This document shows positions 1 to 64,000 of a stretch of 64,000 nucleotides of DNA, one piece after another; the stretch's first letter is position 1; the number at the start of each line of letters is the position of its first letter. The position numbers and the translations under genes were made by a program. The notes below the pieces were generated by a model. The model ran no database searches. It saw nothing but the letters and a program-made list of their open reading frames with translations, and was not told the origin of the DNA. This DNA is from a virus, in IMG/VR virus record IMGVR_UViG_3300021364_000008, positions 35,004 through 99,003 of that record. One strand, written 5' to 3'.

Positions 1-1
1 T

Positions 2-448
2 GTAGTTGAAGATGAACATGACCTTAATCAACTTTTAGATCATCCAATAATTAGAGAATTTATTATTGATTATGATCCAGACTCATTTAAAAATTCTTAT
101 GGATATGCTCAAAATGTAAATGGAATTGGATGGGCTGAATACGGAATGGTTCAATTTTTTAATACTGAAGTTTATAAAGATGGATATTTAGAGAATGAAA
201 ACTTCATAGCATATGCACCAGAAGATGTTGAAAGGCATCATAGATGGAATATGCTTGGATATACAATAGGTAGAGTTGATAATTATGCATACCATTTAGA
301 ACATAAGAGAACTCAAAACTCTTGGTTCAATAATCCATTTATGCAAAAAAATAATCAACTCTGGGAGTATCTTAAGTCACTATCAAAAGACGAACTTATA
401 GAATATTATGAATCCCAAGATTATGTAAAGGGGAGGATGAAAAAATGA
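2..448 (+). CDS. Glycosyltransferase-like protein, C-terminal part (5' end outside window)
   Basis: The frame is open from base 2 with no stop upstream, so the gene starts before the window; the internal ATG at 146 is not a convincing start. The visible 148 residues contain a Gly-Trp-Ala-Glu segment and an E-D-V-E-R-H-H-R stretch, which resemble the acceptor-proximal region of GT2/GT7-type galactosyltransferases where an Asp-Val-Glu motif precedes His/Arg residues. It overlaps the next gene by ATGA, so the two are probably translationally coupled in a sugar-modification operon. The GT assignment is an inference from motif and context; the catalytic N-terminal half is not visible. Confidence 0.6.
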   Translation, partial: VVEDEHDLNQLLDHPIIREFIIDYDPDSFKNSYGYAQNVNGIGWAEYGMVQFFNTEVYKDGYLENENFIAYAPEDVERHHRWNMLGYTIGRVDNYAYHLEHKRTQNSWFNNPFMQKNNQLWEYLKSLSKDELIEYYESQDYVKGRMKK

Positions 449-1182
449 ACTGGCATTTAGTATCGTATGCTGATGACAAATTTAAAGATGAGCAAAAATT
501 TTTAGAAAAAAATCATTCAGAAAATTTTAATATTAAATCATATGATAGAGACTGGTTAGTCTCTACAAATTTTTATGAAGATAATCAAACTCTTCTTGAC
601 GAAGAGAAAGGTGGTGGATGGTGGGCATGGAAACCTTATGTGATTTTGGATGCTCTCAGGAATGTGCAAGAGAATGATTATATTCTTTATTGTGATTGTG
701 GGGACATGATTTCACCAAGTATTAAAGAATTTGTAGAGAATACCTTAAGTGATGATGATTTTTGCTTACTTCTTTTGGGTGGCAATCTCAATAAAGAATA
801 CACGAAAAGAGATTGTTTTATTTTAATGGAATGTGATGAAGATGATTATTGGAACTCTAATCAATTAGAAGCTGGAGTTCAAGTGTGGAAAGCAACGGAA
901 CAATCAATTAAAGTAGTTTCCGATTGGATGAAGTTTTGTATTGATAGTAGAATTATTAAAGATGATGAGAGTGTGTTGGGGGAAAATTTCCCATCCTTCA
1001 AATCACATAGAAATGATCAAAGCATTTTAACAAATATTGCAATTAAGGAAGGTCTGAGTGTTAGTAATCATGAATTTAGAAACTTTATTGAATGTGATTA
1101 TGATTATTGGTATGAACGATATCCTAGATCTGATCTAGGTAGAGATATTGATAAATTTTTGGTGAGTATTAAAGATGCATAG
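445..1182 (+). CDS. Putative glycosyltransferase (GGGWWAWKP / DCGD type)
   Basis: A 245-residue protein with a G-G-G-W-W-A-W-K-P motif at about residues 56-64 and a D-C-G-D motif at 84-87 following a hydrophobic strand, as in the DXD metal/nucleotide-sugar site of GT-A enzymes. A later N-D-Q-S segment matches the helix found after the acceptor loop in several phage and capsule glycosyltransferases. No signal peptide or membrane segment is visible, so a cytoplasmic enzyme is expected. The start overlaps the preceding stop and its 3' end overlaps the next gene. The donor and acceptor sugars cannot be deduced. Confidence 0.6.
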   Translation: MNWHLVSYADDKFKDEQKFLEKNHSENFNIKSYDRDWLVSTNFYEDNQTLLDEEKGGGWWAWKPYVILDALRNVQENDYILYCDCGDMISPSIKEFVENTLSDDDFCLLLLGGNLNKEYTKRDCFILMECDEDDYWNSNQLEAGVQVWKATEQSIKVVSDWMKFCIDSRIIKDDESVLGENFPSFKSHRNDQSILTNIAIKEGLSVSNHEFRNFIECDYDYWYERYPRSDLGRDIDKFLVSIKDA

Positions 1183-1990
1183 TATTATCTTAACAGTTCA
1201 CAATAAAGAATGGTTGATTGATAAAGTAATTGAATCGATAGTTAAAAATACTATCGAATCTTACGAACTTATTGTTGTTATTGATGGTTGTACAGATAAT
1301 ACTGAAAAAATTGTTTTTGAAACTTTAAAAAATAGTCAAGTTAACTATAAAGTAATTTTTACTCCTGATGTGTTTGAAACTAAAGCAAATAATGCCGGAC
1401 TAAAACTTGCGAAAGGTGATAAAGTCATAATCATTCAGGATGATATGATTATTAAGGAGTATGGTTGGAACAAAAGAATGCAAAAACCATTTGATGAATT
1501 TAATGATGTTTTTGCGGTAACTTCCAGAACTGCTCATAATTGGTCTTTCAATCCAAATACACAACACTTAAATATGAGAGAAAATCTCGATAACTGCTGG
1601 TGTGATATTTGCCTACATAATAATCATGCAGACAAGTCAAATATTTCAAGGGATGTATTTGCAGTTCGTGCCTCTGTAAATAGAGGTCCTTTGATGATTG
1701 ATCATGATGATTTGAAAGTTATGAATTATTTTGATGAAAATTTTTCTCCACAAGACATGGATGATCATGATTTAATGTATAGAATGCATAAAAAACTTGA
1801 TAAGGTTTGTGGGTGTTATTGGATTGATTTTGAATCTAGAGATGTGTGGGGTGGAACTAGAGTTTCTGGATCTCCTGCTCCTTGGTTATTAAAGGCAAAC
1901 CACAAAAACATGAAAATTTTTTACGAAAGGCATAAAGATCTGATAAATTTAAATTACCAAAACGAAAATAGGATGTTAAATGATGGTTGA
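1175..1990 (+). CDS. GT2 family glycosyltransferase
   Basis: A 271-residue GT-A fold enzyme. The N-terminus reads as the classical GT2 strand followed by V-I-D-G-C-T-D-N-T at about residues 35-43, where the Asp contacts the nucleotide. A second acidic motif, Q-D-D at 88-90, lies after a hydrophobic strand and matches the DXD metal site. A D-D-H-D stretch late in the protein fits the catalytic base region. It overlaps the upstream gene by 8 bases and the next ORF by 11, consistent with one polycistronic message. The sugar specificity is unknown. Family assignment is secure; the role in modifying host surface glycans or virion proteins is inferred. Confidence 0.8.
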   Translation: MHSIILTVHNKEWLIDKVIESIVKNTIESYELIVVIDGCTDNTEKIVFETLKNSQVNYKVIFTPDVFETKANNAGLKLAKGDKVIIIQDDMIIKEYGWNKRMQKPFDEFNDVFAVTSRTAHNWSFNPNTQHLNMRENLDNCWCDICLHNNHADKSNISRDVFAVRASVNRGPLMIDHDDLKVMNYFDENFSPQDMDDHDLMYRMHKKLDKVCGCYWIDFESRDVWGGTRVSGSPAPWLLKANHKNMKIFYERHKDLINLNYQNENRMLNDG

Positions 1991-2607
1991 ATCTATTAAT
2001 CCAATTAGTTCTGAAAGATGGGTCCAAGCACAATCTGGTGAAGTTGCACATTATGATTATGAAAATGTTGATAATTATAAAAATTCCGCAATGGTTATTT
2101 TAAAAGATCATTTTGGAATTGATGTTGAGAAAGATTTGATGGGTAAAAAAAGTTTTAGAATCTGGTGGTGGATGTCATCCCGCTATCAGTTTTTGTAGTG
2201 GATTGAAGAAAGCGGTGAATGTTGAACCACTTTATGATAAGTTTCCTGAAAATATTAAAGAAAATTTGAATAATTTGAATATTGAATGCGTATCTAAAGC
2301 ATTTGAAGATTATAAAAGTCTAGTTAAGTTTGATGAAGTTTGGCTTTTTAATGTTCTTCAACATGTACGGGATCCTTTTATGCAAATTGAAAATGCGAAA
2401 AAACTAGGAAATATTGTTAGAATCTTTGAACCTATTGACACTGCAATTAATAATGAACATCCCCACAGCTTTACAATGAAATTTTTTGAAGAACAGTTCC
2501 CAGATGCTGATGTTAAAATGTATCAAGGTGGATCTGTTGCTAGATTTCATGGAGCAAATTGTGCATATTTGACTTGGACTAAAACTAATGAAAAAAAATC
2601 TTCATAA
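1980..2607 (+). pseudogene. SAM-dependent methyltransferase split by a +1 frameshift at an A7 run
   Basis: Two reading frames together encode one protein of about 208 residues. The first frame (1980-2198) gives the N-terminus, then runs into Trp-rich nonsense after G-K-K. If one A is removed from the seven-A run at 2145-2151, translation continues as V-L-E-S-G-G-G-C-H-P-A, a glycine-rich SAM-binding motif I. It then proceeds through N-V-E-P (motif II acidic end) and V-W-L-F-N-V-L-Q-H-V (motif IV) to the stop at 2607. The fold is a class I methyltransferase, likely acting on a sugar product of the cluster. Whether this is a real mutation, transcriptional slippage or a homopolymer sequencing error cannot be told from the sequence. 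Confidence 0.75.
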
Positions 2608-3292
2608 TATTGATTTAATTTCAATTAATTGTGTTGATCCATATCAATCAGCAGCAGCAATTAATTATTGTCAAAAATTTTTTAATTTTGGTAATAGTAT
2701 TTTAATTACTCATCAAGATATTGATGTAGATAATATTGAACTTCATCTAATTGATAAGCTCGATTGGTATCAATACAACGATCATGTTTTAAAACTAATT
2801 GATCACACGGATAACGATTATGTTCTACTAATTCAAGATGATGGGCACATTGTAAACTCGGATTTGTGGGATGATGAATTTTTAAAATATGACTATATTG
2901 GAGCTCCATGGCCAAATGAAGAAAGTTGGATTACTTTGCAGCATAAAGATCAGCAAGATCACATGAGAAAAGTATTTTTACAAAATCGTGTTGGTAATGG
3001 TGGTTTTTGTTTGAGGAGTAAAAAATTTCTTGAATTTTCATCGCAGTATGATACTTGTGATGGATTGGGTGAAGATAGTTTTCTTTGTACTAGAAAGTAT
3101 GAAGAAGCAATTCAATATGGAATTAAGTTTGCCCCTTTGGAAGTTGCTGTAAAATTTGCATATGAAAATCCTTGTATTGAATTTGGAACTACTTGGAATC
3201 AACCTATTTTATTTGATAAGGAAAAGCATTTTGGGTGGCATGGTAAAAACTTCTTAAATACTCATGAGTTAATGAATTTAAAGTATCATTGA
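2588..3292 (+). CDS. DUF5672-like glycosyltransferase
   Basis: A 234-residue protein beginning at an ATG that overlaps the end of the methyltransferase by 20 bases. It shows a conserved series seen in DUF5672 proteins: a strand ending in Q-D-D (DXD-like site), then Y-D-Y-I-G-A-P-W, then V-G-N-G-G-F-C-L-R-S-K, then G-E-D-S-F. These correspond to the metal site, acceptor loop and catalytic Asp/Glu of a GT-A enzyme. No export signal is present. DUF5672 members are common in large viruses and bacterial surface-glycan clusters, which fits the neighbours. The reaction is inferred to be sugar transfer; donor and acceptor are not known. Confidence 0.7.
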   Translation: MKKNLHNIDLISINCVDPYQSAAAINYCQKFFNFGNSILITHQDIDVDNIELHLIDKLDWYQYNDHVLKLIDHTDNDYVLLIQDDGHIVNSDLWDDEFLKYDYIGAPWPNEESWITLQHKDQQDHMRKVFLQNRVGNGGFCLRSKKFLEFSSQYDTCDGLGEDSFLCTRKYEEAIQYGIKFAPLEVAVKFAYENPCIEFGTTWNQPILFDKEKHFGWHGKNFLNTHELMNLKYH

Positions 3293-3293
3293 T

Positions 3294-4283
3294 ATGAAAA
3301 TATTAGTCACAGGATCTGCAGGTTTATTGGGCGCAAATTACACGAGACATCTTTTAAATCGAGGCCATACTGTAATCGGAGTTGATAATTTTTCTGGAGG
3401 ATATAAAGCATTTCTCCCTAAAAATGATCAATTTAAGTTTTATAAAGTAAATTTGGAAAATAGAAAAAAAGTAAAAGAAGTTTTTGAAAAAGAAAATCCG
3501 GAAATAACATATCACTTTGCTGCATATGCTGCAGAAGGATTATCTCCTTTTATCAGAAATTATAATTATCGTAATAATGTCATTTGTTCTGCAAATATTA
3601 TTAACGAGTGTATTAATTATGATTCAAAACTGGTTTTTACTTCAAGTATGGCAGTTTATGGAGAACAGCAACCTCCATTTACTGAAGACTTGAGACCAAT
3701 GCCAGTAGATCCGTATGGTGTTGCAAAATATTCTGTAGAAGTTGATTTGAAACTTGCGGGAAATCAATTTGGATTAAAATATAATATAGTCAGACCTCAT
3801 AATGTTCTTGGAAAATATCAAAACATTTGGGACAGATATCGTAATGTAATTGGAATCTTTATTCGTAAAGCAATTTTAGGCAAACCTTTATTGGTATATG
3901 GTGATGGTACTCAGACAAGAGCATTCTCTGACATTAAATATTATATGGATCCATTTGATAAATTGCTAGATAATTTTCATGGAGAGACATTCAATATTGG
4001 AGCAGATAGATATTTTGCAATTAATGAAGCGGCAGAAACTGTAAAAAATGTTGCGGCAAAATATGGATATTCTACTACCATAGAACATGGTGAGCCAAGA
4101 CATGAGGTTAAACATGCTTATTGTGATCATACAAAGGCAAAAACACTTTTAAACTTTGTTGATAATACGGAACTAGAACCTTTAATTGATAGTATGTTTG
4201 AGTGGGCAATTAAGCAACCGAACAGAAAAGTTAAAGATATGGAGTATGAAGTAACAAAAGACATTTACGATTATTGGAAATGA
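3294..4283 (+). CDS. NAD-dependent sugar epimerase/dehydratase (GalE-like SDR)
   Basis: An extended short-chain dehydrogenase of 329 residues. The NAD-binding glycine motif G-S-A-G-L-L-G is at residues 7-13 and an Asp at 31 ends beta-2, favouring NAD over NADP. The catalytic Ser lies in T-S-S-M-A-V-Y-G (about 117-118), and Tyr141 and Lys145 form the YxxxK pair. The enzyme should interconvert a nucleotide sugar (UDP-glucose/UDP-galactose type or a relative) in the cytoplasm, feeding the adjacent glycosyltransferases. It starts one base after the upstream stop codon and overlaps the following gene. The substrate is not determined by the visible motifs. Confidence 0.85.
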   Translation: MKILVTGSAGLLGANYTRHLLNRGHTVIGVDNFSGGYKAFLPKNDQFKFYKVNLENRKKVKEVFEKENPEITYHFAAYAAEGLSPFIRNYNYRNNVICSANIINECINYDSKLVFTSSMAVYGEQQPPFTEDLRPMPVDPYGVAKYSVEVDLKLAGNQFGLKYNIVRPHNVLGKYQNIWDRYRNVIGIFIRKAILGKPLLVYGDGTQTRAFSDIKYYMDPFDKLLDNFHGETFNIGADRYFAINEAAETVKNVAAKYGYSTTIEHGEPRHEVKHAYCDHTKAKTLLNFVDNTELEPLIDSMFEWAIKQPNRKVKDMEYEVTKDIYDYWK

Positions 4284-4984
4284 AACCTATTCATGTATTT
4301 TTAAGACAATGTTATTATTCGCCAAATAGTGCATTGCCCAACAGACACAGACCAGATTGGTTTGATAAAGAAAAAATTTTTAATAACTTTAAAAAAACTA
4401 TCGATACAAATCTTGCAGATTATACGATTGTATATGATGAGAAGTATGGATCAATAAAAGATACATTTTTAAAAGATGAGCAAAATGTAGAGATTGTTAA
4501 TTTTGGATATGAAGCGGGAAGTTTTTCAAGAACTGTTGATATTGCTTTAGAAAAAGGATTATCAAACGACACTGTTGTTTATTTTTTAGAGGACGATTAT
4601 CTTCATCGTCCTGGATGGTGCAAAATCCTTTTAGAGGGTTTCACTCTTCCGACACAATATATTTCGTTATATGATCATCTTGACAAATATCTTGACGGTG
4701 GGTATGATACTCTCGTGTCAAAAATTTTAATAAGTGAAAGCATTCATTGGAGAACAACTCCATCAACATGTAATACTTATGCCACAAAGATTCAAACACT
4801 AATTGAAGATTATTCAATTCATAAGCATTATAGCGATGCTTCTCCGGATGGAGTATCTATGGACCATGCTAAATTTGTACATCTTGGAAATAATGGTAAA
4901 AGATTAATCACATCCATTCCTGGATATTCGACTCATTGTGATCACTTACAATCTCCTACTATTGATTGGAAAACTTATCTATGA
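4280..4984 (+). CDS. Putative glycosyltransferase (EDDYLHRPGW type)
   Basis: The ATG at 4280 overlaps the epimerase stop (ATGA) and is preferred over the in-frame TTG at 4274. The 234-residue product carries E-D-D-Y-L-H-R-P-G-W at about residues 104-113, directly after a hydrophobic beta strand. This is the acidic metal-binding motif seen in several viral GT-A enzymes. The N-terminal region includes R-Q-C-Y-Y and N-R-H-R-P-D-W, and a conserved D-H-A-K-F lies near the C-terminus. No membrane segment is visible. It belongs to the same tightly coupled sugar operon. The activity is inferred from motif and context. Confidence 0.6.
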   Translation: MKPIHVFLRQCYYSPNSALPNRHRPDWFDKEKIFNNFKKTIDTNLADYTIVYDEKYGSIKDTFLKDEQNVEIVNFGYEAGSFSRTVDIALEKGLSNDTVVYFLEDDYLHRPGWCKILLEGFTLPTQYISLYDHLDKYLDGGYDTLVSKILISESIHWRTTPSTCNTYATKIQTLIEDYSIHKHYSDASPDGVSMDHAKFVHLGNNGKRLITSIPGYSTHCDHLQSPTIDWKTYL

Positions 4985-5766
4985 ATTGTATTCTGTATCT
5001 TGTCAGATCTTCTGATAAAGATTTGATTGATTTTAATAAATCATTAGAACTATTGGAAAAAAACTTGATCCCATTTACAAAAAATGTGGATTTAGTTGTT
5101 TTTTGTGAAAATTCTTTTGACGAATATAAGTCTGAAGTTAAAACAAATTTGAATATTAAATATCAAGAAATTGAGTTCAAAGTTCCAGATTATCCTAAAG
5201 AAATTAAAGATAATATTCCCGATTTTTTCCCACATCCAACTCATGGAAATGGTCCAGTTGCTTGGGGACATCCTGGATTTTCTATGGGATATCGTCATAT
5301 GTGTAGATTTTTCTCTGGACAAATTTATGAATTTGATATTCTTAAAGCATATGACTATTACTTAAGACTCGATACAGATTCATTTATTCATACTCCTCTC
5401 AATTATGATATCTTTGAGTGGGCTAAAAAGAATGAGTGTTATTATGGATACATTTCTCCAGCGGTTCAGAGAGATAATGAAAAAGTTATTGATGGACTTT
5501 GGGAGTATGTGAACCAGTTTTATCCTAATAATATTTCTAATGGAATGATGTTTTATACAAATTTTGAATTAGCAAAAACATCTTGGTTTTCTACAAGTCA
5601 ATATAAAAACTTTTATAACTTAATTGATAAATGTGGTGGAATTTATACCAAAAGATGGGGAGATGCTCCTATTAAATTTTTGGGCATAAATTTATTCATG
5701 GATAAAAAACATATTATTCCTGTACAGGGATTCACTTATCAACATGGCGCAATTTATACGGTATGA
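4981..5766 (+). CDS. GT15-like (KRE2/MNT1-type) alpha-mannosyltransferase
   Basis: The ATG at 4981 (ATGA overlap with the upstream stop) is preferred over TTG 4966, giving 261 residues. The protein contains Y-R-H-M-C-R-F-F-S-G at 104-113, Y-D-Y-Y-L-R-L-D-T-D at about 124-133, N-G-M-M-F-Y-T-N-F-E at 187-196, R-W-G-D-A-P at 225-230 and a late His in Y-Q-H-G (255). In order and spacing these match the signatures of fungal GT15 alpha-1,2-mannosyltransferases, where the acidic motif binds Mn and GDP-mannose. It is shorter than the fungal enzymes and has no N-terminal membrane anchor. Transfer of mannose or a related sugar is inferred. Confidence 0.7.
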   Translation: MNCILYLVRSSDKDLIDFNKSLELLEKNLIPFTKNVDLVVFCENSFDEYKSEVKTNLNIKYQEIEFKVPDYPKEIKDNIPDFFPHPTHGNGPVAWGHPGFSMGYRHMCRFFSGQIYEFDILKAYDYYLRLDTDSFIHTPLNYDIFEWAKKNECYYGYISPAVQRDNEKVIDGLWEYVNQFYPNNISNGMMFYTNFELAKTSWFSTSQYKNFYNLIDKCGGIYTKRWGDAPIKFLGINLFMDKKHIIPVQGFTYQHGAIYTV

Positions 5767-6557
5767 TGGATAAAAATAAATCTGCATATAAATTTAAATC
5801 AATCCCCCCAATATATTACTTAAATCTTGATGATCAACCAGAAAGAAAAGATTATATGGAGGATCAATTTAAGTATTGGGAGATTGATAATTATACTCGC
5901 ATTTCTGCATATGATGGTAGGGATGATGATTTGAGTGATATTATCAAAGGAAGATATCCAGAAATGATGTCTTCTAGTGAAATAGGTTGTACTACTTCTC
6001 ATCTCAAGGCAATTAAACATTGGATGGAAACATCAGATAGTCCATATGCAATCATTATGGAAGATGATTGTAACTTAGAAAGTGCCAGTTATTGGAACTT
6101 TTCTTTGGCAGATTTTATTGCTCGTGCTCCTTATGCCTGGGATGTTCTTCAAATAGCAATTATTTGTACTGGAAATATTGTTGTTCCAGTACACAATAGA
6201 TTTGTAAATGAGTTTTCTACTGCTTGTTATATTATTACTAGACACCATGCAGAAAAACTTATAAGAAATCACGTTCGAGGAAATAAATATAAACTTGATA
6301 ATGGAGTCAAACCAAGAGCTGTTGCTGATGATTTAATTTACAATTCTGGGTGTACTTATTCTTGTCCCCTATTATTGTATAAAATTGACCTTGGATCTTC
6401 TATTCATCCAGATCATGTTGACATTTTTCATAAAAACAGTTATGATGGTATTCTGAACTTTTGGAAAACCCAGGGATATCAACTTGGTATAGAACATATC
6501 ACTAAGTATGATCCATATTTTGGAAGAGTTTCTGAAAGTTCCCATCAAGATACTTGA
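5763..6557 (+). CDS. GT25 family glycosyltransferase (LPS-type)
   Basis: A 264-residue protein with the three GT25 hallmarks: I-Y-Y-L-N-L-D-D-Q-P-E-R-K at about residues 17-29, G-C-T-T-S-H-L-K-A-I at 75-84, and M-E-D-D-C-N-L-E at 99-106, the acidic metal/donor site. GT25 enzymes add galactose or glucose to lipooligosaccharide in bacteria and to collagen hydroxylysine in animals and some viruses. It is the last gene of the sugar cluster. Its TGA stop lies inside the -35 box of the next promoter. The substrate is not resolved; LPS modification and virion-protein glycosylation are both possible. Confidence 0.85.
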   Translation: MMDKNKSAYKFKSIPPIYYLNLDDQPERKDYMEDQFKYWEIDNYTRISAYDGRDDDLSDIIKGRYPEMMSSSEIGCTTSHLKAIKHWMETSDSPYAIIMEDDCNLESASYWNFSLADFIARAPYAWDVLQIAIICTGNIVVPVHNRFVNEFSTACYIITRHHAEKLIRNHVRGNKYKLDNGVKPRAVADDLIYNSGCTYSCPLLLYKIDLGSSIHPDHVDIFHKNSYDGILNFWKTQGYQLGIEHITKYDPYFGRVSESSHQDT

Positions 6558-6582
6558 CATTTGTTAAGTAATCCTTTATACT
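6554..6582 (+). promoter_or_regulatory. Sigma-70-type promoter, TTGACA-N17-TATACT
   Basis: The -35 TTGACA at 6554-6559 and -10 TATACT at 6577-6582 are separated by exactly 17 bases. The -35 hexamer contains the stop codon of the GT25 gene. A late-type CTAAATA overlaps the -10 at 6581-6587, so the site could serve both early and late transcription. It should drive the SLH-domain gene at 6641. Confidence 0.75.
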
Positions 6583-6591
6583 AAATACTCC

Positions 6592-6615
6592 CTTAAGAGT
6601 TAATATTCTCTTAAG
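6592..6615. repeat. Perfect 8-bp inverted repeat in the leader of the SLH gene
   Basis: CTTAAGAG at 6592-6599 and CTCTTAAG at 6608-6615 flank an 8-base AT-rich loop. It lies just downstream of the expected transcription start and 25 bases before the ATG. It could be an RNA hairpin or a dimeric-protein operator. No T-run follows, so a terminator is unlikely. Confidence 0.6.
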
Positions 6616-6640
6616 ATTCCCGTTATTTTTAGCTTAATTT

Positions 6641-7465
6641 ATGAAATTTTCTAATCTTTTTGCAACTGCAGTAATTGCATCTTCTACTATTGCTGCTCCC
6701 GCAATGGCAACTCCACAGGGACAGTTTCCTGATGTCCAGCCTACTAACTGGGCATATCAAGCTATCCTGAACCTCAAGGAGCGTTATGGTTGTGCTGAAG
6801 GGTTTCCTAATGGCACCTTTCGTCCAGGTCAACCAGCCACTCGTGCTGAACTTGCAGCACTAACCAACCATTGTCTTGATAATATCACCCAGTTCTATAG
6901 TGCTGCTGATGCTAAACTAGCTGCTGCTCTTCGTGCAGAATTCAATCCTCGTCTAACTTCACTTGAAGTTGCTGCTGAGCGTAAAGAACTTGGAGTTGGT
7001 AACTATGCAGGTCTTGCATTCAGTGGTTATTCTACTGATGGCAATTCTGACGGTAATGACTATGCTGCTGGTGCAACTCTGACTGGTCGTGCTCGTCTTT
7101 ATGAGTGGGATAATAATGTAGCAGTTTCTCTGCGTCCTGAACTCTCCTTCATGGATAATAATCAAACTACTCTGGGTGGTGCTGCAACCATTGACTTCCC
7201 TGTAGGTCGTCGTACTCTGAGTGATGGTTCTAAGGTTGCTTCTTGGAATGTCTATGCAGGTGCTGGTGTTGGTGGTGCTATTGGTGCTGCCGATAATACC
7301 TACAACATGTACGGTGAAAATACTGATGGTTATGGTGTTCTTGGTACTGAGGTCAGTGTCAGTAATAACTTTGTTGCCTTTGCAAATGTGAAGTTTCCCT
7401 TTGGTGACAATAGTGTAGATAGTTACTCTCCTGTTGGCACTGTCGGAGGAGGATTCAAGTTTTAA
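6641..7465 (+). CDS. SLH-domain outer-membrane beta-barrel (small porin-like) protein
   Basis: A 274-residue exported protein. Residues 1-23 form a signal peptide ending A-M-A. Residues 29-80 are a single SLH domain (F-P-D-V, N-W-A-Y, G-F-P-N-G-T-F-R-P, T-R-A-E) of the kind at the N-terminus of cyanobacterial SomA-type porins, where it anchors the barrel to the cell wall. The remaining 170 residues alternate as amphipathic strands and end G-G-G-F-K-F, an aromatic-terminated barrel strand. It is far shorter than host porins of about 500 residues. The coding sequence is visibly richer in GC and in Ala/Gly codons than the adjacent sugar genes, suggesting acquisition from a cyanobacterium. It has its own promoter and terminator. 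Confidence 0.75.
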   Translation: MKFSNLFATAVIASSTIAAPAMATPQGQFPDVQPTNWAYQAILNLKERYGCAEGFPNGTFRPGQPATRAELAALTNHCLDNITQFYSAADAKLAAALRAEFNPRLTSLEVAAERKELGVGNYAGLAFSGYSTDGNSDGNDYAAGATLTGRARLYEWDNNVAVSLRPELSFMDNNQTTLGGAATIDFPVGRRTLSDGSKVASWNVYAGAGVGGAIGAADNTYNMYGENTDGYGVLGTEVSVSNNFVAFANVKFPFGDNSVDSYSPVGTVGGGFKF

Positions 7466-7492
7466 TTTTATCTTAAAATCTAAATAAAATGC

Positions 7493-7520
7493 AAAGAGGT
7501 GCTTGACACCTCTTTCTTTT
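7493..7520 (+). terminator. Rho-independent terminator after the SLH gene
   Basis: A nine-base stem (AAAGAGGTG at 7493-7501 with CACCTCTTT at 7507-7515) closes a five-base loop and is followed by a T-rich tract. The loop and descending stem contain TTGACA, the -35 box of the hli promoter. Confidence 0.85.
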
Positions 7521-7531
7521 TGATCTACAAT
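7503..7531 (+). promoter_or_regulatory. Sigma-70-type promoter for hli, TTGACA-N17-TACAAT
   Basis: TTGACA at 7503-7508 lies in the loop and arm of the preceding terminator. TACAAT at 7526-7531 follows after exactly 17 bases, and the terminator T-tract forms the spacer. Transcription would begin near 7538, 17 bases before the hli ATG. A CTAAATA late-type motif also occurs upstream at 7480-7486. Confidence 0.75.
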
Positions 7532-7554
7532 ACTCTTGTAAATCTTCATATATT

Positions 7555-7764
7555 ATGACTGTTACAACTGAAGACGGTGGACGCCAAAACATGTTTGCCG
7601 TTGAACCACAAATGTACATTACGGAGGAAGACATGGAAAATCATGTAACTGAAACTCATAACGAAAGGGCTGAAAAACTGAATGGAAGAGTTGCTATGGT
7701 GTCAATTATGTTGGCATTTATTTCCTACTTTACTACAGGAACACTTGCATTTGGTTTGTTTTGA
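7555..7764 (+). CDS. hli: High-light-inducible protein (Hli)
   Basis: A 69-residue single-helix member of the chlorophyll a/b-binding superfamily. The signature A-E-K-L-N-G-R-V-A-M is at 39-48, with Glu40, Asn43 and Arg45 as pigment-binding and helix-locking residues, followed by a hydrophobic membrane helix to about residue 67. In cyanobacteria Hli proteins bind chlorophyll and carotenoid in the thylakoid and protect photosystem assembly under stress. Cyanophages carry them to keep photosynthesis running during infection. The gene stands alone between its own promoter and a strong terminator. The 35-residue acidic N-terminal extension is typical of phage versions. Confidence 0.95.
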   Translation: MTVTTEDGGRQNMFAVEPQMYITEEDMENHVTETHNERAEKLNGRVAMVSIMLAFISYFTTGTLAFGLF

Positions 7765-7782
7765 TATAGAATGAGTATTTAA

Positions 7783-7828
7783 AACTTCGAGCATTATAAA
7801 TAATAATATATTAATGCTCGGAGTTTTT
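7783..7828 (+). terminator. Terminator after hli with a late promoter in its loop
   Basis: A 14-base stem with one G-T wobble pairs 7783-7796 with 7812-7825, followed by a run of T. The 15-base loop and the top of the stem contain TATAAATA (7795-7802). Confidence 0.85.
7795..7802 (+). promoter_or_regulatory. T4-type late promoter TATAAATA inside the terminator loop
   Basis: An exact match to the T4 late promoter -10 element, 69 bases before the lysozyme ATG and inside the hli terminator hairpin. Placement lets early transcription stop here while late transcription of lysozyme starts from the same place. Confidence 0.7.
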
Positions 7829-7870
7829 TATGCTTCCAAAGTAGAGACAATTCTGGAAGATTTGTGAAAA

Positions 7871-8506
7871 ATGACTATTAAAATACTGGATGCTGTAAAA
7901 TATCATAAAGATTTACCACATCAAATAGATGCCTGGGAGTACCTACAAAAAAATATTAATGATGAAACGCTATATGAATTTGCAAGCATATACAGGAATC
8001 TAAAAGTAGAATCGCCAACCAATAATCCTAATGAAGTACCGTTGGTTGGCGTTAATTTAATTAAAGAGTTTGAGGGGTGTCATCTGGAGGCATATCCTGA
8101 CCCTCTTACAGGAGGACTCCCAATCACAATCGGTTGGGGGTCCACAAGAGACGAAAACGGAAAACCATTCAAGTTGGGTACAAAGATTTCTCAGCAAACT
8201 GCTGACGATCTTCTCATTTCACAAATAAAGAATGAGTTTCTTCCTCCATTGACTCAGATTCCTTATTGGAATCGAATGAATATGAATCAGAGAGGAGCAC
8301 TTCTCTCATTTGCATATAACTTGGGTGCAAGATTCTATGGTTCTTCTGGTTTTAATACAATCAGTAGAGTCCTGAAGAATAGACAGTGGAATAAAGTTCC
8401 TGATGCACTATATCTTTATCGTAATCCGGGAACAAATGTAGAAGCTGGATTGAAAAGGAGGAGAATTGCTGAAGGGAAACTTTTTCTGGAAGGACTTAAT
8501 AAATAA
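7871..8506 (+). CDS. GH24 lysozyme (T4-type endolysin fold)
   Basis: A 211-residue muramidase cleaving the MurNAc-GlcNAc bond of peptidoglycan. The catalytic motif F-E-G at 67-69 supplies Glu68. Asp77 lies in Y-P-D-P and Thr86 in I-T-I-G-W-G, matching the Glu11/Asp20/Thr26 triad of T4 lysozyme with a slightly longer second spacing. Further motifs (N-Q-R-G-A-L-L-S-F-A-Y-N-L-G and the Arg-rich C-terminus) are standard GH24. An extra 60-residue N-terminal region without signal peptide precedes the domain. It could be the lysis endolysin or a virion-associated enzyme; the late promoter and following virion genes fit either. Confidence 0.88.
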   Translation: MTIKILDAVKYHKDLPHQIDAWEYLQKNINDETLYEFASIYRNLKVESPTNNPNEVPLVGVNLIKEFEGCHLEAYPDPLTGGLPITIGWGSTRDENGKPFKLGTKISQQTADDLLISQIKNEFLPPLTQIPYWNRMNMNQRGALLSFAYNLGARFYGSSGFNTISRVLKNRQWNKVPDALYLYRNPGTNVEAGLKRRRIAEGKLFLEGLNK

Positions 8507-8578
8507 TTGTTCTTATGTGTGTCCCAATCAGAAGCAAAGATTGAGTGTTTTCTGGCATTCTACGCAAACGAGAAAGAC

Positions 8579-8586
8579 TATAAATA
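8579..8586 (+). promoter_or_regulatory. Late promoter TATAAATA
   Basis: An exact T4-type late element 16 bases before the ATG at 8602, in a 95-base intergenic stretch that otherwise holds nothing I recognise. It drives the virion gene series that follows. Confidence 0.8.
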
Positions 8587-8601
8587 CTTAAAAAACTTCC
8601 C

Positions 8602-8937
8602 ATGGCATCAGTAAGTTCAGTTAATTTAGTTATTCAAAAAGGAACTTATTTTGAAGAAACTATTTCACTAACCGCTGAAGATGGATTTGGATTAAATTTA
8701 AATAATGCGACAGCGACTTGCAAATTGAGAAAGTATCCTACTGCAGGAATTGCTTATACATTTTCAACAACAACGACTGTTTCTGATAGTACTGTTAAAA
8801 TCATAATGACATCTGATAAAACTGCAGAACTGCCGAGTGGAAGGTGCTATTATGACATTCTTATAACATATTCAAGTGGTCTTATTTCTAAAGTTTTGGA
8901 AGGAAATGTTCTGGTACAGGAGACCGCATCCCTATGA
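8602..8937 (+). CDS. Virion structural protein, BppU-N/Ig-like beta domain
   Basis: An all-beta protein of 111 residues. The pattern of an early Q-K-G-x-Y-F-E-E-T-I-S-L, central A-T-C-K-L-R and late Y-Y-D-I-L-I-T-Y followed by V-L-E-G-N-V-L-V resembles the small Ig-like N-terminal domain of phage baseplate upper proteins (BppU-type). Such proteins sit in baseplates or tail fibres. It has its own late promoter and overlaps the next gene by 4 bases. The specific role is unknown. Confidence 0.55.
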   Translation: MASVSSVNLVIQKGTYFEETISLTAEDGFGLNLNNATATCKLRKYPTAGIAYTFSTTTTVSDSTVKIIMTSDKTAELPSGRCYYDILITYSSGLISKVLEGNVLVQETASL

Positions 8938-9233
8938 CTATCAATGTCAGAGTTGTAACCAGTAAAGAAAAAATCAAAGCAACAGTAGCATCAGGAGTAA
9001 TCATGCCACGAACTCTAGATGAGTTATTAGATGTAGATGTTTCTGGAGTGAGTGATAAATATGTGATTATGTATGATGCAACTACTCAGAAATATACTGC
9101 AGTAAATCCCGACGAAGTTCTTTCTGCATCATCTACTACAGAACCTGAGCAACCTGGATTGCCGAATGATTTTGTAGATACATTAGATACTGATCTTGAT
9201 GATCGTATTGATCTTGATGCAGGAACTTTTTAG
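8934..9233 (+). CDS. Conserved phage structural protein, unknown function
   Basis: A 99-residue acidic protein starting in an ATGA overlap with its neighbour, so the two products are probably made in equal amounts. A central segment D-E-L-L-D-V-D-V-S-G-V followed by K-Y-V-I-M-Y-D resembles linker motifs repeated in phage fibre proteins (the 'yvlmyda' type). The C-terminus is rich in Asp and Thr and ends in D-A-G-T-F, close to the C-F/G-T-F ending of the next protein at 9269. No enzyme motif is visible. A virion role is inferred from the late promoter and position. Confidence 0.55.
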   Translation: MTINVRVVTSKEKIKATVASGVIMPRTLDELLDVDVSGVSDKYVIMYDATTQKYTAVNPDEVLSASSTTEPEQPGLPNDFVDTLDTDLDDRIDLDAGTF

Positions 9234-9236
9234 AGT

Positions 9237-9243
9237 CTAAATA
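9237..9243 (+). promoter_or_regulatory. Late-type promoter CTAAATA
   Basis: CTAAATA lies 25 bases before the ATG at 9269. The same heptamer recurs in front of other virion genes here, overlapping or just after a stop codon. Confidence 0.6.
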
Positions 9244-9268
9244 GTGATATAAACACGAATAAAAGAAG

Positions 9269-10588
9269 ATGGCAGCTCCTGTTCTGCAGTTTAAGAGGGG
9301 TCTTCTTACTAATCTTCCCGGTTTGAGGGCAGGTGAACCTGGATTTACTACAGATAGTTACGATTTTTATGTTGGTCTTACCTCAGAAACTTCAACTAAT
9401 AAATTCTTTGGATCTCATCGTTACTGGATCAAAGAAACAACTTCTACTGGTAGTGCAGTTAATCTGGTAGAAGGAACTTCTAATGGTTCGGATTATATTA
9501 GTATTAAATCTCCAGATTCTCTTGCTGGAATTGTAACTTATGTTCTTCCAGGAACTCAAGGAAACTCTTCTACGGTACTTACAAATGATGGAAGTGGAAA
9601 TCTAAGTTGGGCAGGCGGTTCTGCAAACCCAGTATTTACAGGTATTGCAACTTTTTCGGACACAACAGATAATACTTTAGGTGATTCTGATACTGGTTCC
9701 GTTCAGATTGATGGTGGACTTGGAATTGATAAGAACACTACAGTTGGTGCCAACCTGAATGTTCAAGGATATTCTGAATTTGTTGGAGTCTCAACTTTCG
9801 GTAGTGATCTTGATGTTAACGCATCAGCAGATATCTCTACCGATTTAAGTGTAGGACAAAATCTTTCAGTTACTGGTGTTTCTACATTTACTGGAGCAAT
9901 TGATGCCAATGGTGGTGCAGATATTTCTGGCGGTGAAACTATATTATCTTCTGCAACTGTTAGTGACTTAACATCAGGTAGAGTTGTTCTTGCAGGAATT
10001 TCTGGTGCATTAGAAGACAGTGGAAACTTAACTTTTAATGGTTCAACTTTAACCGTAGTTGGATATGCTGATTTAGATGATGTAAATGTTTCATCTGCAC
10101 TTTCAGCACCAACAATAAGTGTAACCAACATAAAAGCAGCAGATGATACTGCAGGATTAACAATTGCAAATTCAACTGGTGCAGTTACAGCAAGTCATAA
10201 CTTAATAGTTCAAGGAAATCTTTATATAAATGGTTCTACAACTCAAGTCAATACAACTTCCTTAACTGTTGAAGATACATTAGTTGAACTTGGTTTAGTT
10301 GATGGTAGTCTTCCTACAACTGATGTAAATCGTGATTTGGGAATTATCTTTAATTATTATACGGTTTCTGCAAAGAAAGCAGCAGTTTATTGGGACGACA
10401 GTACAAGTCGTATTGCTCTTGCTGCTGAAGTCAGTGAAAGTTCAAGTGTATTAACTGCATCAACTTATGCACCAATTGAAGTTGGTGCTCTTTGGGTTAA
10501 TGACTGTGCGGGTCAATCACAAGTCATTTCTTGTACTGGAAGTGAAAGATTCTTGGAAAATATTACAATTGATTGTGGAACTTTTTGA
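9269..10588 (+). CDS. Fibre-like structural protein with repeated beta segments
   Basis: A 439-residue protein. It opens with the phage fibre start pattern (Q-F-K-R-G then L-R-A-G-E-P-G-F) found at the baseplate-binding end of T4-like fibre proteins. The middle consists of degenerate repeats around N-L-S-V-T-G-V-S-T-F-T-G, typical of a trimeric beta-spiral shaft. The C-terminal part (W-D-D-S-T-S-R-I-A-L) is globular and ends in two Cys-containing strands. Very low charge and high Ser/Thr/Gly content fit an extracellular fibre. It could be a tail or whisker fibre; which one cannot be said. Confidence 0.6.
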   Translation: MAAPVLQFKRGLLTNLPGLRAGEPGFTTDSYDFYVGLTSETSTNKFFGSHRYWIKETTSTGSAVNLVEGTSNGSDYISIKSPDSLAGIVTYVLPGTQGNSSTVLTNDGSGNLSWAGGSANPVFTGIATFSDTTDNTLGDSDTGSVQIDGGLGIDKNTTVGANLNVQGYSEFVGVSTFGSDLDVNASADISTDLSVGQNLSVTGVSTFTGAIDANGGADISGGETILSSATVSDLTSGRVVLAGISGALEDSGNLTFNGSTLTVVGYADLDDVNVSSALSAPTISVTNIKAADDTAGLTIANSTGAVTASHNLIVQGNLYINGSTTQVNTTSLTVEDTLVELGLVDGSLPTTDVNRDLGIIFNYYTVSAKKAAVYWDDSTSRIALAAEVSESSSVLTASTYAPIEVGALWVNDCAGQSQVISCTGSERFLENITIDCGTF

Positions 10589-10591
10589 TAA

Positions 10592-10789
10592 ATGAACGAA
10601 GAAGATTATAAAGCAATTATTGCAACCTATCAACAGAAAGCATTTGAGTTATTCAATCAAAATATTGTATTGGAAACTCAATTGAATTCTTTTAAGCAAA
10701 AAGTTGAGACTTTAACTCAAGAAAATGTAAAATTAAAAGCAGCAAAAGCAAGAAAAACCAAAGCAACAGAAAGTGAGGACTTTACATAA
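10592..10789 (+). CDS. Small coiled-coil protein
   Basis: A 65-residue helical protein, nearly all of it heptad-like (I-V-L-E-T-Q-L-N-S-F-K-Q-K-V-E-T-L), ending in a Lys-rich tail. It starts 3 bases after the upstream stop. A helper or connector for the neighbouring fibre proteins is plausible but unproven. I do not recognise a family. Confidence 0.55.
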   Translation: MNEEDYKAIIATYQQKAFELFNQNIVLETQLNSFKQKVETLTQENVKLKAAKARKTKATESEDFT

Positions 10790-10792
10790 ATA
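10786..10792 (+). promoter_or_regulatory. Late-type promoter ATAAATA overlapping a stop codon
   Basis: (C)ATAAATA contains the TAA stop of the coiled-coil ORF. It stands 59 bases before the ATG at 10852. Confidence 0.55.
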
Positions 10793-10802
10793 ATAAAAAT
10801 AA

Positions 10803-10818
10803 CCCATTATATAATGGG
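10803..10818. repeat. Perfect 16-bp palindrome
   Basis: CCCATTATATAATGGG is fully self-complementary with no spacer. It lies between the late promoter and the next gene. It could be a protein-binding site or an mRNA hairpin of marginal stability. Confidence 0.6.
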
Positions 10819-10851
10819 AAGAAATCACAGTATATACCGATATGAAGATAT

Positions 10852-11430
10852 ATGGCGAATCCAAATGTAAGAATTAAAAGGTCCTCTGTTGCAGGAAAAA
10901 GACCAACAATAGCACAACTTGAATTGGGAGAATTAGCTCTTAATACAAATGATGGTAGATTATTTACAAGAAAAGATAATGTCGGTATAGGTACTACTGT
11001 TACATTATTAAATCCCTGGACGGAAAATATTGGTGGTGGTACATATTATAATGATGGAAATGTTGGAATAGGGGTAACTGTTCCAACAACAGAATTAGAA
11101 GTTTCTGGAACAATCAAAGCAAATGACTTTGATTCATTGTCAGATCAAAATTTAAAAGAAAACATAAGAACTTTAGAAAATCCACTAGAAAAAATATTAT
11201 CAATTAATGGAGTATCATTTAATTGGAGACATAGCAAAGAACCATCAATTGGAGTAATCGCACAAGAAGTAGAAGAGATATTCCCAGAACTTGTAAATAC
11301 AAATGAATTCAAATCGGTTAATTATAATGGATTGATTGGAGTTTTAATTGAGGCAGTTAAAGAACTTAAGACTGAAGTCAACGAACTCAGGTCACAAATA
11401 AATAGTACCATAAGAAATGATGTATCATAA
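10852..11430 (+). CDS. Short fibre protein with C-terminal peptidase S74 (intramolecular chaperone) domain
   Basis: A 192-residue protein. The N-terminal R-I-K-R-S and E-L-G-E-L-A-L-N motifs are typical of phage fibre attachment segments. G-I-G-T-T and L-E-V-S-G-T-I form a short shaft. The C-terminal 90 residues are an S74 chaperone domain: S-L-S-D-Q-N-L-K-E-N-I with the nucleophilic Ser and catalytic Lys, then G-V-I-A-Q-E-V-E and V-N-Y-N-G-L-I-G-V-L-I-E-A. S74 domains trimerise fibres and then cut themselves off just before the SD motif. The mature fibre would therefore be only about 95 residues, probably an adaptor for the next protein. Confidence 0.8.
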   Translation: MANPNVRIKRSSVAGKRPTIAQLELGELALNTNDGRLFTRKDNVGIGTTVTLLNPWTENIGGGTYYNDGNVGIGVTVPTTELEVSGTIKANDFDSLSDQNLKENIRTLENPLEKILSINGVSFNWRHSKEPSIGVIAQEVEEIFPELVNTNEFKSVNYNGLIGVLIEAVKELKTEVNELRSQINSTIRNDVS

Positions 11431-11432
11431 AA

Positions 11433-13358
11433 ATGCCTCTTAAGAAACCTTCACAATTATTTGAATCACCAAGAAAATTAATCACGGAAGACTATTCTCC
11501 ATTAGTTTCTGTATCTCCCGCTGAGAATAATTTTAGTGATACTTTTGAATCATTTAAAGGAAATCTAAATAAGCTTGAAAGTTTAAGTGAGAAAGTAGAG
11601 TCTATTGCGGAATCTTTAAATAATAAGCTATCAAAAAGTGACCTTGATAGCTCATTATTCTCATACTTGGTTATTGTTGATGAAAACTTCAAGAAATTGG
11701 AGGATAGAGTCAGTGGCCTTAATAAAAAGCACATTAGAGAATTTAAAGAAGATATTTCAAATGCAATTGAAATAGTTGAAGACTTATCAAAAAATCAGTT
11801 TCCAAAATATAAAAGAAAAATTGTAGATACTGAAGTCAAAATCAGTGAAAAATTTAATGTATTTAAAGAAGAAGTAGCGCAAAGTCAAGAAATCGCTGAA
11901 AATAAGATACAAGAAAAGATTAATAATTTCGCTGATGTTGTAGACAATAATTTCTCAATTTTTAATGAAAATATTCAACAAACAAAAAATTATGTTAATG
12001 AAACAGTAGAAACTTATAAAAAACTTCATAAGATTTTAGAAAATAAAACTGAAAAAGAGAATGAAAGATTAAATGAATATTCATCTGTTCTTGAGAACTT
12101 TAATAATGATTTCCTTAAGTTTCAAGAGAATATTCAAGAACAAATTAAAGAATATGAAAAAATCAATTCAGTTCTTGATGAAAGATTTGAGTCTTTTGGA
12201 AATGAACTTAATGAGTGGAAAGATAACAATAAAACTGAGTTAGAAAATTTTAAGTCGCAGACAAACAATACAATAGTAGAATTCAAAAGTGATATTGGCT
12301 CATTAAAAGCAGATATTGTTATTTTTGAAAACCACAATAAATCTTTAGTCAGTAAAGTTGATAATTTTCAGGAGAGTCTTGATTCAGTTCAAGAAAATTT
12401 TTCTGGTCTTGAGACACTAAAAGAAAGTCAAGTAGAACTCAAAGAACATCTAAGTGAGACTAAAAAAGATTTGAATATTGTTGAAAGATACATTCAAAAT
12501 CATCATAATGATATTGAAGAACTCAAAGAAGAAGTTTTTACTGAAATTGAAGGTCTTCCTTTTGGAAATATTCAAGAGAACATCCAAAGACTAGAAAGTA
12601 AGATAGACTTCATTCGTGAAACTTATTCAAAAATTGAACCAGAAGTTATTGTAAAAGAAGTTATTAAAGAAGGACTTACCGAACCACCTTCTACAAATAA
12701 TCAAGATCCACTAACTCCATTAGACCAAAACTTTGTTACATTAGATCAATTACAACAGCACTATCGTTTATTTCTCAATCGTATTCAACAACAGTTGTCC
12801 ACTTTAGGTGGAGGTGGTGAAACGCAATTAAAATATCTTGATGATATTGTTGGTATTGCAACGAATGCAAGTGCTTATGATGGTAAGTATCTTAAGTACA
12901 ATCATTCTTTAGGAAAGTTTGAGTTTGATAGTGTAGATATTACTAATGATAGTTGGGCTGATGGAATCAATGGACCATATACCAATGGTAGTGTCGGCAT
13001 TGGAACCTCTGTTGCAAATTGTGAACTTGATGTTGTTGGTAATGTTTGTGTTACTGGTGTTGTAACTGCAACTGATTTTAATTCTTTGTCTGATTTGAAA
13101 CTCAAAGAGAATGTAGAAATCATTGAAAAACCAGTAGATACTATAATGAAAATTGAAGGTGTAAACTTCAATTGGAAAGAGTCTGGTAAATTATCAATGG
13201 GTGTCATCGCACAACAACTTGAAGAGACACTCCCACAATTAGTATCAGGTGATGAAATCAAGACAGTGAATTATAATGGTCTTGTTGGTTTGCTAATTGA
13301 AGTTGTAAAAGACCAACAAAAGCAGATTGACGAATTAAAAGATCTTTTAGATAAATAA
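11433..13358 (+). CDS. Long coiled-coil fibre with C-terminal peptidase S74 domain
   Basis: A 641-residue protein. Residues from about 35 to 430 are almost pure heptad-rich coiled coil (Glu/Lys/Asn/Phe rich, no Pro). A glycine linker, a short beta shaft with S-V-G-I-G-T-S and V-V-G-N-V-C-V-T-G-V-V-T-A follow. A terminal S74 domain (S-L-S-D-L-K-L-K-E-N-V, G-V-I-A-Q-Q-L-E, V-N-Y-N-G-L-V-G) is paralogous to that of the preceding gene. A trimeric rod of some tens of nanometres is predicted, with autocleavage before S-D after assembly. It may be a long tail fibre segment or whisker. The ATG follows the previous stop by 2 bases. Confidence 0.75.
   Translation: MPLKKPSQLFESPRKLITEDYSPLVSVSPAENNFSDTFESFKGNLNKLESLSEKVESIAESLNNKLSKSDLDSSLFSYLVIVDENFKKLEDRVSGLNKKHIREFKEDISNAIEIVEDLSKNQFPKYKRKIVDTEVKISEKFNVFKEEVAQSQEIAENKIQEKINNFADVVDNNFSIFNENIQQTKNYVNETVETYKKLHKILENKTEKENERLNEYSSVLENFNNDFLKFQENIQEQIKEYEKINSVLDERFESFGNELNEWKDNNKTELENFKSQTNNTIVEFKSDIGSLKADIVIFENHNKSLVSKVDNFQESLDSVQENFSGLETLKESQVELKEHLSETKKDLNIVERYIQNHHNDIEELKEEVFTEIEGLPFGNIQENIQRLESKIDFIRETYSKIEPEVIVKEVIKEGLTEPPSTNNQDPLTPLDQNFVTLDQLQQHYRLFLNRIQQQLSTLGGGGETQLKYLDDIVGIATNASAYDGKYLKYNHSLGKFEFDSVDITNDSWADGINGPYTNGSVGIGTSVANCELDVVGNVCVTGVVTATDFNSLSDLKLKENVEIIEKPVDTIMKIEGVNFNWKESGKLSMGVIAQQLEETLPQLVSGDEIKTVNYNGLVGLLIEVVKDQQKQIDELKDLLDK
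13351..13357 (+). promoter_or_regulatory. Late-type promoter ATAAATA overlapping a stop codon
   Basis: (G)ATAAATA overlaps the stop of the coiled-coil fibre gene and lies 28 bases before the GTG at 13386. Confidence 0.55.
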
Positions 13359-13385
13359 TAATAACCCCTAGTGTAAACGAAGACG

Positions 13386-14576
13386 GTGGCAATTAAAATT
13401 AAAAATTCTACTATTATTGATGATAGTAGAAATCTAGTTGATGTAGGAATATCAACTATTACTTCTTTAAGTATTGGAAGTACCGAAGTTATAAGTTCTT
13501 CAAGACAACTCAAGAATATTGATTCTCTTGATGCAACGACAACTGCAACTATTGAGAGTGCAATAGCGAATGCTCCAAATACATTTACTGACTTAAATGT
13601 AACTGGAATTTCAACTCTTAATGTTGTAAGTGCAAATTCACTGAATGTGGTTGGTGTCATAACTGCTGGTGGATTTGATGGTGGTCCACTCTCTGGTTCC
13701 AGTGGTTCTTTTACACAAATTGATGTAAGTGGTATTGGAACAATTGCGACTCTAGATACCAATAACGGAACAATTGATTTCTTATCGGGAACTAACATCA
13801 ATGCTTCTGGTATTGTAACTGCAAATACATTTAGTGGCAATTTAGAAAATACATTAACACTTAATACATCGGGTACTGGACTTTCTGGTTCTACTACATT
13901 TAATAATTCTGGTGCTGCTACATTCACTGTAACCTCTAATGCAACCAGTAATAATACTGGTGGAACAATAGTTGCTCGTGATGGCTCTGGTAATTTTAGT
14001 GCTGGTATTATTACTGCAACCAGATTTGTTTCTACACAAACCACAGGAACTGCACCATTTACAGTTTCTTCTACTACTAAAGTCACTAATTTAAATGCAG
14101 ATTTATTAGATGGTTATAATACTGCATCTACAAATACTGCGAGTACAGTTGTTATAAGAGATGGTTCAGGTAATTTTAGTGCTGGAACAATTACTGCAAG
14201 TCTTTCTGGTAATGTAGATGCAACAACAGTAGATACTGATGATTTAAATATTGGAACTCAATCAGTCTCTAATACAACAACGACAAACCTTTCTACATTA
14301 TCAGCAACAACGATTGAAAGTTTTGCGATTGCTACTTATCGTTCTGCAAGAGTTCAAGTACAAATCACACAAGGAACTGATTACCAGACAAGTGATGTAT
14401 TAATTATACACGATGGTTCTACTGCATCAGTTATTGAATATGCTTCTATTGCGACTGATGATTACTTAGGAACATTTACTGGAGCAGTTTCTGGTGGTAA
14501 TTGTTTATTACAGATAAATATGAGTAGTTCATCATCTGCAACTGTGAAAGTTTTGTCTCAACTCATAACAGTCTAA
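13386..14576 (+). CDS. Fibre-like structural protein (GTG start)
   Basis: A 396-residue Ser/Thr/Gly/Asn-rich protein starting at GTG, the only start near the proper M-A-I-K-I N-terminus. It is built from loosely repeated beta segments such as S-G-N-F-S-A-G-I-I-T-A (twice, about 60 residues apart) and V-T-G-I-S-T-L, typical of trimeric phage fibre shafts. The last 90 residues (I-T-Q-G-T-D-Y-Q-T-S-D-V-L-I-I-H-D-G) look like a globular tip. No catalytic motif or chaperone domain is visible. Location in the late fibre cluster supports a virion role. Confidence 0.6.
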   Translation: MAIKIKNSTIIDDSRNLVDVGISTITSLSIGSTEVISSSRQLKNIDSLDATTTATIESAIANAPNTFTDLNVTGISTLNVVSANSLNVVGVITAGGFDGGPLSGSSGSFTQIDVSGIGTIATLDTNNGTIDFLSGTNINASGIVTANTFSGNLENTLTLNTSGTGLSGSTTFNNSGAATFTVTSNATSNNTGGTIVARDGSGNFSAGIITATRFVSTQTTGTAPFTVSSTTKVTNLNADLLDGYNTASTNTASTVVIRDGSGNFSAGTITASLSGNVDATTVDTDDLNIGTQSVSNTTTTNLSTLSATTIESFAIATYRSARVQVQITQGTDYQTSDVLIIHDGSTASVIEYASIATDDYLGTFTGAVSGGNCLLQINMSSSSSATVKVLSQLITV

Positions 14577-14579
14577 ATA
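14573..14579 (+). promoter_or_regulatory. Late-type promoter CTAAATA overlapping a stop codon
   Basis: CTAAATA includes the TAA stop of the preceding gene and lies 25 bases before the ATG at 14605, with a purine-rich AAGGAG ribosome-binding site between. Confidence 0.6.
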
Positions 14580-14604
14580 GTCTTATAAGGAGTAAGAAAA
14601 GAAG

Positions 14605-16080
14605 ATGGCGAAAAATCGCATTACATTTACTGATGATTTTGTCTTAAGAAATGAACAAGTTGGTATTGGAACGACAAATCCATTTGCAACTTTAACAGTT
14701 GTTGGTGATACTAATATTTCTGGTGTTGTAACTGCATCTTCATTTTCTGGTGATGCATTTAATGCTTATCCATTCTACTCTGGAATCACAAGTTCAGTTT
14801 TTGTATCTCCAACTGGTGTTCTCAATCCGGTTATAGAGTTTCCATCAACTGCAGATAAAAGATACATTATTCACTCAATTAATGTTGCAAATGTAGCAAG
14901 AGTTCAACCACAAGTTGCTGGTGCAACTGTTGATATTGATATGAATGCAGGTGCTGTTACATCACTTACGATTGATGGTGTTGGCGTAGGATATACTGAT
15001 GGAGATCTTGGTTCTCCAAGTAATCTTAATGTTTCTTTCGCAACAACTTCTTATGTTGGTGTTGGAACTACTGGTGATCCAGCATACTCTGGTATTACAA
15101 GTGCATTAGGTTACATTACATCAGTATCTGGTGGTGCTGTGACTGGTGTTGCAATTACTTTTGGTGGATTTGGTTATACTTCTGCTCCTGCCGTAACTTT
15201 TGACCCACCAGCAGCAGGAGGAACCACAGAAACAGGAACAGCAGTTCTTACTCTTGGAGAAGTCACTGCAGCAAACTTGAATGTTCCTGGTGAAGGTTAT
15301 ACTGAACCTCCAACGGTTTCTATTGCATCAACAGCAGGAACTGGAGCAGTCATCACAGCAGATGTAGATAGTGATGGAAAGGTTATAAGACTGAATCTAC
15401 TTGCACGAGGTTATGGTTATTCTACGAATAATTCTCTTGGAAATAATGAAGAAAACGAAGTTTATATTTCACAACCACCACTTGCTAAAACAGAAGTTGG
15501 TGTTGATGTAGAAATGGATCGTGTTCCTGTTGGTGGTGGAACTACTGTTGCATCATATCTTGCATTTGATGTTCCTATTCCTGTTGGTGGTGTCCTTGAA
15601 GTTCTCAAGCAACCAGCAGTAATGAATCCTGGTGATGTAATGAAAATTCGTGGTATTGATGCTGATGGTTCTGGTCTAAGTGATGCAATTGATGTATGTA
15701 TTTCTTATGAAGAAACTCACGACAATTATATTGGTTATGGAACTGCAACACCAGCAAATGTGGGTCTTGGAACCACTGTTGCAAATATTGGAATCATAAG
15801 TGCAACAACAAATCCAGTGATGGTACAATCCATAAGACTTACAAATACCGAATTCGTTGGTGATTATGATGTCTCAGTCAAAGTCATCACAGGTGCAGGA
15901 CAAACATTCTATCTTGCAAGGAATCTTATGATTCCATCATTCGCATCAGTAGAACTTTGTGATACACCAAAGAGAATTGAAGCAGGTTCTTATATATTGA
16001 TGGACGCAGAAACTGTTGGTATTGATGCGAATGAAGCAAGTACCATAGATATACAAGTATCAGGAAGACAGATTGTATGA
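14605..16080 (+). CDS. Fibre-like protein with GxGY-P beta modules
   Basis: A 491-residue protein. After a short shaft (V-G-I-G-T-T, V-V-G-D-T-N-I-S-G-V), residues from about 115 to 290 hold three or four copies of a module of roughly 40 residues with G-x-G-Y-T-x-x-P-x-V followed by G-T-G-A and a D-x-D-G-K-V turn. The C-terminal 200 residues are two related beta domains. The same modules occur in the gp5-like hub (55173) and the beta-helix protein (59805), so this is a reusable virion building block. Its stop overlaps the start of the next gene (ATGA), coupling it to a glycosyltransferase. Confidence 0.6.
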   Translation: MAKNRITFTDDFVLRNEQVGIGTTNPFATLTVVGDTNISGVVTASSFSGDAFNAYPFYSGITSSVFVSPTGVLNPVIEFPSTADKRYIIHSINVANVARVQPQVAGATVDIDMNAGAVTSLTIDGVGVGYTDGDLGSPSNLNVSFATTSYVGVGTTGDPAYSGITSALGYITSVSGGAVTGVAITFGGFGYTSAPAVTFDPPAAGGTTETGTAVLTLGEVTAANLNVPGEGYTEPPTVSIASTAGTGAVITADVDSDGKVIRLNLLARGYGYSTNNSLGNNEENEVYISQPPLAKTEVGVDVEMDRVPVGGGTTVASYLAFDVPIPVGGVLEVLKQPAVMNPGDVMKIRGIDADGSGLSDAIDVCISYEETHDNYIGYGTATPANVGLGTTVANIGIISATTNPVMVQSIRLTNTEFVGDYDVSVKVITGAGQTFYLARNLMIPSFASVELCDTPKRIEAGSYILMDAETVGIDANEASTIDIQVSGRQIV

Positions 16081-16733
16081 GTATTTTTATAGCATTACCT
16101 TGTTATGGCGGAGTGGTTTGTGAGAAGACCACAATGAGTTTGTTTAATCTTGGAAAACTCTTTGTAAGAGAAGGAGTACCACACGGATTATTTACAGTTG
16201 CAAATTCTTCTTTGATTAGTCAAGGAAGAAGTAAGATTGCAAACTTCTTTCTAAATAATACAGACCACGAGTACTTGTTCTTCCTTGATAGTGATATTGG
16301 ATTTGATCCAACTTCAGTATTAAAACTTCTAAGTCATCAAAAGGATATTGTCGCAGCACCTTATCCTATGAAATCAATACCATTACGATACAATTATAAA
16401 CTTGCAGTTCCAGAAGAACGACAAGGTGATCTAGTTAAAATAGAACATAATGGTATGGGATTTGTAATGATTCATCGTAAAGTATTTTATGATATTGCTG
16501 CTGCTTATCCTGAACTGAAATATTATCCATCACTTGACGATAGTAATGTAAGACCAAGTGAACAAGAATATCATAACTCTTATCATTACTTTTTGGAACA
16601 TAAGAATGGACCAAGTTTTATGCCTGAGGATATTAGTTTCTTTTGGAGAGCAAGAAGTTTAGGTTATGAATGTTGGTTAGATAAAAGTGTACATCTCTCA
16701 CACACTGGATCTCACTTATTTGAGGAACGATAA
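16077..16733 (+). CDS. GT-A glycosyltransferase coupled to the first kelch protein
   Basis: A 218-residue enzyme with A-L-P-C-Y-G-G near the N-terminus, F-F-L-D-S-D-I-G-F-D (DXD metal site) near residue 70, then G-M-G-F-V-M-I-H-R and M-P-E-D-I-S-F-F-W-R-A, the acceptor loop with catalytic acidic residue. This matches the Anp1/GT2-like transferases common in cyanophages. It overlaps both neighbours by 4 and 1 bases, so it is produced together with the giant repeat protein that follows. That coupling suggests, but does not prove, that the virion protein is its acceptor. Confidence 0.75.
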   Translation: MSIFIALPCYGGVVCEKTTMSLFNLGKLFVREGVPHGLFTVANSSLISQGRSKIANFFLNNTDHEYLFFLDSDIGFDPTSVLKLLSHQKDIVAAPYPMKSIPLRYNYKLAVPEERQGDLVKIEHNGMGFVMIHRKVFYDIAAAYPELKYYPSLDDSNVRPSEQEYHNSYHYFLEHKNGPSFMPEDISFFWRARSLGYECWLDKSVHLSHTGSHLFEER

Positions 16734-19612
16734 TGCCGCAGACTGGAGTAAGAACTAACATCTTTGGTATTGGTGAAGTTTATGAACTTCAAAGAGAAGG
16801 TCAGTGGGTAGAAAAGAATAGAGAATCTTATAGGGAGTATGGGTATTTTGGTGGATTGAGAAATGGTCTTACAACATATTCTTTTTCAACTAGAATTGAT
16901 TATTCTAACGATACATCAACAGCAAATACAAGAGGAAATTTTAATTTAAATAGAAATTATATTGCAGCAACAGGAAACTCTAATTTTGGATATTTTGGTG
17001 GTGGTGGTGCTATTTCTACTATAGAAAGAATAGATTATTCTAATGATTCTGCTTTAGCTAGTATTAGAGGTCCATTAACAATAAGTAGAATTGCTGGTTC
17101 TGCAGTGGGGAACTCTAATTTTGGTTGGTTTATTTGTGGGCAAGTATCAAATGTAGATAGAGTAGATTATGCAAATGACTTAGCAACGGCATCAATAAGA
17201 GGTAATGAATTAGCAGATTTTTCCAGATATTCTTCTTTTGGTAATTCTAATTATGGTTGGAATGGTGGTGGAAATAATGCTGTATTCAATAACCCCACAT
17301 CAATGATAAGAAGAATTGATTACTCTAATGATTTAATTGCGCCAACAATTCGTGGACCATTTAATGGTTTTAGAAGATTATTTGGAGCAACAGGAAATTC
17401 TAATTTTGGTTATGCTGGTGGTGATTTTGGTGCATCATCAAGAATTGAACGAGTTCAATATTCAAATGATTTGGTAACTGCAAGTATAAGAGGTCCATTA
17501 AGTTCTGGACGAGGATATTTAACAGCAACTGGAAACTCCAATTTTGGATATTTTAATGGAGGTACTAATGTACCATCACCATCAGTTATAACTTATTCAC
17601 TTACAGATCGCATAGATTATTCAAATGATACAGTAACTGCAAGTGTTAGAGGTTCATCTCCTGTACCTCAATCATATCATGCATCAACCTCCTCAGCATC
17701 ATTCGGTGGTGCTCCTGTTTCATATCTTGGAGCACCTTGGACTGATACAAGTCCTTTTGGGTATTTTGGTGGTGGAAACAATCCAGGAGTTCCTGCAAGT
17801 TATTCAACAATAGATCGTGTTGATTATACAAACGATACAAATACTGCAAGTGTTCGTGGTCCATTGACTGAATTAAAATATGGATTAGCAGCAACAGGAA
17901 ATTCTAATTTTGGATATTTTGGTGGTGGTCTAAATCCTTTAATTACATATCCATCTACAATAGATCGTTTAGATTATTCAAATGATTCTTCTAACTCAAG
18001 TTCAAGAGGATTTTTAACCTCTGGTAGAACCATATTAGCATCGACAGGAAATTCTAACTTTGGATACTTTGGTGGAGGTTCTCTTGGAACATTATCAACT
18101 GTAGACAGAATACAATATTCTAATGATACTGCAACTGCATCAACCAGAGGTCCATTAAGTATAGGAAGAAGACAGTTAAGTGCTACAGGAAATTCTAATT
18201 TTGGATATTTTGGCGGAGGAACTTTTCCCGACTTTTCAACAATAGATCGCATTGATTATTCAAATGATTTATTAACTGCAAGTGCGAGAAATAATCTTCC
18301 AGAAGTACAAAGAGCACTTGCTGCTACAGGAAACTCTAATTTTGGTTATTTTGGTGGAGGTTATACTTCGTTAGTAAGACGATTGGATTATTCAAATGAT
18401 ACTTTCCCAATACTTACTAGAGGTTCTATAGCATCAAGAGGTTTAATTTCTGCAACGGGGAATTCAAACTTTGGATACTTTGGTGGAGGTCAATCTGGTG
18501 CTGGACCATTATCAACAGTAGACCGCATAGATTACTCAAACGACACCCAAACAGCATCAGCAAGAGGTCCATTGAGTGTTGCAAGGCAATATTTAGCAGC
18601 AACCTCCTCACAAGCATTTGGAGGTGCTCCAAACACCACCACAGATCCATTACCTGTGTATATAAGAGATGCTACGAAGTTTGATGATTCTAATACACTT
18701 GATTTACCATTTAAGAGAGTATTGGGGTCTTATGGGTATTTTGGTGGTGGTAGTGTTCCTTCTTTATATTCAACAGTAAATCGCATAGACTATTCTAACG
18801 ATACAACAAATGCATCTGTTAGAGGTTCATTAAGTCAAACTAGATATTCTCACCAGGCAACAGGAAATTCTAACTTTGGTTATTTTGTGGGAGGAAGAGT
18901 TGTTGCAGAACCATCACCTATTGTTTCTTCAAATGATAGAATAAATTATTCAAATGACCTTACATCATCTGTAATAAGAGGACCACTAGCATCTACATCT
19001 TATTTTACAAATGCAATCAGTTCAAATTCTTTTGGATATTTTGATAGTTTTGGTAATATATCAAAATTTGATTATTCTAATGATAATGCTACATCAATAC
19101 AAAGGTTTGTTAGAGTTAGAAGTCAAAATAGATATGGATTGAGTGGTAATTTGAATTTTGCATATTATGCTGGAGGTGGTGCTGGTGGAGGTGGTGGTGC
19201 AGTATCATTAATAGACAGATTAAATTTCTCAAATGATAGTGGAAATTCTGTTTATAGAGGAAATCTTACTTTTAATAAAAGTGAAACATCAAGTGTTGGA
19301 AATGATAATTTTGGATATGTTGGTGGTGCAAGAAGTCCAAGTCCAACTACCATAACTGCTGTTGATAGAATTGATTATTCAAATGATACAGCAACAGCAA
19401 TTTTTAGATTTAATTTAGATAGATTTAGAAATGCCTCAACAGGAAATTCTAACTTTGGATATTTTGCTATGGGTGCTGTAACTGCTGGAAATAGTGTAAA
19501 TTCGCAGATATATCGTTTAGATTATTCAAATGATACTTCTGTGGTTGTGAGATCAAACACAACTTATTCTTCTTGGTTTGCAAGAGGAACAACCAACGCA
19601 AGATCCTCATAA
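16733..19612 (+). CDS. Giant kelch-repeat virion protein 1 (three six-bladed propellers predicted)
   Basis: A 959-residue protein. After a 40-residue anchor ending R-E-S-Y-R-E-Y-G-Y, I count 18 repeats with the core D-R-I-D-Y-S-N-D-T followed by A-S-V-R-G-P-L-S and then G-N-S-N-F-G-Y-F-G-G-G. This is the kelch pattern of GG, an aromatic/hydrophobic strand, and R-G-P-L in place of the usual P-L-P. Breaks marked S-F-G-G-A-P or A-F-G-G-A-P fall after repeats 6 and 12 (about 17690 and 18605), so the protein is three blocks of six blades. The second break contains L-D-L-P-F-K-R-V-L-G-S. It ends T-T-N-A-R-S-S like its two paralogues. Probably a host-binding fibre. Confidence 0.75.
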   Translation: MPQTGVRTNIFGIGEVYELQREGQWVEKNRESYREYGYFGGLRNGLTTYSFSTRIDYSNDTSTANTRGNFNLNRNYIAATGNSNFGYFGGGGAISTIERIDYSNDSALASIRGPLTISRIAGSAVGNSNFGWFICGQVSNVDRVDYANDLATASIRGNELADFSRYSSFGNSNYGWNGGGNNAVFNNPTSMIRRIDYSNDLIAPTIRGPFNGFRRLFGATGNSNFGYAGGDFGASSRIERVQYSNDLVTASIRGPLSSGRGYLTATGNSNFGYFNGGTNVPSPSVITYSLTDRIDYSNDTVTASVRGSSPVPQSYHASTSSASFGGAPVSYLGAPWTDTSPFGYFGGGNNPGVPASYSTIDRVDYTNDTNTASVRGPLTELKYGLAATGNSNFGYFGGGLNPLITYPSTIDRLDYSNDSSNSSSRGFLTSGRTILASTGNSNFGYFGGGSLGTLSTVDRIQYSNDTATASTRGPLSIGRRQLSATGNSNFGYFGGGTFPDFSTIDRIDYSNDLLTASARNNLPEVQRALAATGNSNFGYFGGGYTSLVRRLDYSNDTFPILTRGSIASRGLISATGNSNFGYFGGGQSGAGPLSTVDRIDYSNDTQTASARGPLSVARQYLAATSSQAFGGAPNTTTDPLPVYIRDATKFDDSNTLDLPFKRVLGSYGYFGGGSVPSLYSTVNRIDYSNDTTNASVRGSLSQTRYSHQATGNSNFGYFVGGRVVAEPSPIVSSNDRINYSNDLTSSVIRGPLASTSYFTNAISSNSFGYFDSFGNISKFDYSNDNATSIQRFVRVRSQNRYGLSGNLNFAYYAGGGAGGGGGAVSLIDRLNFSNDSGNSVYRGNLTFNKSETSSVGNDNFGYVGGARSPSPTTITAVDRIDYSNDTATAIFRFNLDRFRNASTGNSNFGYFAMGAVTAGNSVNSQIYRLDYSNDTSVVVRSNTTYSSWFARGTTNARSS

Positions 19613-19615
19613 ATA
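19609..19615 (+). promoter_or_regulatory. Late-type promoter ATAAATA overlapping a stop codon
   Basis: (C)ATAAATA contains the stop of kelch protein 1 and lies 25 bases before the ATG at 19640. Confidence 0.55.
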
Positions 19616-19639
19616 CTCACAACTACATTATCATACACA

Positions 19640-20719
19640 ATGACTATATCAGGTGCAACTGAAACCTCATACGAATATCTTTACGAACACTTTCAACCAT
19701 CACAAGATATTCATATTTCTCATCTTCCACAAGAACTTAAGACCTCAACAAAACCAATTAAGATTCTGTGGGCACATCACGCATACGATCAACAGGTTTA
19801 TCAAAACTTCTCACACGAACAAGTTACTCATATCGTAACACCATCAAACTGGGCGAAACAAACACTATCTCATTTTCATAAAATACCAGAGAATAAGATC
19901 TCAGTCATTCCAAATGGTGTAGATACTCAATATACTTATTCAAACCAAAAACAAAAACAACTGATATATACCTCAATACCTTATAAGGCACTACCAGTCT
20001 TAGCAGCAGTGATTCCTTTGGTACATTCAATTCATCCTGATGCAAAGTTTAAAATCTTTTCATCTATGAGTCTTTATGGTCCACAGAATGATCCTTTTAT
20101 TGAACTTTACGATCACCTGAAGACTCTACCAAATGTAGAATACTCAAGGGCAATTGATCGTCAACAACTGATTCAACATTACCAAGAATCTGCATTCTTT
20201 ATCAGTCCTTGTATCTGGGAAGAGACTTTTGGTGTTGCTATGTGTGAAGCAATGAGATGTGGTGCATATCCTATCATCACAGACATTGGAGCACTGGAAG
20301 AAGTTGCAGGACCCAATCTTGCAACAGTAGTTCCTATTGAAGGTCAAAGAACTACACAAGGTTATGAAGTCACAGAACGATTTGTGAAGCAGTTTGCAGA
20401 AGCAACTTGTGTAGCATTAGATTACTTTGATAAAGACAGAAAGACTTATGATGAGGTCTCTAAGTCTTGTAGTGATTGGGTTACAAAGCAATATGATTGG
20501 AAGACTATTGCAGGACTATGGAAGAATCTTACAAAGTCATTACAGGGGCATACAGACACCTCTAGTGAGGTGACTACACCGAACGGAGCGACTGTAAGGA
20601 GCGGTGGTGTTGGATTTGCAAATAAGATCGTAGAAAGAAAAGGTGAGACTTATGTAGAAGATAAGGTAGTAGAAAGTTCGGTTGGGGGTTACTTCAACTT
20701 TGATAAATACAACAGATGA
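19640..20719 (+). CDS. GT4-like (GT-B fold) glycosyltransferase
   Basis: A 359-residue GT-B enzyme. The N-terminal domain includes W-A-H-H-A-Y and T-P-S-N-W-A-K then I-P-N-G-V-D, the usual end of the acceptor domain. The C-terminal domain has E-E-T-F-G-V-A-M-C-E-A-M-R-C-G, the E-x7-E donor-binding motif of GT4, plus a K-F-K-I-F-S-S strand. An insertion near 20545-20620 is GC-rich and contains two inverted repeats, giving a non-conserved S-S-E-V-T-T-P-N-G-A segment just before the C-terminus. It lies between kelch proteins 1 and 2 and overlaps the following gene. Substrate unknown; fibre glycosylation is an inference. Confidence 0.8.
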   Translation: MTISGATETSYEYLYEHFQPSQDIHISHLPQELKTSTKPIKILWAHHAYDQQVYQNFSHEQVTHIVTPSNWAKQTLSHFHKIPENKISVIPNGVDTQYTYSNQKQKQLIYTSIPYKALPVLAAVIPLVHSIHPDAKFKIFSSMSLYGPQNDPFIELYDHLKTLPNVEYSRAIDRQQLIQHYQESAFFISPCIWEETFGVAMCEAMRCGAYPIITDIGALEEVAGPNLATVVPIEGQRTTQGYEVTERFVKQFAEATCVALDYFDKDRKTYDEVSKSCSDWVTKQYDWKTIAGLWKNLTKSLQGHTDTSSEVTTPNGATVRSGGVGFANKIVERKGETYVEDKVVESSVGGYFNFDKYNR

Positions 20720-21651
20720 ATAAACACATAGGAATTTGGAGTTTTATGTCTATTTTACCTGAAAACAGTCTTGGTCTTCGTTCTATTGAAGAATTTTCTC
20801 AAGATAAAGATAAAGCAACAGAATACTTGAAGTCAGCATTTGATAATGTCTATAAGTACCACAAACAAGATTGTGAACTCGCTCAGGGTCGTACAAACTT
20901 TCAGTTAGAGAAGTTTGCTCTTCTTGAGACTTATACACCAGAAACTGCTTACGAAAGTGTTCTCAAGTCTAGAAAACAAATGGGAGAGGGTTTGCTCACA
21001 CTCCTGTTAGATCTCGCTGGGGAAGTAAGATCTTTTGAATATCGTTGGAAAGATAAGGATAAAAATGAACCTATTTTCTGGGAAGAAGCAGCACCCGCTG
21101 GTGGTTCTGGTAAAAAGTTGCTTTGGTTTGATCTTGATGAAATGAGATTGGTTCATAGATTAAAGTCAGCAGAACTTGAGGTTCGTGATCGTCTTTATCA
21201 AATGGAGCACTTAGAAAAAATGCTTCTTAAATTAAGAGAACAACTAGGTGGGGACTTGAGTAGGGAAAGATTCTTGGAAGCTGAACACAAATATTGGGAG
21301 ATTCGCTTCGCAGAGCAATCGGCGGATGAAATTTTGAGTCGTGAAACGGGAATTTCAATCGGCAATATTCATAGTATGAGAAGAGCATCTGCACCTTCAC
21401 TTGTTGATGATAGAAATCAATTGAAAGAAGGTTACTTACCAATTACTAAGATGCTTGAGAGTCCACAAGGAAGAATGGAATTTCTTGGAGACCTTCAACG
21501 CAAAATTGCTGAAGGTTATGAAAATGTAATGGATATTGATCTTGGAACTGGTAGATTTATTCCTGCAGCAGAAAGAAACAAACTTCGTCAACAAAAAGAA
21601 CAAGGACAAATTTCTGGTTCTCCAGAAAACACTGAGATTGTTGAGGAATAA
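20716..21651 (+). CDS. Conserved-looking helical protein of unknown function
   Basis: A 311-residue mostly helical, charged protein that I do not recognise. It has no Cys pairs, no signal peptide and no membrane segment. A central R-L-V-H-R-L-K-S-A-E-L-E-V-R-D-R-L-Y-Q segment is coiled-coil-like, followed by E-A-E-H-K-Y-W-E-I-R-F-A-E. The C-terminal 25 residues are Gln/Glu rich and disordered. It overlaps the GT4 gene by ATGA and is followed by a hairpin, so it ends a two-gene unit. It could be a chaperone or scaffolding partner for the neighbouring long repeat proteins; this is speculation. Confidence 0.55.
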   Translation: MNKHIGIWSFMSILPENSLGLRSIEEFSQDKDKATEYLKSAFDNVYKYHKQDCELAQGRTNFQLEKFALLETYTPETAYESVLKSRKQMGEGLLTLLLDLAGEVRSFEYRWKDKDKNEPIFWEEAAPAGGSGKKLLWFDLDEMRLVHRLKSAELEVRDRLYQMEHLEKMLLKLREQLGGDLSRERFLEAEHKYWEIRFAEQSADEILSRETGISIGNIHSMRRASAPSLVDDRNQLKEGYLPITKMLESPQGRMEFLGDLQRKIAEGYENVMDIDLGTGRFIPAAERNKLRQQKEQGQISGSPENTEIVEE

Positions 21652-21684
21652 ATAATATCGTTCGTGAACCGACAACCAGAACAT

Positions 21685-21713
21685 AAGGACGGGATTTACT
21701 CTTGTCCTTTTTT
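21685..21713 (+). terminator. Probable rho-independent terminator
   Basis: AAGGAC (21685-21690) pairs with GTCCTT (21704-21709) around a 13-base loop, followed by T-run. The stem is short, so strength is uncertain. Confidence 0.55.
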
Positions 21714-21718
21714 AATAT

Positions 21719-21725
21719 CTAAATA
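21719..21725 (+). promoter_or_regulatory. Late-type promoter CTAAATA
   Basis: CTAAATA directly follows the terminator T-tract and lies 20 bases before the ATG at 21746. Confidence 0.6.
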
Positions 21726-21745
21726 CACCAGAATATAATGATGAA

Positions 21746-22234
21746 ATGAAACATAAGATCCAAATTATAGACAACTTCCTTGACGAACCACTGACCTACA
21801 AGAACTCCAAAGACCCCAACGCAACACAAGAAATCTCAAATAAGATCGCTCATATCCTCCAAGCAAACATAAAACTCTCCTCATCCTCAAACACACCAAA
21901 TCAAATCTTTGCTGATTACTCTTGTGATTTTATTGCGATGCTTTATTTGGACTTTCCAACAGAATGTGTGAATAAAAAAGCAGTATCATTTTGGATGCAT
22001 AAAGAAACACAAGATGAAGAACTACCAAATGAAACTAAATTGAAATGGTTAGGACTTCAAAGTGTTGAAGAAATTGAGAAGTGTTATGATGTAAGTAAAG
22101 TTGAGGACTGGGAGAGGTATATGAGTTATTATATCAAATATAATCGCCTGATATTATTTGATGCGAAGATGTTTCATTCCTATGGTGATGAGAGTGATTG
22201 TAGGAAATTTAATATAGAGATAAATAATTTATAA
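21746..22234 (+). CDS. Small 2OG-Fe(II)-oxygenase-like protein (DUF6445-like)
   Basis: A 162-residue protein. The N-terminal I-I-D-N-F-L and the late N-R-L-I-L-F-D-A-K-M-F-H-S-Y-G resemble the first strand and the distal-His strand of cupin-fold 2OG oxygenases. They match the ends of the larger protein at 25187 (I-L-D-D-F-H and N-R-L-V-L-F-R-A-W-M-Y-H-S). The canonical HxD motif is not evident; W-M-H-K-E at about 83-87 holds the only nearby His. It may be a reduced or inactive relative. It directly precedes kelch protein 2, paralleling the oxygenase genes around kelch protein 3. Confidence 0.5.
   Translation: MKHKIQIIDNFLDEPLTYKNSKDPNATQEISNKIAHILQANIKLSSSSNTPNQIFADYSCDFIAMLYLDFPTECVNKKAVSFWMHKETQDEELPNETKLKWLGLQSVEEIEKCYDVSKVEDWERYMSYYIKYNRLILFDAKMFHSYGDESDCRKFNIEINNL
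22220..22226 (+). promoter_or_regulatory. Late-type promoter ATAAATA
   Basis: (G)ATAAATA lies at the 3' end of the preceding gene, 27 bases before the ATG at 22253. Confidence 0.5.
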
Positions 22235-22252
22235 TAGAGTTTCTGTGTCTAA

Positions 22253-25159
22253 ATGTCTGGAATATTTGGTCTTTCTGCTTATAACGATCAAAACTTAGCA
22301 GGTCTTATACCAGATAAGACCAGAGAATCCTTTAGGGAGTATGGGTATTTTGGAGGTGGAAATGCTCCAGGAAATGTATCAACAGTAGACCGAATAGATT
22401 ACTCTAACGACACAGCAACAGCATCAGTTAGAGGTCCATTAGATATTATTAAAAGAAATGTGGAAGCAACAGGAAACTCTAACTTTGGTTATTTTGGTGG
22501 AAGTTTACCACTAAGATCAACAGTAGACCGCATAGATTACTCTAACGACACAGCAACAGCATCAGTTAGAGGTCCATTAAGTCAAGAAAAATATTCTTCT
22601 TCTGCATCTGGAAATTCAAATTTCGGTTGGTTTACTGGAGGACATACAAATGACAATATAATAGATATTAATTTTTCAATTTCAACAATAGATCGTATTG
22701 ATTATTCAAATGATTTATCTACTGCTTCTATAAGAGGAAATTTAAATCAAAATAGAACTAATCATAGTATTGCTGGAAATTCAAATTATGGATGGATTGC
22801 TGGAGGAAATCTTGCAGTAAATGATTCTCCATTTTTTACTTCTGTTGAAAGATTGGATTATTCAAATGATGTTTCATTAACATCATTTAGATCCACATCA
22901 AATGATATATCAGGTCAAGGTAATAGTGCGACAGGAAATAATAATTTTGGATATTATCATAGAGCAAATTTTCCTGCAGGAACTAATAGAACAGATTTGC
23001 AGCGTATTGATTATTCTAATGATTTAATTAGTCCAACATTGAGAGGCAATTTAACTTTACTTATTACTGGTAGGGCAGCATCTGGAAACTCTAACTTTGG
23101 TTATTTTAGTGGTGGATCATTAGTTCCAGCAGGTTATGAGCCTAACTCTTCGGTTGAAAGAATAGATTATTCTAACGACACCACAATAGCATCAGTTAGA
23201 GGTCCATTATCTTCTGCAAGGTCTTCATTAGCAGCAACCTCCTCACACAGTTTCGGTGGATCTCCAATCTCACAATACGGAGTGTTTCCAAAACCTTTTG
23301 GGTATTTTGGAAATAATGCAAATTTTTCAAGATTTGATTTCTCAAATGATACATCAGCATCCGTAAGTAGAACATCAATTTCTGGAGTTGTACTTGTAGC
23401 AAAAGCAACAGGAAATTCAAATTATGCCTGGATTGGTGGAGGATTATTTTCAGTAAGTTCCAAAGTATATCGTTTTGATTATTCAAATGATAATGCTGGT
23501 GGAGTACAAAGAGGACCATTAAGTGCTGCAAGAGGATCTTTTGCAGCAACTGGAAATTATAACTTTGGATATTTTAGTGGTGGAATAGATCCTGGAGTCC
23601 CACCAAAGTATTCAATAGTAGACCGCATTGATTACTCAAATGATAATGTAACTGCTTTAAGAAGAGGTTCCCTGAGTGCAGTAAATTATAACCATACTGG
23701 AGTTTCAAATTTAAGTTATGCTTACTTTATTGGTGGAGGTGATGGACCAACAACAAAAACTTGGGTAGAAAGAATCAATTATTCTAATGATAATGCCTCA
23801 ACATCTTATAGATCACCATTACAAAATTCAAGACGACTTCTTGCATCTTCAGGGAATTCTAATTTTGCATATGTTTCTGGAGGAGATGTTGGTGGAGTAG
23901 TAAATTCTATTGTAGAACGAATTGATTATGCAAGTGATACTTCTGCAACAAGTATTCGTGGACCATTAAGTTTAGCAAGAGCTGGATTTGCAGGAACAGG
24001 AAATTCTAATTTTGGTTATTTTGGTGGTGGTGGTGCTCCTGGACTAGTATCAACAGTAGACCGCATAGATTATTCCAATGATACTGCAACTGCAACTGCA
24101 AGAACTACAAATACTTTTAGTGATGTAGTAGATTATGGTATTTCTCCACTCACACCAAGCAGTGCATTCTCACCAGACCAACTAATTAGAGGAACATCAA
24201 ACACTGACTTCCAACCAACTTCAACATTCTTTGATATTCAGTCAATGAGAAGAATTGAAGATACTACAAATGAAAGTGTGAAGAAGAGAGTGTTGGGGTC
24301 TTATGGGTATTTTGGTGGTGGTTTAAGTCCAGATGTATCAACAGTAGAAAGAATTGATTATTCCAATGATAATTCTTCTGGTTTAATTAGAGGACCACTA
24401 TCTGGAATAAAAAGACAACCAACAGGAGTTGGAAATAATAATTTTGGTTATATAGTTGCTGGTGGAATTTCTTCACCATCATTCGTATCATTAATAGAAA
24501 GAATTGACTATTCAAATGATTCTGTAAATACATCTATAAGAGGAAATATTGATAGATCTGTGGTTTCTGCATTTTCGGTTGGAAATGAAAAATATGGGTA
24601 TATTGCTGGTGGATTTTTATACAATTCAAGAGTCCAAAGAATAGATTATTCTAATGATAATTCAACACCGACTATTAAAGGATCTTTAAATAAATTGACT
24701 GCTGGTGCTGGAGCAGCAGGAAATAACAATTTTGGGTATTTTGGTGGTGGTGGAGATGCGTCTATTTATACTTCTATAGTAGAAAGAATTAATTATTCTA
24801 ATGATTCAATTAAACCTTCAATTAGAGGTCCATTAAGTTTAGCAAGAAGTAGATTGGGAGCAACAGGAAATAACAATTTTGGGTATTTTGGTGGAGGTAG
24901 AAGTTCTGTAGATACTTCAATTATAGAAAGAATAGATTATTCCAATGATACTGTATTAGCATCTGTAAGATCAAATTTAGTTTTACCATCATATGCAGTA
25001 TCTTCTACAGGAAATTCAAACTTTGGATACTTTATTGGGTTTCCATTTTTTAGTACACATAGATTAGATTACAATAATGATACAAATAATACTATTCTAA
25101 GAGGCGCTTTATCAGCTGTAAGATATAGAGCAGCAACAACCAACGCAAGAAACTCCTAA
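22253..25159 (+). CDS. Giant kelch-repeat virion protein 2 (three six-bladed propellers predicted)
   Basis: A 968-residue paralogue of the proteins at 16733 and 26687. An N-terminal anchor ending R-E-S-F-R-E-Y-G-Y-F-G-G-G precedes 18 counted kelch-like repeats. A break reading S-F-G-G-S-P follows repeat 6 (near 23240). A longer, unrelated linker of about 60 residues follows repeat 12 (24110-24300) and returns to the common K-R-V-L-G-S-Y-G-Y. The last residues are T-T-N-A-R-N-S. Blades 1 and 2 contain 64-base tracts (22378-22441 and 22516-22579) that I see differing at one base, showing recent duplication or gene conversion. Probably a receptor-binding virion protein. Confidence 0.75.
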   Translation: MSGIFGLSAYNDQNLAGLIPDKTRESFREYGYFGGGNAPGNVSTVDRIDYSNDTATASVRGPLDIIKRNVEATGNSNFGYFGGSLPLRSTVDRIDYSNDTATASVRGPLSQEKYSSSASGNSNFGWFTGGHTNDNIIDINFSISTIDRIDYSNDLSTASIRGNLNQNRTNHSIAGNSNYGWIAGGNLAVNDSPFFTSVERLDYSNDVSLTSFRSTSNDISGQGNSATGNNNFGYYHRANFPAGTNRTDLQRIDYSNDLISPTLRGNLTLLITGRAASGNSNFGYFSGGSLVPAGYEPNSSVERIDYSNDTTIASVRGPLSSARSSLAATSSHSFGGSPISQYGVFPKPFGYFGNNANFSRFDFSNDTSASVSRTSISGVVLVAKATGNSNYAWIGGGLFSVSSKVYRFDYSNDNAGGVQRGPLSAARGSFAATGNYNFGYFSGGIDPGVPPKYSIVDRIDYSNDNVTALRRGSLSAVNYNHTGVSNLSYAYFIGGGDGPTTKTWVERINYSNDNASTSYRSPLQNSRRLLASSGNSNFAYVSGGDVGGVVNSIVERIDYASDTSATSIRGPLSLARAGFAGTGNSNFGYFGGGGAPGLVSTVDRIDYSNDTATATARTTNTFSDVVDYGISPLTPSSAFSPDQLIRGTSNTDFQPTSTFFDIQSMRRIEDTTNESVKKRVLGSYGYFGGGLSPDVSTVERIDYSNDNSSGLIRGPLSGIKRQPTGVGNNNFGYIVAGGISSPSFVSLIERIDYSNDSVNTSIRGNIDRSVVSAFSVGNEKYGYIAGGFLYNSRVQRIDYSNDNSTPTIKGSLNKLTAGAGAAGNNNFGYFGGGGDASIYTSIVERINYSNDSIKPSIRGPLSLARSRLGATGNNNFGYFGGGRSSVDTSIIERIDYSNDTVLASVRSNLVLPSYAVSSTGNSNFGYFIGFPFFSTHRLDYNNDTNNTILRGALSAVRYRAATTNARNS

Positions 25160-25165
25160 TAAATA
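25159..25165 (+). promoter_or_regulatory. Late-type promoter ATAAATA at the stop codon of kelch protein 2
   Basis: The motif lies in a 31-base block (25136-25166) that is identical to 29585-29615 at the end of kelch protein 3. It is 23 bases before the ATG at 25187. Confidence 0.6.
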
Positions 25166-25186
25166 CCTCAAACAACCCACTACATA

Positions 25187-25810
25187 ATGAGACGCTCTAT
25201 CATAATACTTGACGATTTCCACGAGAATCCACAAGAAGTCCGTAACTACGCAATATCTGCAGAGTACTCCAAAGAAGAAACTGCAACTTTTCCAGGATCA
25301 AACTCAACAACAGGTTTCCAAGAAGACCTACTAAAATCAAAGATAGAATCAATTCTTCAAAGACCCATAAAACCCTCAAATACTTTTGGATACTTTAGAT
25401 ATTCTTGGGAAACATCCAATCAAGAAAATCCAAAACTCCAAAAAGTTCATGTTGATAATGGATGGGAGTTTGGTGGAGTTTGTTACTTATCAACACCAGA
25501 ACAACTCAAAGATAATCCAGATTCGGGAACATTATTCACAAGACATAAGATCTTAAAGACAGACGCAACACCAAGAACCAAAGAAGAAGCAGAACTCTTT
25601 GGTTATACTCATTATGATGAGTTAAGACAATCAATCATTTATGGTGATGGATTAGACTTGGATAAGTGGGAGGTGTATGCTCGTTGTTTGCCTAAGTTCA
25701 ATCGTTTAGTCTTATTCCGTGCTTGGATGTATCATAGTCATTTTGTAAATTTTGGTCCAAAAGATCCAGCACAAAGTCGTCTAGTTCAATTATTCTTTTT
25801 TAATACTTGA
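25187..25810 (+). CDS. 2OG-Fe(II) oxygenase-like protein, DUF6445 type
   Basis: A 207-residue protein with K-V-H-V-D-N-G-W-E-F-G-G-V-C-Y-L at about 86-101, giving the His88-x-Asp90 iron ligands. The distal His is probably 183 in M-Y-H-S-H-F and the 2-oxoglutarate-binding Arg near 198 in Q-S-R-L-V-Q-L. This is the arrangement of DUF6445 and prolyl-hydroxylase-like cupin enzymes. It should hydroxylate a protein or small molecule using O2 and 2-oxoglutarate. It sits between kelch proteins 2 and 3 and overlaps the sulfotransferase gene region by a TTGA junction. Its target is unknown. Confidence 0.7.
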   Translation: MRRSIIILDDFHENPQEVRNYAISAEYSKEETATFPGSNSTTGFQEDLLKSKIESILQRPIKPSNTFGYFRYSWETSNQENPKLQKVHVDNGWEFGGVCYLSTPEQLKDNPDSGTLFTRHKILKTDATPRTKEEAELFGYTHYDELRQSIIYGDGLDLDKWEVYARCLPKFNRLVLFRAWMYHSHFVNFGPKDPAQSRLVQLFFFNT

Positions 25811-25812
25811 TT

Positions 25813-26658
25813 ATGCACTATTCATACTATTTTATGTCTGGGTTGCCCAGGAGTGGTTCTACACTCTTAAGATCCATATTAAATCAAAATGAGTCCATAT
25901 ACAGTGGACCAATCTCACCATCAGTAGAACTCCTCTACTACACAGACAAATACTTTCAATCCAGTGAGATGTTACTTGCATCACCAAATCCTCAAGGTTG
26001 TTATGATGTTCTATCCAATATGATGGATCACTTCTATCATAATATAATGGAGAAAGAAGGTAAATCAAAAATCATAGAATTCAATAGAGCAATTCCAAAT
26101 AACATTGAACGATTTAGAACTTATATTAAAGATGATGTAAGAATTGTATGTCCTGTAAGAAGTATACCAGAAATCCTTGCAAGTTTTATTAGTTTGATTC
26201 ACAAAAATAGTGATAAGGTTTCATTTGTGGATCAGTATTTGATTGATAAAGGTATTGAAGTGAATGATGATACTCGTTGTGATTACTTGATGAGTGATTA
26301 TGGTATTGTCGGTCAGGCATTATTTGCGATGAGTCGTCCATATTTGAGAAACGAACAGAGTCTATTGAAGATCGTTGAGTATGATGACCTTGTAGAGAAT
26401 ACTGATAAAGTAATGGAAGAGATCTATGACTTCTGGGGATTAGAGAAGTATTCGCATAGCTATGAGAACTTAGAGAATACTTATCCAGAGAATGATATTT
26501 TTCAGTATAATTTAGATGGGATGCATACGATTGGTAGAACAATTAAGAAGACTTGTAAGAAACCAGAAGAAGTCTTAAGTAAGGAGATCATTGAAAAGTA
26601 TAGTGGTATGGAATTTTGGAGAACTGATTGTAGTAATAAGTATTATCTTACGATCTAA
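25813..26658 (+). CDS. Sulfotransferase
   Basis: A 281-residue P-loop sulfotransferase if started at ATG 25813; TTG 25807 is an alternative. The 5'-phosphosulfate loop G-L-P-R-S-G-S-T-L-L is at residues 10-19, and the 3'-phosphate motif I-V-C-P-V-R-S-I-P-E-I-L-A-S-F follows near 113-127. These bind PAPS, the sulfate donor. No membrane anchor is present, so it is cytoplasmic and could act on sugars, tyrosine or another hydroxyl. Its location between two kelch fibre genes, next to an oxygenase that could create hydroxyl groups, suggests a modification pathway. That link is inference. Confidence 0.85.
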   Translation: MHYSYYFMSGLPRSGSTLLRSILNQNESIYSGPISPSVELLYYTDKYFQSSEMLLASPNPQGCYDVLSNMMDHFYHNIMEKEGKSKIIEFNRAIPNNIERFRTYIKDDVRIVCPVRSIPEILASFISLIHKNSDKVSFVDQYLIDKGIEVNDDTRCDYLMSDYGIVGQALFAMSRPYLRNEQSLLKIVEYDDLVENTDKVMEEIYDFWGLEKYSHSYENLENTYPENDIFQYNLDGMHTIGRTIKKTCKKPEEVLSKEIIEKYSGMEFWRTDCSNKYYLTI

Positions 26659-26664
26659 TAAATA
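26658..26664 (+). promoter_or_regulatory. Late-type promoter ATAAATA overlapping a stop codon
   Basis: The motif overlaps the sulfotransferase stop and lies 23 bases before the ATG of kelch protein 3 at 26687. Confidence 0.55.
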
Positions 26665-26686
26665 ATCAATAAAGTGTCTAAAACTG

Positions 26687-29608
26687 ATGGCGGACAATAA
26701 AAATATTCAAAAAGTGTTTGGTCTTAGTGATTATCGCAAACTTCAATTAACATCTAAAATACCTGAGAGAGGTAGAGAATCCTTCAGGGAGTATGGATAC
26801 TATTCAATGGGTGCTCCTTTTGGGCAACATGGTTTTACTAATGTCTATCGGTTAGATTTTACAAATGATACTAATATATTAAATATTCATAATTATTTAA
26901 ATATTAGACGCAGTTTAGCAGCAGCAGCAGGAAACTCTAACTCTGGATATTTTGGTGGTGGTTCTTTTGGACAATCAATATCATCAATAGAACGAATAGA
27001 CTATGCAAATGATGTTGCAACTCCATCATTTAGAGGTCCATTAAGTTTAGCAAGATCTAGATTAGCAGCAACAGGAAACTCCAATTTTGGTTATTTTGCT
27101 GGGGGAATGATTTCAGAATCATCTAATAATACATCAAGAACAGATAGAATTAATTATTCAAATGATTTAGCAACTGCAGCAATAAGAGGTCCATTATCAT
27201 TCGCCAGGCAATCGGTGGGTGCAGCATTTTCTAATAGTAAATATGGTTATTTTACTGGGGGGTCATTAGTACAATATTATGCTCCAGTATTTTCTACAAT
27301 TGAAAGAATAGATTATTCCAATGATATTTTTTTACCATCAATTAGGGGTCCTTTAAGTTCTGCAAGAAGATACGCAGCAGGAATTGGAAATTTAAATTAT
27401 GGATATTCTGGTGGAGGAAGAAATACTCCAGCCAATGCTATATCTTTAGTAGATCGCATTGATTACTCAAATGATACGGCACAATCAAGTCCAAGAGGTA
27501 ATTTAGTCCGGGCAAGAACTAATCTTGGTGCAACAGGAAATTCTAATTTTGCTTGGTTTATGGGTGGATTTTCCTCAATGATTGATAGAGTAGATTATGC
27601 AAATGATACAATAACTTCAACAAGTAGAGGAAGATTAGATAGTAGTTTATATGGCGGACAAGCAACCTCCTCACACAGTTTCGGTGGATCTCCAAACTCT
27701 TCATTTGCCTCTAACTTTACATTTCCTACTGTTCCTAATGCTGGGTATTTTGGTGGTGGTACTATTCCAGGACCAGCAGTAACAGCAAGTATTGATAAAG
27801 TAGATTATGCAAATGATACAGCAACTGCAAGTGTTCGTAGTGCTTTGAGTGTTGCAAGAAACTCAATTGGTTCTATTGGTAATAATTCTTTTGGTTATTT
27901 TGCTGGTGGATTTATTCCAAGTCCAGCAACATTTTCAACAATAGATCGCATAGAATATTCAAGTGATACACAAAACACAATAACAAGAGGTCCATTAAGT
28001 TCTTCTAAAGGACAAATATCTGGTACAGGAAACTCAAACTTTGGTTATTTTGGTGGTGGTACTCCTGGACCAAGATCAACAGTAGACCGCATAGACTACT
28101 CTAACGACTCAGCAACAGTAAGTGTTAGAGGTCCATTAAGTTTAGCAAAAAGATATTTTTCAACATTAAGTAATTTTAATTTTGGTTATAATTGCGGTGG
28201 TTATGTTCCTGCCGGAAATGCATCAAATGTAGACCGCATAGATTACTCCAATGATACAGCAACAGCATTAGCAAGAGGACCACTACAATCAGTATCATCA
28301 CATACAAGCGGAGGTGCAGGAAATATTAATTTTGGTTATGCATTTAATGGAATTTTTGGTGGAGATAGATCAATTATAAATCGCATAGATTATTCTAACG
28401 ATACTCAAACAGCATCAGTAAGAGGTCCTTTAAGTACATATTCTGCATTTAGAGCGATGACTGGAAGTTCCAGTTTTGGATATGTTGGTGGTGGTGATGC
28501 AATATCAACAATAGACCGTATCAACTTCTCAAACGATACTGCAATCGCACAAGTAAGAGGACCACTACCAGTTGCTAAAAGTAGTGGAGCAGCAACCTCA
28601 CCACTTGCTTATGGTGGTGCTCCAATTTATTTCACCAATCCACTTCCACAAGTCTTCCAGGACCAGATTGAGTTTGATGATTCTAATACACTTGATTTAC
28701 CATTTAAGAGAGTGTTGGGGTCTTATGGGTATTTTGGTGGAGGTTCTTCTATTCTAAGTAGAATAGATTTTTCAAATGATTTAGCAACTTCATCAAGTAG
28801 ATCTGTTGTTGTGATTACTAGTGATGAAGCATATGCAGGAACTGGGAATAATAATTTTGGTTATTTTGGTGGTGGGTATTTTTCTGCATTGGGAACTTCT
28901 ACAGTAGGAAGAGTTGATTATTCTAATGATAATGCTATTTGTTCTATAAGAGGACCACTTACAACATCACTACGATTACAATCTGCATCAGGTACAAATA
29001 ATTTTGGATATTTTGCTGGCGGAATTGCTATTGGTGTGACTAGATCAACAATAACAAGAATAGATTATTCAAATGATTTAGCAACATCTCAAAATAGATC
29101 TAATATGAAATTTAGCAAAACTGTAATGGGATTTACAAGTAATTCTAATTTTGGTTATTTAGCAGCGGGATTTCAATTTCCAAGCACTGCGTATTCTAAT
29201 GTAGAAAGAATAAATTATTCAAATGATAATATTTCACCAACTACTAGAGGTAATTTAAGTTCAAATAAAAATAATTCCTTTTATTATAGTTTTGGTTCAA
29301 CAGGAAACTCCAACTTTGGTTATTTTGGTGCTGGAACAAATTCTGGACCATTATCAACAGTAGACCGCATAGATTACTCTAACGATACAGCAACAGCATC
29401 AGTAAGAGGACCATTAAGTTTAGCAAGAAGAGAATTAGCAGCAACAGGAAATTCTAACTTTGGTTATTTTGGTGGTGGTGCTCCTGGACCAAGATCAAGA
29501 GTAGACCGCATAGATTACTCTAACGATACAGCAACAGCATCAGTAAGAGGTCCATTTTCTTTTGCAAGAGTATCATATTGCGCCACAACCAACGCAAGAA
29601 ACTCCTAA
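26687..29608 (+). CDS. Giant kelch-repeat virion protein 3 (three six-bladed propellers predicted)
   Basis: A 973-residue paralogue. The anchor ends R-E-S-F-R-E-Y-G-Y, and 18 kelch-like repeats follow. S-F-G-G-S-P follows repeat 6 (27675) and A-Y-G-G-A-P follows repeat 12 (28608). The second break has the D-D-S-N-T-L-D-L-P-F-K-R-V-L-G-S linker nearly identical in DNA to that of protein 1 (18680 versus 28673). A 35-base stretch at the first break (27661-27695) is identical to 23233-23267 in protein 2. The last two blades have the consensus core sequence almost unchanged. It ends T-T-N-A-R-N-S. Strong shared blocks indicate recombination among the three genes. Confidence 0.75.
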   Translation: MADNKNIQKVFGLSDYRKLQLTSKIPERGRESFREYGYYSMGAPFGQHGFTNVYRLDFTNDTNILNIHNYLNIRRSLAAAAGNSNSGYFGGGSFGQSISSIERIDYANDVATPSFRGPLSLARSRLAATGNSNFGYFAGGMISESSNNTSRTDRINYSNDLATAAIRGPLSFARQSVGAAFSNSKYGYFTGGSLVQYYAPVFSTIERIDYSNDIFLPSIRGPLSSARRYAAGIGNLNYGYSGGGRNTPANAISLVDRIDYSNDTAQSSPRGNLVRARTNLGATGNSNFAWFMGGFSSMIDRVDYANDTITSTSRGRLDSSLYGGQATSSHSFGGSPNSSFASNFTFPTVPNAGYFGGGTIPGPAVTASIDKVDYANDTATASVRSALSVARNSIGSIGNNSFGYFAGGFIPSPATFSTIDRIEYSSDTQNTITRGPLSSSKGQISGTGNSNFGYFGGGTPGPRSTVDRIDYSNDSATVSVRGPLSLAKRYFSTLSNFNFGYNCGGYVPAGNASNVDRIDYSNDTATALARGPLQSVSSHTSGGAGNINFGYAFNGIFGGDRSIINRIDYSNDTQTASVRGPLSTYSAFRAMTGSSSFGYVGGGDAISTIDRINFSNDTAIAQVRGPLPVAKSSGAATSPLAYGGAPIYFTNPLPQVFQDQIEFDDSNTLDLPFKRVLGSYGYFGGGSSILSRIDFSNDLATSSSRSVVVITSDEAYAGTGNNNFGYFGGGYFSALGTSTVGRVDYSNDNAICSIRGPLTTSLRLQSASGTNNFGYFAGGIAIGVTRSTITRIDYSNDLATSQNRSNMKFSKTVMGFTSNSNFGYLAAGFQFPSTAYSNVERINYSNDNISPTTRGNLSSNKNNSFYYSFGSTGNSNFGYFGAGTNSGPLSTVDRIDYSNDTATASVRGPLSLARRELAATGNSNFGYFGGGAPGPRSRVDRIDYSNDTATASVRGPFSFARVSYCATTNARNS

Positions 29609-29614
29609 TAAATA
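29608..29614 (+). promoter_or_regulatory. Late-type promoter ATAAATA
   Basis: Lies at the stop codon of kelch protein 3 and 21 bases before the preferred ATG (29635) of the hydroxylase gene. Confidence 0.6.
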
Positions 29615-29634
29615 CTAAAAACAACTTCAATACT

Positions 29635-30285
29635 ATGAATTTATTATCAAATATCTTGATTGAACCACAAGTACTCACACCAGAAGCACTTCAAGAACTA
29701 CAAGATCACGCAAGAAAATCATCCACAACTGACTTATCAGTTTTTGATCCAGACAAAACAAATGAAACTGGAGAGACTTCTTGGATTGTAGATAAGGATA
29801 TAAGAGATACACAGATTATTGAGTTTGGTCCTTTATTTCCAAAGATTGAAGAACTCTTTAAGAATATTGTACATCATATTATAAATCCTTTTTATGGTAT
29901 TGAAGTATGGGATAGTGAAGTACCACAATTTCTTAAGTATAATGTTGGAGGCCATTACTCTCCTCATATTGATGGTAGATCTATTTGGGTTGCTCCTAAT
30001 GGTGATAAGATTTGGAGACTTAGTACGGATCGTCATCTAAGTTGCGTTCTTTATTTGAACGACGATTTTGAAGGTGGCGAGTTTGCTTTTCCAGACCTTC
30101 ATATTCAAGTGAAACCAAAACCAGGACTTTTAGTTTGTTTTCCATCAGATCAAAATTATTTGCATAGCGTACTTCCAGTAACTCAAGGAACACGGTACTC
30201 CATTGTAACTTGGGCGAGAGTCAAAGGGCAAAAAACTAAAGAACAAGAAGACCAAGAACTTTTAGAAAAGTATGGAGTCAACTAA
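29635..30285 (+). CDS. Prolyl 4-hydroxylase-like 2OG-Fe(II) oxygenase
   Basis: The ATG at 29635 lies 21 bases after a late promoter and is preferred over TTG 29578, which is inside the preceding gene. The 216-residue protein has the full P4H site: H-Y-S-P-H-I-D with His111 and Asp113 as iron ligands, L-Y-L-N-D-D-F-E-G-G-E-F, distal His177 in Y-L-H-S-V, and Arg187 for 2-oxoglutarate. Such enzymes hydroxylate proline or lysine in proteins and are common in cyanophages. A collagen-like Gly-X-Gln protein with prolines in X positions (63083) and the kelch proteins are possible substrates within this genome; neither is demonstrated. Confidence 0.88.
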   Translation: MNLLSNILIEPQVLTPEALQELQDHARKSSTTDLSVFDPDKTNETGETSWIVDKDIRDTQIIEFGPLFPKIEELFKNIVHHIINPFYGIEVWDSEVPQFLKYNVGGHYSPHIDGRSIWVAPNGDKIWRLSTDRHLSCVLYLNDDFEGGEFAFPDLHIQVKPKPGLLVCFPSDQNYLHSVLPVTQGTRYSIVTWARVKGQKTKEQEDQELLEKYGVN

Positions 30286-30286
30286 A

Positions 30287-30294
30287 TATAAATA
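30287..30294 (+). promoter_or_regulatory. Late promoter TATAAATA
   Basis: An exact T4-type late element immediately after the hydroxylase stop, 31 bases before the ATG at 30326. A CTAAATA overlaps it upstream at 30282-30288. Confidence 0.7.
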
Positions 30295-30325
30295 ATAAAA
30301 GAAACTCATAAGATTTTATAGAACA

Positions 30326-30871
30326 ATGCAATATCTAAAGCATTATTGGGTAAGAAATGGTGAATATCTTACCGAACCAGGACAGAATGGACCACTACAA
30401 TCCCATCCTGCAATTCCTGGTCTTGAAGTTCGTTATTGGTTGACCGATGATCGTGGTGTTGATTATTGTTTATCAACTGTACCAGATAATACTCTTGTAA
30501 CTGAAGTAACTCCTGGTCTTGAAATTATTCAAAAAAATGAATGGGATAATATTGTTGCAACGATTCCAGAACCAGAACCAATGCCTGAGATGCCTGGGGC
30601 ACCTGACTGGAATACCTTTAAGCAAACTGCAGTTGCTTCTACTAATCTCAATACCTTTGTTGGTAATCTAATGAGTATTGCACCTGTTGCAGCGACTGCT
30701 CTTCCTGCTACTTTGCTTCTTATTGAAAGTGGTAATTATCAGGACTTTGAGAACACTTGGACTGCAATTGAGAATGCAACTACAGTTCCTACAGATCTTA
30801 TTACAGAAATAACTGCACTTGCAGAGTCTTGTAACCTACCTGAAGAGTTTGTGAGTATTTTTGCCGCTTGA
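30326..30871 (+). CDS. Structural or assembly protein, unknown function
   Basis: A 181-residue protein that I do not assign to a family. The N-terminal 80 residues (Y-W-V-R-N-G-E-Y and W-L-T-D-D-R-G-V-D-Y-C-L-S) look like a small beta domain. A Pro/Glu/Met linker (E-P-E-P-M-P-E-M-P-G-A-P) follows. The C-terminal half is Ala/Leu/Thr-rich and helical, without a charged face typical of a membrane helix. It has its own late promoter and a strong terminator, so it is transcribed alone. A fibre-associated role is possible from position only. Confidence 0.5.
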   Translation: MQYLKHYWVRNGEYLTEPGQNGPLQSHPAIPGLEVRYWLTDDRGVDYCLSTVPDNTLVTEVTPGLEIIQKNEWDNIVATIPEPEPMPEMPGAPDWNTFKQTAVASTNLNTFVGNLMSIAPVAATALPATLLLIESGNYQDFENTWTAIENATTVPTDLITEITALAESCNLPEEFVSIFAA

Positions 30872-30918
30872 GAATATTATACAAGACTTTCTTAAAATAA
30901 TCAACTAACCTGTTATTG

Positions 30919-30950
30919 AACCTCTATAAGTTTTTATGGAGGTTTTTTTA
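30919..30950 (+). terminator. Rho-independent terminator
   Basis: An 11-base stem (30919-30929 with 30934-30944, one wobble pair) closes a four-base loop and is followed by six or more T residues. It ends the late fibre region. Confidence 0.88.
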
Positions 30951-30978
30951 ATGTGTCTTGAAATAAGTATAATTACTC

Positions 30979-31007
30979 TTGACGGAGTTATAAAATATGA
31001 TTAGAAT
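30979..31007 (+). promoter_or_regulatory. Candidate sigma-70-type promoter, TTGACG-N17-TAGAAT
   Basis: TTGACG at 30979-30984 and TAGAAT at 31002-31007 with a 17-base spacer. It lies just upstream of the TnpB remnant and the GT2-methyltransferase gene. Hexamers are less perfect than at the other sites. Confidence 0.45.
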
Positions 31008-31030
31008 GCCCTTGTGGGGGTTGATAGTGA

Positions 31031-31441
31031 GGGTATAGCTTTGTTATAGTTCTTGAAGATCTTAAAGTTTCCAATATGATAAAGAACCGTAAACTATCAA
31101 GAGCAATTAGCGAGCAAGGTTGGTATCAATTTAGGTCTTTTCTTAAATATAAATGCAATTGGTATGAAAGAGAACTAGTTATTATTAATCAATGGTATCC
31201 AAGTTCCAAAACCTGTTCTTCTTGTGGTTCTATTCAAACTAAAATGTCGTTGAATGTCCGTAAATGGACTTGTCCTGATTGTGGTCCTCATCACGACAGA
31301 GACATAAATGCGGCAAAGAATATTTTGGCGGTAGGAACTACCGTGTCTGCCTGTGGAGATAGTGTAAGACCAAAAACTCATAATGAGTTGGCGGCAACTT
31401 CAGTGAAGCAGGAAACTATAAATTTTTTAGAAGTTCATTGA
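31031..31441 (+). pseudogene. tnpB: TnpB (IS200/IS605 family) C-terminal remnant
   Basis: The open frame begins after a TGA at 31028-31030, and the first ATG is 31076. It encodes the C-terminal third of TnpB. The RuvC-II glutamate is in V-L-E-D-L (31055). The K-N-R-K-L-S-R-A-I motif follows, then the zinc ribbon C-S-S-C and C-P-D-C, and the RuvC-III aspartate in D-R-D-I-N-A-A-K-N-I. The final V-K-Q-E is typical of the family. The N-terminal RuvC-I aspartate and most of the protein are absent, and no tnpA is nearby. Full TnpB is about 400 residues. This is a decayed guide-RNA nuclease or a captured fragment; I see no clear omega-RNA. Confidence 0.85.
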
Positions 31442-31442
31442 T

Positions 31443-32678
31443 ATGAAATTTAGTATTATCACACCATCACATCGTTATCAAACTTATTTTGATGAACTTT
31501 ATAAAAGTATTGTAGGACAAACATATTCTAACTGGGAGTGGATTGTTTATCTCAATGGGGAATTTAAAAGAGATCAACTCTCCGAAGAAATTATAAATGA
31601 TGAAAGAGTAAAAATCTTTGAGGTATATGACGGTAACACAAATATTGGTTATGTTAAGAACAGAGCATTTTTTCTAGGTACAGGAGATATTCTAGTTGAA
31701 GTTGATCATGATGATATTTTAATCCCAAATTGTCTAGAAGAACTGGCAAAGGCATTTGAAGAAAATCCAGATTGTGGATTTGTATACTCTGATGATGCAA
31801 CTTATCATATGCAAGATGGATTCATTCCTTATGGTTCTGGATATGGATGGACTCATCGTGAGTTTGAGTGGAATGGTAAGAAATTGACTGCAATGAATTC
31901 CTTTGAACCATCAAGTCATTCAGTTTCTTATATTTGGTATGCACCAGACCATGTTCGCGCATGGAGAAAAGAAGTCTATGAAAAAATTGGCGGGCATAAT
32001 GTAGATCTATCAATTTGTGATGATCATGAACTCATGATTCGTACCTATCTTGAAACTAAATTTCATCATATTCCAGAAGTTCTTTATGTGTATCGAATCA
32101 CTGGGGACAATAGTTGGTTAGAAAGATGTGATGCAATTCAGATTAAAACCAAAGAACTTCATAATCAATATGCACAACTTCTGGCAGAAAAAGATGCAGA
32201 TCTGAAAGGTCTGATGAAGATTGATCTTGGTGGTGGTTTATTTCCAAGAGAAGGTTATACGACAATTGACCAGGAAGATGCTGATATTACTTGCGACTTA
32301 AATGAAGGTATTCCACTTCCAGATAATAGTGTTGGAGTTATCAATGCTTCTCATTTAATTGAACATCTTCGGGATCCAATCAAGACCATGAGAGAAATTC
32401 ATCGTGTTCTTGTTCATGGTGGTTGGGCATTTATTGAAGTTCCTTCCACTGATGGTAGAGGAGCATGGCAAGATCCAACTCATGTTTCTTATTGGAATGA
32501 GAACTCTTTTTGGTATTACACTAAACAATCTCATGCACAATTTATTCGTAATAAAGACATCAAGTTCTCATGTATGAGGCTAGAGACTAACTGGTGGGAT
32601 CACCATATCGCAGTTGTCAATACTCATCTAGTTGCAGTGAAGAATGGTGTGAGATATCCAGGTCCTATAGAAATGTGA
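31443..32678 (+). CDS. Fused GT2 glycosyltransferase and SAM methyltransferase
   Basis: A 411-residue bifunctional protein. Residues 1 to about 240 are a GT2 domain: S-I-I-T-P-S-H-R strand, N-I-G-Y-V-K-N-R, the D-H-D-D metal motif at 88-91 and I-C-D-D-H-E-L as the catalytic-base region. From about 255 a class I methyltransferase follows: M-K-I-D-L-G-G-G motif I, N-A-S-H-L-I-E-H-L motif IV, and H-R-V-L-V-H-G-G-W-A-F-I-E-V-P. Such a protein could add a sugar and cap it by methylation. Its start is one base after the TnpB stop. The fusion looks complete, with no stop or frameshift between the domains. Confidence 0.85.
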   Translation: MKFSIITPSHRYQTYFDELYKSIVGQTYSNWEWIVYLNGEFKRDQLSEEIINDERVKIFEVYDGNTNIGYVKNRAFFLGTGDILVEVDHDDILIPNCLEELAKAFEENPDCGFVYSDDATYHMQDGFIPYGSGYGWTHREFEWNGKKLTAMNSFEPSSHSVSYIWYAPDHVRAWRKEVYEKIGGHNVDLSICDDHELMIRTYLETKFHHIPEVLYVYRITGDNSWLERCDAIQIKTKELHNQYAQLLAEKDADLKGLMKIDLGGGLFPREGYTTIDQEDADITCDLNEGIPLPDNSVGVINASHLIEHLRDPIKTMREIHRVLVHGGWAFIEVPSTDGRGAWQDPTHVSYWNENSFWYYTKQSHAQFIRNKDIKFSCMRLETNWWDHHIAVVNTHLVAVKNGVRYPGPIEM

Positions 32679-32709
32679 ACTTGATATACCACTTTAAAAC
32701 TCATCTCAT

Positions 32710-32740
32710 ACCCCTCCAGAATCTTCTGTGTGGGGTTTTA
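32710..32740 (+). terminator. Rho-independent terminator after the GT2-methyltransferase gene
   Basis: ACCCC (32710-32714) pairs with GGGGT (32732-32736), enclosing a second five-base stem CAGAA/TTCTG, and is followed by TTTTA. Confidence 0.75.
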
Positions 32741-32769
32741 TAGTATGCAGCAGGGGGATTGGTTCATTA

Positions 32770-32793
32770 GGTGATAGTAAGGACTCTATCACC
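32770..32793. repeat. Perfect 8-bp inverted repeat upstream of an early promoter
   Basis: GGTGATAG (32770-32777) and CTATCACC (32786-32793) are separated by eight bases, with no T-run after. It ends 13 bases before the -35 box at 32807, so an operator or upstream activator site is possible. Confidence 0.6.
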
Positions 32794-32806
32794 ATTATAA
32801 GGGTAC

Positions 32807-32835
32807 TTGACAACTCTATAAATATTCACTATAAT
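32807..32835 (+). promoter_or_regulatory. Perfect sigma-70 promoter, TTGACA-N17-TATAAT
   Basis: Both hexamers match the consensus exactly (32807-32812 and 32830-32835) with a 17-base spacer. The spacer itself carries TATAAATA at 32817-32824. Transcription would start near 32842, about 60 bases before the ATG at 32903. Confidence 0.85.
32817..32824 (+). promoter_or_regulatory. Late promoter TATAAATA inside the spacer of an early promoter
   Basis: An exact late element placed between the -35 and -10 boxes of the promoter at 32807. Late RNA polymerase bound here would block or replace early initiation from the overlapping site. Confidence 0.6.
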
Positions 32836-32902
32836 ACCTTTGTGAGGTTTGGATGAGATAGCTTTAGATACTTAGAAACACTATAAAACCCAAAAGAGCC
32901 CT

Positions 32903-33151
32903 ATGTCACAAACAAATGGAATACTTCTTATAGTATTTGGAGTTATTGCTTACATGATGATTGTAGATTCAAATGTAAGTAAATATATTACAATTCAAGT
33001 TAATATACTGAAAATAAACTTCTTAAGATTTTTATTTATGATGAAGTATCATCCAAACAATTTTATAACGACTTGGATACAGAATAGAAAGTATGATAAA
33101 ATTGCAAGAGAACTTGAAAAAGAATTTAAAAAATCTATAGATAATATGTAA
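32903..33151 (+). CDS. Small membrane-anchored protein, unknown function
   Basis: An 82-residue protein. Residues 6-22 (I-L-L-I-V-F-G-V-I-A-Y-M-M-I) form one membrane-spanning helix, and the rest is basic and amphipathic, probably cytoplasmic. It is the first gene behind a perfect sigma-70 promoter, so it should be among the earliest products, a position often taken by host-takeover proteins. No family recognised. Confidence 0.6.
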   Translation: MSQTNGILLIVFGVIAYMMIVDSNVSKYITIQVNILKINFLRFLFMMKYHPNNFITTWIQNRKYDKIARELEKEFKKSIDNM

Positions 33152-33162
33152 TTTTTTAAAAT

Positions 33163-33408
33163 ATGAATATGAAATTTACTGTATATTCAAAAGAAGGATG
33201 TCCCTATTGTGATAAGATTAAACAAGTTTTAGAACTTTCTAATCTTGAGTTTAAAGAATATAAGTTACATGTTGACTTTGATAGGAATCAATTCTATAAT
33301 GAATTTGGTGAAGGATCTACTTTTCCTCAAGTAGTTCTAGATGATAAAGTTCTTGGTGGTTGTACTGACACTATTAAGTATCTACAAGAACAAAATAAAA
33401 TAAAATGA
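33163..33408 (+). CDS. nrdC: Glutaredoxin
   Basis: An 81-residue thioredoxin-fold protein with the dithiol motif C-P-Y-C at residues 13-16, cis-proline 55 in T-F-P-Q-V, and G-G-C-T-D near residue 65 for glutathione binding. It should reduce disulfides using glutathione; in T4-like phages the equivalent (NrdC) supplies electrons to ribonucleotide reductase. An in-frame ATG two codons downstream is an alternative start. It lies 11 bases after the membrane-protein gene in the same early unit and is followed by a terminator hairpin. Confidence 0.9.
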   Translation: MNMKFTVYSKEGCPYCDKIKQVLELSNLEFKEYKLHVDFDRNQFYNEFGEGSTFPQVVLDDKVLGGCTDTIKYLQEQNKIK

Positions 33409-33409
33409 T

Positions 33410-33416
33410 CTAAATA
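33410..33416 (+). promoter_or_regulatory. Late-type motif CTAAATA
   Basis: CTAAATA two bases after the glutaredoxin stop and before the hairpin at 33426. Function is uncertain because the terminator follows at once. Confidence 0.35.
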
Positions 33417-33425
33417 ATACTGAAT

Positions 33426-33444
33426 ACCTCATTGATGGGGTTTT
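33426..33444 (+). terminator. Terminator after the glutaredoxin gene
   Basis: ACCTCA pairs with TGGGGT (one wobble) around a four-base loop and is followed by TTTT. Confidence 0.6.
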
Positions 33445-33504
33445 GAAAAAATAGGAGGGAGGACCTATCATCCAAAACATTTCAGGTTGTTTTTGGTAAG
33501 ATGT

Positions 33505-33528
33505 CATCTCTTTTATTTTAAAGAGATG
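33505..33528. other. Nine-base-stem hairpin in the leader of the next gene
   Basis: CATCTCTTT (33505-33513) pairs with AAAGAGATG (33520-33528) around a six-base loop. No U-tract follows, so it may be a leader structure rather than a terminator. The 170-base gap (33409-33578) holds this, the terminator above and a CTAAATA motif. Confidence 0.55.
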
Positions 33529-33578
33529 CTTTAAACTAAATTAACCTTTAGATAAAAAGTACTCTCGGGAGAAAAACA

Positions 33579-33803
33579 ATGGAACAAGCATTAATGGTTA
33601 CAACCGTAGTAATGCTCACAATATTAACTTTTATTGTTGGTGGAGTGATTGGGTGGATTTTCAGTAATTTTTATATACAACCAACTCCAGCATACGTACA
33701 TCCCGAATTTATGGATGAAAATGGAAACATTTTACCTGATGAAATTTTAGCTGTAAGGTTTGAAAATGACTACATCGACTACAACGAAGAAGACGACGAC
33801 TAG
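33579..33803 (+). CDS. Small membrane protein with acidic tail
   Basis: A 74-residue protein with one N-terminal hydrophobic helix (about 6-30, I-L-T-F-I-V-G-G-V-I-G-W-I-F), then a Pro-containing linker and an acidic C-terminus (Y-N-E-E-D-D-D). It overlaps the next gene by 38 bases in a different frame. Function unknown; a single-pass inner-membrane protein is predicted. Confidence 0.6.
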   Translation: MEQALMVTTVVMLTILTFIVGGVIGWIFSNFYIQPTPAYVHPEFMDENGNILPDEILAVRFENDYIDYNEEDDD

Positions 33804-34380
33804 ATCTTCTACAAGAAAAAAACCAACTCCAAAGACTCAAGTAAAACTTGATAGAAATTGTTTTCAGCATGAGATTTTAGAGTTGGTTTCTAAACAAAGA
33901 ACAAATGAACAGAAAGTCAAAGTTCTGAATGAGTATCGTAATGATGCATTAGTCTCTTTGTTTATTTGGAATTTTGATGAAAGTGTGATTTCACTTCTTC
34001 CTCCCGGTGATGTTCCTTATGCAGACATTAAAGAAATGACTTCTGTGGGTGGAACATTGACTGATAAAATTGGACAAGAGGTTGCAGGAAATGGTGCTCG
34101 TTCAATTGCTTATAATGGTGTTGAAGATAAGATGAATGTTGGTAGAACATCAATTCGTAATGAGTATGAAAAGTTTTATAATTTTGTAAAGGGTGGAAAT
34201 AATACTTTATCCTCTATTCGTCGTGAGACAATGTTTATTAATATGCTGCAGGGACTACACCCACTGGAAGCAGAACTTATTTGTCTAGTCAAAGATAAGA
34301 AACTTGAAGAAAAATATAAGATTAGTTTTGAAATTGTAAAACAGGCGTATCCAGATATTGTTTGGGGAGGTCGTTCTTGA
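33766..34380 (+). CDS. DUF6433-like conserved phage protein
   Basis: Started at ATG 33766 (TTG 33760 is two codons upstream), giving 204 residues. A Thr/Lys-rich disordered N-terminus (about 25 residues) precedes a helical domain with S-K-Q-R-T-N-E-Q-K-V-K-V-L-N-E-Y, L-F-I-W-N-F-D-E-S-V and L-P-P-G-D-V-P-Y. This series is found in T4-like phage proteins of the DUF6433 type. L-H-P-L-E-A-E near the end resembles the same family. No catalytic residues are apparent. In T4-like phages the homologue lies near replication genes, as here. Function unknown. Confidence 0.6.
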   Translation: MTTSTTTKKTTTRSSTRKKPTPKTQVKLDRNCFQHEILELVSKQRTNEQKVKVLNEYRNDALVSLFIWNFDESVISLLPPGDVPYADIKEMTSVGGTLTDKIGQEVAGNGARSIAYNGVEDKMNVGRTSIRNEYEKFYNFVKGGNNTLSSIRRETMFINMLQGLHPLEAELICLVKDKKLEEKYKISFEIVKQAYPDIVWGGRS

Positions 34381-34407
34381 ATAGTGTAACTTTGGGGGGG
34401 AAGAAAA

Positions 34408-34713
34408 ATGGGATGGTCAGAAGAAGAAAAGAAAACTCTTCCTCCAAGTTATGAATGTAATTTGTTGGTAGAAAAGGCCACAGAGGAACAAATTCAATCT
34501 AAGGATTATCCGAGAGATGCTTATATTGTAAAGTATCTTTCTGAAAATCAATTGGTCTCAGATATTTGTAGAGGAAAAATTGTAAATATTTTTAATCTAT
34601 ATTACGATAAATTTGGTCCAAATGTAATTCAAAAAATTGAATGGGGTAATGGAACAATTAATCCAAAATTATGGGGATATAAAAATAAAGAAGATAAACA
34701 AAGAAAAAAATGA
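34408..34713 (+). CDS. Conserved-looking cyanophage protein, unknown function
   Basis: A 101-residue charged cytoplasmic protein with Y-L-S-E-N-Q-L-V-S-D-I-C-R-G-K-I-V-N-I-F as its most structured helical segment and a Lys-rich end. A run of seven G residues (34394-34400) lies just upstream and may act as an unusual ribosome-binding site. Its end overlaps the start of the next ORF by ATGA. No family recognised. Confidence 0.55.
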   Translation: MGWSEEEKKTLPPSYECNLLVEKATEEQIQSKDYPRDAYIVKYLSENQLVSDICRGKIVNIFNLYYDKFGPNVIQKIEWGNGTINPKLWGYKNKEDKQRKK

Positions 34714-34904
34714 GTCAAGGATTTGAAAAAGAAAAGGTTGGTCTTGAGCTGACTGTCTATCAAGATGAGGTAGATAAACTTCTTAAAAAATATAAGAATG
34801 TAAAAAAATATATGAAATCATCTATCTATGCAATTAAAGAAATGGATGGAAATGAGAATTTTGTATCCAGACTCATTCAGGAAGCTGAGGATAATCCACT
34901 GTAA
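34710..34904 (+). CDS. Small helical protein, unknown function
   Basis: A 64-residue charged helical protein (V-D-K-L-L-K-K-Y-K-N-V-K-K-Y). It overlaps the previous gene by 4 bases and its stop immediately precedes the speD ATG with no spacer, so the three form one translational unit. No motif identified. Confidence 0.5.
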   Translation: MSQGFEKEKVGLELTVYQDEVDKLLKKYKNVKKYMKSSIYAIKEMDGNENFVSRLIQEAEDNPL

Positions 34905-35231
34905 ATGGGTAAGCATTATCTTCTTAATCTTTATGGGTGTCCATTTCATCTTTTAAATGATGAAAAATGTCTTATAGATTTGTTGGAATATGCTGCAATC
35001 ATAAGTGGAGCAACTGTAATTCAAACAATCTCTAAGAAATTTGAACCTCAAGGAGTGACTGTAATCTGTTTGCTTGCAGAAAGTCATATTAGTATTCATA
35101 CTTGGCCAGAAGATGGAAAGGCAGCTGTAGATTGTTATACATGCGGAGACTCAAATCCAAAAATGGGATGTGATATTATCACTCATCAGCTTAAATGTTC
35201 AGATCATACACTGAGTTATATTGAAAGATAA
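34905..35231 (+). CDS. speD: S-adenosylmethionine decarboxylase proenzyme (SpeD)
   Basis: A 108-residue prokaryotic-type AdoMetDC. The self-cleavage site is L-A-E-S-H-I-S-I-H-T-W-P-E, with cleavage between Glu59 and Ser60 and Ser60 becoming the pyruvoyl cofactor. His65 and Cys80 follow at spacings of 5 and 15, the same as Ser63/His68/Cys83 in the Thermotoga enzyme. It makes decarboxylated AdoMet, the aminopropyl donor for spermidine. speD is a known cyanophage metabolic gene, proposed to alter polyamine supply for DNA packing or photosystem maintenance. It is a full-length single-domain form. Confidence 0.93.
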   Translation: MGKHYLLNLYGCPFHLLNDEKCLIDLLEYAAIISGATVIQTISKKFEPQGVTVICLLAESHISIHTWPEDGKAAVDCYTCGDSNPKMGCDIITHQLKCSDHTLSYIER

Positions 35232-35256
35232 ATTGTATAACAAATTACAAAGGCAC

Positions 35257-35285
35257 TTGACTATATAGAGTATAAGGTCTATAAT
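35257..35285 (+). promoter_or_regulatory. Sigma-70-type promoter, TTGACT-N17-TATAAT
   Basis: TTGACT at 35257-35262 and a perfect TATAAT at 35280-35285 with a 17-base spacer. Transcription would start near 35292, just before the palindrome at 35300. Confidence 0.8.
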
Positions 35286-35299
35286 TGACCTATCGTTCA

Positions 35300-35321
35300 T
35301 TCGCTATTTGCAAATAGCGAA
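35300..35321. repeat. Perfect 22-bp palindrome at the 5' end of an early transcript
   Basis: TTCGCTATTTG followed directly by its reverse complement (35300-35310 / 35311-35321). It is followed by a GC-rich stretch (about 35318-35350) with a small GAAC/GTTC hairpin, unlike the surrounding AT-rich DNA. It could be a stabilising 5' hairpin, a protein site, or a small mobile palindrome. Confidence 0.7.
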
Positions 35322-35355
35322 CGCAAGTAAGTCGCGGAACGGAGTTCGTTCATCT

Positions 35356-35508
35356 ATGGAAACGCTTTTATTAACTTGTTTACAGACACAATTACTTGTT
35401 TCTAGAATCCAAAATCATCCACAATTATCTCCCAAGATAAGAAATGAGTTGATTTGGGAACTCAAGCAAGTTACTGAAAAGAAGTGTGACATAGACGCAA
35501 ACGACTAA
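35356..35508 (+). CDS. Small protein, unknown function
   Basis: The ATG at 35356 is preferred over TTG 35308, which would translate through the palindrome. The 50-residue product is helical (T-C-L-Q-T-Q-L-L-V-S-R-I) with an acidic tail. It is the first gene behind the promoter at 35257 and has a GGAG sequence 11 bases upstream. No family recognised. Confidence 0.5.
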   Translation: METLLLTCLQTQLLVSRIQNHPQLSPKIRNELIWELKQVTEKKCDIDAND

Positions 35509-35550
35509 AGGAACGGGAATTAAAACTCTCATTTCTAAGGAGCAAAAACA

Positions 35551-35688
35551 ATGAGTCGCGTAACTTATAGGGGTGTTTCATATGACACCGAATCTCGTCG
35601 CCAACAACAGGCACAAGTACAGCAGCAACCTCAGCAATACAACGAAGCTTATCGTGGAGTTAAGTTTGTAAAAGAGGGGAACAAGTGA
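35551..35688 (+). CDS. DUF4278-like YRG-motif miniprotein
   Basis: A 45-residue protein starting V-T-Y-R-G-V-S-Y-D and, after a Gln-rich stretch, repeating A-Y-R-G-V-K-F. The Y-R-G-x-x-Y motif is the hallmark of DUF4278, a small-protein family of cyanobacteria and cyanophages with no known function. An AAGGAG ribosome-binding site lies 7 bases upstream. Its stop overlaps the next start (TGATG). Confidence 0.65.
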   Translation: MSRVTYRGVSYDTESRRQQQAQVQQQPQQYNEAYRGVKFVKEGNK

Positions 35689-35795
35689 TGCAGAAACTCA
35701 ATGTTCTTCAAATGATCAAAGAAAAAAAACAAAAAGAGAATAGAAGGCATCAGGCAGCACTTTGTCAAATCGGTCAATGTAAAATCAAAAAATAA
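35688..35795 (+). CDS. Tiny basic protein
   Basis: A 35-residue Lys/Gln-rich helical peptide with two cysteines (C-Q-I-G-Q-C) near the end. It is linked by a TGATG overlap to the upstream miniprotein and followed after 4 bases by another ORF. Reality is supported by this tight packing and by the ribosome-binding site GAGGGG upstream, not by homology. Confidence 0.4.
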   Translation: MQKLNVLQMIKEKKQKENRRHQAALCQIGQCKIKK

Positions 35796-35799
35796 TTAA

Positions 35800-35955
35800 A
35801 TGGATAACTATGTCTACCATGATGATGACATGGACAAGGACAATAGACCACCTGCATGTTATCAATTAACATACAGGGGGTGTAAGTATTGGTCTTGCTA
35901 TCTTATTCATTTAAGAGAATGGTTTGAAAAACTATTAATATCTGAGGGATCTTGA
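35800..35955 (+). CDS. Second YRG-motif miniprotein (DUF4278-like)
   Basis: A 51-residue protein with an acidic start and Y-Q-L-T-Y-R-G-C-K-Y-W in the middle, the same Y-R-G-x-x-Y motif as the ORF at 35551. The stop TGA lies within the TTGACA of the next promoter, and the codons just before it form the left arm of a terminator. Function unknown. Confidence 0.55.
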   Translation: MDNYVYHDDDMDKDNRPPACYQLTYRGCKYWSCYLIHLREWFEKLLISEGS

Positions 35956-35971
35956 CATCCCTCTTTTTTTT
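35944..35971 (+). terminator. Rho-independent terminator overlapping a gene end
   Basis: GAGGGAT (35944-35950) pairs with ATCCCTC (35957-35963) around a six-base loop, followed by eight T residues. The loop carries most of a TTGACA -35 box and the stop codon of the upstream ORF. Confidence 0.88.
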
Positions 35972-35980
35972 GTTTAAAAT
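35952..35980 (+). promoter_or_regulatory. Sigma-70-type promoter embedded in a terminator, TTGACA-N17-TAAAAT
   Basis: TTGACA at 35952-35957 and TAAAAT at 35975-35980 with a 17-base spacer formed by the terminator stem and T-tract. It repeats the arrangement seen before hli at 7503. It should drive the ORFs from 36011 and thyX. Confidence 0.7.
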
Positions 35981-36010
35981 GAATTTGTTCGGGTCAGTAC
36001 AAATAATGAA

Positions 36011-36178
36011 ATGAATAAAGACAGATTAAAACTTTTAGTAAAAAATCTAGAACTTCTTGTAGAAGGACTGAAGGCAGAAGTATATGCTGATGCTTCTGCT
36101 TATAACTATTATAGTATTGCTCCACATATTGGAGAACTTGATGAATATGATGAGATCTTTGAGGATGATGACGACTGA
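36011..36178 (+). CDS. Small acidic protein, unknown function
   Basis: A 55-residue protein with a helical start (L-K-L-L-V-K-N-L-E-L-L-V-E-G-L-K-A-E-V-Y) and a strongly acidic tail (E-D-D-D-D). It lies about 24 bases downstream of the expected start of transcription, and its TGATG end overlaps the next start. No family recognised. Confidence 0.5.
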   Translation: MNKDRLKLLVKNLELLVEGLKAEVYADASAYNYYSIAPHIGELDEYDEIFEDDDD

Positions 36179-36435
36179 TGACTACATCCAAATCACAACA
36201 AGTCAAGGAAGAGTTTTTATATCCAACTCCTCCATTAAATCCAGATTCTGATAAATCATTTCTGGAAATTGCACAAACAAATAATTTAAATAATTTTTCC
36301 ACACATCTACAGTATATTTCTGCAATGGTTATTGGTGGAAAGATGAATGTAGAAGATTCATATAGAGAAGTGAAGAATCTATATAAATCTTGGAAATCTT
36401 CTCACAAATCATTAAAAGGAGGATGGTTCAATTGA
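36178..36435 (+). CDS. Conserved-looking small protein upstream of thyX
   Basis: An 85-residue cytoplasmic protein with L-Q-Y-I-S-A-M-V-I-G-G-K-M and a Trp/Lys-rich C-terminus. Its last codons contain the AAGGAGG ribosome-binding site of thyX and its TGA overlaps the thyX TTG (TTGA), so expression is coupled. Function unknown. Confidence 0.5.
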   Translation: MTTSKSQQVKEEFLYPTPPLNPDSDKSFLEIAQTNNLNNFSTHLQYISAMVIGGKMNVEDSYREVKNLYKSWKSSHKSLKGGWFN

Positions 36436-38165
36436 AACCAATCAAAGCAAAGGATCTTCTCGAACTTGATAAAAGACTTGAGGTAGTTAAACTTCAGTGC
36501 TACCCAATTCCAGAGCAAGTCATTTGGCAGGCAGGAAAAGGAGATTATTCTGAAGTTCCAATTCACGAAGTTGAAGTTCCTAGTCCACAAAAATGCGGTG
36601 AATGGATTGTAAATACTTTACTTGCAAATGAAAGAGGACATTATGGTTGTTACTCTTCAGATACTCAGGTATTAACTGAAAATGGGTGGGTATATTGGAC
36701 TGAAGTAACGGAAAAAACTTCTCTTGCCGCTTATAATATTGAAACAGGAATAGTTAACTTTGAAACACCTTCAGCAGTTCAAAGGTGGGATTATGAAGGT
36801 AAAATGTATCATCTCACTGGACAATCTTTGGATATTCTGGTAAGTCCAGATCATCGTATGATTGTTCAAAATAGAAAAAAAGATGGAACTTGGACTTCTC
36901 CTTATGCTATAACTGCAGAAGAAGTCTATCAAAAACCAGTTAGATATATTACTACTGGAAATCTTTCTATTTCTGATCGAACCAATTTACAAACTCCAAT
37001 TGATAATGAACTCTTTTGGGAATTGGTTGGATTTTGGATTGGTGATGGGGACAAAGATGCCAAAGCAAATACATTAAGATTTCATTTAAAATTGAAGCGT
37101 AAAATTGATTATCTTGAAAATTTGTGTAAAGATCTTGGGTTAGATTTTTATCCAACTAAAAATAATAGATATACTGTATCATTCACTGGCATTGGTAACT
37201 GGTTTAAAACTAATTGTCTTACTGAAGATGAATCTAAAAAGTTTCCTGCAGGATATTTGAGATTGGAAAAGGATTGTGTTCTTAGTCTTCTTGAAGGTCT
37301 GAGAAATTCTGATGGAACTAAAAGGAGAAATACTTGGTCTTATTCAACTACTTCTAAAGTGTTGGCAGAACAGATGCAAGCGATTGCTTCTGTAAATGAC
37401 TTGAGATTTACTTGTTATATTGAAGAAAGAACTAATGAAAATCACAAAGATTTGTATGTTCTTAGATTAACCGCACAAATTAGTCCAAGAGTAGAAACAT
37501 CACAATCTGGTAGATCAAAAACATATGTGGAAGAATGGATTAATTATAAAGGACAAATTCACTGTGCTACTGTTTCTACTGGTGCTTTGATTGTTCGTCG
37601 CAATCAAAAAATTGTTATTTGTGGGAATTGTTTAGAACATCCTTCAATTACATTCTCAGTTTCTGGTTTCGTACATAGTGTAATCGTACAGGCAAGAACA
37701 CATCGCATTGGAACTTCTTGGGATGTACAATCCCAGAGATATACTGGAAAAAGAGTCGTGAAGGTTGCCAAAGGTGAACTTGATATTGAGGATGTTTTCT
37801 ATGTGCGCCCTGAAGGGTTCTATACCAATCGTAAGGGTAAGAAGTATGAATGGACCGAAGAACACCGTCAACGCAAGTTGGGGAGGATTCTGAGTGAGTG
37901 TGAGGAGTATGCTGAGTATTATGGGCAAGGTATGTGCGAAGAACATATTCGTGACTATCTTCCTCAGGCAATTCGTCAGAACTTTGTAGTCTCATTTAAT
38001 CTTCGATCTGTTCTTCATTTTCTGGATCTTCGTGCTAAACTTGATGCTCAACTTGAGATTCAGGCATTATGTGATTCATTTATTCCCGAATTACAAAAAT
38101 GGTCGCCAAATGTCTGGGAGTATTATGAAGAAAAAAGACTCAAAAAAGCAAAACTTTCTCCCTGA
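36432..38165 (+). CDS. thyX: Flavin-dependent thymidylate synthase ThyX interrupted by an intein
   Basis: One open frame encodes two ThyX exteins (about 72 and 178 residues, 250 in total, a normal ThyX size) around a 327-residue intein. The junction reads E-R-G-H-Y-G, then intein, then C-L-E-H-P-S-I-T-F; the ThyX signature R-T-H-R-I-G-T-S-W-D-V-Q-S-Q-R-Y follows. ThyX makes dTMP from dUMP with FAD, NADPH and methylene-tetrahydrofolate. TTG 36432 is chosen because the AGGAGG site ends 9 bases before it; ATG 36423 in the same frame abuts the site too closely. The insertion is next to the conserved H-P-S active-site region, so splicing is needed for activity. Confidence 0.9.
   Translation: MKPIKAKDLLELDKRLEVVKLQCYPIPEQVIWQAGKGDYSEVPIHEVEVPSPQKCGEWIVNTLLANERGHYGCYSSDTQVLTENGWVYWTEVTEKTSLAAYNIETGIVNFETPSAVQRWDYEGKMYHLTGQSLDILVSPDHRMIVQNRKKDGTWTSPYAITAEEVYQKPVRYITTGNLSISDRTNLQTPIDNELFWELVGFWIGDGDKDAKANTLRFHLKLKRKIDYLENLCKDLGLDFYPTKNNRYTVSFTGIGNWFKTNCLTEDESKKFPAGYLRLEKDCVLSLLEGLRNSDGTKRRNTWSYSTTSKVLAEQMQAIASVNDLRFTCYIEERTNENHKDLYVLRLTAQISPRVETSQSGRSKTYVEEWINYKGQIHCATVSTGALIVRRNQKIVICGNCLEHPSITFSVSGFVHSVIVQARTHRIGTSWDVQSQRYTGKRVVKVAKGELDIEDVFYVRPEGFYTNRKGKKYEWTEEHRQRKLGRILSECEEYAEYYGQGMCEEHIRDYLPQAIRQNFVVSFNLRSVLHFLDLRAKLDAQLEIQALCDSFIPELQKWSPNVWEYYEEKRLKKAKLSP
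36648..37628 (+). mobile_element. Intein with LAGLIDADG-type homing endonuclease in thyX
   Basis: A 327-residue intein starting at Cys1 (C-Y-S-S-D-T-Q-V-L, block A) with block B S-P-D-H-R at about 66-70 (His69). Two LAGLIDADG-like motifs are seen: L-V-G-F-W-I-G-D-G at 126-134 and L-L-E-G-L-R-N-S-D-G at 214-223. Block F/G ends I-V-R-R-N-Q-K-I-V-I-C-G-N before the +1 Cys. The residue before the terminal Asn is Gly rather than the usual His. Both acidic residues of the two DOD motifs are present, so endonuclease activity is plausible. It should invade intein-free thyX alleles by homing. Confidence 0.9.
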
Positions 38166-38172
38166 TTTGAAT

Positions 38173-38179
38173 CTAAATA
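38173..38179 (+). promoter_or_regulatory. Late-type motif CTAAATA
   Basis: CTAAATA 22 bases before the ATG at 38202 and just after the thyX stop. Confidence 0.5.
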
Positions 38180-38201
38180 GAAATGTATTGAATTTATAAA
38201 A

Positions 38202-38450
38202 ATGCCAACGTACCCCGTAGTGAATAAAATAACTGGTGAACAAAAAGAAGTCGAAATGAGTGTCCAAGACTGGGATCAATGGAAGAAAGATAATTCTGAA
38301 TGGATACGTGATTGGTCGGATCCTTCTACTTGTCCCTCACCCGGAGAAGTGGGAGATTGGCAAAATAAACTAATCTCAAAGCATCCTGGATGGAATGAAG
38401 TTTTAGATCGTGCTGGCAAAATGCCTGCATCAAAAGTAAAAAAAATCTAA
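38202..38450 (+). CDS. Conserved T4-like phage protein, unknown function
   Basis: An 82-residue protein starting Y-P-V-V-N-K-I-T-G-E-Q-K-E-V-E-M-S-V, resembling small beta-hairpin domains found in T4-like phages. W-D-Q-W-K-K-D-N and a Trp-rich centre (W-I-R-D-W-S-D-P-S) follow, ending in a basic helix. The conserved tail P-G-W-N-E-V-L-D-R-A-G-K is familiar from cyanomyovirus genomes next to phoH, as here. No catalytic site is visible. Confidence 0.55.
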   Translation: MPTYPVVNKITGEQKEVEMSVQDWDQWKKDNSEWIRDWSDPSTCPSPGEVGDWQNKLISKHPGWNEVLDRAGKMPASKVKKI

Positions 38451-38473
38451 AAAGAAAAATAAAGAAAAAAAAT

Positions 38474-39229
38474 ATGGCAAGAAAAAAGCAAGAGATCGCA
38501 GTACCCTTTGGAATGAGCAATAGGCAAATGAAAAGGAAAAAACCCATTAATCTTGATTATATTCGGACAATTGAGCCTCTTACTGAGAATCAAGAAAAAC
38601 TTTTTGAGACATATAAATTAGATCAAAATATTGTTGCATATGGTGTTGCTGGTACAGGAAAGACTTTTATTACGCTTTATAATGCTCTTCTAGATGTCTT
38701 GGATCAAAAAACACCATATGAAAAGATTTATATCGTAAGATCTCTTGTTGCAACTAGAGAAATTGGATTTCTTCCTGGGGATCATGAAGATAAGTCATCA
38801 CTATATCAAATTCCATATAAAAATATGGTAAAATATATGTTTGAAATGAATGATGATGCATCTTTTGAAATGCTCTATTCAAATCTAAAAGCTCAAGGTA
38901 CTATTAGTTTTTGGAGCACCTCTTTCATTCGTGGTACAACTTTAGATAAGTCTATTATTATTGTAGATGAATTTGCCAACCTGAATGGGCATGAGTTGGA
39001 TAGTATTATTACTCGTGTTGGAGTTGATTCTAAAATTATGTTTTGTGGTGATGCAACTCAAAGTGATTTGATTAAGATGAATGAAAGAAATGGTATTGTA
39101 GATTTTATGAAAATTCTTCGCGTAATGCCTTCTTTTGATATTATTGAGTTTGGTATTGAAGATGTGGTTCGTTCCGGGATTGTTAAAGAATATCTCACTG
39201 CAAAATACGAATTGGGAATTAATCTTTGA
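38474..39229 (+). CDS. phoH: PhoH-like P-loop ATPase
   Basis: A 251-residue ATPase of the PhoH family with Walker A G-V-A-G-T-G-K-T at residues 57-64 and Walker B S-I-I-I-V-D-E-F-A-N-L near 155-165, followed by a sensor-like F-C-G-D-A-T-Q-S-D. The fold is that of superfamily-1 helicase cores without the second domain. phoH is widespread in marine phages. In bacteria it belongs to the Pho regulon and may act in RNA handling, but its phage role is unsettled. Size and motifs are complete. Confidence 0.92.
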   Translation: MARKKQEIAVPFGMSNRQMKRKKPINLDYIRTIEPLTENQEKLFETYKLDQNIVAYGVAGTGKTFITLYNALLDVLDQKTPYEKIYIVRSLVATREIGFLPGDHEDKSSLYQIPYKNMVKYMFEMNDDASFEMLYSNLKAQGTISFWSTSFIRGTTLDKSIIIVDEFANLNGHELDSIITRVGVDSKIMFCGDATQSDLIKMNERNGIVDFMKILRVMPSFDIIEFGIEDVVRSGIVKEYLTAKYELGINL

Positions 39230-39304
39230 TGGTTTCTAGGAAGAATTCTTTCTTTGGAAACAATTAAAAAAAATGAAACACGAGGAACTAGCAAGAAAAT
39301 CAAA

Positions 39305-39973
39305 ATGACATTTATTCATCATAATTTTTTGGGTGATATTGAACTAGAATGTAAAACAACAGAAAGCATCCGTCTCTATAATATTCCAAATGGAGATTGG
39401 GTGCCTTCTATTACTTCAGTGACTTCTTTTTACAATCGACATATCTTTGCTAAGTGGAGAGAAAGAGTCGGTATTGAAGAAGCAAATCGAATCACTAAAA
39501 AGGCAACAGCAAGAGGAACTGACTTTCACCAAGTTTGTCAAGATTATCTTGAAAACAAGGAGTTGAATTGGGATGATTATCAACCTCTAACAAAACATAT
39601 GTTTTATCATGCTAAACCCTATCTTGATAAGATAAATAATATTCATGCAATCGAAAGAACACTCTATTCAGAATATCTTGGTCTTGCGGGAAGAGTAGAC
39701 TGTATTGCAGAATATGAAGGAGAACTTGCAGTTATTGACTTTAAGACATCAGAAAAAATTAAACCAGAAGAATGGATTGAAAATTACTTTGTACAAGAAA
39801 CATTCTATGCAGCAGCATATTATGAACTTACAGGTAAAGTAGTTAAAAAACTTATTACATTAATGGTTACTCCTAGTGGTGAAGTGAAAGTATTTGACAA
39901 AAGAAACAAAGAGGATTATATTAGATTATTAGTTCGTTATATTAAGAAATTTTTATCAGATAAACTTTCTTGA
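39305..39973 (+). CDS. PD-(D/E)XK (RecB/Cas4-like) exonuclease
   Basis: The ATG at 39305 gives 222 residues; TTG 39254 in the same frame would add 17 weakly supported residues. The nuclease core reads G-L-A-G-R-V-D-C-I-A-E-Y (motif I Asp), then E-L-A-V-I-D-F-K-T-S-E (D-x-K metal site) and F-V-Q-E-T-F-Y-A-A-A-Y-Y (motif III Gln/Tyr). An early H-x-x-x-x-D (R-G-T-D-F-H-Q-V) corresponds to the RecB-family His. Such nucleases process DNA ends in recombination or host DNA breakdown. It follows phoH and precedes gp33/gp59/gp32, a replication-recombination context. Confidence 0.8.
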   Translation: MTFIHHNFLGDIELECKTTESIRLYNIPNGDWVPSITSVTSFYNRHIFAKWRERVGIEEANRITKKATARGTDFHQVCQDYLENKELNWDDYQPLTKHMFYHAKPYLDKINNIHAIERTLYSEYLGLAGRVDCIAEYEGELAVIDFKTSEKIKPEEWIENYFVQETFYAAAYYELTGKVVKKLITLMVTPSGEVKVFDKRNKEDYIRLLVRYIKKFLSDKLS

Positions 39974-39998
39974 CTCTTCAGTAAATTTATGATATTCT
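39970..39998 (+). promoter_or_regulatory. Sigma-70-type promoter, TTGACT-N17-TATTCT
   Basis: TTGACT at 39970-39975 contains the stop codon of the nuclease gene. TATTCT lies at 39993-39998 after 17 bases. It would start transcription near 40005, only a few bases before the gp33 reading frame. Confidence 0.6.
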
Positions 39999-40013
39999 TT
40001 AAAAAGAATTTTG

Positions 40014-40316
40014 GTGGATTATTTGTCTTTCAATCTTATAGAATTAATGGATTTATCATATAAAGAACAAATTAATAAAGAACTGGAAAGTAAATTTATT
40101 TGTCCAATAAAGTTCTCTCAAGAAATTGAAAAACTTGTGCGAACTGAAGAAAATATGAATTATATTGATGCGGTTGTTTATTTTTGTGAACTGAATAAAA
40201 TTGAATTGGATGTAGTTCCAAAGTTGATTTCAAAACCACTTAAGGAAAAACTTAAGTGTGAAGCAATGGAACTTAATTTTTTGAAAAAAACTTCTCATGC
40301 AAGATTAAAATTTTGA
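40014..40316 (+). CDS. gp33: gp33-like late-transcription coactivator
   Basis: About 100 residues. Position directly before gp59 and gp32, size (T4 gp33 is 112 residues) and the central pattern I-E-K-L-V-R-T-E-E-N-M-N-Y-I-D-A-V-V-Y-F-C match gp33, followed by L-K-C-E-A-M-E-L-N-F-L. gp33 bridges RNA polymerase and the sliding clamp so that late genes are read from TATAAATA promoters, many of which are present here. The start is uncertain: GTG 40014, TTG 40011 and ATG 40047 are in frame, and the predicted message has almost no leader before GTG 40014. Confidence 0.7.
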   Translation: MDYLSFNLIELMDLSYKEQINKELESKFICPIKFSQEIEKLVRTEENMNYIDAVVYFCELNKIELDVVPKLISKPLKEKLKCEAMELNFLKKTSHARLKF

Positions 40317-40909
40317 AATTGGACCCTCATAATTGCTACAAGACTTACTTGGCACTTAAGAATCATTTTACAAAAGATTCTTATGATTTTCACAAATATA
40401 ATGGAAAAACCAGATCATCACTTCAATCATTTTATAAACGTAAAGATCGTTTCTTTTTTGAAAAGATGAGTCGTCAAAAAAGTGATGATGAAATTCTAGA
40501 ATTCTTTGTTGCTAATTTTGCAAACTGTAGTGATCCTCAGTCATTATGGATTGGTGAAATTATAAAAGAAGGAGAATTGGCACATAAAGAATGGAAAAAA
40601 AGAATTCAATCTCTTTCATACAAATTTAAAGATGAAGTAAGTTCAATCTTTGATTCAAATAATTTCAATTTAATATTTGAAATTAAAAATCAAAAGCATC
40701 CAAAGATCTTAAAGGAGTATTTGCAAGGAAATATATCTTTAGAGACATTGGTAATATTAGATAAAATTCTCGGATTTAGAAAGAATTTTGATAAGAAATT
40801 ATTAGATCCTATTTGGGAGTTTGTTTCATTAAGAATTAGGAAGTATTCACCTTTCCTACATACAGATATACACAAATATAAAAAAATTTTAAGGGAGTGT
40901 GTTCTGTGA
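40313..40909 (+). CDS. gp59: gp59-like loader of the replicative helicase
   Basis: A 198-residue basic, all-helical protein. It aligns by eye with T4 gp59 through Y-K-T-Y-L-A-L-K-N-H-F near the start, Y-K-R-K-D-R-F-F-F-E-K-M-S, W-I-G-E-I, and L-K-E-Y-L-Q-G-N-I-S-L-E-T-L-V-I-L-D-K-I-L. gp59 binds forked DNA and gp32 and loads the gp41 helicase. It starts at TTG 40313 in a TTGA overlap with gp33 and ends overlapping the GTG of the next gene, so translation of the three is coupled. Confidence 0.82.
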   Translation: MKLDPHNCYKTYLALKNHFTKDSYDFHKYNGKTRSSLQSFYKRKDRFFFEKMSRQKSDDEILEFFVANFANCSDPQSLWIGEIIKEGELAHKEWKKRIQSLSYKFKDEVSSIFDSNNFNLIFEIKNQKHPKILKEYLQGNISLETLVILDKILGFRKNFDKKLLDPIWEFVSLRIRKYSPFLHTDIHKYKKILRECVL

Positions 40910-41247
40910 GTTTCTTTAATTCCGAAATGGTCAGATCAGAACTTTTAGAAATATCAGAACTTCAAGAAGAGATATATTCTAAAGTTTTTGATTTTTACAA
41001 AATGAGAAAGGAGGACAAAATTCGTCACGTAGAAATCCTTCAAAAACTTTTAGAAAAGCAAAGAATTCTTTATACTCGTATGAGTCTTTCTGATGATCCA
41101 GAAGCTCAAGAAATGAAAGATAGAATACTAGATTCTGCTAAAATGATGGGTCTTCCTGATGGAACTGATATTTCCTTTATGTTTGGAAATATGGAAAAAC
41201 TTCTGGAGGCCATGAGAGAAGAAATTGACAGATCTGAAGAAATCTGA
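40906..41247 (+). CDS. DUF1825-like protein
   Basis: The GTG at 40906 overlaps the gp59 stop and has an AAGGGAG site 8 bases upstream, so it is chosen over GTG 40897. The 113-residue helical protein begins S-F-F-N-S-E-M-V and has L-L-E-K-Q-R-I-L-Y-T-R-M-S-L-S-D-D-P-E-A and a C-terminal M-F-G-N-M-E-K-L-L-E-A. This pattern matches DUF1825, a small family restricted to cyanobacteria and their phages. Function unknown. The gp32 promoter lies inside its last codons. Confidence 0.75.
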   Translation: MSFFNSEMVRSELLEISELQEEIYSKVFDFYKMRKEDKIRHVEILQKLLEKQRILYTRMSLSDDPEAQEMKDRILDSAKMMGLPDGTDISFMFGNMEKLLEAMREEIDRSEEI

Positions 41248-41253
41248 TATATT
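41225..41253 (+). promoter_or_regulatory. Sigma-70-type promoter for gp32, TTGACA-N17-TATATT
   Basis: TTGACA at 41225-41230 lies within the DUF1825 coding end, and TATATT at 41248-41253 follows after 17 bases. The start of transcription would be close to 41260, where the leader hairpin begins. Confidence 0.75.
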
Positions 41254-41259
41254 AGTCTT

Positions 41260-41280
41260 ATGCGGCTGGGAGATCCGCAT
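41260..41280 (+). promoter_or_regulatory. 5' leader hairpin of gp32 mRNA
   Basis: ATGCGG (41260-41265) pairs with CCGCAT (41275-41280) around a nine-base G-rich loop, at the predicted 5' end of the gp32 message and 48 bases before the ATG. In T4, gp32 represses its own translation by binding an unstructured leader nucleated at a 5' pseudoknot. This hairpin is a candidate equivalent, an inference. Confidence 0.5.
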
Positions 41281-41328
41281 CAAAGCAAATCCACAAAGGC
41301 CAAATACGTACAAATACGAGGTAGCATA

Positions 41329-42270
41329 ATGTCTTTTGAAAGTCTCAAGAAGCAGTCAAAGCTTGGTTCTCTTACTGATAAATTAGTAAAAGAAGTTGAA
41401 AAAATGAGTTCCACATCTGGTGGTTCTGATGAACGTTTCTGGAAACCAGAAATGGATAAAGGTGGAACAGGATATGCAGTAATTAGGTTTCTACCTGCCC
41501 CAGAAAATGAAGATCTTCCATGGGTAAAAATGTTTTCTCATGGATTTCAGGGTCCCGGTGGATGGTATATTGAGAATTCTCTGACTACACTTGGGCAAAA
41601 AGATCCTGTTTCTGAGTATAATCGTACTCTATGGAACAGTGGGAATGAAAAGGATAAGGATATTGTTCGTAAGCAAAAACGTAAACTATCTTATTATAGC
41701 AACATCTATGTTATAAAGGATCCTATGCACCCAGAAAATGAGGGTAAAGTTTTCCTTTTTAAATACGGGAAAAAGATCTTTGATAAGATTATGTGTGCTA
41801 TGCAACCTGAATTTGATGATGAAGAACCCATCAATCCTTTTGACTTTTGGCAGGGTGCAAACTTTAAAGTGAAGATTGTAAAGAAAGATGGTTATTGGAA
41901 TTATGATAACTCAGAGTTTTCAAATCCATCTCCTCTTCTTGATGGTGATGATGATGCTCTAGAGGCACTTTGGAAGAAGCAAAGTTCTTTGACTGCACTG
42001 GTCGCTCCAGATCAGTTCAAGACTTATGATGAACTTGAGAAGCGTATGAATCAAGTTCTAAACATTGGTAAAGTTGCACCCAAATCTCAATCATACGATG
42101 AGGAGCAAGAGTATGAATCTTATGTACCCAAGAAAACTAAAGAGGATAATGTGATGGAAGAGCTAGAATCTTCTTACATCAAGAGTAAGCAAACTCCAGT
42201 GCGAGAAGATTCTTCTTCTGAAGATGAAGATGATGCCCTCTCATACTTTCAAAAATTAGCAGAAGATTAA
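41329..42270 (+). CDS. gp32: gp32-like single-stranded DNA-binding protein
   Basis: The ATG at 41329 with a GAGGT site is preferred over an upstream TTG at 41260. The 313-residue protein (T4 gp32 is 301) has a basic N-terminal cooperativity region (L-K-K-Q-S-K-L-G-S-L). An OB-fold core follows with G-T-G-Y-A-V-I-R-F-L-P-A-P, Y-Y-S-N-I-Y-V-I-K-D and F-D-F-W-Q-G-A-N-F-K-V-K, which matches T4-like gp32. The acidic C-terminal tail (S-S-S-E-D-E-D-D-A) recruits partner proteins such as gp59. A terminator follows inside the convergent gp53 gene. Confidence 0.9.
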   Translation: MSFESLKKQSKLGSLTDKLVKEVEKMSSTSGGSDERFWKPEMDKGGTGYAVIRFLPAPENEDLPWVKMFSHGFQGPGGWYIENSLTTLGQKDPVSEYNRTLWNSGNEKDKDIVRKQKRKLSYYSNIYVIKDPMHPENEGKVFLFKYGKKIFDKIMCAMQPEFDDEEPINPFDFWQGANFKVKIVKKDGYWNYDNSEFSNPSPLLDGDDDALEALWKKQSSLTALVAPDQFKTYDELEKRMNQVLNIGKVAPKSQSYDEEQEYESYVPKKTKEDNVMEELESSYIKSKQTPVREDSSSEDEDDALSYFQKLAED

Positions 42271-43016
42271 TTATAAATTCTTATATTATCTGCTCTCTTT
42301 AAGGTGTCACTCAGGAATTGGGTGCCACCTTTTTTATATTTCATAATTTTATCAATGTCATCAAATACAATGTTGATATATCTTGGTTTAAGTACATAGA
42401 TAAATCTTTTTATATTTTCATTTTTTTGTTCTATTTCAAGATTAGAAACTGAATTTGTAATATCAGAAACTAAAACATCTTTTTCAAATCCAGGATCATA
42501 AAACTCGACAAAATAAGGAACAAGATTTTGATAGTCTGGATTGTTGGTATAGTTTCCATTTTCATCTACAAGATATTTGCGGTAATCAATAATCTTATTT
42601 GCAACTATAGTTCCTGCAGGCATTATAAGGGCTCCGAGGGAATCACGAACTTCTTCAGTTTCATAGTGATGAATGGCATTTAGATTCTCATAAGAACCAT
42701 ATTTTTCAAGCATTACTCTTTCAAAATTTTCATTTGACAGAGGCCATTCTTCGTAGACATTGAGGATATTATTACAAAGTAAAATTAGCCAATCAAGATT
42801 TGGATTGTTATAAATTTTATTTGCCACATTATCAGGTCTTTCATCTCCAATAATGGAATATCTTTCAAAGAAGTTTAAATTTTGAAAAATTTCATCACGA
42901 ATCTTAACTCTTTTAAAGAGATTTTTGACAGTAACATAATTGTTAATATACTTATTTTCGTAATTACGATCAACATATTCAAAATTGGGTACTTGCCTAA
43001 AATATTCTCTAGTCAT
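42267..43016 (-). CDS. gp53: Baseplate wedge protein gp53
   Basis: A 249-residue protein with the T4 gp53 core: V-K-N-L-F-K-R-V-K-I-R near residue 30, then a G-D-E-R-P-D-N-V-A-N-K-I-Y segment, and N-P-N-L-D-W-L-I-L-L-C-N-N-I, where the T4-like wedge protein has its most conserved Trp. Gp53 joins neighbouring wedges when six assemble round the hub. T4 gp53 is 196 residues, and the extension here is in the C-terminal half. It is read on the minus strand together with gp48 (1-base gap) and ends convergently with gp32. Confidence 0.88.
   Translation of the reverse strand: MTREYFRQVPNFEYVDRNYENKYINNYVTVKNLFKRVKIRDEIFQNLNFFERYSIIGDERPDNVANKIYNNPNLDWLILLCNNILNVYEEWPLSNENFERVMLEKYGSYENLNAIHHYETEEVRDSLGALIMPAGTIVANKIIDYRKYLVDENGNYTNNPDYQNLVPYFVEFYDPGFEKDVLVSDITNSVSNLEIEQKNENIKRFIYVLKPRYINIVFDDIDKIMKYKKGGTQFLSDTLKRADNIRIYN
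42301..42336 (+). terminator. Terminator of the gp32 transcript inside the 3' end of gp53
   Basis: AAGGTG (42301-42306) pairs with CACCTT (42326-42331), extended by CAC/GTG past one mismatch, and a T-run follows. It lies in the coding end of the convergent gp53 gene. Confidence 0.75.
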
Positions 43017-43017
43017 T

Positions 43018-44427
43018 TTAGTAACCTATTGGATGATTTGCTGCAGGTGATTTGGTATAGTCAGTGTCATAAACTGGAGTGATTTCTTGAAACTGCATAT
43101 TTAATCTATATGCCACCATAGTTGCATCAGGATCCTCATAAGTCATATAAGATCCTAATGGAGTATAATCAACACTGAAATTGATTAATGCACAGGCTTT
43201 TGTTTCTTCATCATCTGGGGCAATTAAATTGATTGATTTATGAAGTTGATTTCCTTTTTGATATTGAATTTTGAATACATAAGGTGCCTTTAAAAAGAGA
43301 CCTCCAGGCACTTCTCTTACTGCCATATGATATTTAAAGTATCTTATAATTTCTTTGATGATATTAACTTCTCCTGAATTTCTTGCACTCATTAAGAAAG
43401 TGAAGTTAAATGGACGAAGTTGAGGTCCTCTAAAAAGAAGTTCTAAGTTTGGATTGAGAACTAATGAGGTTGCTCTTGTAAAAATGCTTGGATTCCCTGC
43501 AGCAAGAGAAGCTACGAGATGATTGAATTTTGTACTATCAAATTGATTTTTGAGTTCTCCCAGTGCTTCTACAAGACCCATTGCCCCTTTTGCCATTGCT
43601 TCTCCAACATTACCATTAGTGGTGTTCATTGCTTTAAAAGCAGAATTATACAATGTGGCATCCAGGGGGTTTAAATTTCCTTCCCCCCAATCAACAGTAT
43701 TTTGATCTGAAATTGGAGATTGAATTGAAATATAAACTGGAGGACTTACTGATTTGTATAGCGGTCTTCCGAAGGAAAATGTTCCTTGATTAGATCTTCC
43801 ATTAATATCTGCAGCTGTAAATTTGATTCTATCTTGATCTGTTTCGGCAATATCTAATGGATATATTAGAGTATCACTAAACTGTATTTTTGGGTTTGTT
43901 GCGGTTCCGCCGATATAATTATATGGATTAGATGGATCTTGTATATCTACTCCAGGTCTAGGCAAAACTGGTGCTTGAGGACCTTGAGGACCTGGTGAGT
44001 TTTGAGACAGTATTGGATCTCCATTTTGGTCTACGATTAATTGTGAATTATTTGGATCTGATACTCCTGGTATTCCATTTTTGAAAAATAGATCTTGCTT
44101 AACTGGATCTGCATTTTTGTTTATAATTGCAGCTCTTTCGTTATTAAACTTTTTTGTTCCATCTGTATATAATAACCTAGTAAATTCACTTTTTGATAAT
44201 TGATTTTGTGGATTTGCTTGATTATATTCTCTAACAATATAGTCTATGTTATTGGGATCAGTAGCCCATGTTTTTCCATCATCACCTGAAGATGATATTA
44301 TTTTTGTATCTGTAGCTGGAAAAAATGGTGCCTTTAAAAATACTTCAGTATCTCCATTATCTAGATTTACAATTTGCTTTAATTTAAGTCCTTTAAATGG
44401 ATATTCTGTGGTTAATTGTTCTGCCAT
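43018..44427 (-). CDS. gp48: Baseplate tail-tube cap protein gp48
   Basis: A 469-residue protein. The C-terminal half contains P-F-N-F-T-F-L-M-S-A-R-N-S-G-E, then I-I-K-E-I-I-R-Y-F-K-Y-H-M and a late Y-T-P-L-G-S-Y. These are the features of T4-like gp48 tube-cap proteins, which sit on the hub and start tail-tube polymerisation together with gp54. The N-terminal third is longer than in T4 gp48 (364 residues) and has a Pro/Gln-rich linker (G-P-Q-G-P-Q-A-P). It is read with gp53 downstream. Assignment versus gp54 rests on order and on the gp54-like tube domain at 45637. Confidence 0.8.
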   Translation of the reverse strand: MAEQLTTEYPFKGLKLKQIVNLDNGDTEVFLKAPFFPATDTKIISSSGDDGKTWATDPNNIDYIVREYNQANPQNQLSKSEFTRLLYTDGTKKFNNERAAIINKNADPVKQDLFFKNGIPGVSDPNNSQLIVDQNGDPILSQNSPGPQGPQAPVLPRPGVDIQDPSNPYNYIGGTATNPKIQFSDTLIYPLDIAETDQDRIKFTAADINGRSNQGTFSFGRPLYKSVSPPVYISIQSPISDQNTVDWGEGNLNPLDATLYNSAFKAMNTTNGNVGEAMAKGAMGLVEALGELKNQFDSTKFNHLVASLAAGNPSIFTRATSLVLNPNLELLFRGPQLRPFNFTFLMSARNSGEVNIIKEIIRYFKYHMAVREVPGGLFLKAPYVFKIQYQKGNQLHKSINLIAPDDEETKACALINFSVDYTPLGSYMTYEDPDATMVAYRLNMQFQEITPVYDTDYTKSPAANHPIGY

Positions 44428-44507
44428 CAGAACTTCTCCTCAAATAAAAAAGGACTAATTATCTCAATTTTTCGTAGAGTATGAGACATTTATAAATTAT
44501 TTTTATT

Positions 44508-44515
44508 TATTTATA
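44508..44515 (-). promoter_or_regulatory. Minus-strand late promoter TATAAATA upstream of gp48
   Basis: The reverse complement reads TATAAATA and overlaps the gp4 stop codon, about 80 bases before the gp48 start at 44427. This matches the stop-overlapping late promoters on the plus strand. Confidence 0.6.
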
Positions 44516-44963
44516 ACCCAAGTTCTTCTTCCGTAATGATTTTAAATTCAATCATACGATCATCACACCATTCCTTTGCTGCTTTCCACTTTGCAATATT
44601 TTTATTATAGGTAAGAACTTCATTAATGTAAGTTTTTTTTCTCTTACCTTTAGATTCTTTTGGTTCTAATGTTTGTCTTTTTGGTTTAACTTCCACCAGA
44701 TATTTTTTGGTTTTTCCACTACTTTCTTTGATTTTTATAATAAAGTCTGGAAAATATCTACGAACCTTATTTGTTGTTGGATCTAGATAAGGAATAAAAA
44801 ATTCTTCTGACCCATATTTTAATATGTTGGGAGAACGATCGCACCATTGCATAAACTTAAGTTCCCAATTGCTTCTATACACTATATTATTTGGATTTCC
44901 AATATATTTTTCTGGATTTCTTGGATGAAAAAATCCTTGATGATATTTTGAATCACGAGGCAT
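44511..44963 (-). CDS. gp4: Head completion protein gp4
   Basis: A 150-residue protein, the same length as T4 gp4, when started at the ATG at 44963 (M-P-R-D-S-K-Y). Motifs in order are H-P-R-N-P-E-K-Y-I-G-N, Y-R-S-N-W-E-L-K-F-M-Q-W-C-D, P-Y-x-D-P and R-R-Y-F-P-D-F-I-I-K, then Y-L-V-E-V-K-P. The P-D-F / E-V-K pair is a TnsA/PD-(D/E)XK nuclease-like core, and gp4 completes DNA-filled heads for tail joining. The longer frame to 45020 belongs to the overlapping homing ORF. Its start region is duplicated at 45543-45605. Confidence 0.9.
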   Translation of the reverse strand: MPRDSKYHQGFFHPRNPEKYIGNPNNIVYRSNWELKFMQWCDRSPNILKYGSEEFFIPYLDPTTNKVRRYFPDFIIKIKESSGKTKKYLVEVKPKRQTLEPKESKGKRKKTYINEVLTYNKNIAKWKAAKEWCDDRMIEFKIITEEELGL

Positions 44964-45522
44964 TTTTCCAACCTTTATGAGATTTATTTCTTCCAGAAAC
45001 AACATGTTGTAAGCAACCAATATTTAAATTATTTTCCCTGGCAAATTTAGTTAAGTTTTTTATTTTTACAATTTCTCCTTTTGGGGAAATTAATCTATAT
45101 TCTTTGCTATTTTTTTCCGATAATTTTTGCTTTGTTGTTTCTGGACAAGGTTTTCCTTTGAGGGGACTTTCATTTTTTTTAAACCACTCTTTTCTTTTTT
45201 CACTTTGCTTTAACTTTGCTTCTTCACTATGAGTCTTTCCCCACATTGGATTTAGTTTGCCAAATCTTGCACTACCATACATTCCATTTTTTTCTTTATG
45301 GTTGGCACGACTCATTCTAAAATTATCATCCTTACAAAGTTCCAACATTATTTGTCTCAATAATTCTTTTGTCTCTTCTGAATGTTTTTTACCATAAAAG
45401 GGATTTAATTTTCCCTCATATCCACAATTTCCTTCGTATTCTTCGTAGATAATTTCTGAAGTAGTGTTAATATTAAAGGTTTCGTTTAATTTTTTAGTAT
45501 TAAACTTAATAATTCTTTTCAT
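44953..45522 (-). CDS. NUMOD-rich homing-endonuclease-like protein lacking a visible nuclease core
   Basis: A 189-residue basic protein. It has three NUMOD3 motifs (N-P-F-Y-G-K-K-H-S-E-E, N-P-M-W-G-K-T-H-S-E-E, S-P-L-K-G-K-P-C-P-E) and a C-terminal NUMOD1-like helix-turn-helix (N-L-T-K-F-A-R-E-N-N-L-N then H-V-V-S-G-R-N-K). These DNA-binding modules form the C-terminal part of GIY-YIG or HNH homing endonucleases, but only about 30 non-matching residues precede them. The catalytic domain may be lost or unrecognised. Its last codons overlap the start of gp4, and a gp4 5' copy lies just upstream, pointing to insertion at gp4. Confidence 0.75.
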   Translation of the reverse strand: MKRIIKFNTKKLNETFNINTTSEIIYEEYEGNCGYEGKLNPFYGKKHSEETKELLRQIMLELCKDDNFRMSRANHKEKNGMYGSARFGKLNPMWGKTHSEEAKLKQSEKRKEWFKKNESPLKGKPCPETTKQKLSEKNSKEYRLISPKGEIVKIKNLTKFARENNLNIGCLQHVVSGRNKSHKGWKNAS

Positions 45523-45542
45523 TATGAATTAACTATTCAATA

Positions 45543-45605
45543 TTATTTATATTTTTCTGGATTTTGTGGATGAAAAAGTCCTTGATGATATTTTTTTTCA
45601 GACAT
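45543..45605 (-). pseudogene. Duplicated N-terminal fragment of gp4
   Basis: A 20-residue reading frame, M-S-E-K-K-Y-H-Q-G-L-F-H-P-Q-N-P-E-K-Y-K, then TAA. It matches gp4 residues 1-19 (S-K-Y-H-Q-G-F-F-H-P-R-N-P-E-K-Y), and DNA at 45551-45592 is clearly homologous to that at about 44905-44950. It lies upstream of the homing-endonuclease-like ORF. It is a relic of the original gp4 start or of imprecise homing. Confidence 0.7.
45544..45551 (-). promoter_or_regulatory. Minus-strand late promoter TATAAATA before the homing ORF
   Basis: The reverse complement is an exact TATAAATA overlapping the stop of the gp4 fragment and 22 bases before the start at 45522. It could supply gp4 with a late promoter now separated from it by the inserted ORF. 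Confidence 0.6.
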
Positions 45606-45636
45606 ACATAGTATAAGAACCATACAATATTTATAA

Positions 45637-46341
45637 ATGCCTGCCCCATCTCCATCAAGAAAAAGTGCGGCAACTACTATTAAAGAGAAGTTATTAAGAC
45701 CAGCTTTAACTTCTCATTTTGAATGCACATTTACTCCTCCAAGATTAGTAATAGACTGGATTAGAAATAATAGGGAATTTAATTATGATGATATTAATAA
45801 TCAAGAACTTATCACATTATCTTGCTCAGAAGCATCTTTACCTGGATCTTCATTAGCAACTAATGAATTAGTTGATGATCATCATGGAGTTGCTGAAAGG
45901 CACGCTTATAGAAGACAGTATGATGATCGTGCTGATTTTACTTTTTATGTTGATGCTCCTAGAAATGAAGGTGATAAGGGATATAAGGTCTTGTGGTTTT
46001 TTGAGCAATGGATTGGATATATTGCATCTGAAGAGTATGCCGAAGGTTTAGACGATGCAAATTATTTTTATAGATTTAGACTTCCTGAAACTTATAGAAA
46101 TGATATATACATCACAAAGTTTGAGCGAGATTATGATTTAAGTCTATCTGATTATGCTAGAAAGGGATTTTCAAATGAGTCTTCAAAAGAATATTTGGAG
46201 TATAAATTTTTAGAGGCATATCCTATTTCCATTAATAGTATGCCGGTTTCTTATGACAATTCTCAATTACTCAAGTGTACAGTTTCATTTACTTATACAA
46301 GATATATTCCCAGAAGAAAAAAAGGTATCTATTACACCTAG
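45637..46341 (+). CDS. gp54: Baseplate tail-tube initiator gp54 (C-terminus frameshifted)
   Basis: A 234-residue protein with a tail-tube-like fold: T-S-H-F-E-C-T-F strand, L-I-T-L-S-C-S-E-A-S-L-P-G (the tube-protein C-x-A-x-L-P-G pattern shared with gp19), R-R-Q-Y-D-D-R-A-D-F-T-F-Y-V-D and a final K-C-T-V-S-F-T-Y-T-R-Y. T4 gp54 (320 residues) caps the baseplate and starts the tube. The frame ends in a stop right after an A7 run (46317-46323). Removing one A would extend it by about 43 residues to 46453. Divergent transcription from the gp4 unit starts here. Confidence 0.75.
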   Translation: MPAPSPSRKSAATTIKEKLLRPALTSHFECTFTPPRLVIDWIRNNREFNYDDINNQELITLSCSEASLPGSSLATNELVDDHHGVAERHAYRRQYDDRADFTFYVDAPRNEGDKGYKVLWFFEQWIGYIASEEYAEGLDDANYFYRFRLPETYRNDIYITKFERDYDLSLSDYARKGFSNESSKEYLEYKFLEAYPISINSMPVSYDNSQLLKCTVSFTYTRYIPRRKKGIYYT

Positions 46342-46453
46342 AGATTTTGATCCTTTAAGAGTTCAACCTTTTGATCCCAATATAGATTATCCAGAAGGAT
46401 ATTATGTGAATAGACCAATATTACCTAATGAATTAGATATACCATTTAGATAA
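46322..46453 (+). pseudogene. Out-of-frame C-terminal extension of gp54
   Basis: Read one base ahead of gp54 after the A7 run, this gives V-S-I-T-P-R-D-F-D-P-L-R-V-Q-P then I-D-Y-P-E-G-Y-Y-V-N-R-P-I-L-P, ending with TAA. Composition and codon use look like a real structural-protein tail, not chance. It is either a lost tail, a programmed +1 shift or a sequence error. Confidence 0.65.
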
Positions 46454-46472
46454 ACACATTTTCAAATGCATG

Positions 46473-46479
46473 ATAAATA
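46473..46479 (+). promoter_or_regulatory. Late-type promoter ATAAATA
   Basis: (G)ATAAATA 28 bases before the gp26 ATG at 46508, in the short gap after the gp54 tail. Confidence 0.6.
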
Positions 46480-46507
46480 AAGTATCTGAATTCATCATTC
46501 ATTTAAT

Positions 46508-47227
46508 ATGCCATTACCAAAAATTGTTACTCCAACTTATGAGTTGGAATTACCTTCAACTGAACAGACAATAAAATACAGACCATTCCTAGTCAAAGAA
46601 GAAAAAGTTCTTGTTATGGCTATGGAAACTGAGGATACTAAACAAATCACAAATGCTGTTAAGACAGTCCTTAAAAACTGCATTGAAACCAAAGGAATTA
46701 AAGTAGAAACTTTACCAACATTTGATATTGAATATTTATTCTTAAATATTAGATCAAAATCTGTTGGGGAAGAAGTTGAAGTCAATATCATTTGTCCTGA
46801 TGATGGAGAAACTGAAGTTCCAGTTACTATTAATGTAGATGATATCAAGGTGGAAAAGGACGAAAATCATTCTACTAAAATTAAAGTTGATGATAATATT
46901 ATGATGGAAATGAAATACCCATCATTAGAACAATTCATCAAAAATAACTTTGATATCTCCGGATCCACAAATATTGATCAGTCATTTGATTTAATTGCTT
47001 CTTGTGTGGATAAAATTTATACTGAAGATGAGGTGTGGTCTACATCAGATGTGACTAAGAAAGAGCTTATTGATTTCTTAGAACAAATGAATAGTGTTCA
47101 ATTCAAAGAAATTGAAAAGTTCTTTGAGACTATGCCGAAACTTCAACATAAACTTGAAGTTGAGAATCCAAAGACTAAAGTAAAATCTGAAGTTGTTCTT
47201 GAAGGGTTAACAAGTTTTTTCGCTTAG
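46508..47227 (+). CDS. gp26: Baseplate hub subunit gp26
   Basis: A 239-residue protein. It starts P-L-P-K-I-V-T-P-T-Y-E-L-E-L-P-S, the beginning typical of T4-like gp26. I-K-Y-R-P-F-L-V-K-E-E-K-V-L, F-D-I-E-Y-L-F-L-N-I-R-S-K-S-V-G and a C-terminal helical part with F-L-E-Q-M-N-S-V-Q-F follow. T4 gp26 (208 residues) acts in hub assembly. It is followed after 2 bases by gp51, as in other T4-like phages. Confidence 0.88.
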   Translation: MPLPKIVTPTYELELPSTEQTIKYRPFLVKEEKVLVMAMETEDTKQITNAVKTVLKNCIETKGIKVETLPTFDIEYLFLNIRSKSVGEEVEVNIICPDDGETEVPVTINVDDIKVEKDENHSTKIKVDDNIMMEMKYPSLEQFIKNNFDISGSTNIDQSFDLIASCVDKIYTEDEVWSTSDVTKKELIDFLEQMNSVQFKEIEKFFETMPKLQHKLEVENPKTKVKSEVVLEGLTSFFA

Positions 47228-47229
47228 GG

Positions 47230-47418
47230 ATGTCCCATATAAACCTAGAGAATTACTTGAGGTTAAATTTTGCCCTAATACAGTATCACAAATGGAGTTT
47301 AACTGAAATTGAGGGGTTAATGCCATGGGAAAGAGACATTTATGTAATTCTTCTCAAGAATCATCTTGAAGAGGAAGAAGAAAAATTAAAGTTAAAACAA
47401 CAAAAAAATGGCTACTAA
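47230..47418 (+). CDS. gp51: Baseplate hub assembly protein gp51
   Basis: A 62-residue helical protein with W-S-L-T-E-I-E-G-L-M-P-W-E-R-D-I-Y, the segment conserved in gp51-like (gpT/DUF-type) assembly chaperones paired with gp26. In T4, gp51 is needed for hub formation but is not in the virion. Sequence overlap with the next gene (11 bases) puts it in one operon. Confidence 0.75.
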   Translation: MSHINLENYLRLNFALIQYHKWSLTEIEGLMPWERDIYVILLKNHLEEEEEKLKLKQQKNGY

Positions 47419-50308
47419 GGCGGAAAGATTAAGAGAAATATATGAATCAAAAATTGGCAAGGATCTTGTCGATAAACTTTCTGATAGTCAGATAAAACTT
47501 ATTTCCGCTTTTTATAACTCTTTGGACAATAAAGAGCAGAGCATTATTGATAGTAGAATAATAATGGGATATGATGATACCGACTTGCACGAGATGGCAA
47601 GAGGTATGGTTGAAGAAGAGGATGAAGAAATCCCTGAAGGTCTTGATGATTTAATTAATGAAGTTGCTGGAAAGCAAACAGCAACTCAACCAAAAAGAAA
47701 AAGAGGAAGGCCAAAAAAGAAAACAGCAAATCCTCCACCTCCACCAGAAGGTCCTGGTAAACTCGTTTTATATAAACCCCCAAAAGATTCTAAAGAAGAT
47801 GATCTTGTAAGTGAAGAAGTTGATGAAAGAATTCTTAAGATGTTGGGTCTTGAGGATGTTTTTGATATTGACTATGGAGATTACTATAATTTATTGAGAG
47901 AAAAACTTATAGAAGTTAGTAAGGGAGATTCTGATGTTTCTACTGAAGATGCTATGCTTCTTCAAGAAGAAATCAAGAGGGTCAGGAATAAAAAACGTCA
48001 AGGTGATATTGGAAAAGTAAAACTAAAGAAGAAAAAAATTACAACAGATAGTTTTATAGATTTTGATGTTGCAAAAAAGATATCTCAACCTACTATAAAA
48101 CAAAAGAAAGATTCTGATATTCCTTCTGGGGAAGATACTGCAAAAAAATCTCAAGAAATATCCGACAAAAAAGAAGAATATAATAATTCAATTTATGAAA
48201 GTATCAGTAAGTCTTTAGATAATATTATTGTAATATTAAAAGATCAATTAAAATTTGATAAAAAAATTTCTGAGAAAGAACGGAAGAAAAAAGAGAGTGC
48301 TAAAAGAAAAAGTAAAGAGGATAAACTTGAAAGTTCTTTTGCAAAAGGAATTAAGGCAGTCTCTGGAGTGGCGAAGAAAGTATTTTCACCACTTCAAGAT
48401 ATTATTAAAAGACTTATAACATTTTTTACTGCAATTTTTCTCGGAAAGGTATTTCAAAATTTAATGGGTTGGTTTTCTGATCCAAAAAATGAAAGTAAGG
48501 TTAAAACTTTAGGAAAATTGTTGAAGACTTTTTGGCCTGCTATTTTATTTGGATTACTTTTATTTACAAATCCACTTGGAAAGTTTGTAAGAGTAATTAC
48601 TGGGATGATTTTGAAGTGGACATTTAAACTTGCTAAGTTTGCAATACCAAAATTATTGAGGTTTGCTAGAAGAAATCCAAAACTGGCAGTAGCAGCTGGA
48701 CTGTTTACTGCAGGTGCAACAATTCCAATGTTATTCCCAGCATCTGTTGATGCTGAAGAAAGAAAAACTGAGGCGGCACCTGGAACTAAAGAGGAAAAAA
48801 TTCAACAACTTAGGCAACAAAAAGAAGGGTTGAATTGGTTTCAAAAAAATGTTCAGGGAATGGGTCCTGAAATTGATGAACAGATTCAGAGACTGGAAAC
48901 TGGAGAAACTGCTTCTTATTCTATGGGTGGACCTATAACTTTGGGTCACGGGTATAATGGTATTGATAATACTACTGGAGAAAGTATTACTGGAGCTGGT
49001 CCCGATACTCAGCTAATTGCAGCAAGACCTGGAGAAGTTGTCTTGACTCCAGAAGATCAGGGGTACATTTATCAAAATACTGGTTTTGATGTTGCAAAAT
49101 ATGTTGGAGATAGAAAACCAAAATTTGTAAAGACAAGTAATTTGAAGTTTTCTAATAAAGGATATTATAAAGGTGGAATGATACCAACTTTTAAGGATGG
49201 TGGTATTGTTGGGGGAAATAAGTTTAATCTACTTAAACCGCAAGCAAGGGTTATTTTTGATAGACTGGTGAAGGGTGGATTGACTAAAACTGCAGCTGCT
49301 GGAATAGTTGCAAATATTGGAGTTGAGACTGGATATACTTATGACCCAAATATTCATCAGCATGGAGGAGGTCCTGGTAGGGGATTAGTTCAGTGGGAAA
49401 GGGGTGGTAGATATGATACTGATCCAATTAATTTAAGATCTTTTGCAGAAAGTCGCAAATCATCTTGGAATGATTTGAATACTCAAATAGATTTTATACT
49501 TCATGAGTTGAATACTCATCCAGAATATAAATTCGTTAAAAAGGAACTTAATTCATCTAAAAATATTCCTACAGCAACTAGAATATTTTTAGAGAAATAT
49601 GAAAAAGCTGGAGTACCTCATATTGAAGATAGATTAAAAGTTGCCAAACAAATTCAAGATGCTGGATATTTAAAACCAAAAGCAGAAGCAAAACCAAAAA
49701 CAGATCCAAAATTGAACAGGGAAAATCTAATCAAAAATCGTCCTTGGTGGGATAAATTTGGTTGGTTTGGTGGTAGATCCGCAGAAATTGAAAGGGAAAA
49801 ACAGAAATCTAAAAATGATCTATTAAAACGATATAAAGCTAAAGGAAAGGAGGGTGGTGGAATTTTTCCAGTTACCACTAAAACTGGAGTTGATATTTCT
49901 GGTATGGGAGCAGATACTCAATATCTACCTCATTATAATATGGCAGTTCAACCTGGAGAAGAAATATTCAAATATGTTCTTACTAAAGATGCGGCAGAAA
50001 AAGGTGCTGGCAACATATTGTTAAATTTTGCAAATAATCTTAATGCAAATTTTGATTCAAATTCTGATGCTGCAAAAATTGGAATGAGAAATAAAAATAT
50101 TTCAGAAGGAGTTCGTCCTTATGAGGTAAATAGTAATGAAACTGGTGGAGTTTCTATGTTGCCTATGGGTGGTATTGGAGGACCTGGAAAGATGCCATAT
50201 TCACAAAATGGTGGTTCTACAGATAGCTTTCATTCTCCAATATGTGAAGCAGGATTATCTGAAAGGCAAAGAATATTGGATATTATAGGAATCTCTGCAT
50301 TTGAGTAG
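47408..50308 (+). CDS. Large tail protein with phage-tail-lysozyme domain
   Basis: A 966-residue protein. The first 300 residues are charged and low-complexity, with an AT-hook-like K-R-K-R-G-R-P-K-K-K near residue 97 and a Pro run. About residues 340-450 hold several hydrophobic helices (F-W-P-A-I-L-F-G-L-L-L-F), as in tape-measure or membrane-inserting proteins. From about 610 to 760 is a phage-tail-lysozyme domain: A-A-G-I-V-A-N-I-G-V-E-T-G with the predicted catalytic Glu near 638, and G-R-G-L-V-Q-W. The C-terminal 200 residues are Gly-rich. It probably digests peptidoglycan during DNA entry. It takes a hub position (gp27/gp29 region). Confidence 0.7.
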   Translation: MATKAERLREIYESKIGKDLVDKLSDSQIKLISAFYNSLDNKEQSIIDSRIIMGYDDTDLHEMARGMVEEEDEEIPEGLDDLINEVAGKQTATQPKRKRGRPKKKTANPPPPPEGPGKLVLYKPPKDSKEDDLVSEEVDERILKMLGLEDVFDIDYGDYYNLLREKLIEVSKGDSDVSTEDAMLLQEEIKRVRNKKRQGDIGKVKLKKKKITTDSFIDFDVAKKISQPTIKQKKDSDIPSGEDTAKKSQEISDKKEEYNNSIYESISKSLDNIIVILKDQLKFDKKISEKERKKKESAKRKSKEDKLESSFAKGIKAVSGVAKKVFSPLQDIIKRLITFFTAIFLGKVFQNLMGWFSDPKNESKVKTLGKLLKTFWPAILFGLLLFTNPLGKFVRVITGMILKWTFKLAKFAIPKLLRFARRNPKLAVAAGLFTAGATIPMLFPASVDAEERKTEAAPGTKEEKIQQLRQQKEGLNWFQKNVQGMGPEIDEQIQRLETGETASYSMGGPITLGHGYNGIDNTTGESITGAGPDTQLIAARPGEVVLTPEDQGYIYQNTGFDVAKYVGDRKPKFVKTSNLKFSNKGYYKGGMIPTFKDGGIVGGNKFNLLKPQARVIFDRLVKGGLTKTAAAGIVANIGVETGYTYDPNIHQHGGGPGRGLVQWERGGRYDTDPINLRSFAESRKSSWNDLNTQIDFILHELNTHPEYKFVKKELNSSKNIPTATRIFLEKYEKAGVPHIEDRLKVAKQIQDAGYLKPKAEAKPKTDPKLNRENLIKNRPWWDKFGWFGGRSAEIEREKQKSKNDLLKRYKAKGKEGGGIFPVTTKTGVDISGMGADTQYLPHYNMAVQPGEEIFKYVLTKDAAEKGAGNILLNFANNLNANFDSNSDAAKIGMRNKNISEGVRPYEVNSNETGGVSMLPMGGIGGPGKMPYSQNGGSTDSFHSPICEAGLSERQRILDIIGISAFE

Positions 50309-50314
50309 AAATAA

Positions 50315-53300
50315 ATGGCACTACTAGCACTAGCATCAGGAATAGGAAAGAAACTTATAGGAAGCAAGGAGAAAGGTGCTGCAAAGAAAATGCTTCCAGG
50401 AGTAAAGGAAAAACAACAAAAAGTAAAACCTTCAGGGGCGCTTGTAAAAAGAGAACCTGAAGGGGATGCATCTCAAAAGCAAAAAGGTGCATTTAAACCT
50501 ACAGAATCTCTTGTTCCAATTTCCAGCATTTCAAAAAATCTAGAATCTATTAAAGAGCAGGAATCTGAAAATAATTCTTTGTTTAAAATTAAAGAAAAGG
50601 TTATTTCAATTGAAAAACTTTTAGGTGAAAGTTTTAAGTTTAAAAGTAAGCAGAAAGAAACTGAAAGGAAAAAAACTGAAACTACAAGAAGAACTAAAAG
50701 AGAAGAAAAATTAGAGAAAAATAATAAAAAAAGTAAATTTTCAATTTCAATTCCCGGAAAGGGATTATTTGACAATATAATGTCTCGTCTATTTAAGTTC
50801 TTCTTCTTTATTGCTCTGGGTAAGATAATTCCTTTGATTGTGGATTTTCTTCCAAAAATGGAAGGAATTATTAATTTATTGGGAAAGGTTGTTGATATTG
50901 CTGTAAAAATTTTTGGTGGTATTTTGGATGGATTTATAAGTTTTGTTGATTGGGGATTTAAGGTTTATGAACAAGTAAAGGGAATTGCAAAAAGTATTGG
51001 TGGTGAAAATTTAGAGAAGATTTTTGATGGGTTTACTTCCAATCTGGAGAAGTTTTTAAATCTTGCTTTAATTATTGGAATGACTCAAGTGGGTCTTGGT
51101 GATAAAGGTTCTGATGTTGGAAAGGGTGGGGGTGGAAAAAATACTAGAATAAGAGGTGGGAGAAATGTTCCTGGAAGAAGTCGTTATGGGACAAGTTCTA
51201 ATGCAGCAAGAAGATATGCACAAAGATTTGGAAGAGATGCTGCTGTTCGTAGATTTGGTGAGAAAGGTGTTCGTTCATTAGGAGGAAAGTATGCAAGATC
51301 TGGTGCTACAAATCTTGCAAGAAAAGGTGCAGCTGCTACTCTTGGTAGAACTGGTCTCAAAGCTGCTGCTAAGATTATAAAACCTATTGTAGGTAGAATA
51401 CCTTTTATTGGGGGTTTGCTTGAGTTTGGTATTTCTTGGGCAGTAGGAGATCCAGTAGGAAAGGCGGCATTTAGGGGAATTGGTTCAATTCTCGCTGGTG
51501 CTGTCGGCACTGCAATTGGAGGTCCAGTTGGTGCTGCTGTTGGTGCTGTTGTTGGTGGTGAAATTGGTGGTACATTATATGATATGTTTTTTGAAAATAA
51601 AGAACCAAAAAGTGGTTCGGGTAAAGTAAGAGGAAGGGCATTAGGGGGTCAAGTTACAAGAGGTGGAAGAAAAGTTGATGTTCCTATTCAAAGAACAATA
51701 AGAAGAGCACCTAAAGTAAAAACAGAACCTGAGAAGTTTAATGTTAGAATAGAACCTGGAAAGGACGTTGGTGGGGAAGAAAGAATAAAAGAAATTTATA
51801 AAGGAGATCCTTATAAAAAACCTTCTGGTGGATGGATTTTTGGTGGTCCGGTAGTGGATAAGGATAAATATCCTGCATTTTATTTGTTAAAAGATATATC
51901 TAAAACTTTGGGAAATATTCCATTACTTGGAAGTTGGATGAGTTCTGCAATTAATATTGCCTTGGGTCAAGATGTATCAGATAGAGTTTATAGCAATTTT
52001 GCAAATAATTTGGGATTTTTTGTAGAGAGTATTGTTAAAAATAAAGTGGCATCCTCAACATCAAAAATATTTGATGTTATTAGTAGAATGCAAGAGGGGG
52101 GTACAATCCCATCAATTAAGATGATTGAGGATCAAATTGAGGGTGGAAATTTGGCTTCTACACTATCAATTTTAGTTAAACGAGATGTTGATAAGGCACT
52201 TGCAAAAGTAAAAGATAGTTTAAATATATTTAAAGATAAGGATAAAGAACCTGATGATGCCCCTGGTGGTGGTCCTCCTGGCGGTGTTCCTGGTGGTTCT
52301 CCTGGCGGTGAATATGGTGGGTATGCTCCTACGGGAATCCAGAAGGAAATCTATGATTACTTGATTAATGTTAAAAAACTAAGTGATGTTCAAGCACTTG
52401 GACTAATGGCAAATATTTCAAGAGAAAGTGGTTTTAGAACTGATCCTGGTCTTGGATCTGCTGGAGAAATTGGAATGTTCCAATGGAATCCTCAGGTTGG
52501 AAGAGCACAAAAAATGGAAATGGCAGTACCTGACTGGAGAACGAATTGGAAAGGTCAAATTGACTATGCATTAACTGAATATACTGGACCAAAATATGTT
52601 GCAAAGTCTTTTAGAAATGCTCAGGAAGCTGCTGATTGGTGGATGAATGAGTGGGAAAAACCTGCAAATCCTGCTGCTGGATCTAAAATACATGAAGAAT
52701 ATCTTAAAACTGTTCCAAAAGCACCTGATGGGACTGCAAAGTTTAGGGAACCTAAACAAATGTCGCCAGAAATATCACCTGGAGAAAGTAGAGTTTCTGA
52801 AGATATTAAAAACTTCAGGAAGTTTAGAACTCAATTTGGTGCTTCTGAAAATAGAAATCCTACATATGATCCTAATTGGTATCAAATACGTGAGATGGGA
52901 ACTTATGGTAGTGGAAATTATAATATAAGTCCTTTAGCAGATGATACTAATTATGAGATAAATGTTCATAAAGGAGCTGGGCACTGGGAAAATCGTGCCT
53001 TTGATATTCCTGTTCCAGATAGTTCTGCAGAAGGTGATAAAGTAGCTGATTATTGGAGATCGAAGGGATATAAAGTTATTTGGAAATCTAAAGGTCATTA
53101 TAATCACGTTCACGTAGAAGTTCCTAAAGATAAGGCACAAGAATGGTTTAAAATTATTAAGAAGGCAAAGGCAAAACCACAACAAACATCCAGAGAAGGA
53201 GTTAAAACATATAAAGGCCAAACCTATTTCAAGAAAGATAATAAGTATTATGAGGAAGTAAATGGGCGTGTGGTGGAAATTGATAAGAGAATTTATGATA

Positions 53301-53608
53301 TGGTTCCAACTTCGTCAAAACCAACACAGAGATTAAAATCTGCATCAAAAGGAGCTGCAGCTCCTGGATATGGTAAAGAAGGTGGAGGATTGATTTCTCC
53401 AATAAATAAAACAAATATTCCAAATACTTTTGCTTCTTATAATCGACCTGGAGCAAATACTAAAGTTGTATTCATACCAATTCCAATCAACTCTTCATCT
53501 ATGAGTCCATCAGTTAGTAAATCTACAGGATATCTACCCCCTCAAGTGATTTCTTCAAATAGTGCAGGTTTAAGACTCAAACCAATACACGACCTAAGTA
53601 GAGAATAA
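50315..53608 (+). CDS. Large tail protein with tail-lysozyme and M15-like peptidase domains
   Basis: A 1097-residue protein paralogous in plan to the one before. A charged N-terminus precedes hydrophobic helices (about 150-260, and a Gly/Ala-rich segment near 365-430). A phage-tail-lysozyme domain lies at about 670-800 (A-L-G-L-M-A-N-I-S-R-E-S-G-F, then G-M-F-Q-W-N). A second domain at about 870-945 has H-W-E-N-R-A-F-D-I-P and H-Y-N-H-V-H-V-E-V, the His/Asp/His zinc site of M15/DD-peptidase-like enzymes. It would cut both glycan and peptide bonds of the cell wall. A Gly/Pro linker separates the membrane-active and catalytic parts. Confidence 0.7.
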   Translation: MALLALASGIGKKLIGSKEKGAAKKMLPGVKEKQQKVKPSGALVKREPEGDASQKQKGAFKPTESLVPISSISKNLESIKEQESENNSLFKIKEKVISIEKLLGESFKFKSKQKETERKKTETTRRTKREEKLEKNNKKSKFSISIPGKGLFDNIMSRLFKFFFFIALGKIIPLIVDFLPKMEGIINLLGKVVDIAVKIFGGILDGFISFVDWGFKVYEQVKGIAKSIGGENLEKIFDGFTSNLEKFLNLALIIGMTQVGLGDKGSDVGKGGGGKNTRIRGGRNVPGRSRYGTSSNAARRYAQRFGRDAAVRRFGEKGVRSLGGKYARSGATNLARKGAAATLGRTGLKAAAKIIKPIVGRIPFIGGLLEFGISWAVGDPVGKAAFRGIGSILAGAVGTAIGGPVGAAVGAVVGGEIGGTLYDMFFENKEPKSGSGKVRGRALGGQVTRGGRKVDVPIQRTIRRAPKVKTEPEKFNVRIEPGKDVGGEERIKEIYKGDPYKKPSGGWIFGGPVVDKDKYPAFYLLKDISKTLGNIPLLGSWMSSAINIALGQDVSDRVYSNFANNLGFFVESIVKNKVASSTSKIFDVISRMQEGGTIPSIKMIEDQIEGGNLASTLSILVKRDVDKALAKVKDSLNIFKDKDKEPDDAPGGGPPGGVPGGSPGGEYGGYAPTGIQKEIYDYLINVKKLSDVQALGLMANISRESGFRTDPGLGSAGEIGMFQWNPQVGRAQKMEMAVPDWRTNWKGQIDYALTEYTGPKYVAKSFRNAQEAADWWMNEWEKPANPAAGSKIHEEYLKTVPKAPDGTAKFREPKQMSPEISPGESRVSEDIKNFRKFRTQFGASENRNPTYDPNWYQIREMGTYGSGNYNISPLADDTNYEINVHKGAGHWENRAFDIPVPDSSAEGDKVADYWRSKGYKVIWKSKGHYNHVHVEVPKDKAQEWFKIIKKAKAKPQQTSREGVKTYKGQTYFKKDNKYYEEVNGRVVEIDKRIYDMVPTSSKPTQRLKSASKGAAAPGYGKEGGGLISPINKTNIPNTFASYNRPGANTKVVFIPIPINSSSMSPSVSKSTGYLPPQVISSNSAGLRLKPIHDLSRE

Positions 53609-53609
53609 T

Positions 53610-54947
53610 ATGTCAACTAGACTTACAGTAGAAGCTGGAAGAGCTCAGATAGAAAAATTTGAAATTACATCAAATTATGATGCAGGAACAGAAAACTATG
53701 GACCTCGTTGTGTTGAATTGTGTGTTTATGAAAGTGTTTTTGATTCTACTGTAAGAGCTAAGGGGCAATTTGTAGATGCTGGTTACAATAAATCAAATAT
53801 GTCTGCAAATGATGAAAGGTTTAATATGACTGCAGGTGAAAAAACTGAAATTAAAATTGTAGACGGTCGTGAAAATTATCTAGAATTTACTGGAGATTAT
53901 CAACTTAGAGTTAGAAAGCAACAAAGAGAACAATTTTCAACTCCTTCAAATACTTATGTAAATTTCTTTGCAGACTTTTATTCTAAAGAGTCTATGGAAA
54001 ATCATTTGGTTGAAAAGAGAGCAACAAAAAAGTTTGAAGGATTTCCTGATGAGCATGTTCAAACTTTGATTAGTGATGTTTTAGGAAGTCCTAAAAATAT
54101 TCAAGTAGATCCAACTATCATACCTTACAATTTTCTTGGATATTCTGAAAAGGTTTTTCATCATACTGCAAATCTTTGCAATAAAGGATGTCACGAAAAA
54201 TATTTGGGTAAAACTGCCGGATACTTATTTTACGAAGTTGCAAAGGGAACTGATTCTGAAGGTGGATATAGATATAAATCAATAGATATTTTATTTGAAC
54301 AAGAACCCAAAAGGAAGTATATCTTTAATAATAATGTAAAAACACCTGATGGATATGATGATTCTATTTTAAATTATTATGAGAATGTTTCTATCAATGC
54401 AGATTCTGAACTGATGAGTGGTGCAACTGCTCAATGGAAATCAATAACATTTCAACCATATCTTAAATTGACTGATGAAAATATATTTGACTATAAGGAT
54501 CAGGAGCAGGTTGTAAATAATGCAGGAAAAGAGTTTCATAAAATTGCAAGTGATTTAGAAATTCAAACAAAAGAAACTAGAAAATATACTAGACTATGGG
54601 ATAATAGTGCATTACCTCATGGAAAAAATTGGGCAGAACAACAACCACACTCTAAAGAACTTCTTGGTCCGGGTAATTATGATATTGAGAAATTAATCAG
54701 ACAATCGCATGATAGGTTCAATCAACTTTTAGGAATTCAGATTACTATTTTGATTCCTATGGACTTAACTCTACATGTCGGAGATCTTGTTCAGTGTGAT
54801 CTTCCCCAAGTTGATTCTGAGAAAACTGAAGATTCCAAGAACAGAAGTGGTATATATATGATATTAGATCTTTGTCATAGGATTACTCCTAACACTTCAT
54901 ACACTTCTCTTCATTTATCAAGAGATTCTACAATTTATAAAAAGTAA
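53610..54947 (+). CDS. gp27: Baseplate hub protein, gp27-like
   Basis: A 445-residue protein at the position of gp27 between the lysozyme-bearing tail proteins and the gp5-like gene. The N-terminal two-thirds are beta-rich with I-L-F-E-Q-E-P-K-R-K-Y and I-T-F-Q-P-Y-L. The C-terminus V-G-D-L-V-Q-C-D-L-P followed by G-I-Y-M-I-L-D-L-C-H-R-I and S-L-H-L-S-R-D-S matches the hub/VgrG barrel end, where the beta-sandwich closes. T4 gp27 has 391 residues. Gp27 forms the trimeric torus to which gp5 attaches. Assignment is by position and motif. Confidence 0.65.
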   Translation: MSTRLTVEAGRAQIEKFEITSNYDAGTENYGPRCVELCVYESVFDSTVRAKGQFVDAGYNKSNMSANDERFNMTAGEKTEIKIVDGRENYLEFTGDYQLRVRKQQREQFSTPSNTYVNFFADFYSKESMENHLVEKRATKKFEGFPDEHVQTLISDVLGSPKNIQVDPTIIPYNFLGYSEKVFHHTANLCNKGCHEKYLGKTAGYLFYEVAKGTDSEGGYRYKSIDILFEQEPKRKYIFNNNVKTPDGYDDSILNYYENVSINADSELMSGATAQWKSITFQPYLKLTDENIFDYKDQEQVVNNAGKEFHKIASDLEIQTKETRKYTRLWDNSALPHGKNWAEQQPHSKELLGPGNYDIEKLIRQSHDRFNQLLGIQITILIPMDLTLHVGDLVQCDLPQVDSEKTEDSKNRSGIYMILDLCHRITPNTSYTSLHLSRDSTIYKK

Positions 54948-54952
54948 CCATT

Positions 54953-55171
54953 ATGAAAAAAAGAACCTTATCTCAGCACATAGAGGATGATAAGAATGAA
55001 CTTGATAATCATAATGTAAGTTCTCAAAGAAGAAGGCATTTGCAAAGTGAAATTGAAGATTTGGAGATTTATAAAAATAATCATCCAAATGAAAATAAAG
55101 ATCCAACATCATTAGAATTGTATTGTGATTTAAATCCAGAAGCTCCAGAATGTAGAATTTACGAAGATTGA
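54953..55171 (+). CDS. Small charged protein between hub genes
   Basis: A 72-residue protein with a helical N-terminal half (S-Q-H-I-E-D-D-K-N-E-L) and a Cys-containing acidic tail (Y-C-D-L-N-P-E-A-P-E-C-R). It lies between gp27-like and gp5-like genes with gaps of 5 and 1 bases. In cyanomyoviruses this place is commonly held by a small conserved protein of unknown function. Confidence 0.55.
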   Translation: MKKRTLSQHIEDDKNELDNHNVSSQRRRHLQSEIEDLEIYKNNHPNENKDPTSLELYCDLNPEAPECRIYED

Positions 55172-55172
55172 T

Positions 55173-57779
55173 ATGAATGGAAGTTTATTTCATAGTGAAC
55201 ATTTAGGAAGAACACCTTTTTATTTCTGGTATGGTCAAGTAGTTGGTGACTGGGAAGGAAACCAAAATCACGAAATTCATACTAGAGATGATATTCCTGG
55301 ATGGGGATATAGAGTTAAAGTGGCGATTCTCGGACAAGATCCAAGAGTTACATCTGAAGGTGCATCAAATCCAGAACTTGTAATGGCTGAAGTTTTACTT
55401 CCCACAACTGGTGGCGGAGGAGTTGGTGGCGGAGTACAGACTCCCTCAATAGGAAACAATTCTTTTGTAGTTGGATTTTATAAGGATGGTGTAAATGCCA
55501 GAGAACCTATTGTTATGGGAGTTCTTCCTAATGTTTCTCAGAGTAGAATGAAACCATATTCTACTCCAGATTCCTTGAGATATGATGCAACAACTGGATA
55601 TTTGCCTGGGATAGATAGGGTAGCAACTGATGCAAAGTTGGGAGAAGGTCCTGCATCATCTGTGATTATGGAGTTTGGGGAGCAAGCAAGAAAATATGTA
55701 GTATCTTTACCAGATCAACTTATAGATGGAGCACAAGCTCACTTAATTCCAACTACTTATAGGTGCAATAAAAATGCTGGTGAGATGAAAGGTATTCAAC
55801 TCATTATTCAGCAAGCAGTTAATGCATTAAATTTTATTAGAACTCAAGGTAAATCCTTTAAATCTGCAGCATCAGATTTAACTGGAAATATTCAATCAAT
55901 TATTTCAAGTGTTACTAATTTTGTTTCATCTCTTGTAAAAAGTATGATGAAAAAAATGAGGGGATTTGTAATCAATAAAATCAATAATGGAATTAAAGAT
56001 GTATTGAATTTAGTTCCCCCCAACTTAAGAAGTGCAGCATCTGATGGAGCAACTCAGGCTAATGACACAATTTCTTGCGTCTTCAATAAAGTAATGGGGA
56101 CTATTAAAAATATTATTGGAAAAATTCTTTCAGATCTATTGGGAGGAGCTGTAAATACTGCAATGTGTTTTGCAGAAAATGTTGTTGGGAGTTTTCTAAG
56201 TCAGGTACTTGGAGATCTTACTTCTGCTCTAGATTCTGTCTTATCTCAACTTGAAGGTATTCTTGGAAAGGCAGTAAATTTTGCTGGAAAAATATTAGAT
56301 GTCTTAGACACTGTATTTGGGTTTCTCAATATATTTTCATGTCAAGAAGAGCTTGCTTGCCCTGTAGTGGAAGAATGGAGTTTCTGGTATGGACCCAAAA
56401 ATCTTTCCAATGATGTATCTCAAAATCTTAGTAAATTAATGCAAGATCTTTCAGATAAGGCAGATGCTGCACTTGGAAATGGTGCTGGAGGTGGCGCTCC
56501 ATCTTGCAGCATTGGGCCATTACTTTCTGGTCCTCCAACCATTAGTTTGATTGGTGGTGGAACTTCAAGAAGTGGAACTGGCAATGCAAGCGGATCTGAT
56601 GGATCTGCATCAGGAACTGCTGGAGGTAGTGGTGCTACTGGAACTAATGGTACTGGGACTGGAACTAATGGTACTGGGACTGGAACTGATGGTACTGGGA
56701 CTGGACCAATTCCAATTGAAGTTATTCCATTCTCAGCTAATGCAGTTATTAGTCCAAGAGGAGAACTTCTTGCTCTTGATGTTGTAAATCCGGGTCTCGA
56801 AAATTATACAAGTCGTCCAACAGTTATTGTTACTGATAACAGTGGACTTGGAAATGGTGCTGTAGTAATTCCAATAATGAAAAGTAATCCAGAAACTACT
56901 AATCAATTTGATAAAAATGGATGTGGAAATCCAGATTCTGTCGAAGAAGTTGATAATTCCAAGACTGAAGGTATTGGTGGAGGTGAACTTACTGAAGTAT
57001 TTCCAGATACAGCTGCAAACTTACTTCAAACTGCAAATACACAATCTCCTGAAGGGATGTCTATTGATAAGTTTGTAGTTATAGATTCTGGAGTTGGATA
57101 TTTGTCAAAACCTGATGGAAGCACTGGTGCTGGTGGAGCAAAGTTTTCAGATCCAGAAGACACTATCCTATTATGTGGAAGTGGTGGGTATATTCCAATT
57201 CCTCCCGGAGAAACTATTCAGGTTAAAGGGGGTGATCAAATATTCCTACCATCAGGAACAAACACTCAAATCTATAATTCTGATGGTGAATTGACTCAGA
57301 ATGTTGATGGAAAAGGTCCATTATCTCCTATTGATATTTTAGAGTCTGGAACTTTAACAACACCTCAACCACCAGAAGATATTGGTCAAATTACTTCAGA
57401 TAATGCAACTGCTGGATATGATGTTGTTCTTGAAGTGAATGAAGTCTTTATTGAAAATCCTGGAATTAATTATGATGTAAATGATGAGATTACTGTTGAA
57501 CCTAGTAATGGTCTTGAATTAGAACCTAAATATGATGAGAATGGAAAACTTGTTGATGTAAAGGTTACAAATCCTGGAATTGGATTTGTGGAATTTCCTG
57601 AAATTAGAATTTATTCTGATACTGGATTTAATGCAAATATTATTCCAATTTTTAATGTATTAAGGTTGAAAGAGTATGAAGATCGTGGTACAATACCAAA
57701 CGGAGTAGAATCAATTAGCGTAGTGGATTGTGTTGGAAAAATCCCACCAAAAACAACTTTTGATAGAGTTCCTCAGTAA
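55173..57779 (+). CDS. gp5: gp5-like baseplate hub/central spike protein without lysozyme domain
   Basis: An 868-residue protein. The N-terminal 130 residues form the gp5 OB-fold (F-Y-F-W-Y-G-Q-V-V-G-D-W, R-V-K-V-A-I-L-G, N-A-R-E-P-I-V-M-G-V). T4 gp5 then has a lysozyme domain, but none is seen here; the muralytic work may have moved to the two large tail proteins upstream. Residues of about 210-390 are long amphipathic helices. A Gly/Thr repeat linker (56640-56702, three 21-base units) leads to four beta modules with G-x-x-Y-x-x-x-P patterns. Trimer formation is expected. Confidence 0.75.
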   Translation: MNGSLFHSEHLGRTPFYFWYGQVVGDWEGNQNHEIHTRDDIPGWGYRVKVAILGQDPRVTSEGASNPELVMAEVLLPTTGGGGVGGGVQTPSIGNNSFVVGFYKDGVNAREPIVMGVLPNVSQSRMKPYSTPDSLRYDATTGYLPGIDRVATDAKLGEGPASSVIMEFGEQARKYVVSLPDQLIDGAQAHLIPTTYRCNKNAGEMKGIQLIIQQAVNALNFIRTQGKSFKSAASDLTGNIQSIISSVTNFVSSLVKSMMKKMRGFVINKINNGIKDVLNLVPPNLRSAASDGATQANDTISCVFNKVMGTIKNIIGKILSDLLGGAVNTAMCFAENVVGSFLSQVLGDLTSALDSVLSQLEGILGKAVNFAGKILDVLDTVFGFLNIFSCQEELACPVVEEWSFWYGPKNLSNDVSQNLSKLMQDLSDKADAALGNGAGGGAPSCSIGPLLSGPPTISLIGGGTSRSGTGNASGSDGSASGTAGGSGATGTNGTGTGTNGTGTGTDGTGTGPIPIEVIPFSANAVISPRGELLALDVVNPGLENYTSRPTVIVTDNSGLGNGAVVIPIMKSNPETTNQFDKNGCGNPDSVEEVDNSKTEGIGGGELTEVFPDTAANLLQTANTQSPEGMSIDKFVVIDSGVGYLSKPDGSTGAGGAKFSDPEDTILLCGSGGYIPIPPGETIQVKGGDQIFLPSGTNTQIYNSDGELTQNVDGKGPLSPIDILESGTLTTPQPPEDIGQITSDNATAGYDVVLEVNEVFIENPGINYDVNDEITVEPSNGLELEPKYDENGKLVDVKVTNPGIGFVEFPEIRIYSDTGFNANIIPIFNVLRLKEYEDRGTIPNGVESISVVDCVGKIPPKTTFDRVPQ
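56640..56702. repeat. Three 21-bp direct repeats (G-T-N-G-T-G-T linker)
   Basis: Three tandem copies of GGAACTAATGGTACTGGGAC plus T, the third with one substitution (AAT to GAT). They encode a flexible Gly/Thr linker in the gp5-like protein and can change copy number by slippage. Confidence 0.85.
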
Positions 57780-57781
57780 AT

Positions 57782-58387
57782 ATGTCATCTAAAAAAGAAA
57801 GAACTAATTTTGTTCATGGTCATAGGTCTAGAGGAACCATAAAATTTGGACACCTTCATATGGGAAGTGAGGGTGAATTGAAGTCTGATGTGCAGTCTGG
57901 AGTAATGCTTCAGGCATTTGACTCTAGACATTATATGACAATGGATATTAATGGTGTTAGAAAGGGATGGACTTTGAATAGATGTCCTGGAGTCTATTCT
58001 ATTAGATGTGCTACTAATGTCACTCCAGGAGAACTTGGATATGTTTTGCTATGTGAGCAGGGGGATATTTCAATTTCTGCCCCAAATGGAAGAATTAGAT
58101 TGTTTGCCCAAGACATTGATTTGAGGGCAGAAGGTCCTGATAACCAAAGAGGATCAATTAATTTGGATAGTAGTCAATCTGTAAATATTGATACTCAGGT
58201 TGTTGATGTTAAAGGTGATGCTGGAATTAGAATATTTACCCCCTACACTTTAGATCTTATTGGAAATCAGACTGTTCACTTTACTTCCAATTTTATTCGC
58301 GGTCTTTCTGCAGCATCTTCGAGGCAATCTTCTAAAACAAATTCATTAACTTCAAAATCATTTCAAACAAAATCTTTATACACTTAA
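57782..58387 (+). CDS. Virion protein next to gp5, probable spike tip or plug
   Basis: A 201-residue protein. A His-rich start (F-V-H-G-H-R-S-R-G, H-L-H-M-G) leads into beta repeats (G-D-I-S-I-S-A-P-N-G-R-I-R-L-F-A and I-N-L-D-S-S-Q-S-V-N-I-D) resembling the triple-stranded beta-helix of spike needles and the gp5 C-terminal domain. It begins 2 bases after gp5. It could be the needle moved to a separate gene, or another fibre-like component. Confidence 0.55.
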   Translation: MSSKKERTNFVHGHRSRGTIKFGHLHMGSEGELKSDVQSGVMLQAFDSRHYMTMDINGVRKGWTLNRCPGVYSIRCATNVTPGELGYVLLCEQGDISISAPNGRIRLFAQDIDLRAEGPDNQRGSINLDSSQSVNIDTQVVDVKGDAGIRIFTPYTLDLIGNQTVHFTSNFIRGLSAASSRQSSKTNSLTSKSFQTKSLYT

Positions 58388-58391
58388 AATT

Positions 58392-59072
58392 ATGTCTTTT
58401 TCTGTAGATACTTTAGAATCTTCCCATCAACTTGTTCTTGGCAATGGATATAATATTATTCATATGGGACTTGGTGATTCATCTGTTCGTGGATCTGGAT
58501 ATCTAGAGGGTCCTATAGTTGTTGGGAATAGTAATAAGTATCTGTCATCTTCACCGACAGATTCTGCAACTTTAATGATTGGAGAATCTACAAATAATGA
58601 TTCTATTATTAGACCATTTTATTCATTGATGGTTCAGACTTTTGCAAGAATTAAATCATATCTCAAGATTGATTTTCTTCTTTCAGTTAGATTTATTAAA
58701 GCCAAAGTAATCTATACTGAAAAATTATTTGCCAAGGTAAAAAACTTTAGAATTGACCATCCTTTAGATCCAAAAAATAAATATCTAGTATACTCTTCTC
58801 TTGAAGGTCCTGAAGTTGGTGTTTATTTTAGAGGAAGACTTAGAAATTCTAATGAAATTTTAATTCCAAAATATTGGAAAGAACTGGTTGATTCGAGTTC
58901 AATTACTGTTCAACTTCAACCAATTGGTTCTCATCAGGAAATTGCTATCAAAGGAATTCAAAATGATAAAATAGTTGTTCAATCGAGAGGTGGATTGCCA
59001 ATCGATTGCTATTATCATATTTTTGCGGAAAGAAAAGACGTTCCTAAGTTGGAAGTGGAGGTAAGTAAATAA
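58392..59072 (+). CDS. Fibre or baseplate-tip protein with C-terminal cap domain, paralogue 1
   Basis: A 226-residue protein. A beta-rich N-terminus leads to a C-terminal domain of about 105 residues with F-R-I-D-H-P-L-D-P, S-S-L-E-G-P-E-V-G-V-Y-F-R-G-R-L, I-P-K-Y-W-K-E-L-V-D and S-I-T-V-Q-L. This domain is common at the end of phage tail-tip and fibre proteins and is repeated in the next gene, so the two are paralogues. The stop overlaps the next start by one base. Confidence 0.65.
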   Translation: MSFSVDTLESSHQLVLGNGYNIIHMGLGDSSVRGSGYLEGPIVVGNSNKYLSSSPTDSATLMIGESTNNDSIIRPFYSLMVQTFARIKSYLKIDFLLSVRFIKAKVIYTEKLFAKVKNFRIDHPLDPKNKYLVYSSLEGPEVGVYFRGRLRNSNEILIPKYWKELVDSSSITVQLQPIGSHQEIAIKGIQNDKIVVQSRGGLPIDCYYHIFAERKDVPKLEVEVSK

Positions 59073-59803
59073 TGGCAAATATTTGGAACATTGGCCCTTA
59101 TGGAACATTTACTGGTCCTAGTGGAAAATATAATTTTGATGACAGTGAACCAAATTGGTGGAAAAATGTTGGATATGACGTAGAGTTTACTCTTTCAGAT
59201 GTTGCTTGTGTTTTATACAACACTCTTGATGATTATGCTTTAATGAGACTTGATGGAACCAATACTTCCAAAGTGACTATTGAAAGAAGTTCTGGACCAT
59301 TAACACTTTTCAATGTTCAATCGGGAGTTTCTGTTTTCAGTGGAGAAGTTTATTCAAATGCAGGTGGACATAGATTATCTGCAAAGAAAAACTTTGATAT
59401 TCCTCATCCAAATAAACCTGGATGGAGGTTGAGGCATACTTGTTTGGAAGGTCCTGAGAATGCAGTATATTTTAGAGGAAAACTTAAGGATTCTACAGTG
59501 ATTGATCTTCCAGATTACTGGAAAGATTTTGTTGATTCTGAAAGTATTACTGTACATTTAACTCAAGTTGGATCTCAGCAGGATTTAATCTTAGATAGGA
59601 TAGAAGATAATAAGATTTTTATTAAATCAGGATCTGGTTGTTCTATAAATTGTCACTATATAGTTTATGGAAATAGAACTGATGGTGAAGACTTGATAGT
59701 TGAATATGAAGGAGAAACTCCTGCAGATTATCCTGGAAATAATGATGAGTATTCAGTTGTTGGTTGGAATTATGATGTAAGAACTAACAAAAAAGAATCT
59801 TAA
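59072..59803 (+). CDS. Fibre or baseplate-tip protein with C-terminal cap domain, paralogue 2
   Basis: A 243-residue protein with the same C-terminal domain as its neighbour: F-D-I-P-H-P-N-K-P-G-W-R-L-R-H, C-L-E-G-P-E-N-A-V-Y-F-R-G-K-L and L-P-D-Y-W-K-D-F-V-D. The N-terminal 100 residues (G-P-Y-G-T-F-T-G-P-S-G-K-Y-N-F) are different and may bind another partner. A tandem duplication of the cap domain with exchange of the attachment part is the simplest explanation. Confidence 0.65.
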   Translation: MANIWNIGPYGTFTGPSGKYNFDDSEPNWWKNVGYDVEFTLSDVACVLYNTLDDYALMRLDGTNTSKVTIERSSGPLTLFNVQSGVSVFSGEVYSNAGGHRLSAKKNFDIPHPNKPGWRLRHTCLEGPENAVYFRGKLKDSTVIDLPDYWKDFVDSESITVHLTQVGSQQDLILDRIEDNKIFIKSGSGCSINCHYIVYGNRTDGEDLIVEYEGETPADYPGNNDEYSVVGWNYDVRTNKKES

Positions 59804-59804
59804 A

Positions 59805-62417
59805 ATGCCATTTACATTTGCCAAAAGTTATTCTATTGATAAGATACAGGAATTTGATCCTGGTATAGATACATTTTTTGGAGATACTTATTCAATTCCG
59901 GATTTGCTTGAGGATCTGGAAGCAAATCAACTGAGATCAAATGTAAATTTATATGTTAAAGGTCCTCTATTTGACCAATTTGATAATAAGGGTGGTTCTG
60001 GTCAAGTTCTTTTAACTGATGCTAATGGTGTTTTTTGGGGAAATGTATCTGGAATTGGATCACCTCTTCAATCAATTGCAGTTTTGGATGAGGGTGGATT
60101 TATTGCAACAGTATCTACTTTAAATTTTCTTGATGGAACTGATCCCACCAATCTTATACAAGTAACTCAAGGAATTAGTGGTTCAGTTGTAAATATTACT
60201 GTATCTGATAGGTGGTCTCTTTCTGGAGGTGATATCTACAGAAATAGTAAAGTTGGAATTAATAATTCTTCTCCAGCATATGATCTAGATGTAACTGGAA
60301 CTGTTAATATTACATCTACATTGAATGCTGATGGTTCTGTAACCTTTAATTCCACATTAGATGTTGATGGTGCCACTATACTCAACAGCACTTTAGAAGT
60401 TACTGACCAAACAACTTTAGATGGATTTGTTCAGATTAATAATGATGTAATCATTACTGGATTTACAACTGGAACAATTTCAACCTCCATTTTATCAAGA
60501 ACATCAGAATTTTCAGAAGTTTCTACTGCTTCTACATTTATAAAAACTGTAGAAACTACAACAAATCAGGAGTATTATATTCCCTTTGTAGAGAACTCAA
60601 CTTCTACTGATGAAGAAACAATCCGAGTCGATTCTGGAATTAAATACAATCCAAGTGATGATTCATTAACTATTGATGGAGATCTTTTAGTTGATCAGAA
60701 TGCAAAAGTTGTGGGGACATTAGAACTTGATAATGCTCTGATTGATATTAATGGAAATACTGCTGTAGGAAAAACGGATTATCGTCTTGCTTCTGTCGGA
60801 ACTGGTGTTTCTTGGAGACCTCCTGGTGTAGAAACGCAAAATGCAATCTGGGTGACTGTAGATGGAAATGATTCTAACAGTGGATATTTGGAAGGTGATG
60901 CAAAGAGAACAATAGGATCTGCTGCATCAATTGCAAAATCTGGAGATACTATTTTTGTAAGATCTGGAGTTTATTATGAAAATAATCCTATTGGATTGAG
61001 AACTGATGTATCTGTTTCTGGTCAGGATCTTCGTTTAGTCACAGTAGTTCCCACCAATGTAACTAAGGATGTTTTTCACGTTAGAAGAGGGTGTTTAATT
61101 GAAAATTTAAACTTTGCAGGAACTAGCGTATCAGTTGCCCATACCGGTTGTGGTGCTGTTGCATTTCCTCCAACAAATCCTTCTGATTATGCTAATAGTG
61201 GTTATATTGCAGCAGGACCTACACTGGAAGGACCAACTGGAAGATGGAGAAGTCCTTATGTGAGAAACTGCACTAACTTTATGAGTGGTAGTATTGGAAT
61301 GAAGATTAATGGAGATCATGCATCAGTTGCTGATCCAATTAATAATATTGGAAATAATTTAAAGTCAATGGTTTGTGACTCCTTTACGCAATATAATGAG
61401 AATGGAATAGGAGTATCTATTACAAATAATGGGTATGCTCAATTAGTTTCTATCTTTACTATTAACTGTGATAAAGGAATATATGTTGATAGTGGAGGAT
61501 CTTGCGACCTTACAAACTCCAATTCATCATTTGGCAATTTTGGTCTTTATGCAGTTGGATTGGGTGCAACAGAATATACTGGAGAAGTATTGGCAGACAC
61601 TATTGCAGATAATGATGTTATTGTATTAAATTCTGTTTATGATTCAAATTTAAGTCCTAGAAGACCTTACGATGGTCAGGCACTTTGGTTTAAAATTAAT
61701 TTAGATAATTATCCAGATGCAGTTGGAACCGGAACAATTACCTCACCCTTAGAACAGTTGGATAGAATTGTAGTTACAAATGGCGGGTCTGGATATAGTG
61801 CAGCAAATCCACCATCAGTTCTAATTGTAGATTTAAATGATGGTTCACAACTTCCAAAAGGTCCTCAAGGTATTATTGCAGAGGCAAGTCCTACAGTAGA
61901 TCCCACCACGGGCCAAATCACTGAAATTGATGTAGTCAATAGTGGAAGAAATTACCTTTCGAGTCAAAATATTTCAGTAGTTGTTGAAGGAAATGCAACT
62001 GCAACTGCAATTATGTCACCTATATATTTCACAGTATCTGAGGCAACTGAACCAAGTTCATCTGGAGTTACTACTGTTACATTTAATGAATTTATTCCTT
62101 ATGAACTTTTTGCTAATGATGAAGTTGAACTCAAGAGAATCAGTCGTATTTTGACCAGTTCTCATTCATTTGAATATATTGGATCTGGAACAGATATAAA
62201 TACATCTATACCTCTACAAGGTGCTGTTCCAATTAAGGCAAATGAAGTTGTTGCATTAGATGGAGCACAAATTCCCTTCACAAGTACTGATCAAAAAGGC
62301 AACTTTGATATTGGTGATGGTATTCAAATTGACCAGACTACATCAACAATCAGAGGAAGAGATTTTAGTAGAGCTATACGAGCAGAAGTTACACCATTAA
62401 TACTTGCACTGAGATAA
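59805..62417 (+). CDS. Long fibre-like protein with parallel beta-helix domain
   Basis: An 870-residue protein. A helical start (Y-S-I-D-K-I-Q-E-F) precedes a repetitive beta shaft (about 130-270: V-T-G-T-V-N-I-T-S-T-L, T-F-N-S-T-L-D-V). A right-handed beta-helix begins at about 350 with W-V-T-V-D-G-N-D-S-N-S-G and A-S-I-A-K-S-G-D-T-I-F-V-R-S-G-V-Y-Y-E-N, the DUF1565/pectate-lyase type start. Later parts contain the G-x-G-Y modules (V-T-N-G-G-S-G-Y-S). No lyase residues are obvious. It probably contributes to the baseplate-attached fibres. Confidence 0.65.
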   Translation: MPFTFAKSYSIDKIQEFDPGIDTFFGDTYSIPDLLEDLEANQLRSNVNLYVKGPLFDQFDNKGGSGQVLLTDANGVFWGNVSGIGSPLQSIAVLDEGGFIATVSTLNFLDGTDPTNLIQVTQGISGSVVNITVSDRWSLSGGDIYRNSKVGINNSSPAYDLDVTGTVNITSTLNADGSVTFNSTLDVDGATILNSTLEVTDQTTLDGFVQINNDVIITGFTTGTISTSILSRTSEFSEVSTASTFIKTVETTTNQEYYIPFVENSTSTDEETIRVDSGIKYNPSDDSLTIDGDLLVDQNAKVVGTLELDNALIDINGNTAVGKTDYRLASVGTGVSWRPPGVETQNAIWVTVDGNDSNSGYLEGDAKRTIGSAASIAKSGDTIFVRSGVYYENNPIGLRTDVSVSGQDLRLVTVVPTNVTKDVFHVRRGCLIENLNFAGTSVSVAHTGCGAVAFPPTNPSDYANSGYIAAGPTLEGPTGRWRSPYVRNCTNFMSGSIGMKINGDHASVADPINNIGNNLKSMVCDSFTQYNENGIGVSITNNGYAQLVSIFTINCDKGIYVDSGGSCDLTNSNSSFGNFGLYAVGLGATEYTGEVLADTIADNDVIVLNSVYDSNLSPRRPYDGQALWFKINLDNYPDAVGTGTITSPLEQLDRIVVTNGGSGYSAANPPSVLIVDLNDGSQLPKGPQGIIAEASPTVDPTTGQITEIDVVNSGRNYLSSQNISVVVEGNATATAIMSPIYFTVSEATEPSSSGVTTVTFNEFIPYELFANDEVELKRISRILTSSHSFEYIGSGTDINTSIPLQGAVPIKANEVVALDGAQIPFTSTDQKGNFDIGDGIQIDQTTSTIRGRDFSRAIRAEVTPLILALR

Positions 62418-62420
62418 GAT

Positions 62421-63080
62421 ATGGCAGTTGCACCACTTAATAAGTTTTTAACAATAGCAGTTCCTGTTGCTCCTGGAGAGCAGACTATCTATACAACTCC
62501 TGTTGGAGTATCTGCTATTTTACTTTATGCCCAAGTATCTAATGTAGGAATTAATACATATCCAACAGTTACATTTACTCATAGAAGAACAAGTGTTGCA
62601 TCAAGAACTTCTGGCAATACTAGAAATAATAGAGTTATTAAGGATGTAGAAATACCACCTAATGATTCTGTGATTATTATTGATGGTAGATTGGTCCTTG
62701 AAAGAACTGCAATTATCTCAGATTCAATTGTAATTGAAGGATCTCAAGCAGGAATTGTATCTGTTTATGATTGTCAATATGATCATACAACTGGATTGAC
62801 TACAGTAACAACTGTAGGACCTCATAATTTTTCTGTTGGTGAGCAAGTTACAATGAGTGGATTAGCGTTTACTTGCAGCCAATCCACTGGAATTACTACA
62901 AACATTTTCCCAGAACCTCAAGTTGCATTTGTTGTAGATAGTGTTGGTGGTGGTGGAACTGTATTTGAAACTACTGCAGGTACAGTAACTGGAATTGCTC
63001 ATACATATTTAAGTGGAGGAGAAGTTGGACCACTTCAAATGGAATTCATCTGCAGCATCTTGGAAAATAGTACTGTATAA
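62421..63080 (+). CDS. Virion-associated beta protein
   Basis: A 219-residue protein. The first half ([10 protein letters not shown] and R-L-V-L-E-R-T-A-I) is a jelly-roll-like beta domain repeated in many cyanophage structural genes. The second half, [16 protein letters not shown], is a short domain often found in fibre subunits. It starts 3 bases after the beta-helix gene and 2 bases before the collagen-like gene. Role unknown. Confidence 0.55.
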
Positions 63081-63082
63081 CA

Positions 63083-64000
63083 ATGACTAAGTATTTCAGT
63101 GGAAGAAAAACGGTAACACCTTTTTCTGGATTAAGTGCAGATAGGCACAGATATCTTGGGCTGGAGCAAGCAGAACCAAATTTAGGTTTTCCTGGGGAAA
63201 AAAATGTATCCATTGCTCAGACCTACTATTATCTTATTACTCCTGAAAATGGAACTGTATATGATAGATATTGGTTACAACAATCTCCTGCTAATCTTGT
63301 AAATGGAATTTCAATTTTTGATGAAGGCATTTTAGTTGGAACTGCAAATAGTGTTTCTAAAATAGATTTTGTGGGGGCAGCGATAACTGCTACTGCATCT
63401 GGAACTATTTCAACAGTTACTGTTTTTGCTCCAGGCAAAAATGGAGAAATATTATATAATAATCTTGGAGATATTCAATCTACTCCAAATATTATTATAA
63501 ATTCAAATTTTGTTGGCATAGGAACCACAATACCAACAGAAAGTTTAGACGTAAGTGGAACTATAAGAATTCGTGGAGGTCTTTATGATTATTACAATCA
63601 AGTTGGAGTTGCAGGATCTCTTTTAATTTCAACTGGCGCTGGTGTTTCTTGGGCGAGTGTCAGTGAAGTTGGATTAAATGGCCCTCAAGGTTTTCAGGGA
63701 GTTCAAGGTGCTCAAGGTGCTCAAGGTGCTCAAGGTGTACAGGGTGCTTTAGGTCCTCAAGGTTTTCAGGGAGTTCAAGGTGCTCAAGGAGTTCAGGGTG
63801 CTTTAGGTCCTCAAGGTTTTCAGGGAGTTCAAGGTGCTCAAGGAGTTCAGGGTGCTTTAGGTGCTCAAGGTTTTCAGGGAGTTCAAGGTGCTCAAGGAGT
63901 TCGGGGTGCTTTAGGTCCTCAAGGTTTTCAGGGAGTTCAAGGTGCTCAAGGAGCACAAGGTGCTCAAGGAGCACAAGGAGTTCAAGGTGCTCAAGGAGTT
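63083..64000 (+). CDS. Collagen-like Gly-X-Gln fibre protein (3' end outside window)
   Basis: The frame is open from ATG 63083 to the window end (306 codons). The first 130 residues form a beta-rich attachment domain, followed by a V-G-I-G-T-T shaft. From 63680 it is uninterrupted Gly-X-Y triplets in which Y is Gln nearly throughout ([12 protein letters not shown]), broken by G-A-L and one G-V-R. Longer units recur every 54 bases (63752, 63806, 63860, 63914). Three chains are expected to form a collagen-like triple helix in a virion fibre. Prolines occur only in X, and a prolyl hydroxylase is encoded at 29635. Confidence 0.85.
63680..64000. repeat. Nested collagen-type tandem repeat (9-bp units inside 54-bp units)
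   Basis: GGxxxxCAR-type 9-base triplet codons are grouped in an 18-residue unit beginning [12 protein letters not shown]. Unit starts at 63680, 63752, 63806, 63860 and 63914 give one 72-base and then 54-base periods. The array continues past the window. Confidence 0.9.

Follow-up and report, generated by a model that had tools for sequence, protein, structure and literature searches.

A homing-type mobile cassette has very probably been inserted into gp4 of a marine T4-like phage, with replacement of the start of the gene. The window, i.e., the whole stretch of DNA analysed, comprises 64,000 nt of the IMG/VR record IMGVR_UViG_3300021364_000008. The cassette would consist of a late-promoter-like TATAAATAATA, a leader, an open reading frame (ORF) for a NUMOD/HTH DNA-binding protein and the first ~50–60 codons of a foreign gp4. 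Its boundaries, the tract of gp4 it replaces, its recurrence, its loss scars, the lack of a nuclease domain and the purifying selection on the ORF are established by sequence comparisons; as the ORF has no nuclease, the double-strand-break mechanism offered below is conditional. A sequence-only reading of this DNA had already proposed that an insertion hit the 5′ end of gp4 and that the gene then received a replacement start. That proposal is strongly backed by an empty/filled pair of alleles (L003/L001), the mosaic gp4 of the window, stranded remnants of old gp4 starts, and scars left by cassette loss.

Arrangement of the locus

The minus strand carries, in order, a native leader with TATAAATA, a dead gp4 start, a second TATAAATA, the NUMOD ORF and gp4. 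The native late-promoter-like TATAAATA (45628..45635, minus strand) lies in the old leader at 45635–45628, where it adjoins the start of the divergent gene, and its position is kept in nearly all relatives with or without the ORF. The leader segment GGTTCTTATA..TATGTATG precedes the outer gp4 copy and is common to the window and L001, L002, L003, L023, L025 and L066. The dead start, or outer copy, has 20 codons (MSEKKYHQGLFHPQNPEKYK, then a stop) at 45543..45605, minus strand. The left end of the cassette, shared by divergent ORF-bearing loci, carries its own late-promoter-like TATAAATA (45544..45551, minus strand), and it meets the old gp4 copy at the codons KYK. As TATAAATA is not over-represented (9 sites in the AT-rich window against 7.9 expected), it was rejected as an over-represented promoter, and its promoter role rests on conserved position.

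The NUMOD ORF (189 aa, 44953..45522, minus strand) overlaps gp4 by 11 nt (44953..44963, minus strand); the working, inner gp4 ATG is at 44963. The ORF, both starts and the overlap are all where the sequence-only reading had put them, on the minus strand. An overlap of 8–13 nt is found in almost all ORF-bearing loci of both types described below. gp4 (44963–44511) is a T4-type head-completion protein with a TnsA-like PD-(D/E)XK fold (Pfam TnsA-like, 2e-22; phrog_218). Identity, max-chi2 and AU tests assign its codons 1 to about 50–59 (44800..44963, minus strand) to the cassette, and the remainder (44511..44800, minus strand), which is nearest to ORF-less L002, L003, L066 and L023, to the recipient. 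A tail-tube cap gene (phrog_230, 43018–44427) lies downstream of gp4. The upstream divergent neighbour (45637–46341, plus strand) encodes the tail-tube protein (phrog_45); the junction is tail tube/gp4 and not, as first read, gp4–gp54. In four cyanophage records (Bellamy, P-TIM68, S-CREM1 and S-B05) gp4 lies directly beside a divergent gene with nothing in the gap, and the S-CREM1 record annotates that gene as tail tube.

Empty, filled and scarred alleles

L003, which has no ORF, and L001, which has it, are the same phage on both flanks and form a natural empty/filled pair. The left flank of 2146 bp is 99.0% identical, and its final 244 bp are free of mismatches. Beyond it L001 has a 606-bp insertion; the next 185 columns contain 45 differences, and the following ~1,465 only one. 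The gp4 of L003 starts with MREGKYHQG; L001 has a stranded remnant, MREGKYH, and a working start, MPRDSKYHQG, with new DNA replacing gp4 up to codon ~55–66. The remnant in L001 is thus the start of the recipient and the inner start is foreign. The MREGK start is also that of the ORF-less phages L002, L023, L025 and L066, so that the insertion in L001 is the derived state.

The gp4 of the window is a mosaic with a break that coincides with the end of the L001 tract. Codons 1–50 are 90–95% identical at the nucleotide level to ORF-bearing phages, and from about codon 55 the gene is closest to ORF-less L002, L003, L023 and L066 (85–92% in most windows of comparison). With 20 parent pairs, every max-chi2 test gave p ≤ 2e-4, with breaks at gp4 nt 150–179 (codon ~50–59). 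AU tests reject the wrong grouping on either side of the break, which for the 5′ tract is that with L002/L003 kin. The leader GGTTCTTATA..TATGTATG is of the L002/L003-group type expected of a recipient. A coconversion tract accompanies the insertion both in the L001/L003 pair and in the window. Among the available relatives of the window none is both ORF-less and nearly identical to it, and the event in the window itself is deduced from the mosaic.

The outer gp4 copy, recovered by tblastn with a gp4 query, is not a chance match: beyond the start codons its 45-nt core is 42/45 (93%) identical to the inner copy. The presence of such a fragment in ORF-less phages had been set beforehand as evidence against the insertion; it was looked for, and there is no second copy of the gp4 start in 61 ORF-less loci, the one pattern hit (L055) being unrelated sequence. 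The starting residues M-S-E-K-K and M-P-R-D-S had also suggested that the two starts came from different phages. In the window these residues do not by themselves show it, as the next 45 nt are 93% identical, but relatives do: a different origin is clear in L001/L003, in L101 (66/90 nt) and in L120/L123. Compared with ORF-less gp4 starts, the outer core matches L002/L003, the kin of the 3′ part of the window's gp4, at 34–35/45 and MPRD-type alleles at 43/45. As the outer core is nearer to the inner copy than to L002/L003, gene conversion between the copies or an unsampled recipient allele is assumed, and for the outer core alone a local duplication is possible.

A third class of alleles consists of scars. 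In L035, L049, L076, L196 and near-copies the ORF is missing apart from its last codons, (S)HKGWK, read from AAAGGTTGGAAAA, which stand just before an MPRD-type gp4 start. Empty, filled and scarred gp4 alleles coexist. Separately, L010, L017, L019, L051 and L061 are ORF-less and have a MPRDSKYHQGFFHPQNPEKY gp4 start that agrees with the window's outer core at 43/45 nt; these are possibly older scars.

The left end of the cassette

The left end TATAAATAATA abuts outer remnants of many lengths. The remnants include MREGKYH, MAESIKSKY, MGE, MAESLKSI, MAESNKST and MSYKGK, with 18 codons in the window, 30 in L101, and equivalents of 5–31 codons in other ORF-bearing loci. Roughly a dozen distinct remnants are joined to this one end, and the end is the cassette's own; the view of its late promoter as a leftover of the old gene must be given up. 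Type A ORFs are preceded by TATAAATAATAtgGAATa..TTAATTC, of which the downstream part has diverged in the L102–L113 group. The joins vary in position, and many fall on K-Y-K codons, where AAATATAAA looks like the promoter; a microhomology join at the left end is suggested by these sequences.

The NUMOD protein

Pfam detects NUMOD3 alone (6e-15), and PHROG homing-endonuclease families are matched mainly across their DNA-binding part. In the AF2 model (pLDDT 80) a short N-terminal strand-helix-strand unit leads into helices and a C-terminal HTH as in I-HmuI and I-TevI. Foldseek matches I-HmuI (probability 1.00) and the I-TevI DNA-binding domain (0.75). No catalytic nuclease domain (GIY-YIG, HNH, PD-(D/E)XK, EDxHD or Endo VII-like) was found by Pfam, PHROGs, or sequence and fold searches of the PDB. 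A hidden nuclease domain was rejected as well: AF2, Foldseek and a PDB profile search yield DNA-binding modules only, and the first ~35 residues leave no space for one. The term homing-type is therefore apt for the NUMOD3 and HTH DNA-binding modules, but the protein is not a complete homing endonuclease. The median dN/dS is 0.285, and the values of 0.11–0.19 for the window ORF against most close relatives indicate that the protein is functional. Nuclease-less ORFs also have a conserved N-terminus in common. Despite its lack of a nuclease domain, the ORF is under purifying selection and has moved recently.

Distribution of the cassette

In a sample of 80 IMG/VR loci picked, not at random, for similarity of their gp4 to that of the window, 27 have a NUMOD-type ORF directly upstream of gp4. 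Dozens of contigs from environmental phages (IMG/VR) show this arrangement, almost always with no nuclease in the cassette itself. The insertion site is fixed beside a conserved gene, with relatives of the window's family directly upstream of gp4 and 61 loci without the ORF. Type A relatives are 52–79% identical and ~190 aa long; type B relatives, at the identical location, are shorter (mostly 116–168 aa) and diverged (29–41% identity), and in many of them the ORF opens, in the same frame, with gp4 start codons of the native type (MAES.., MGEN..). Among type A loci, ORF distances follow those of the gp4 5′ part (r = 0.93) better than those of the gp4 3′ part (0.79) or the tail tube (0.76), in favour of a cassette that includes the gp4 start. 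As all three correlations are significant, part of the history is vertical.

Sequenced phages offer little for comparison. No match covering 80% of the ORF exists among 50,697 phage records, protein matches are partial and at most ~41% identical, and the window has no close relative at the DNA level, a distant DNA search giving a single 53-base match. A description of such a gp4 arrangement was not found in the literature searched, whose reach mostly did not extend to subscription papers.

Of interest are L120 and L123, distant phages with gp4 42–43% identical. They carry a second, different family of nuclease-less NUMOD3 ORF at gp4 (L120:1071-1749; L123:2129-2802) in the same architecture, with a stranded gp4 start (MAYRGKFTPKHP..) and TATAAATA. 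Hence there was more than one origin, or more than one spread, of the arrangement. Nuclease-bearing versions at the gp4 site occur only in L111, where a GIY-YIG half is joined to the same ORF C-terminus (74%), and in L127, a distant phage. L127 has a full HNH-type homing endonuclease of 300 aa (L127:3563-4465) with a 17-nt overlap into the start of gp4; several types of homing gene are drawn to this end of gp4.

Alternative explanations

The near identity of the window's two starts, at a level met by only 2.5% of pairs of ORF-bearing and ORF-less loci, could mean that the phage duplicated its own gp4 start locally, in tandem, giving the outer copy, with the ORF arriving separately between the two. 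This is very unlikely, as the L001/L003 pair combines a remnant of the recipient's start with a foreign inner start, the copies in L101 match at 66/90 and those of L120/L123 are unlike, the window's gp4 is a mosaic, and two starts occur in no ORF-less locus. An intact MSEKKYHQGLFHPQNPEKYKG gp4 start in an ORF-less near relative of the window would contradict it further. A homing-type ORF within an essential gene also brings to mind an intron or intein with flanking exons, and this can practically be dismissed: the two pieces cover the same codons, where exon parts would not overlap, the outer one ends in a stop and the inner has its own start, and an Rfam search gave no intron hit. Group I introns and inteins were rejected on these grounds.

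Two further alternatives concern the ORF itself. It might be a decayed homing endonuclease on its way to being lost, placed long ago by homing of the full enzyme and shuffled since by ordinary phage recombination. The scars do show loss, and L111 (GIY-YIG with the same C-terminus) and L127 (HNH) place full enzymes at the same site. Such decay deserves serious thought but is on the whole unlikely given ORFs that stay intact under purifying selection across many phages, with a conserved N-terminus, and that have moved recently in L001. It is rather unlikely, too, that the ORF persists because its product binds DNA and regulates the gp4 operon, with only incidental mobility. The protein consists of DNA-binding modules only, a late-promoter-like site lies at the cassette end, and I-TevI is an autorepressor at a late promoter (PMC2988022). 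Against regulation stand the many relatives without the ORF, and a cassette leader that resembles gp4 no better than shuffled sequences do, unlike the operator and homing site of I-TevI; an operator of the I-TevI kind, resembling the homing site, was rejected for that reason.

A possible route of insertion and loss

With a mobile homing-type cassette as the preferred reading, entry into the gp4 of a recipient phage would take place in a mixed infection. A double-strand break in gp4, probably near codons 40–55, would be repaired from the cassette-bearing genome. The presumed break falls between the end of the longest remnant, which in L101 runs to about codon 40, and the right limit of the tract. 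On the right, repair would proceed via gp4 homology and cross back at codon ~50–66; on the left, where the flanks differ, the end may be joined at short matches like AAATATAAA, leaving a piece of the old start stranded. The new gp4 start lies within the last codons of the ORF. The SHKGWK codons can serve as a ribosome-binding site for gp4, and gp4 can thus still be expressed. Later loss of the cassette would leave the SHKGWK codons as a scar.

The nuclease would come from elsewhere. The conservative choice is a nuclease-bearing relative acting in trans, such as the GIY-YIG version in L111; the other candidate is gp4 itself. TnsA acts with a DNA-binding partner, and the TnsA-like DNase gp4, whose gene follows the ORF immediately, is produced in every T4-like infection. 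A split homing nuclease, whose NUMOD protein binds DNA sequence-specifically and recruits gp4 to cut ORF-less gp4 alleles, is an improbable arrangement. It is favoured by the attachment of two distantly related nuclease-less NUMOD3 ORFs (the window's family and that of L120/L123) to gp4, and the occurrence of ordinary nuclease-bearing versions at the gp4 site speaks against it. gp4 is a nuclease by fold (PMC1189080), and non-specific DNase activity has been reported for it (Benler 2020, as cited in PMC7824862).

An in-frame NUMOD–gp4 fusion of 341 aa was detected in L109 (L109:3983-5008) and counts in favour of the split nuclease, but it is a single case. It differs from L110 by one A in a run of A, the contigs being 99.86% identical over 5.9 kb, and a sequencing error is possible. 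Recurrent fusion was rejected, as two pattern scans of the collection returned only L109.

Outside the window, the phage's own genome has a GIY-YIG + NUMOD3 ORF of 244 aa (L162, at G000:C1:24969) and, close to it, an HNH-like ORF of 192 aa (L160, at G000:C1:26706), both possible nucleases in trans. In L161 (G000:C1:6648-7034), also outside the window, a NUMOD3 ORF precedes an intein-like C-terminal block, VEGEHHYILDNGVVSHNS, which by eye runs into UvsX-like sequence; as the match contains stops, the intein may be decayed or split.

Significance and comparison with known systems

A selfish element can in this way occupy an essential virion gene without splicing, by bringing along the beginning of that gene. 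Each move rewrites the first third of the conserved gp4, and trees or annotations built on gp4 could be led astray by it. The empty, filled and scarred alleles together amount to a life cycle that is open to direct test. The near-universal absence of a nuclease, together with purifying selection, poses the question of the source of the break, for which gp4, a DNase, is a candidate.

The element behaves like a homing cassette but does not encode the nuclease that defines a homing endonuclease. As with the free-standing Seg and Mob homing endonucleases of T4-like phages (PMC2988022), it lies beside an essential gene, overlaps its neighbour, has DNA-binding modules of the same class and is associated with coconversion of flanking gene sequence. 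It differs in having no GIY-YIG or HNH domain, in carrying its own gp4 start and late-promoter-like site, and in one end that is joined without allelic homology and leaves a remnant. MobE in nrdA of Aeh1 and MobA at T4 gene 60 are likewise homing genes within essential phage genes, but they split the host gene in two, whereas gp4 of the window is whole since its 5′ part has been replaced (PMC2988022). The I-TevI DNA-binding domain and the I-HmuI C-terminal domain share the HTH module with the window ORF, in which the catalytic domain is missing.

The closest analogue is found in fungal mitochondria. There, mORF elements replace the C-terminus of a gene, i.e., atp6 in Allomyces macrogynus and atp6, atp9, cox2 and nad3 in Glomus (PMC3630166): a homing-type ORF brings a foreign end of the host gene, a hybrid gene results, and the native end is stranded beyond the ORF. 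A foreign end in use and a stranded native end are both present in the phage cassette. The mORF elements encode LAGLIDADG or GIY-YIG enzymes, and by that definition the window ORF, with no endonuclease to drive mobility, stands apart. By analogy, the phage cassette is a mirror image of the mitochondrial ORF with its foreign C-terminus, found at the 5′ rather than the 3′ end, on a virion gene of a phage rather than a mitochondrial gene, and with an ORF that has no nuclease domain.
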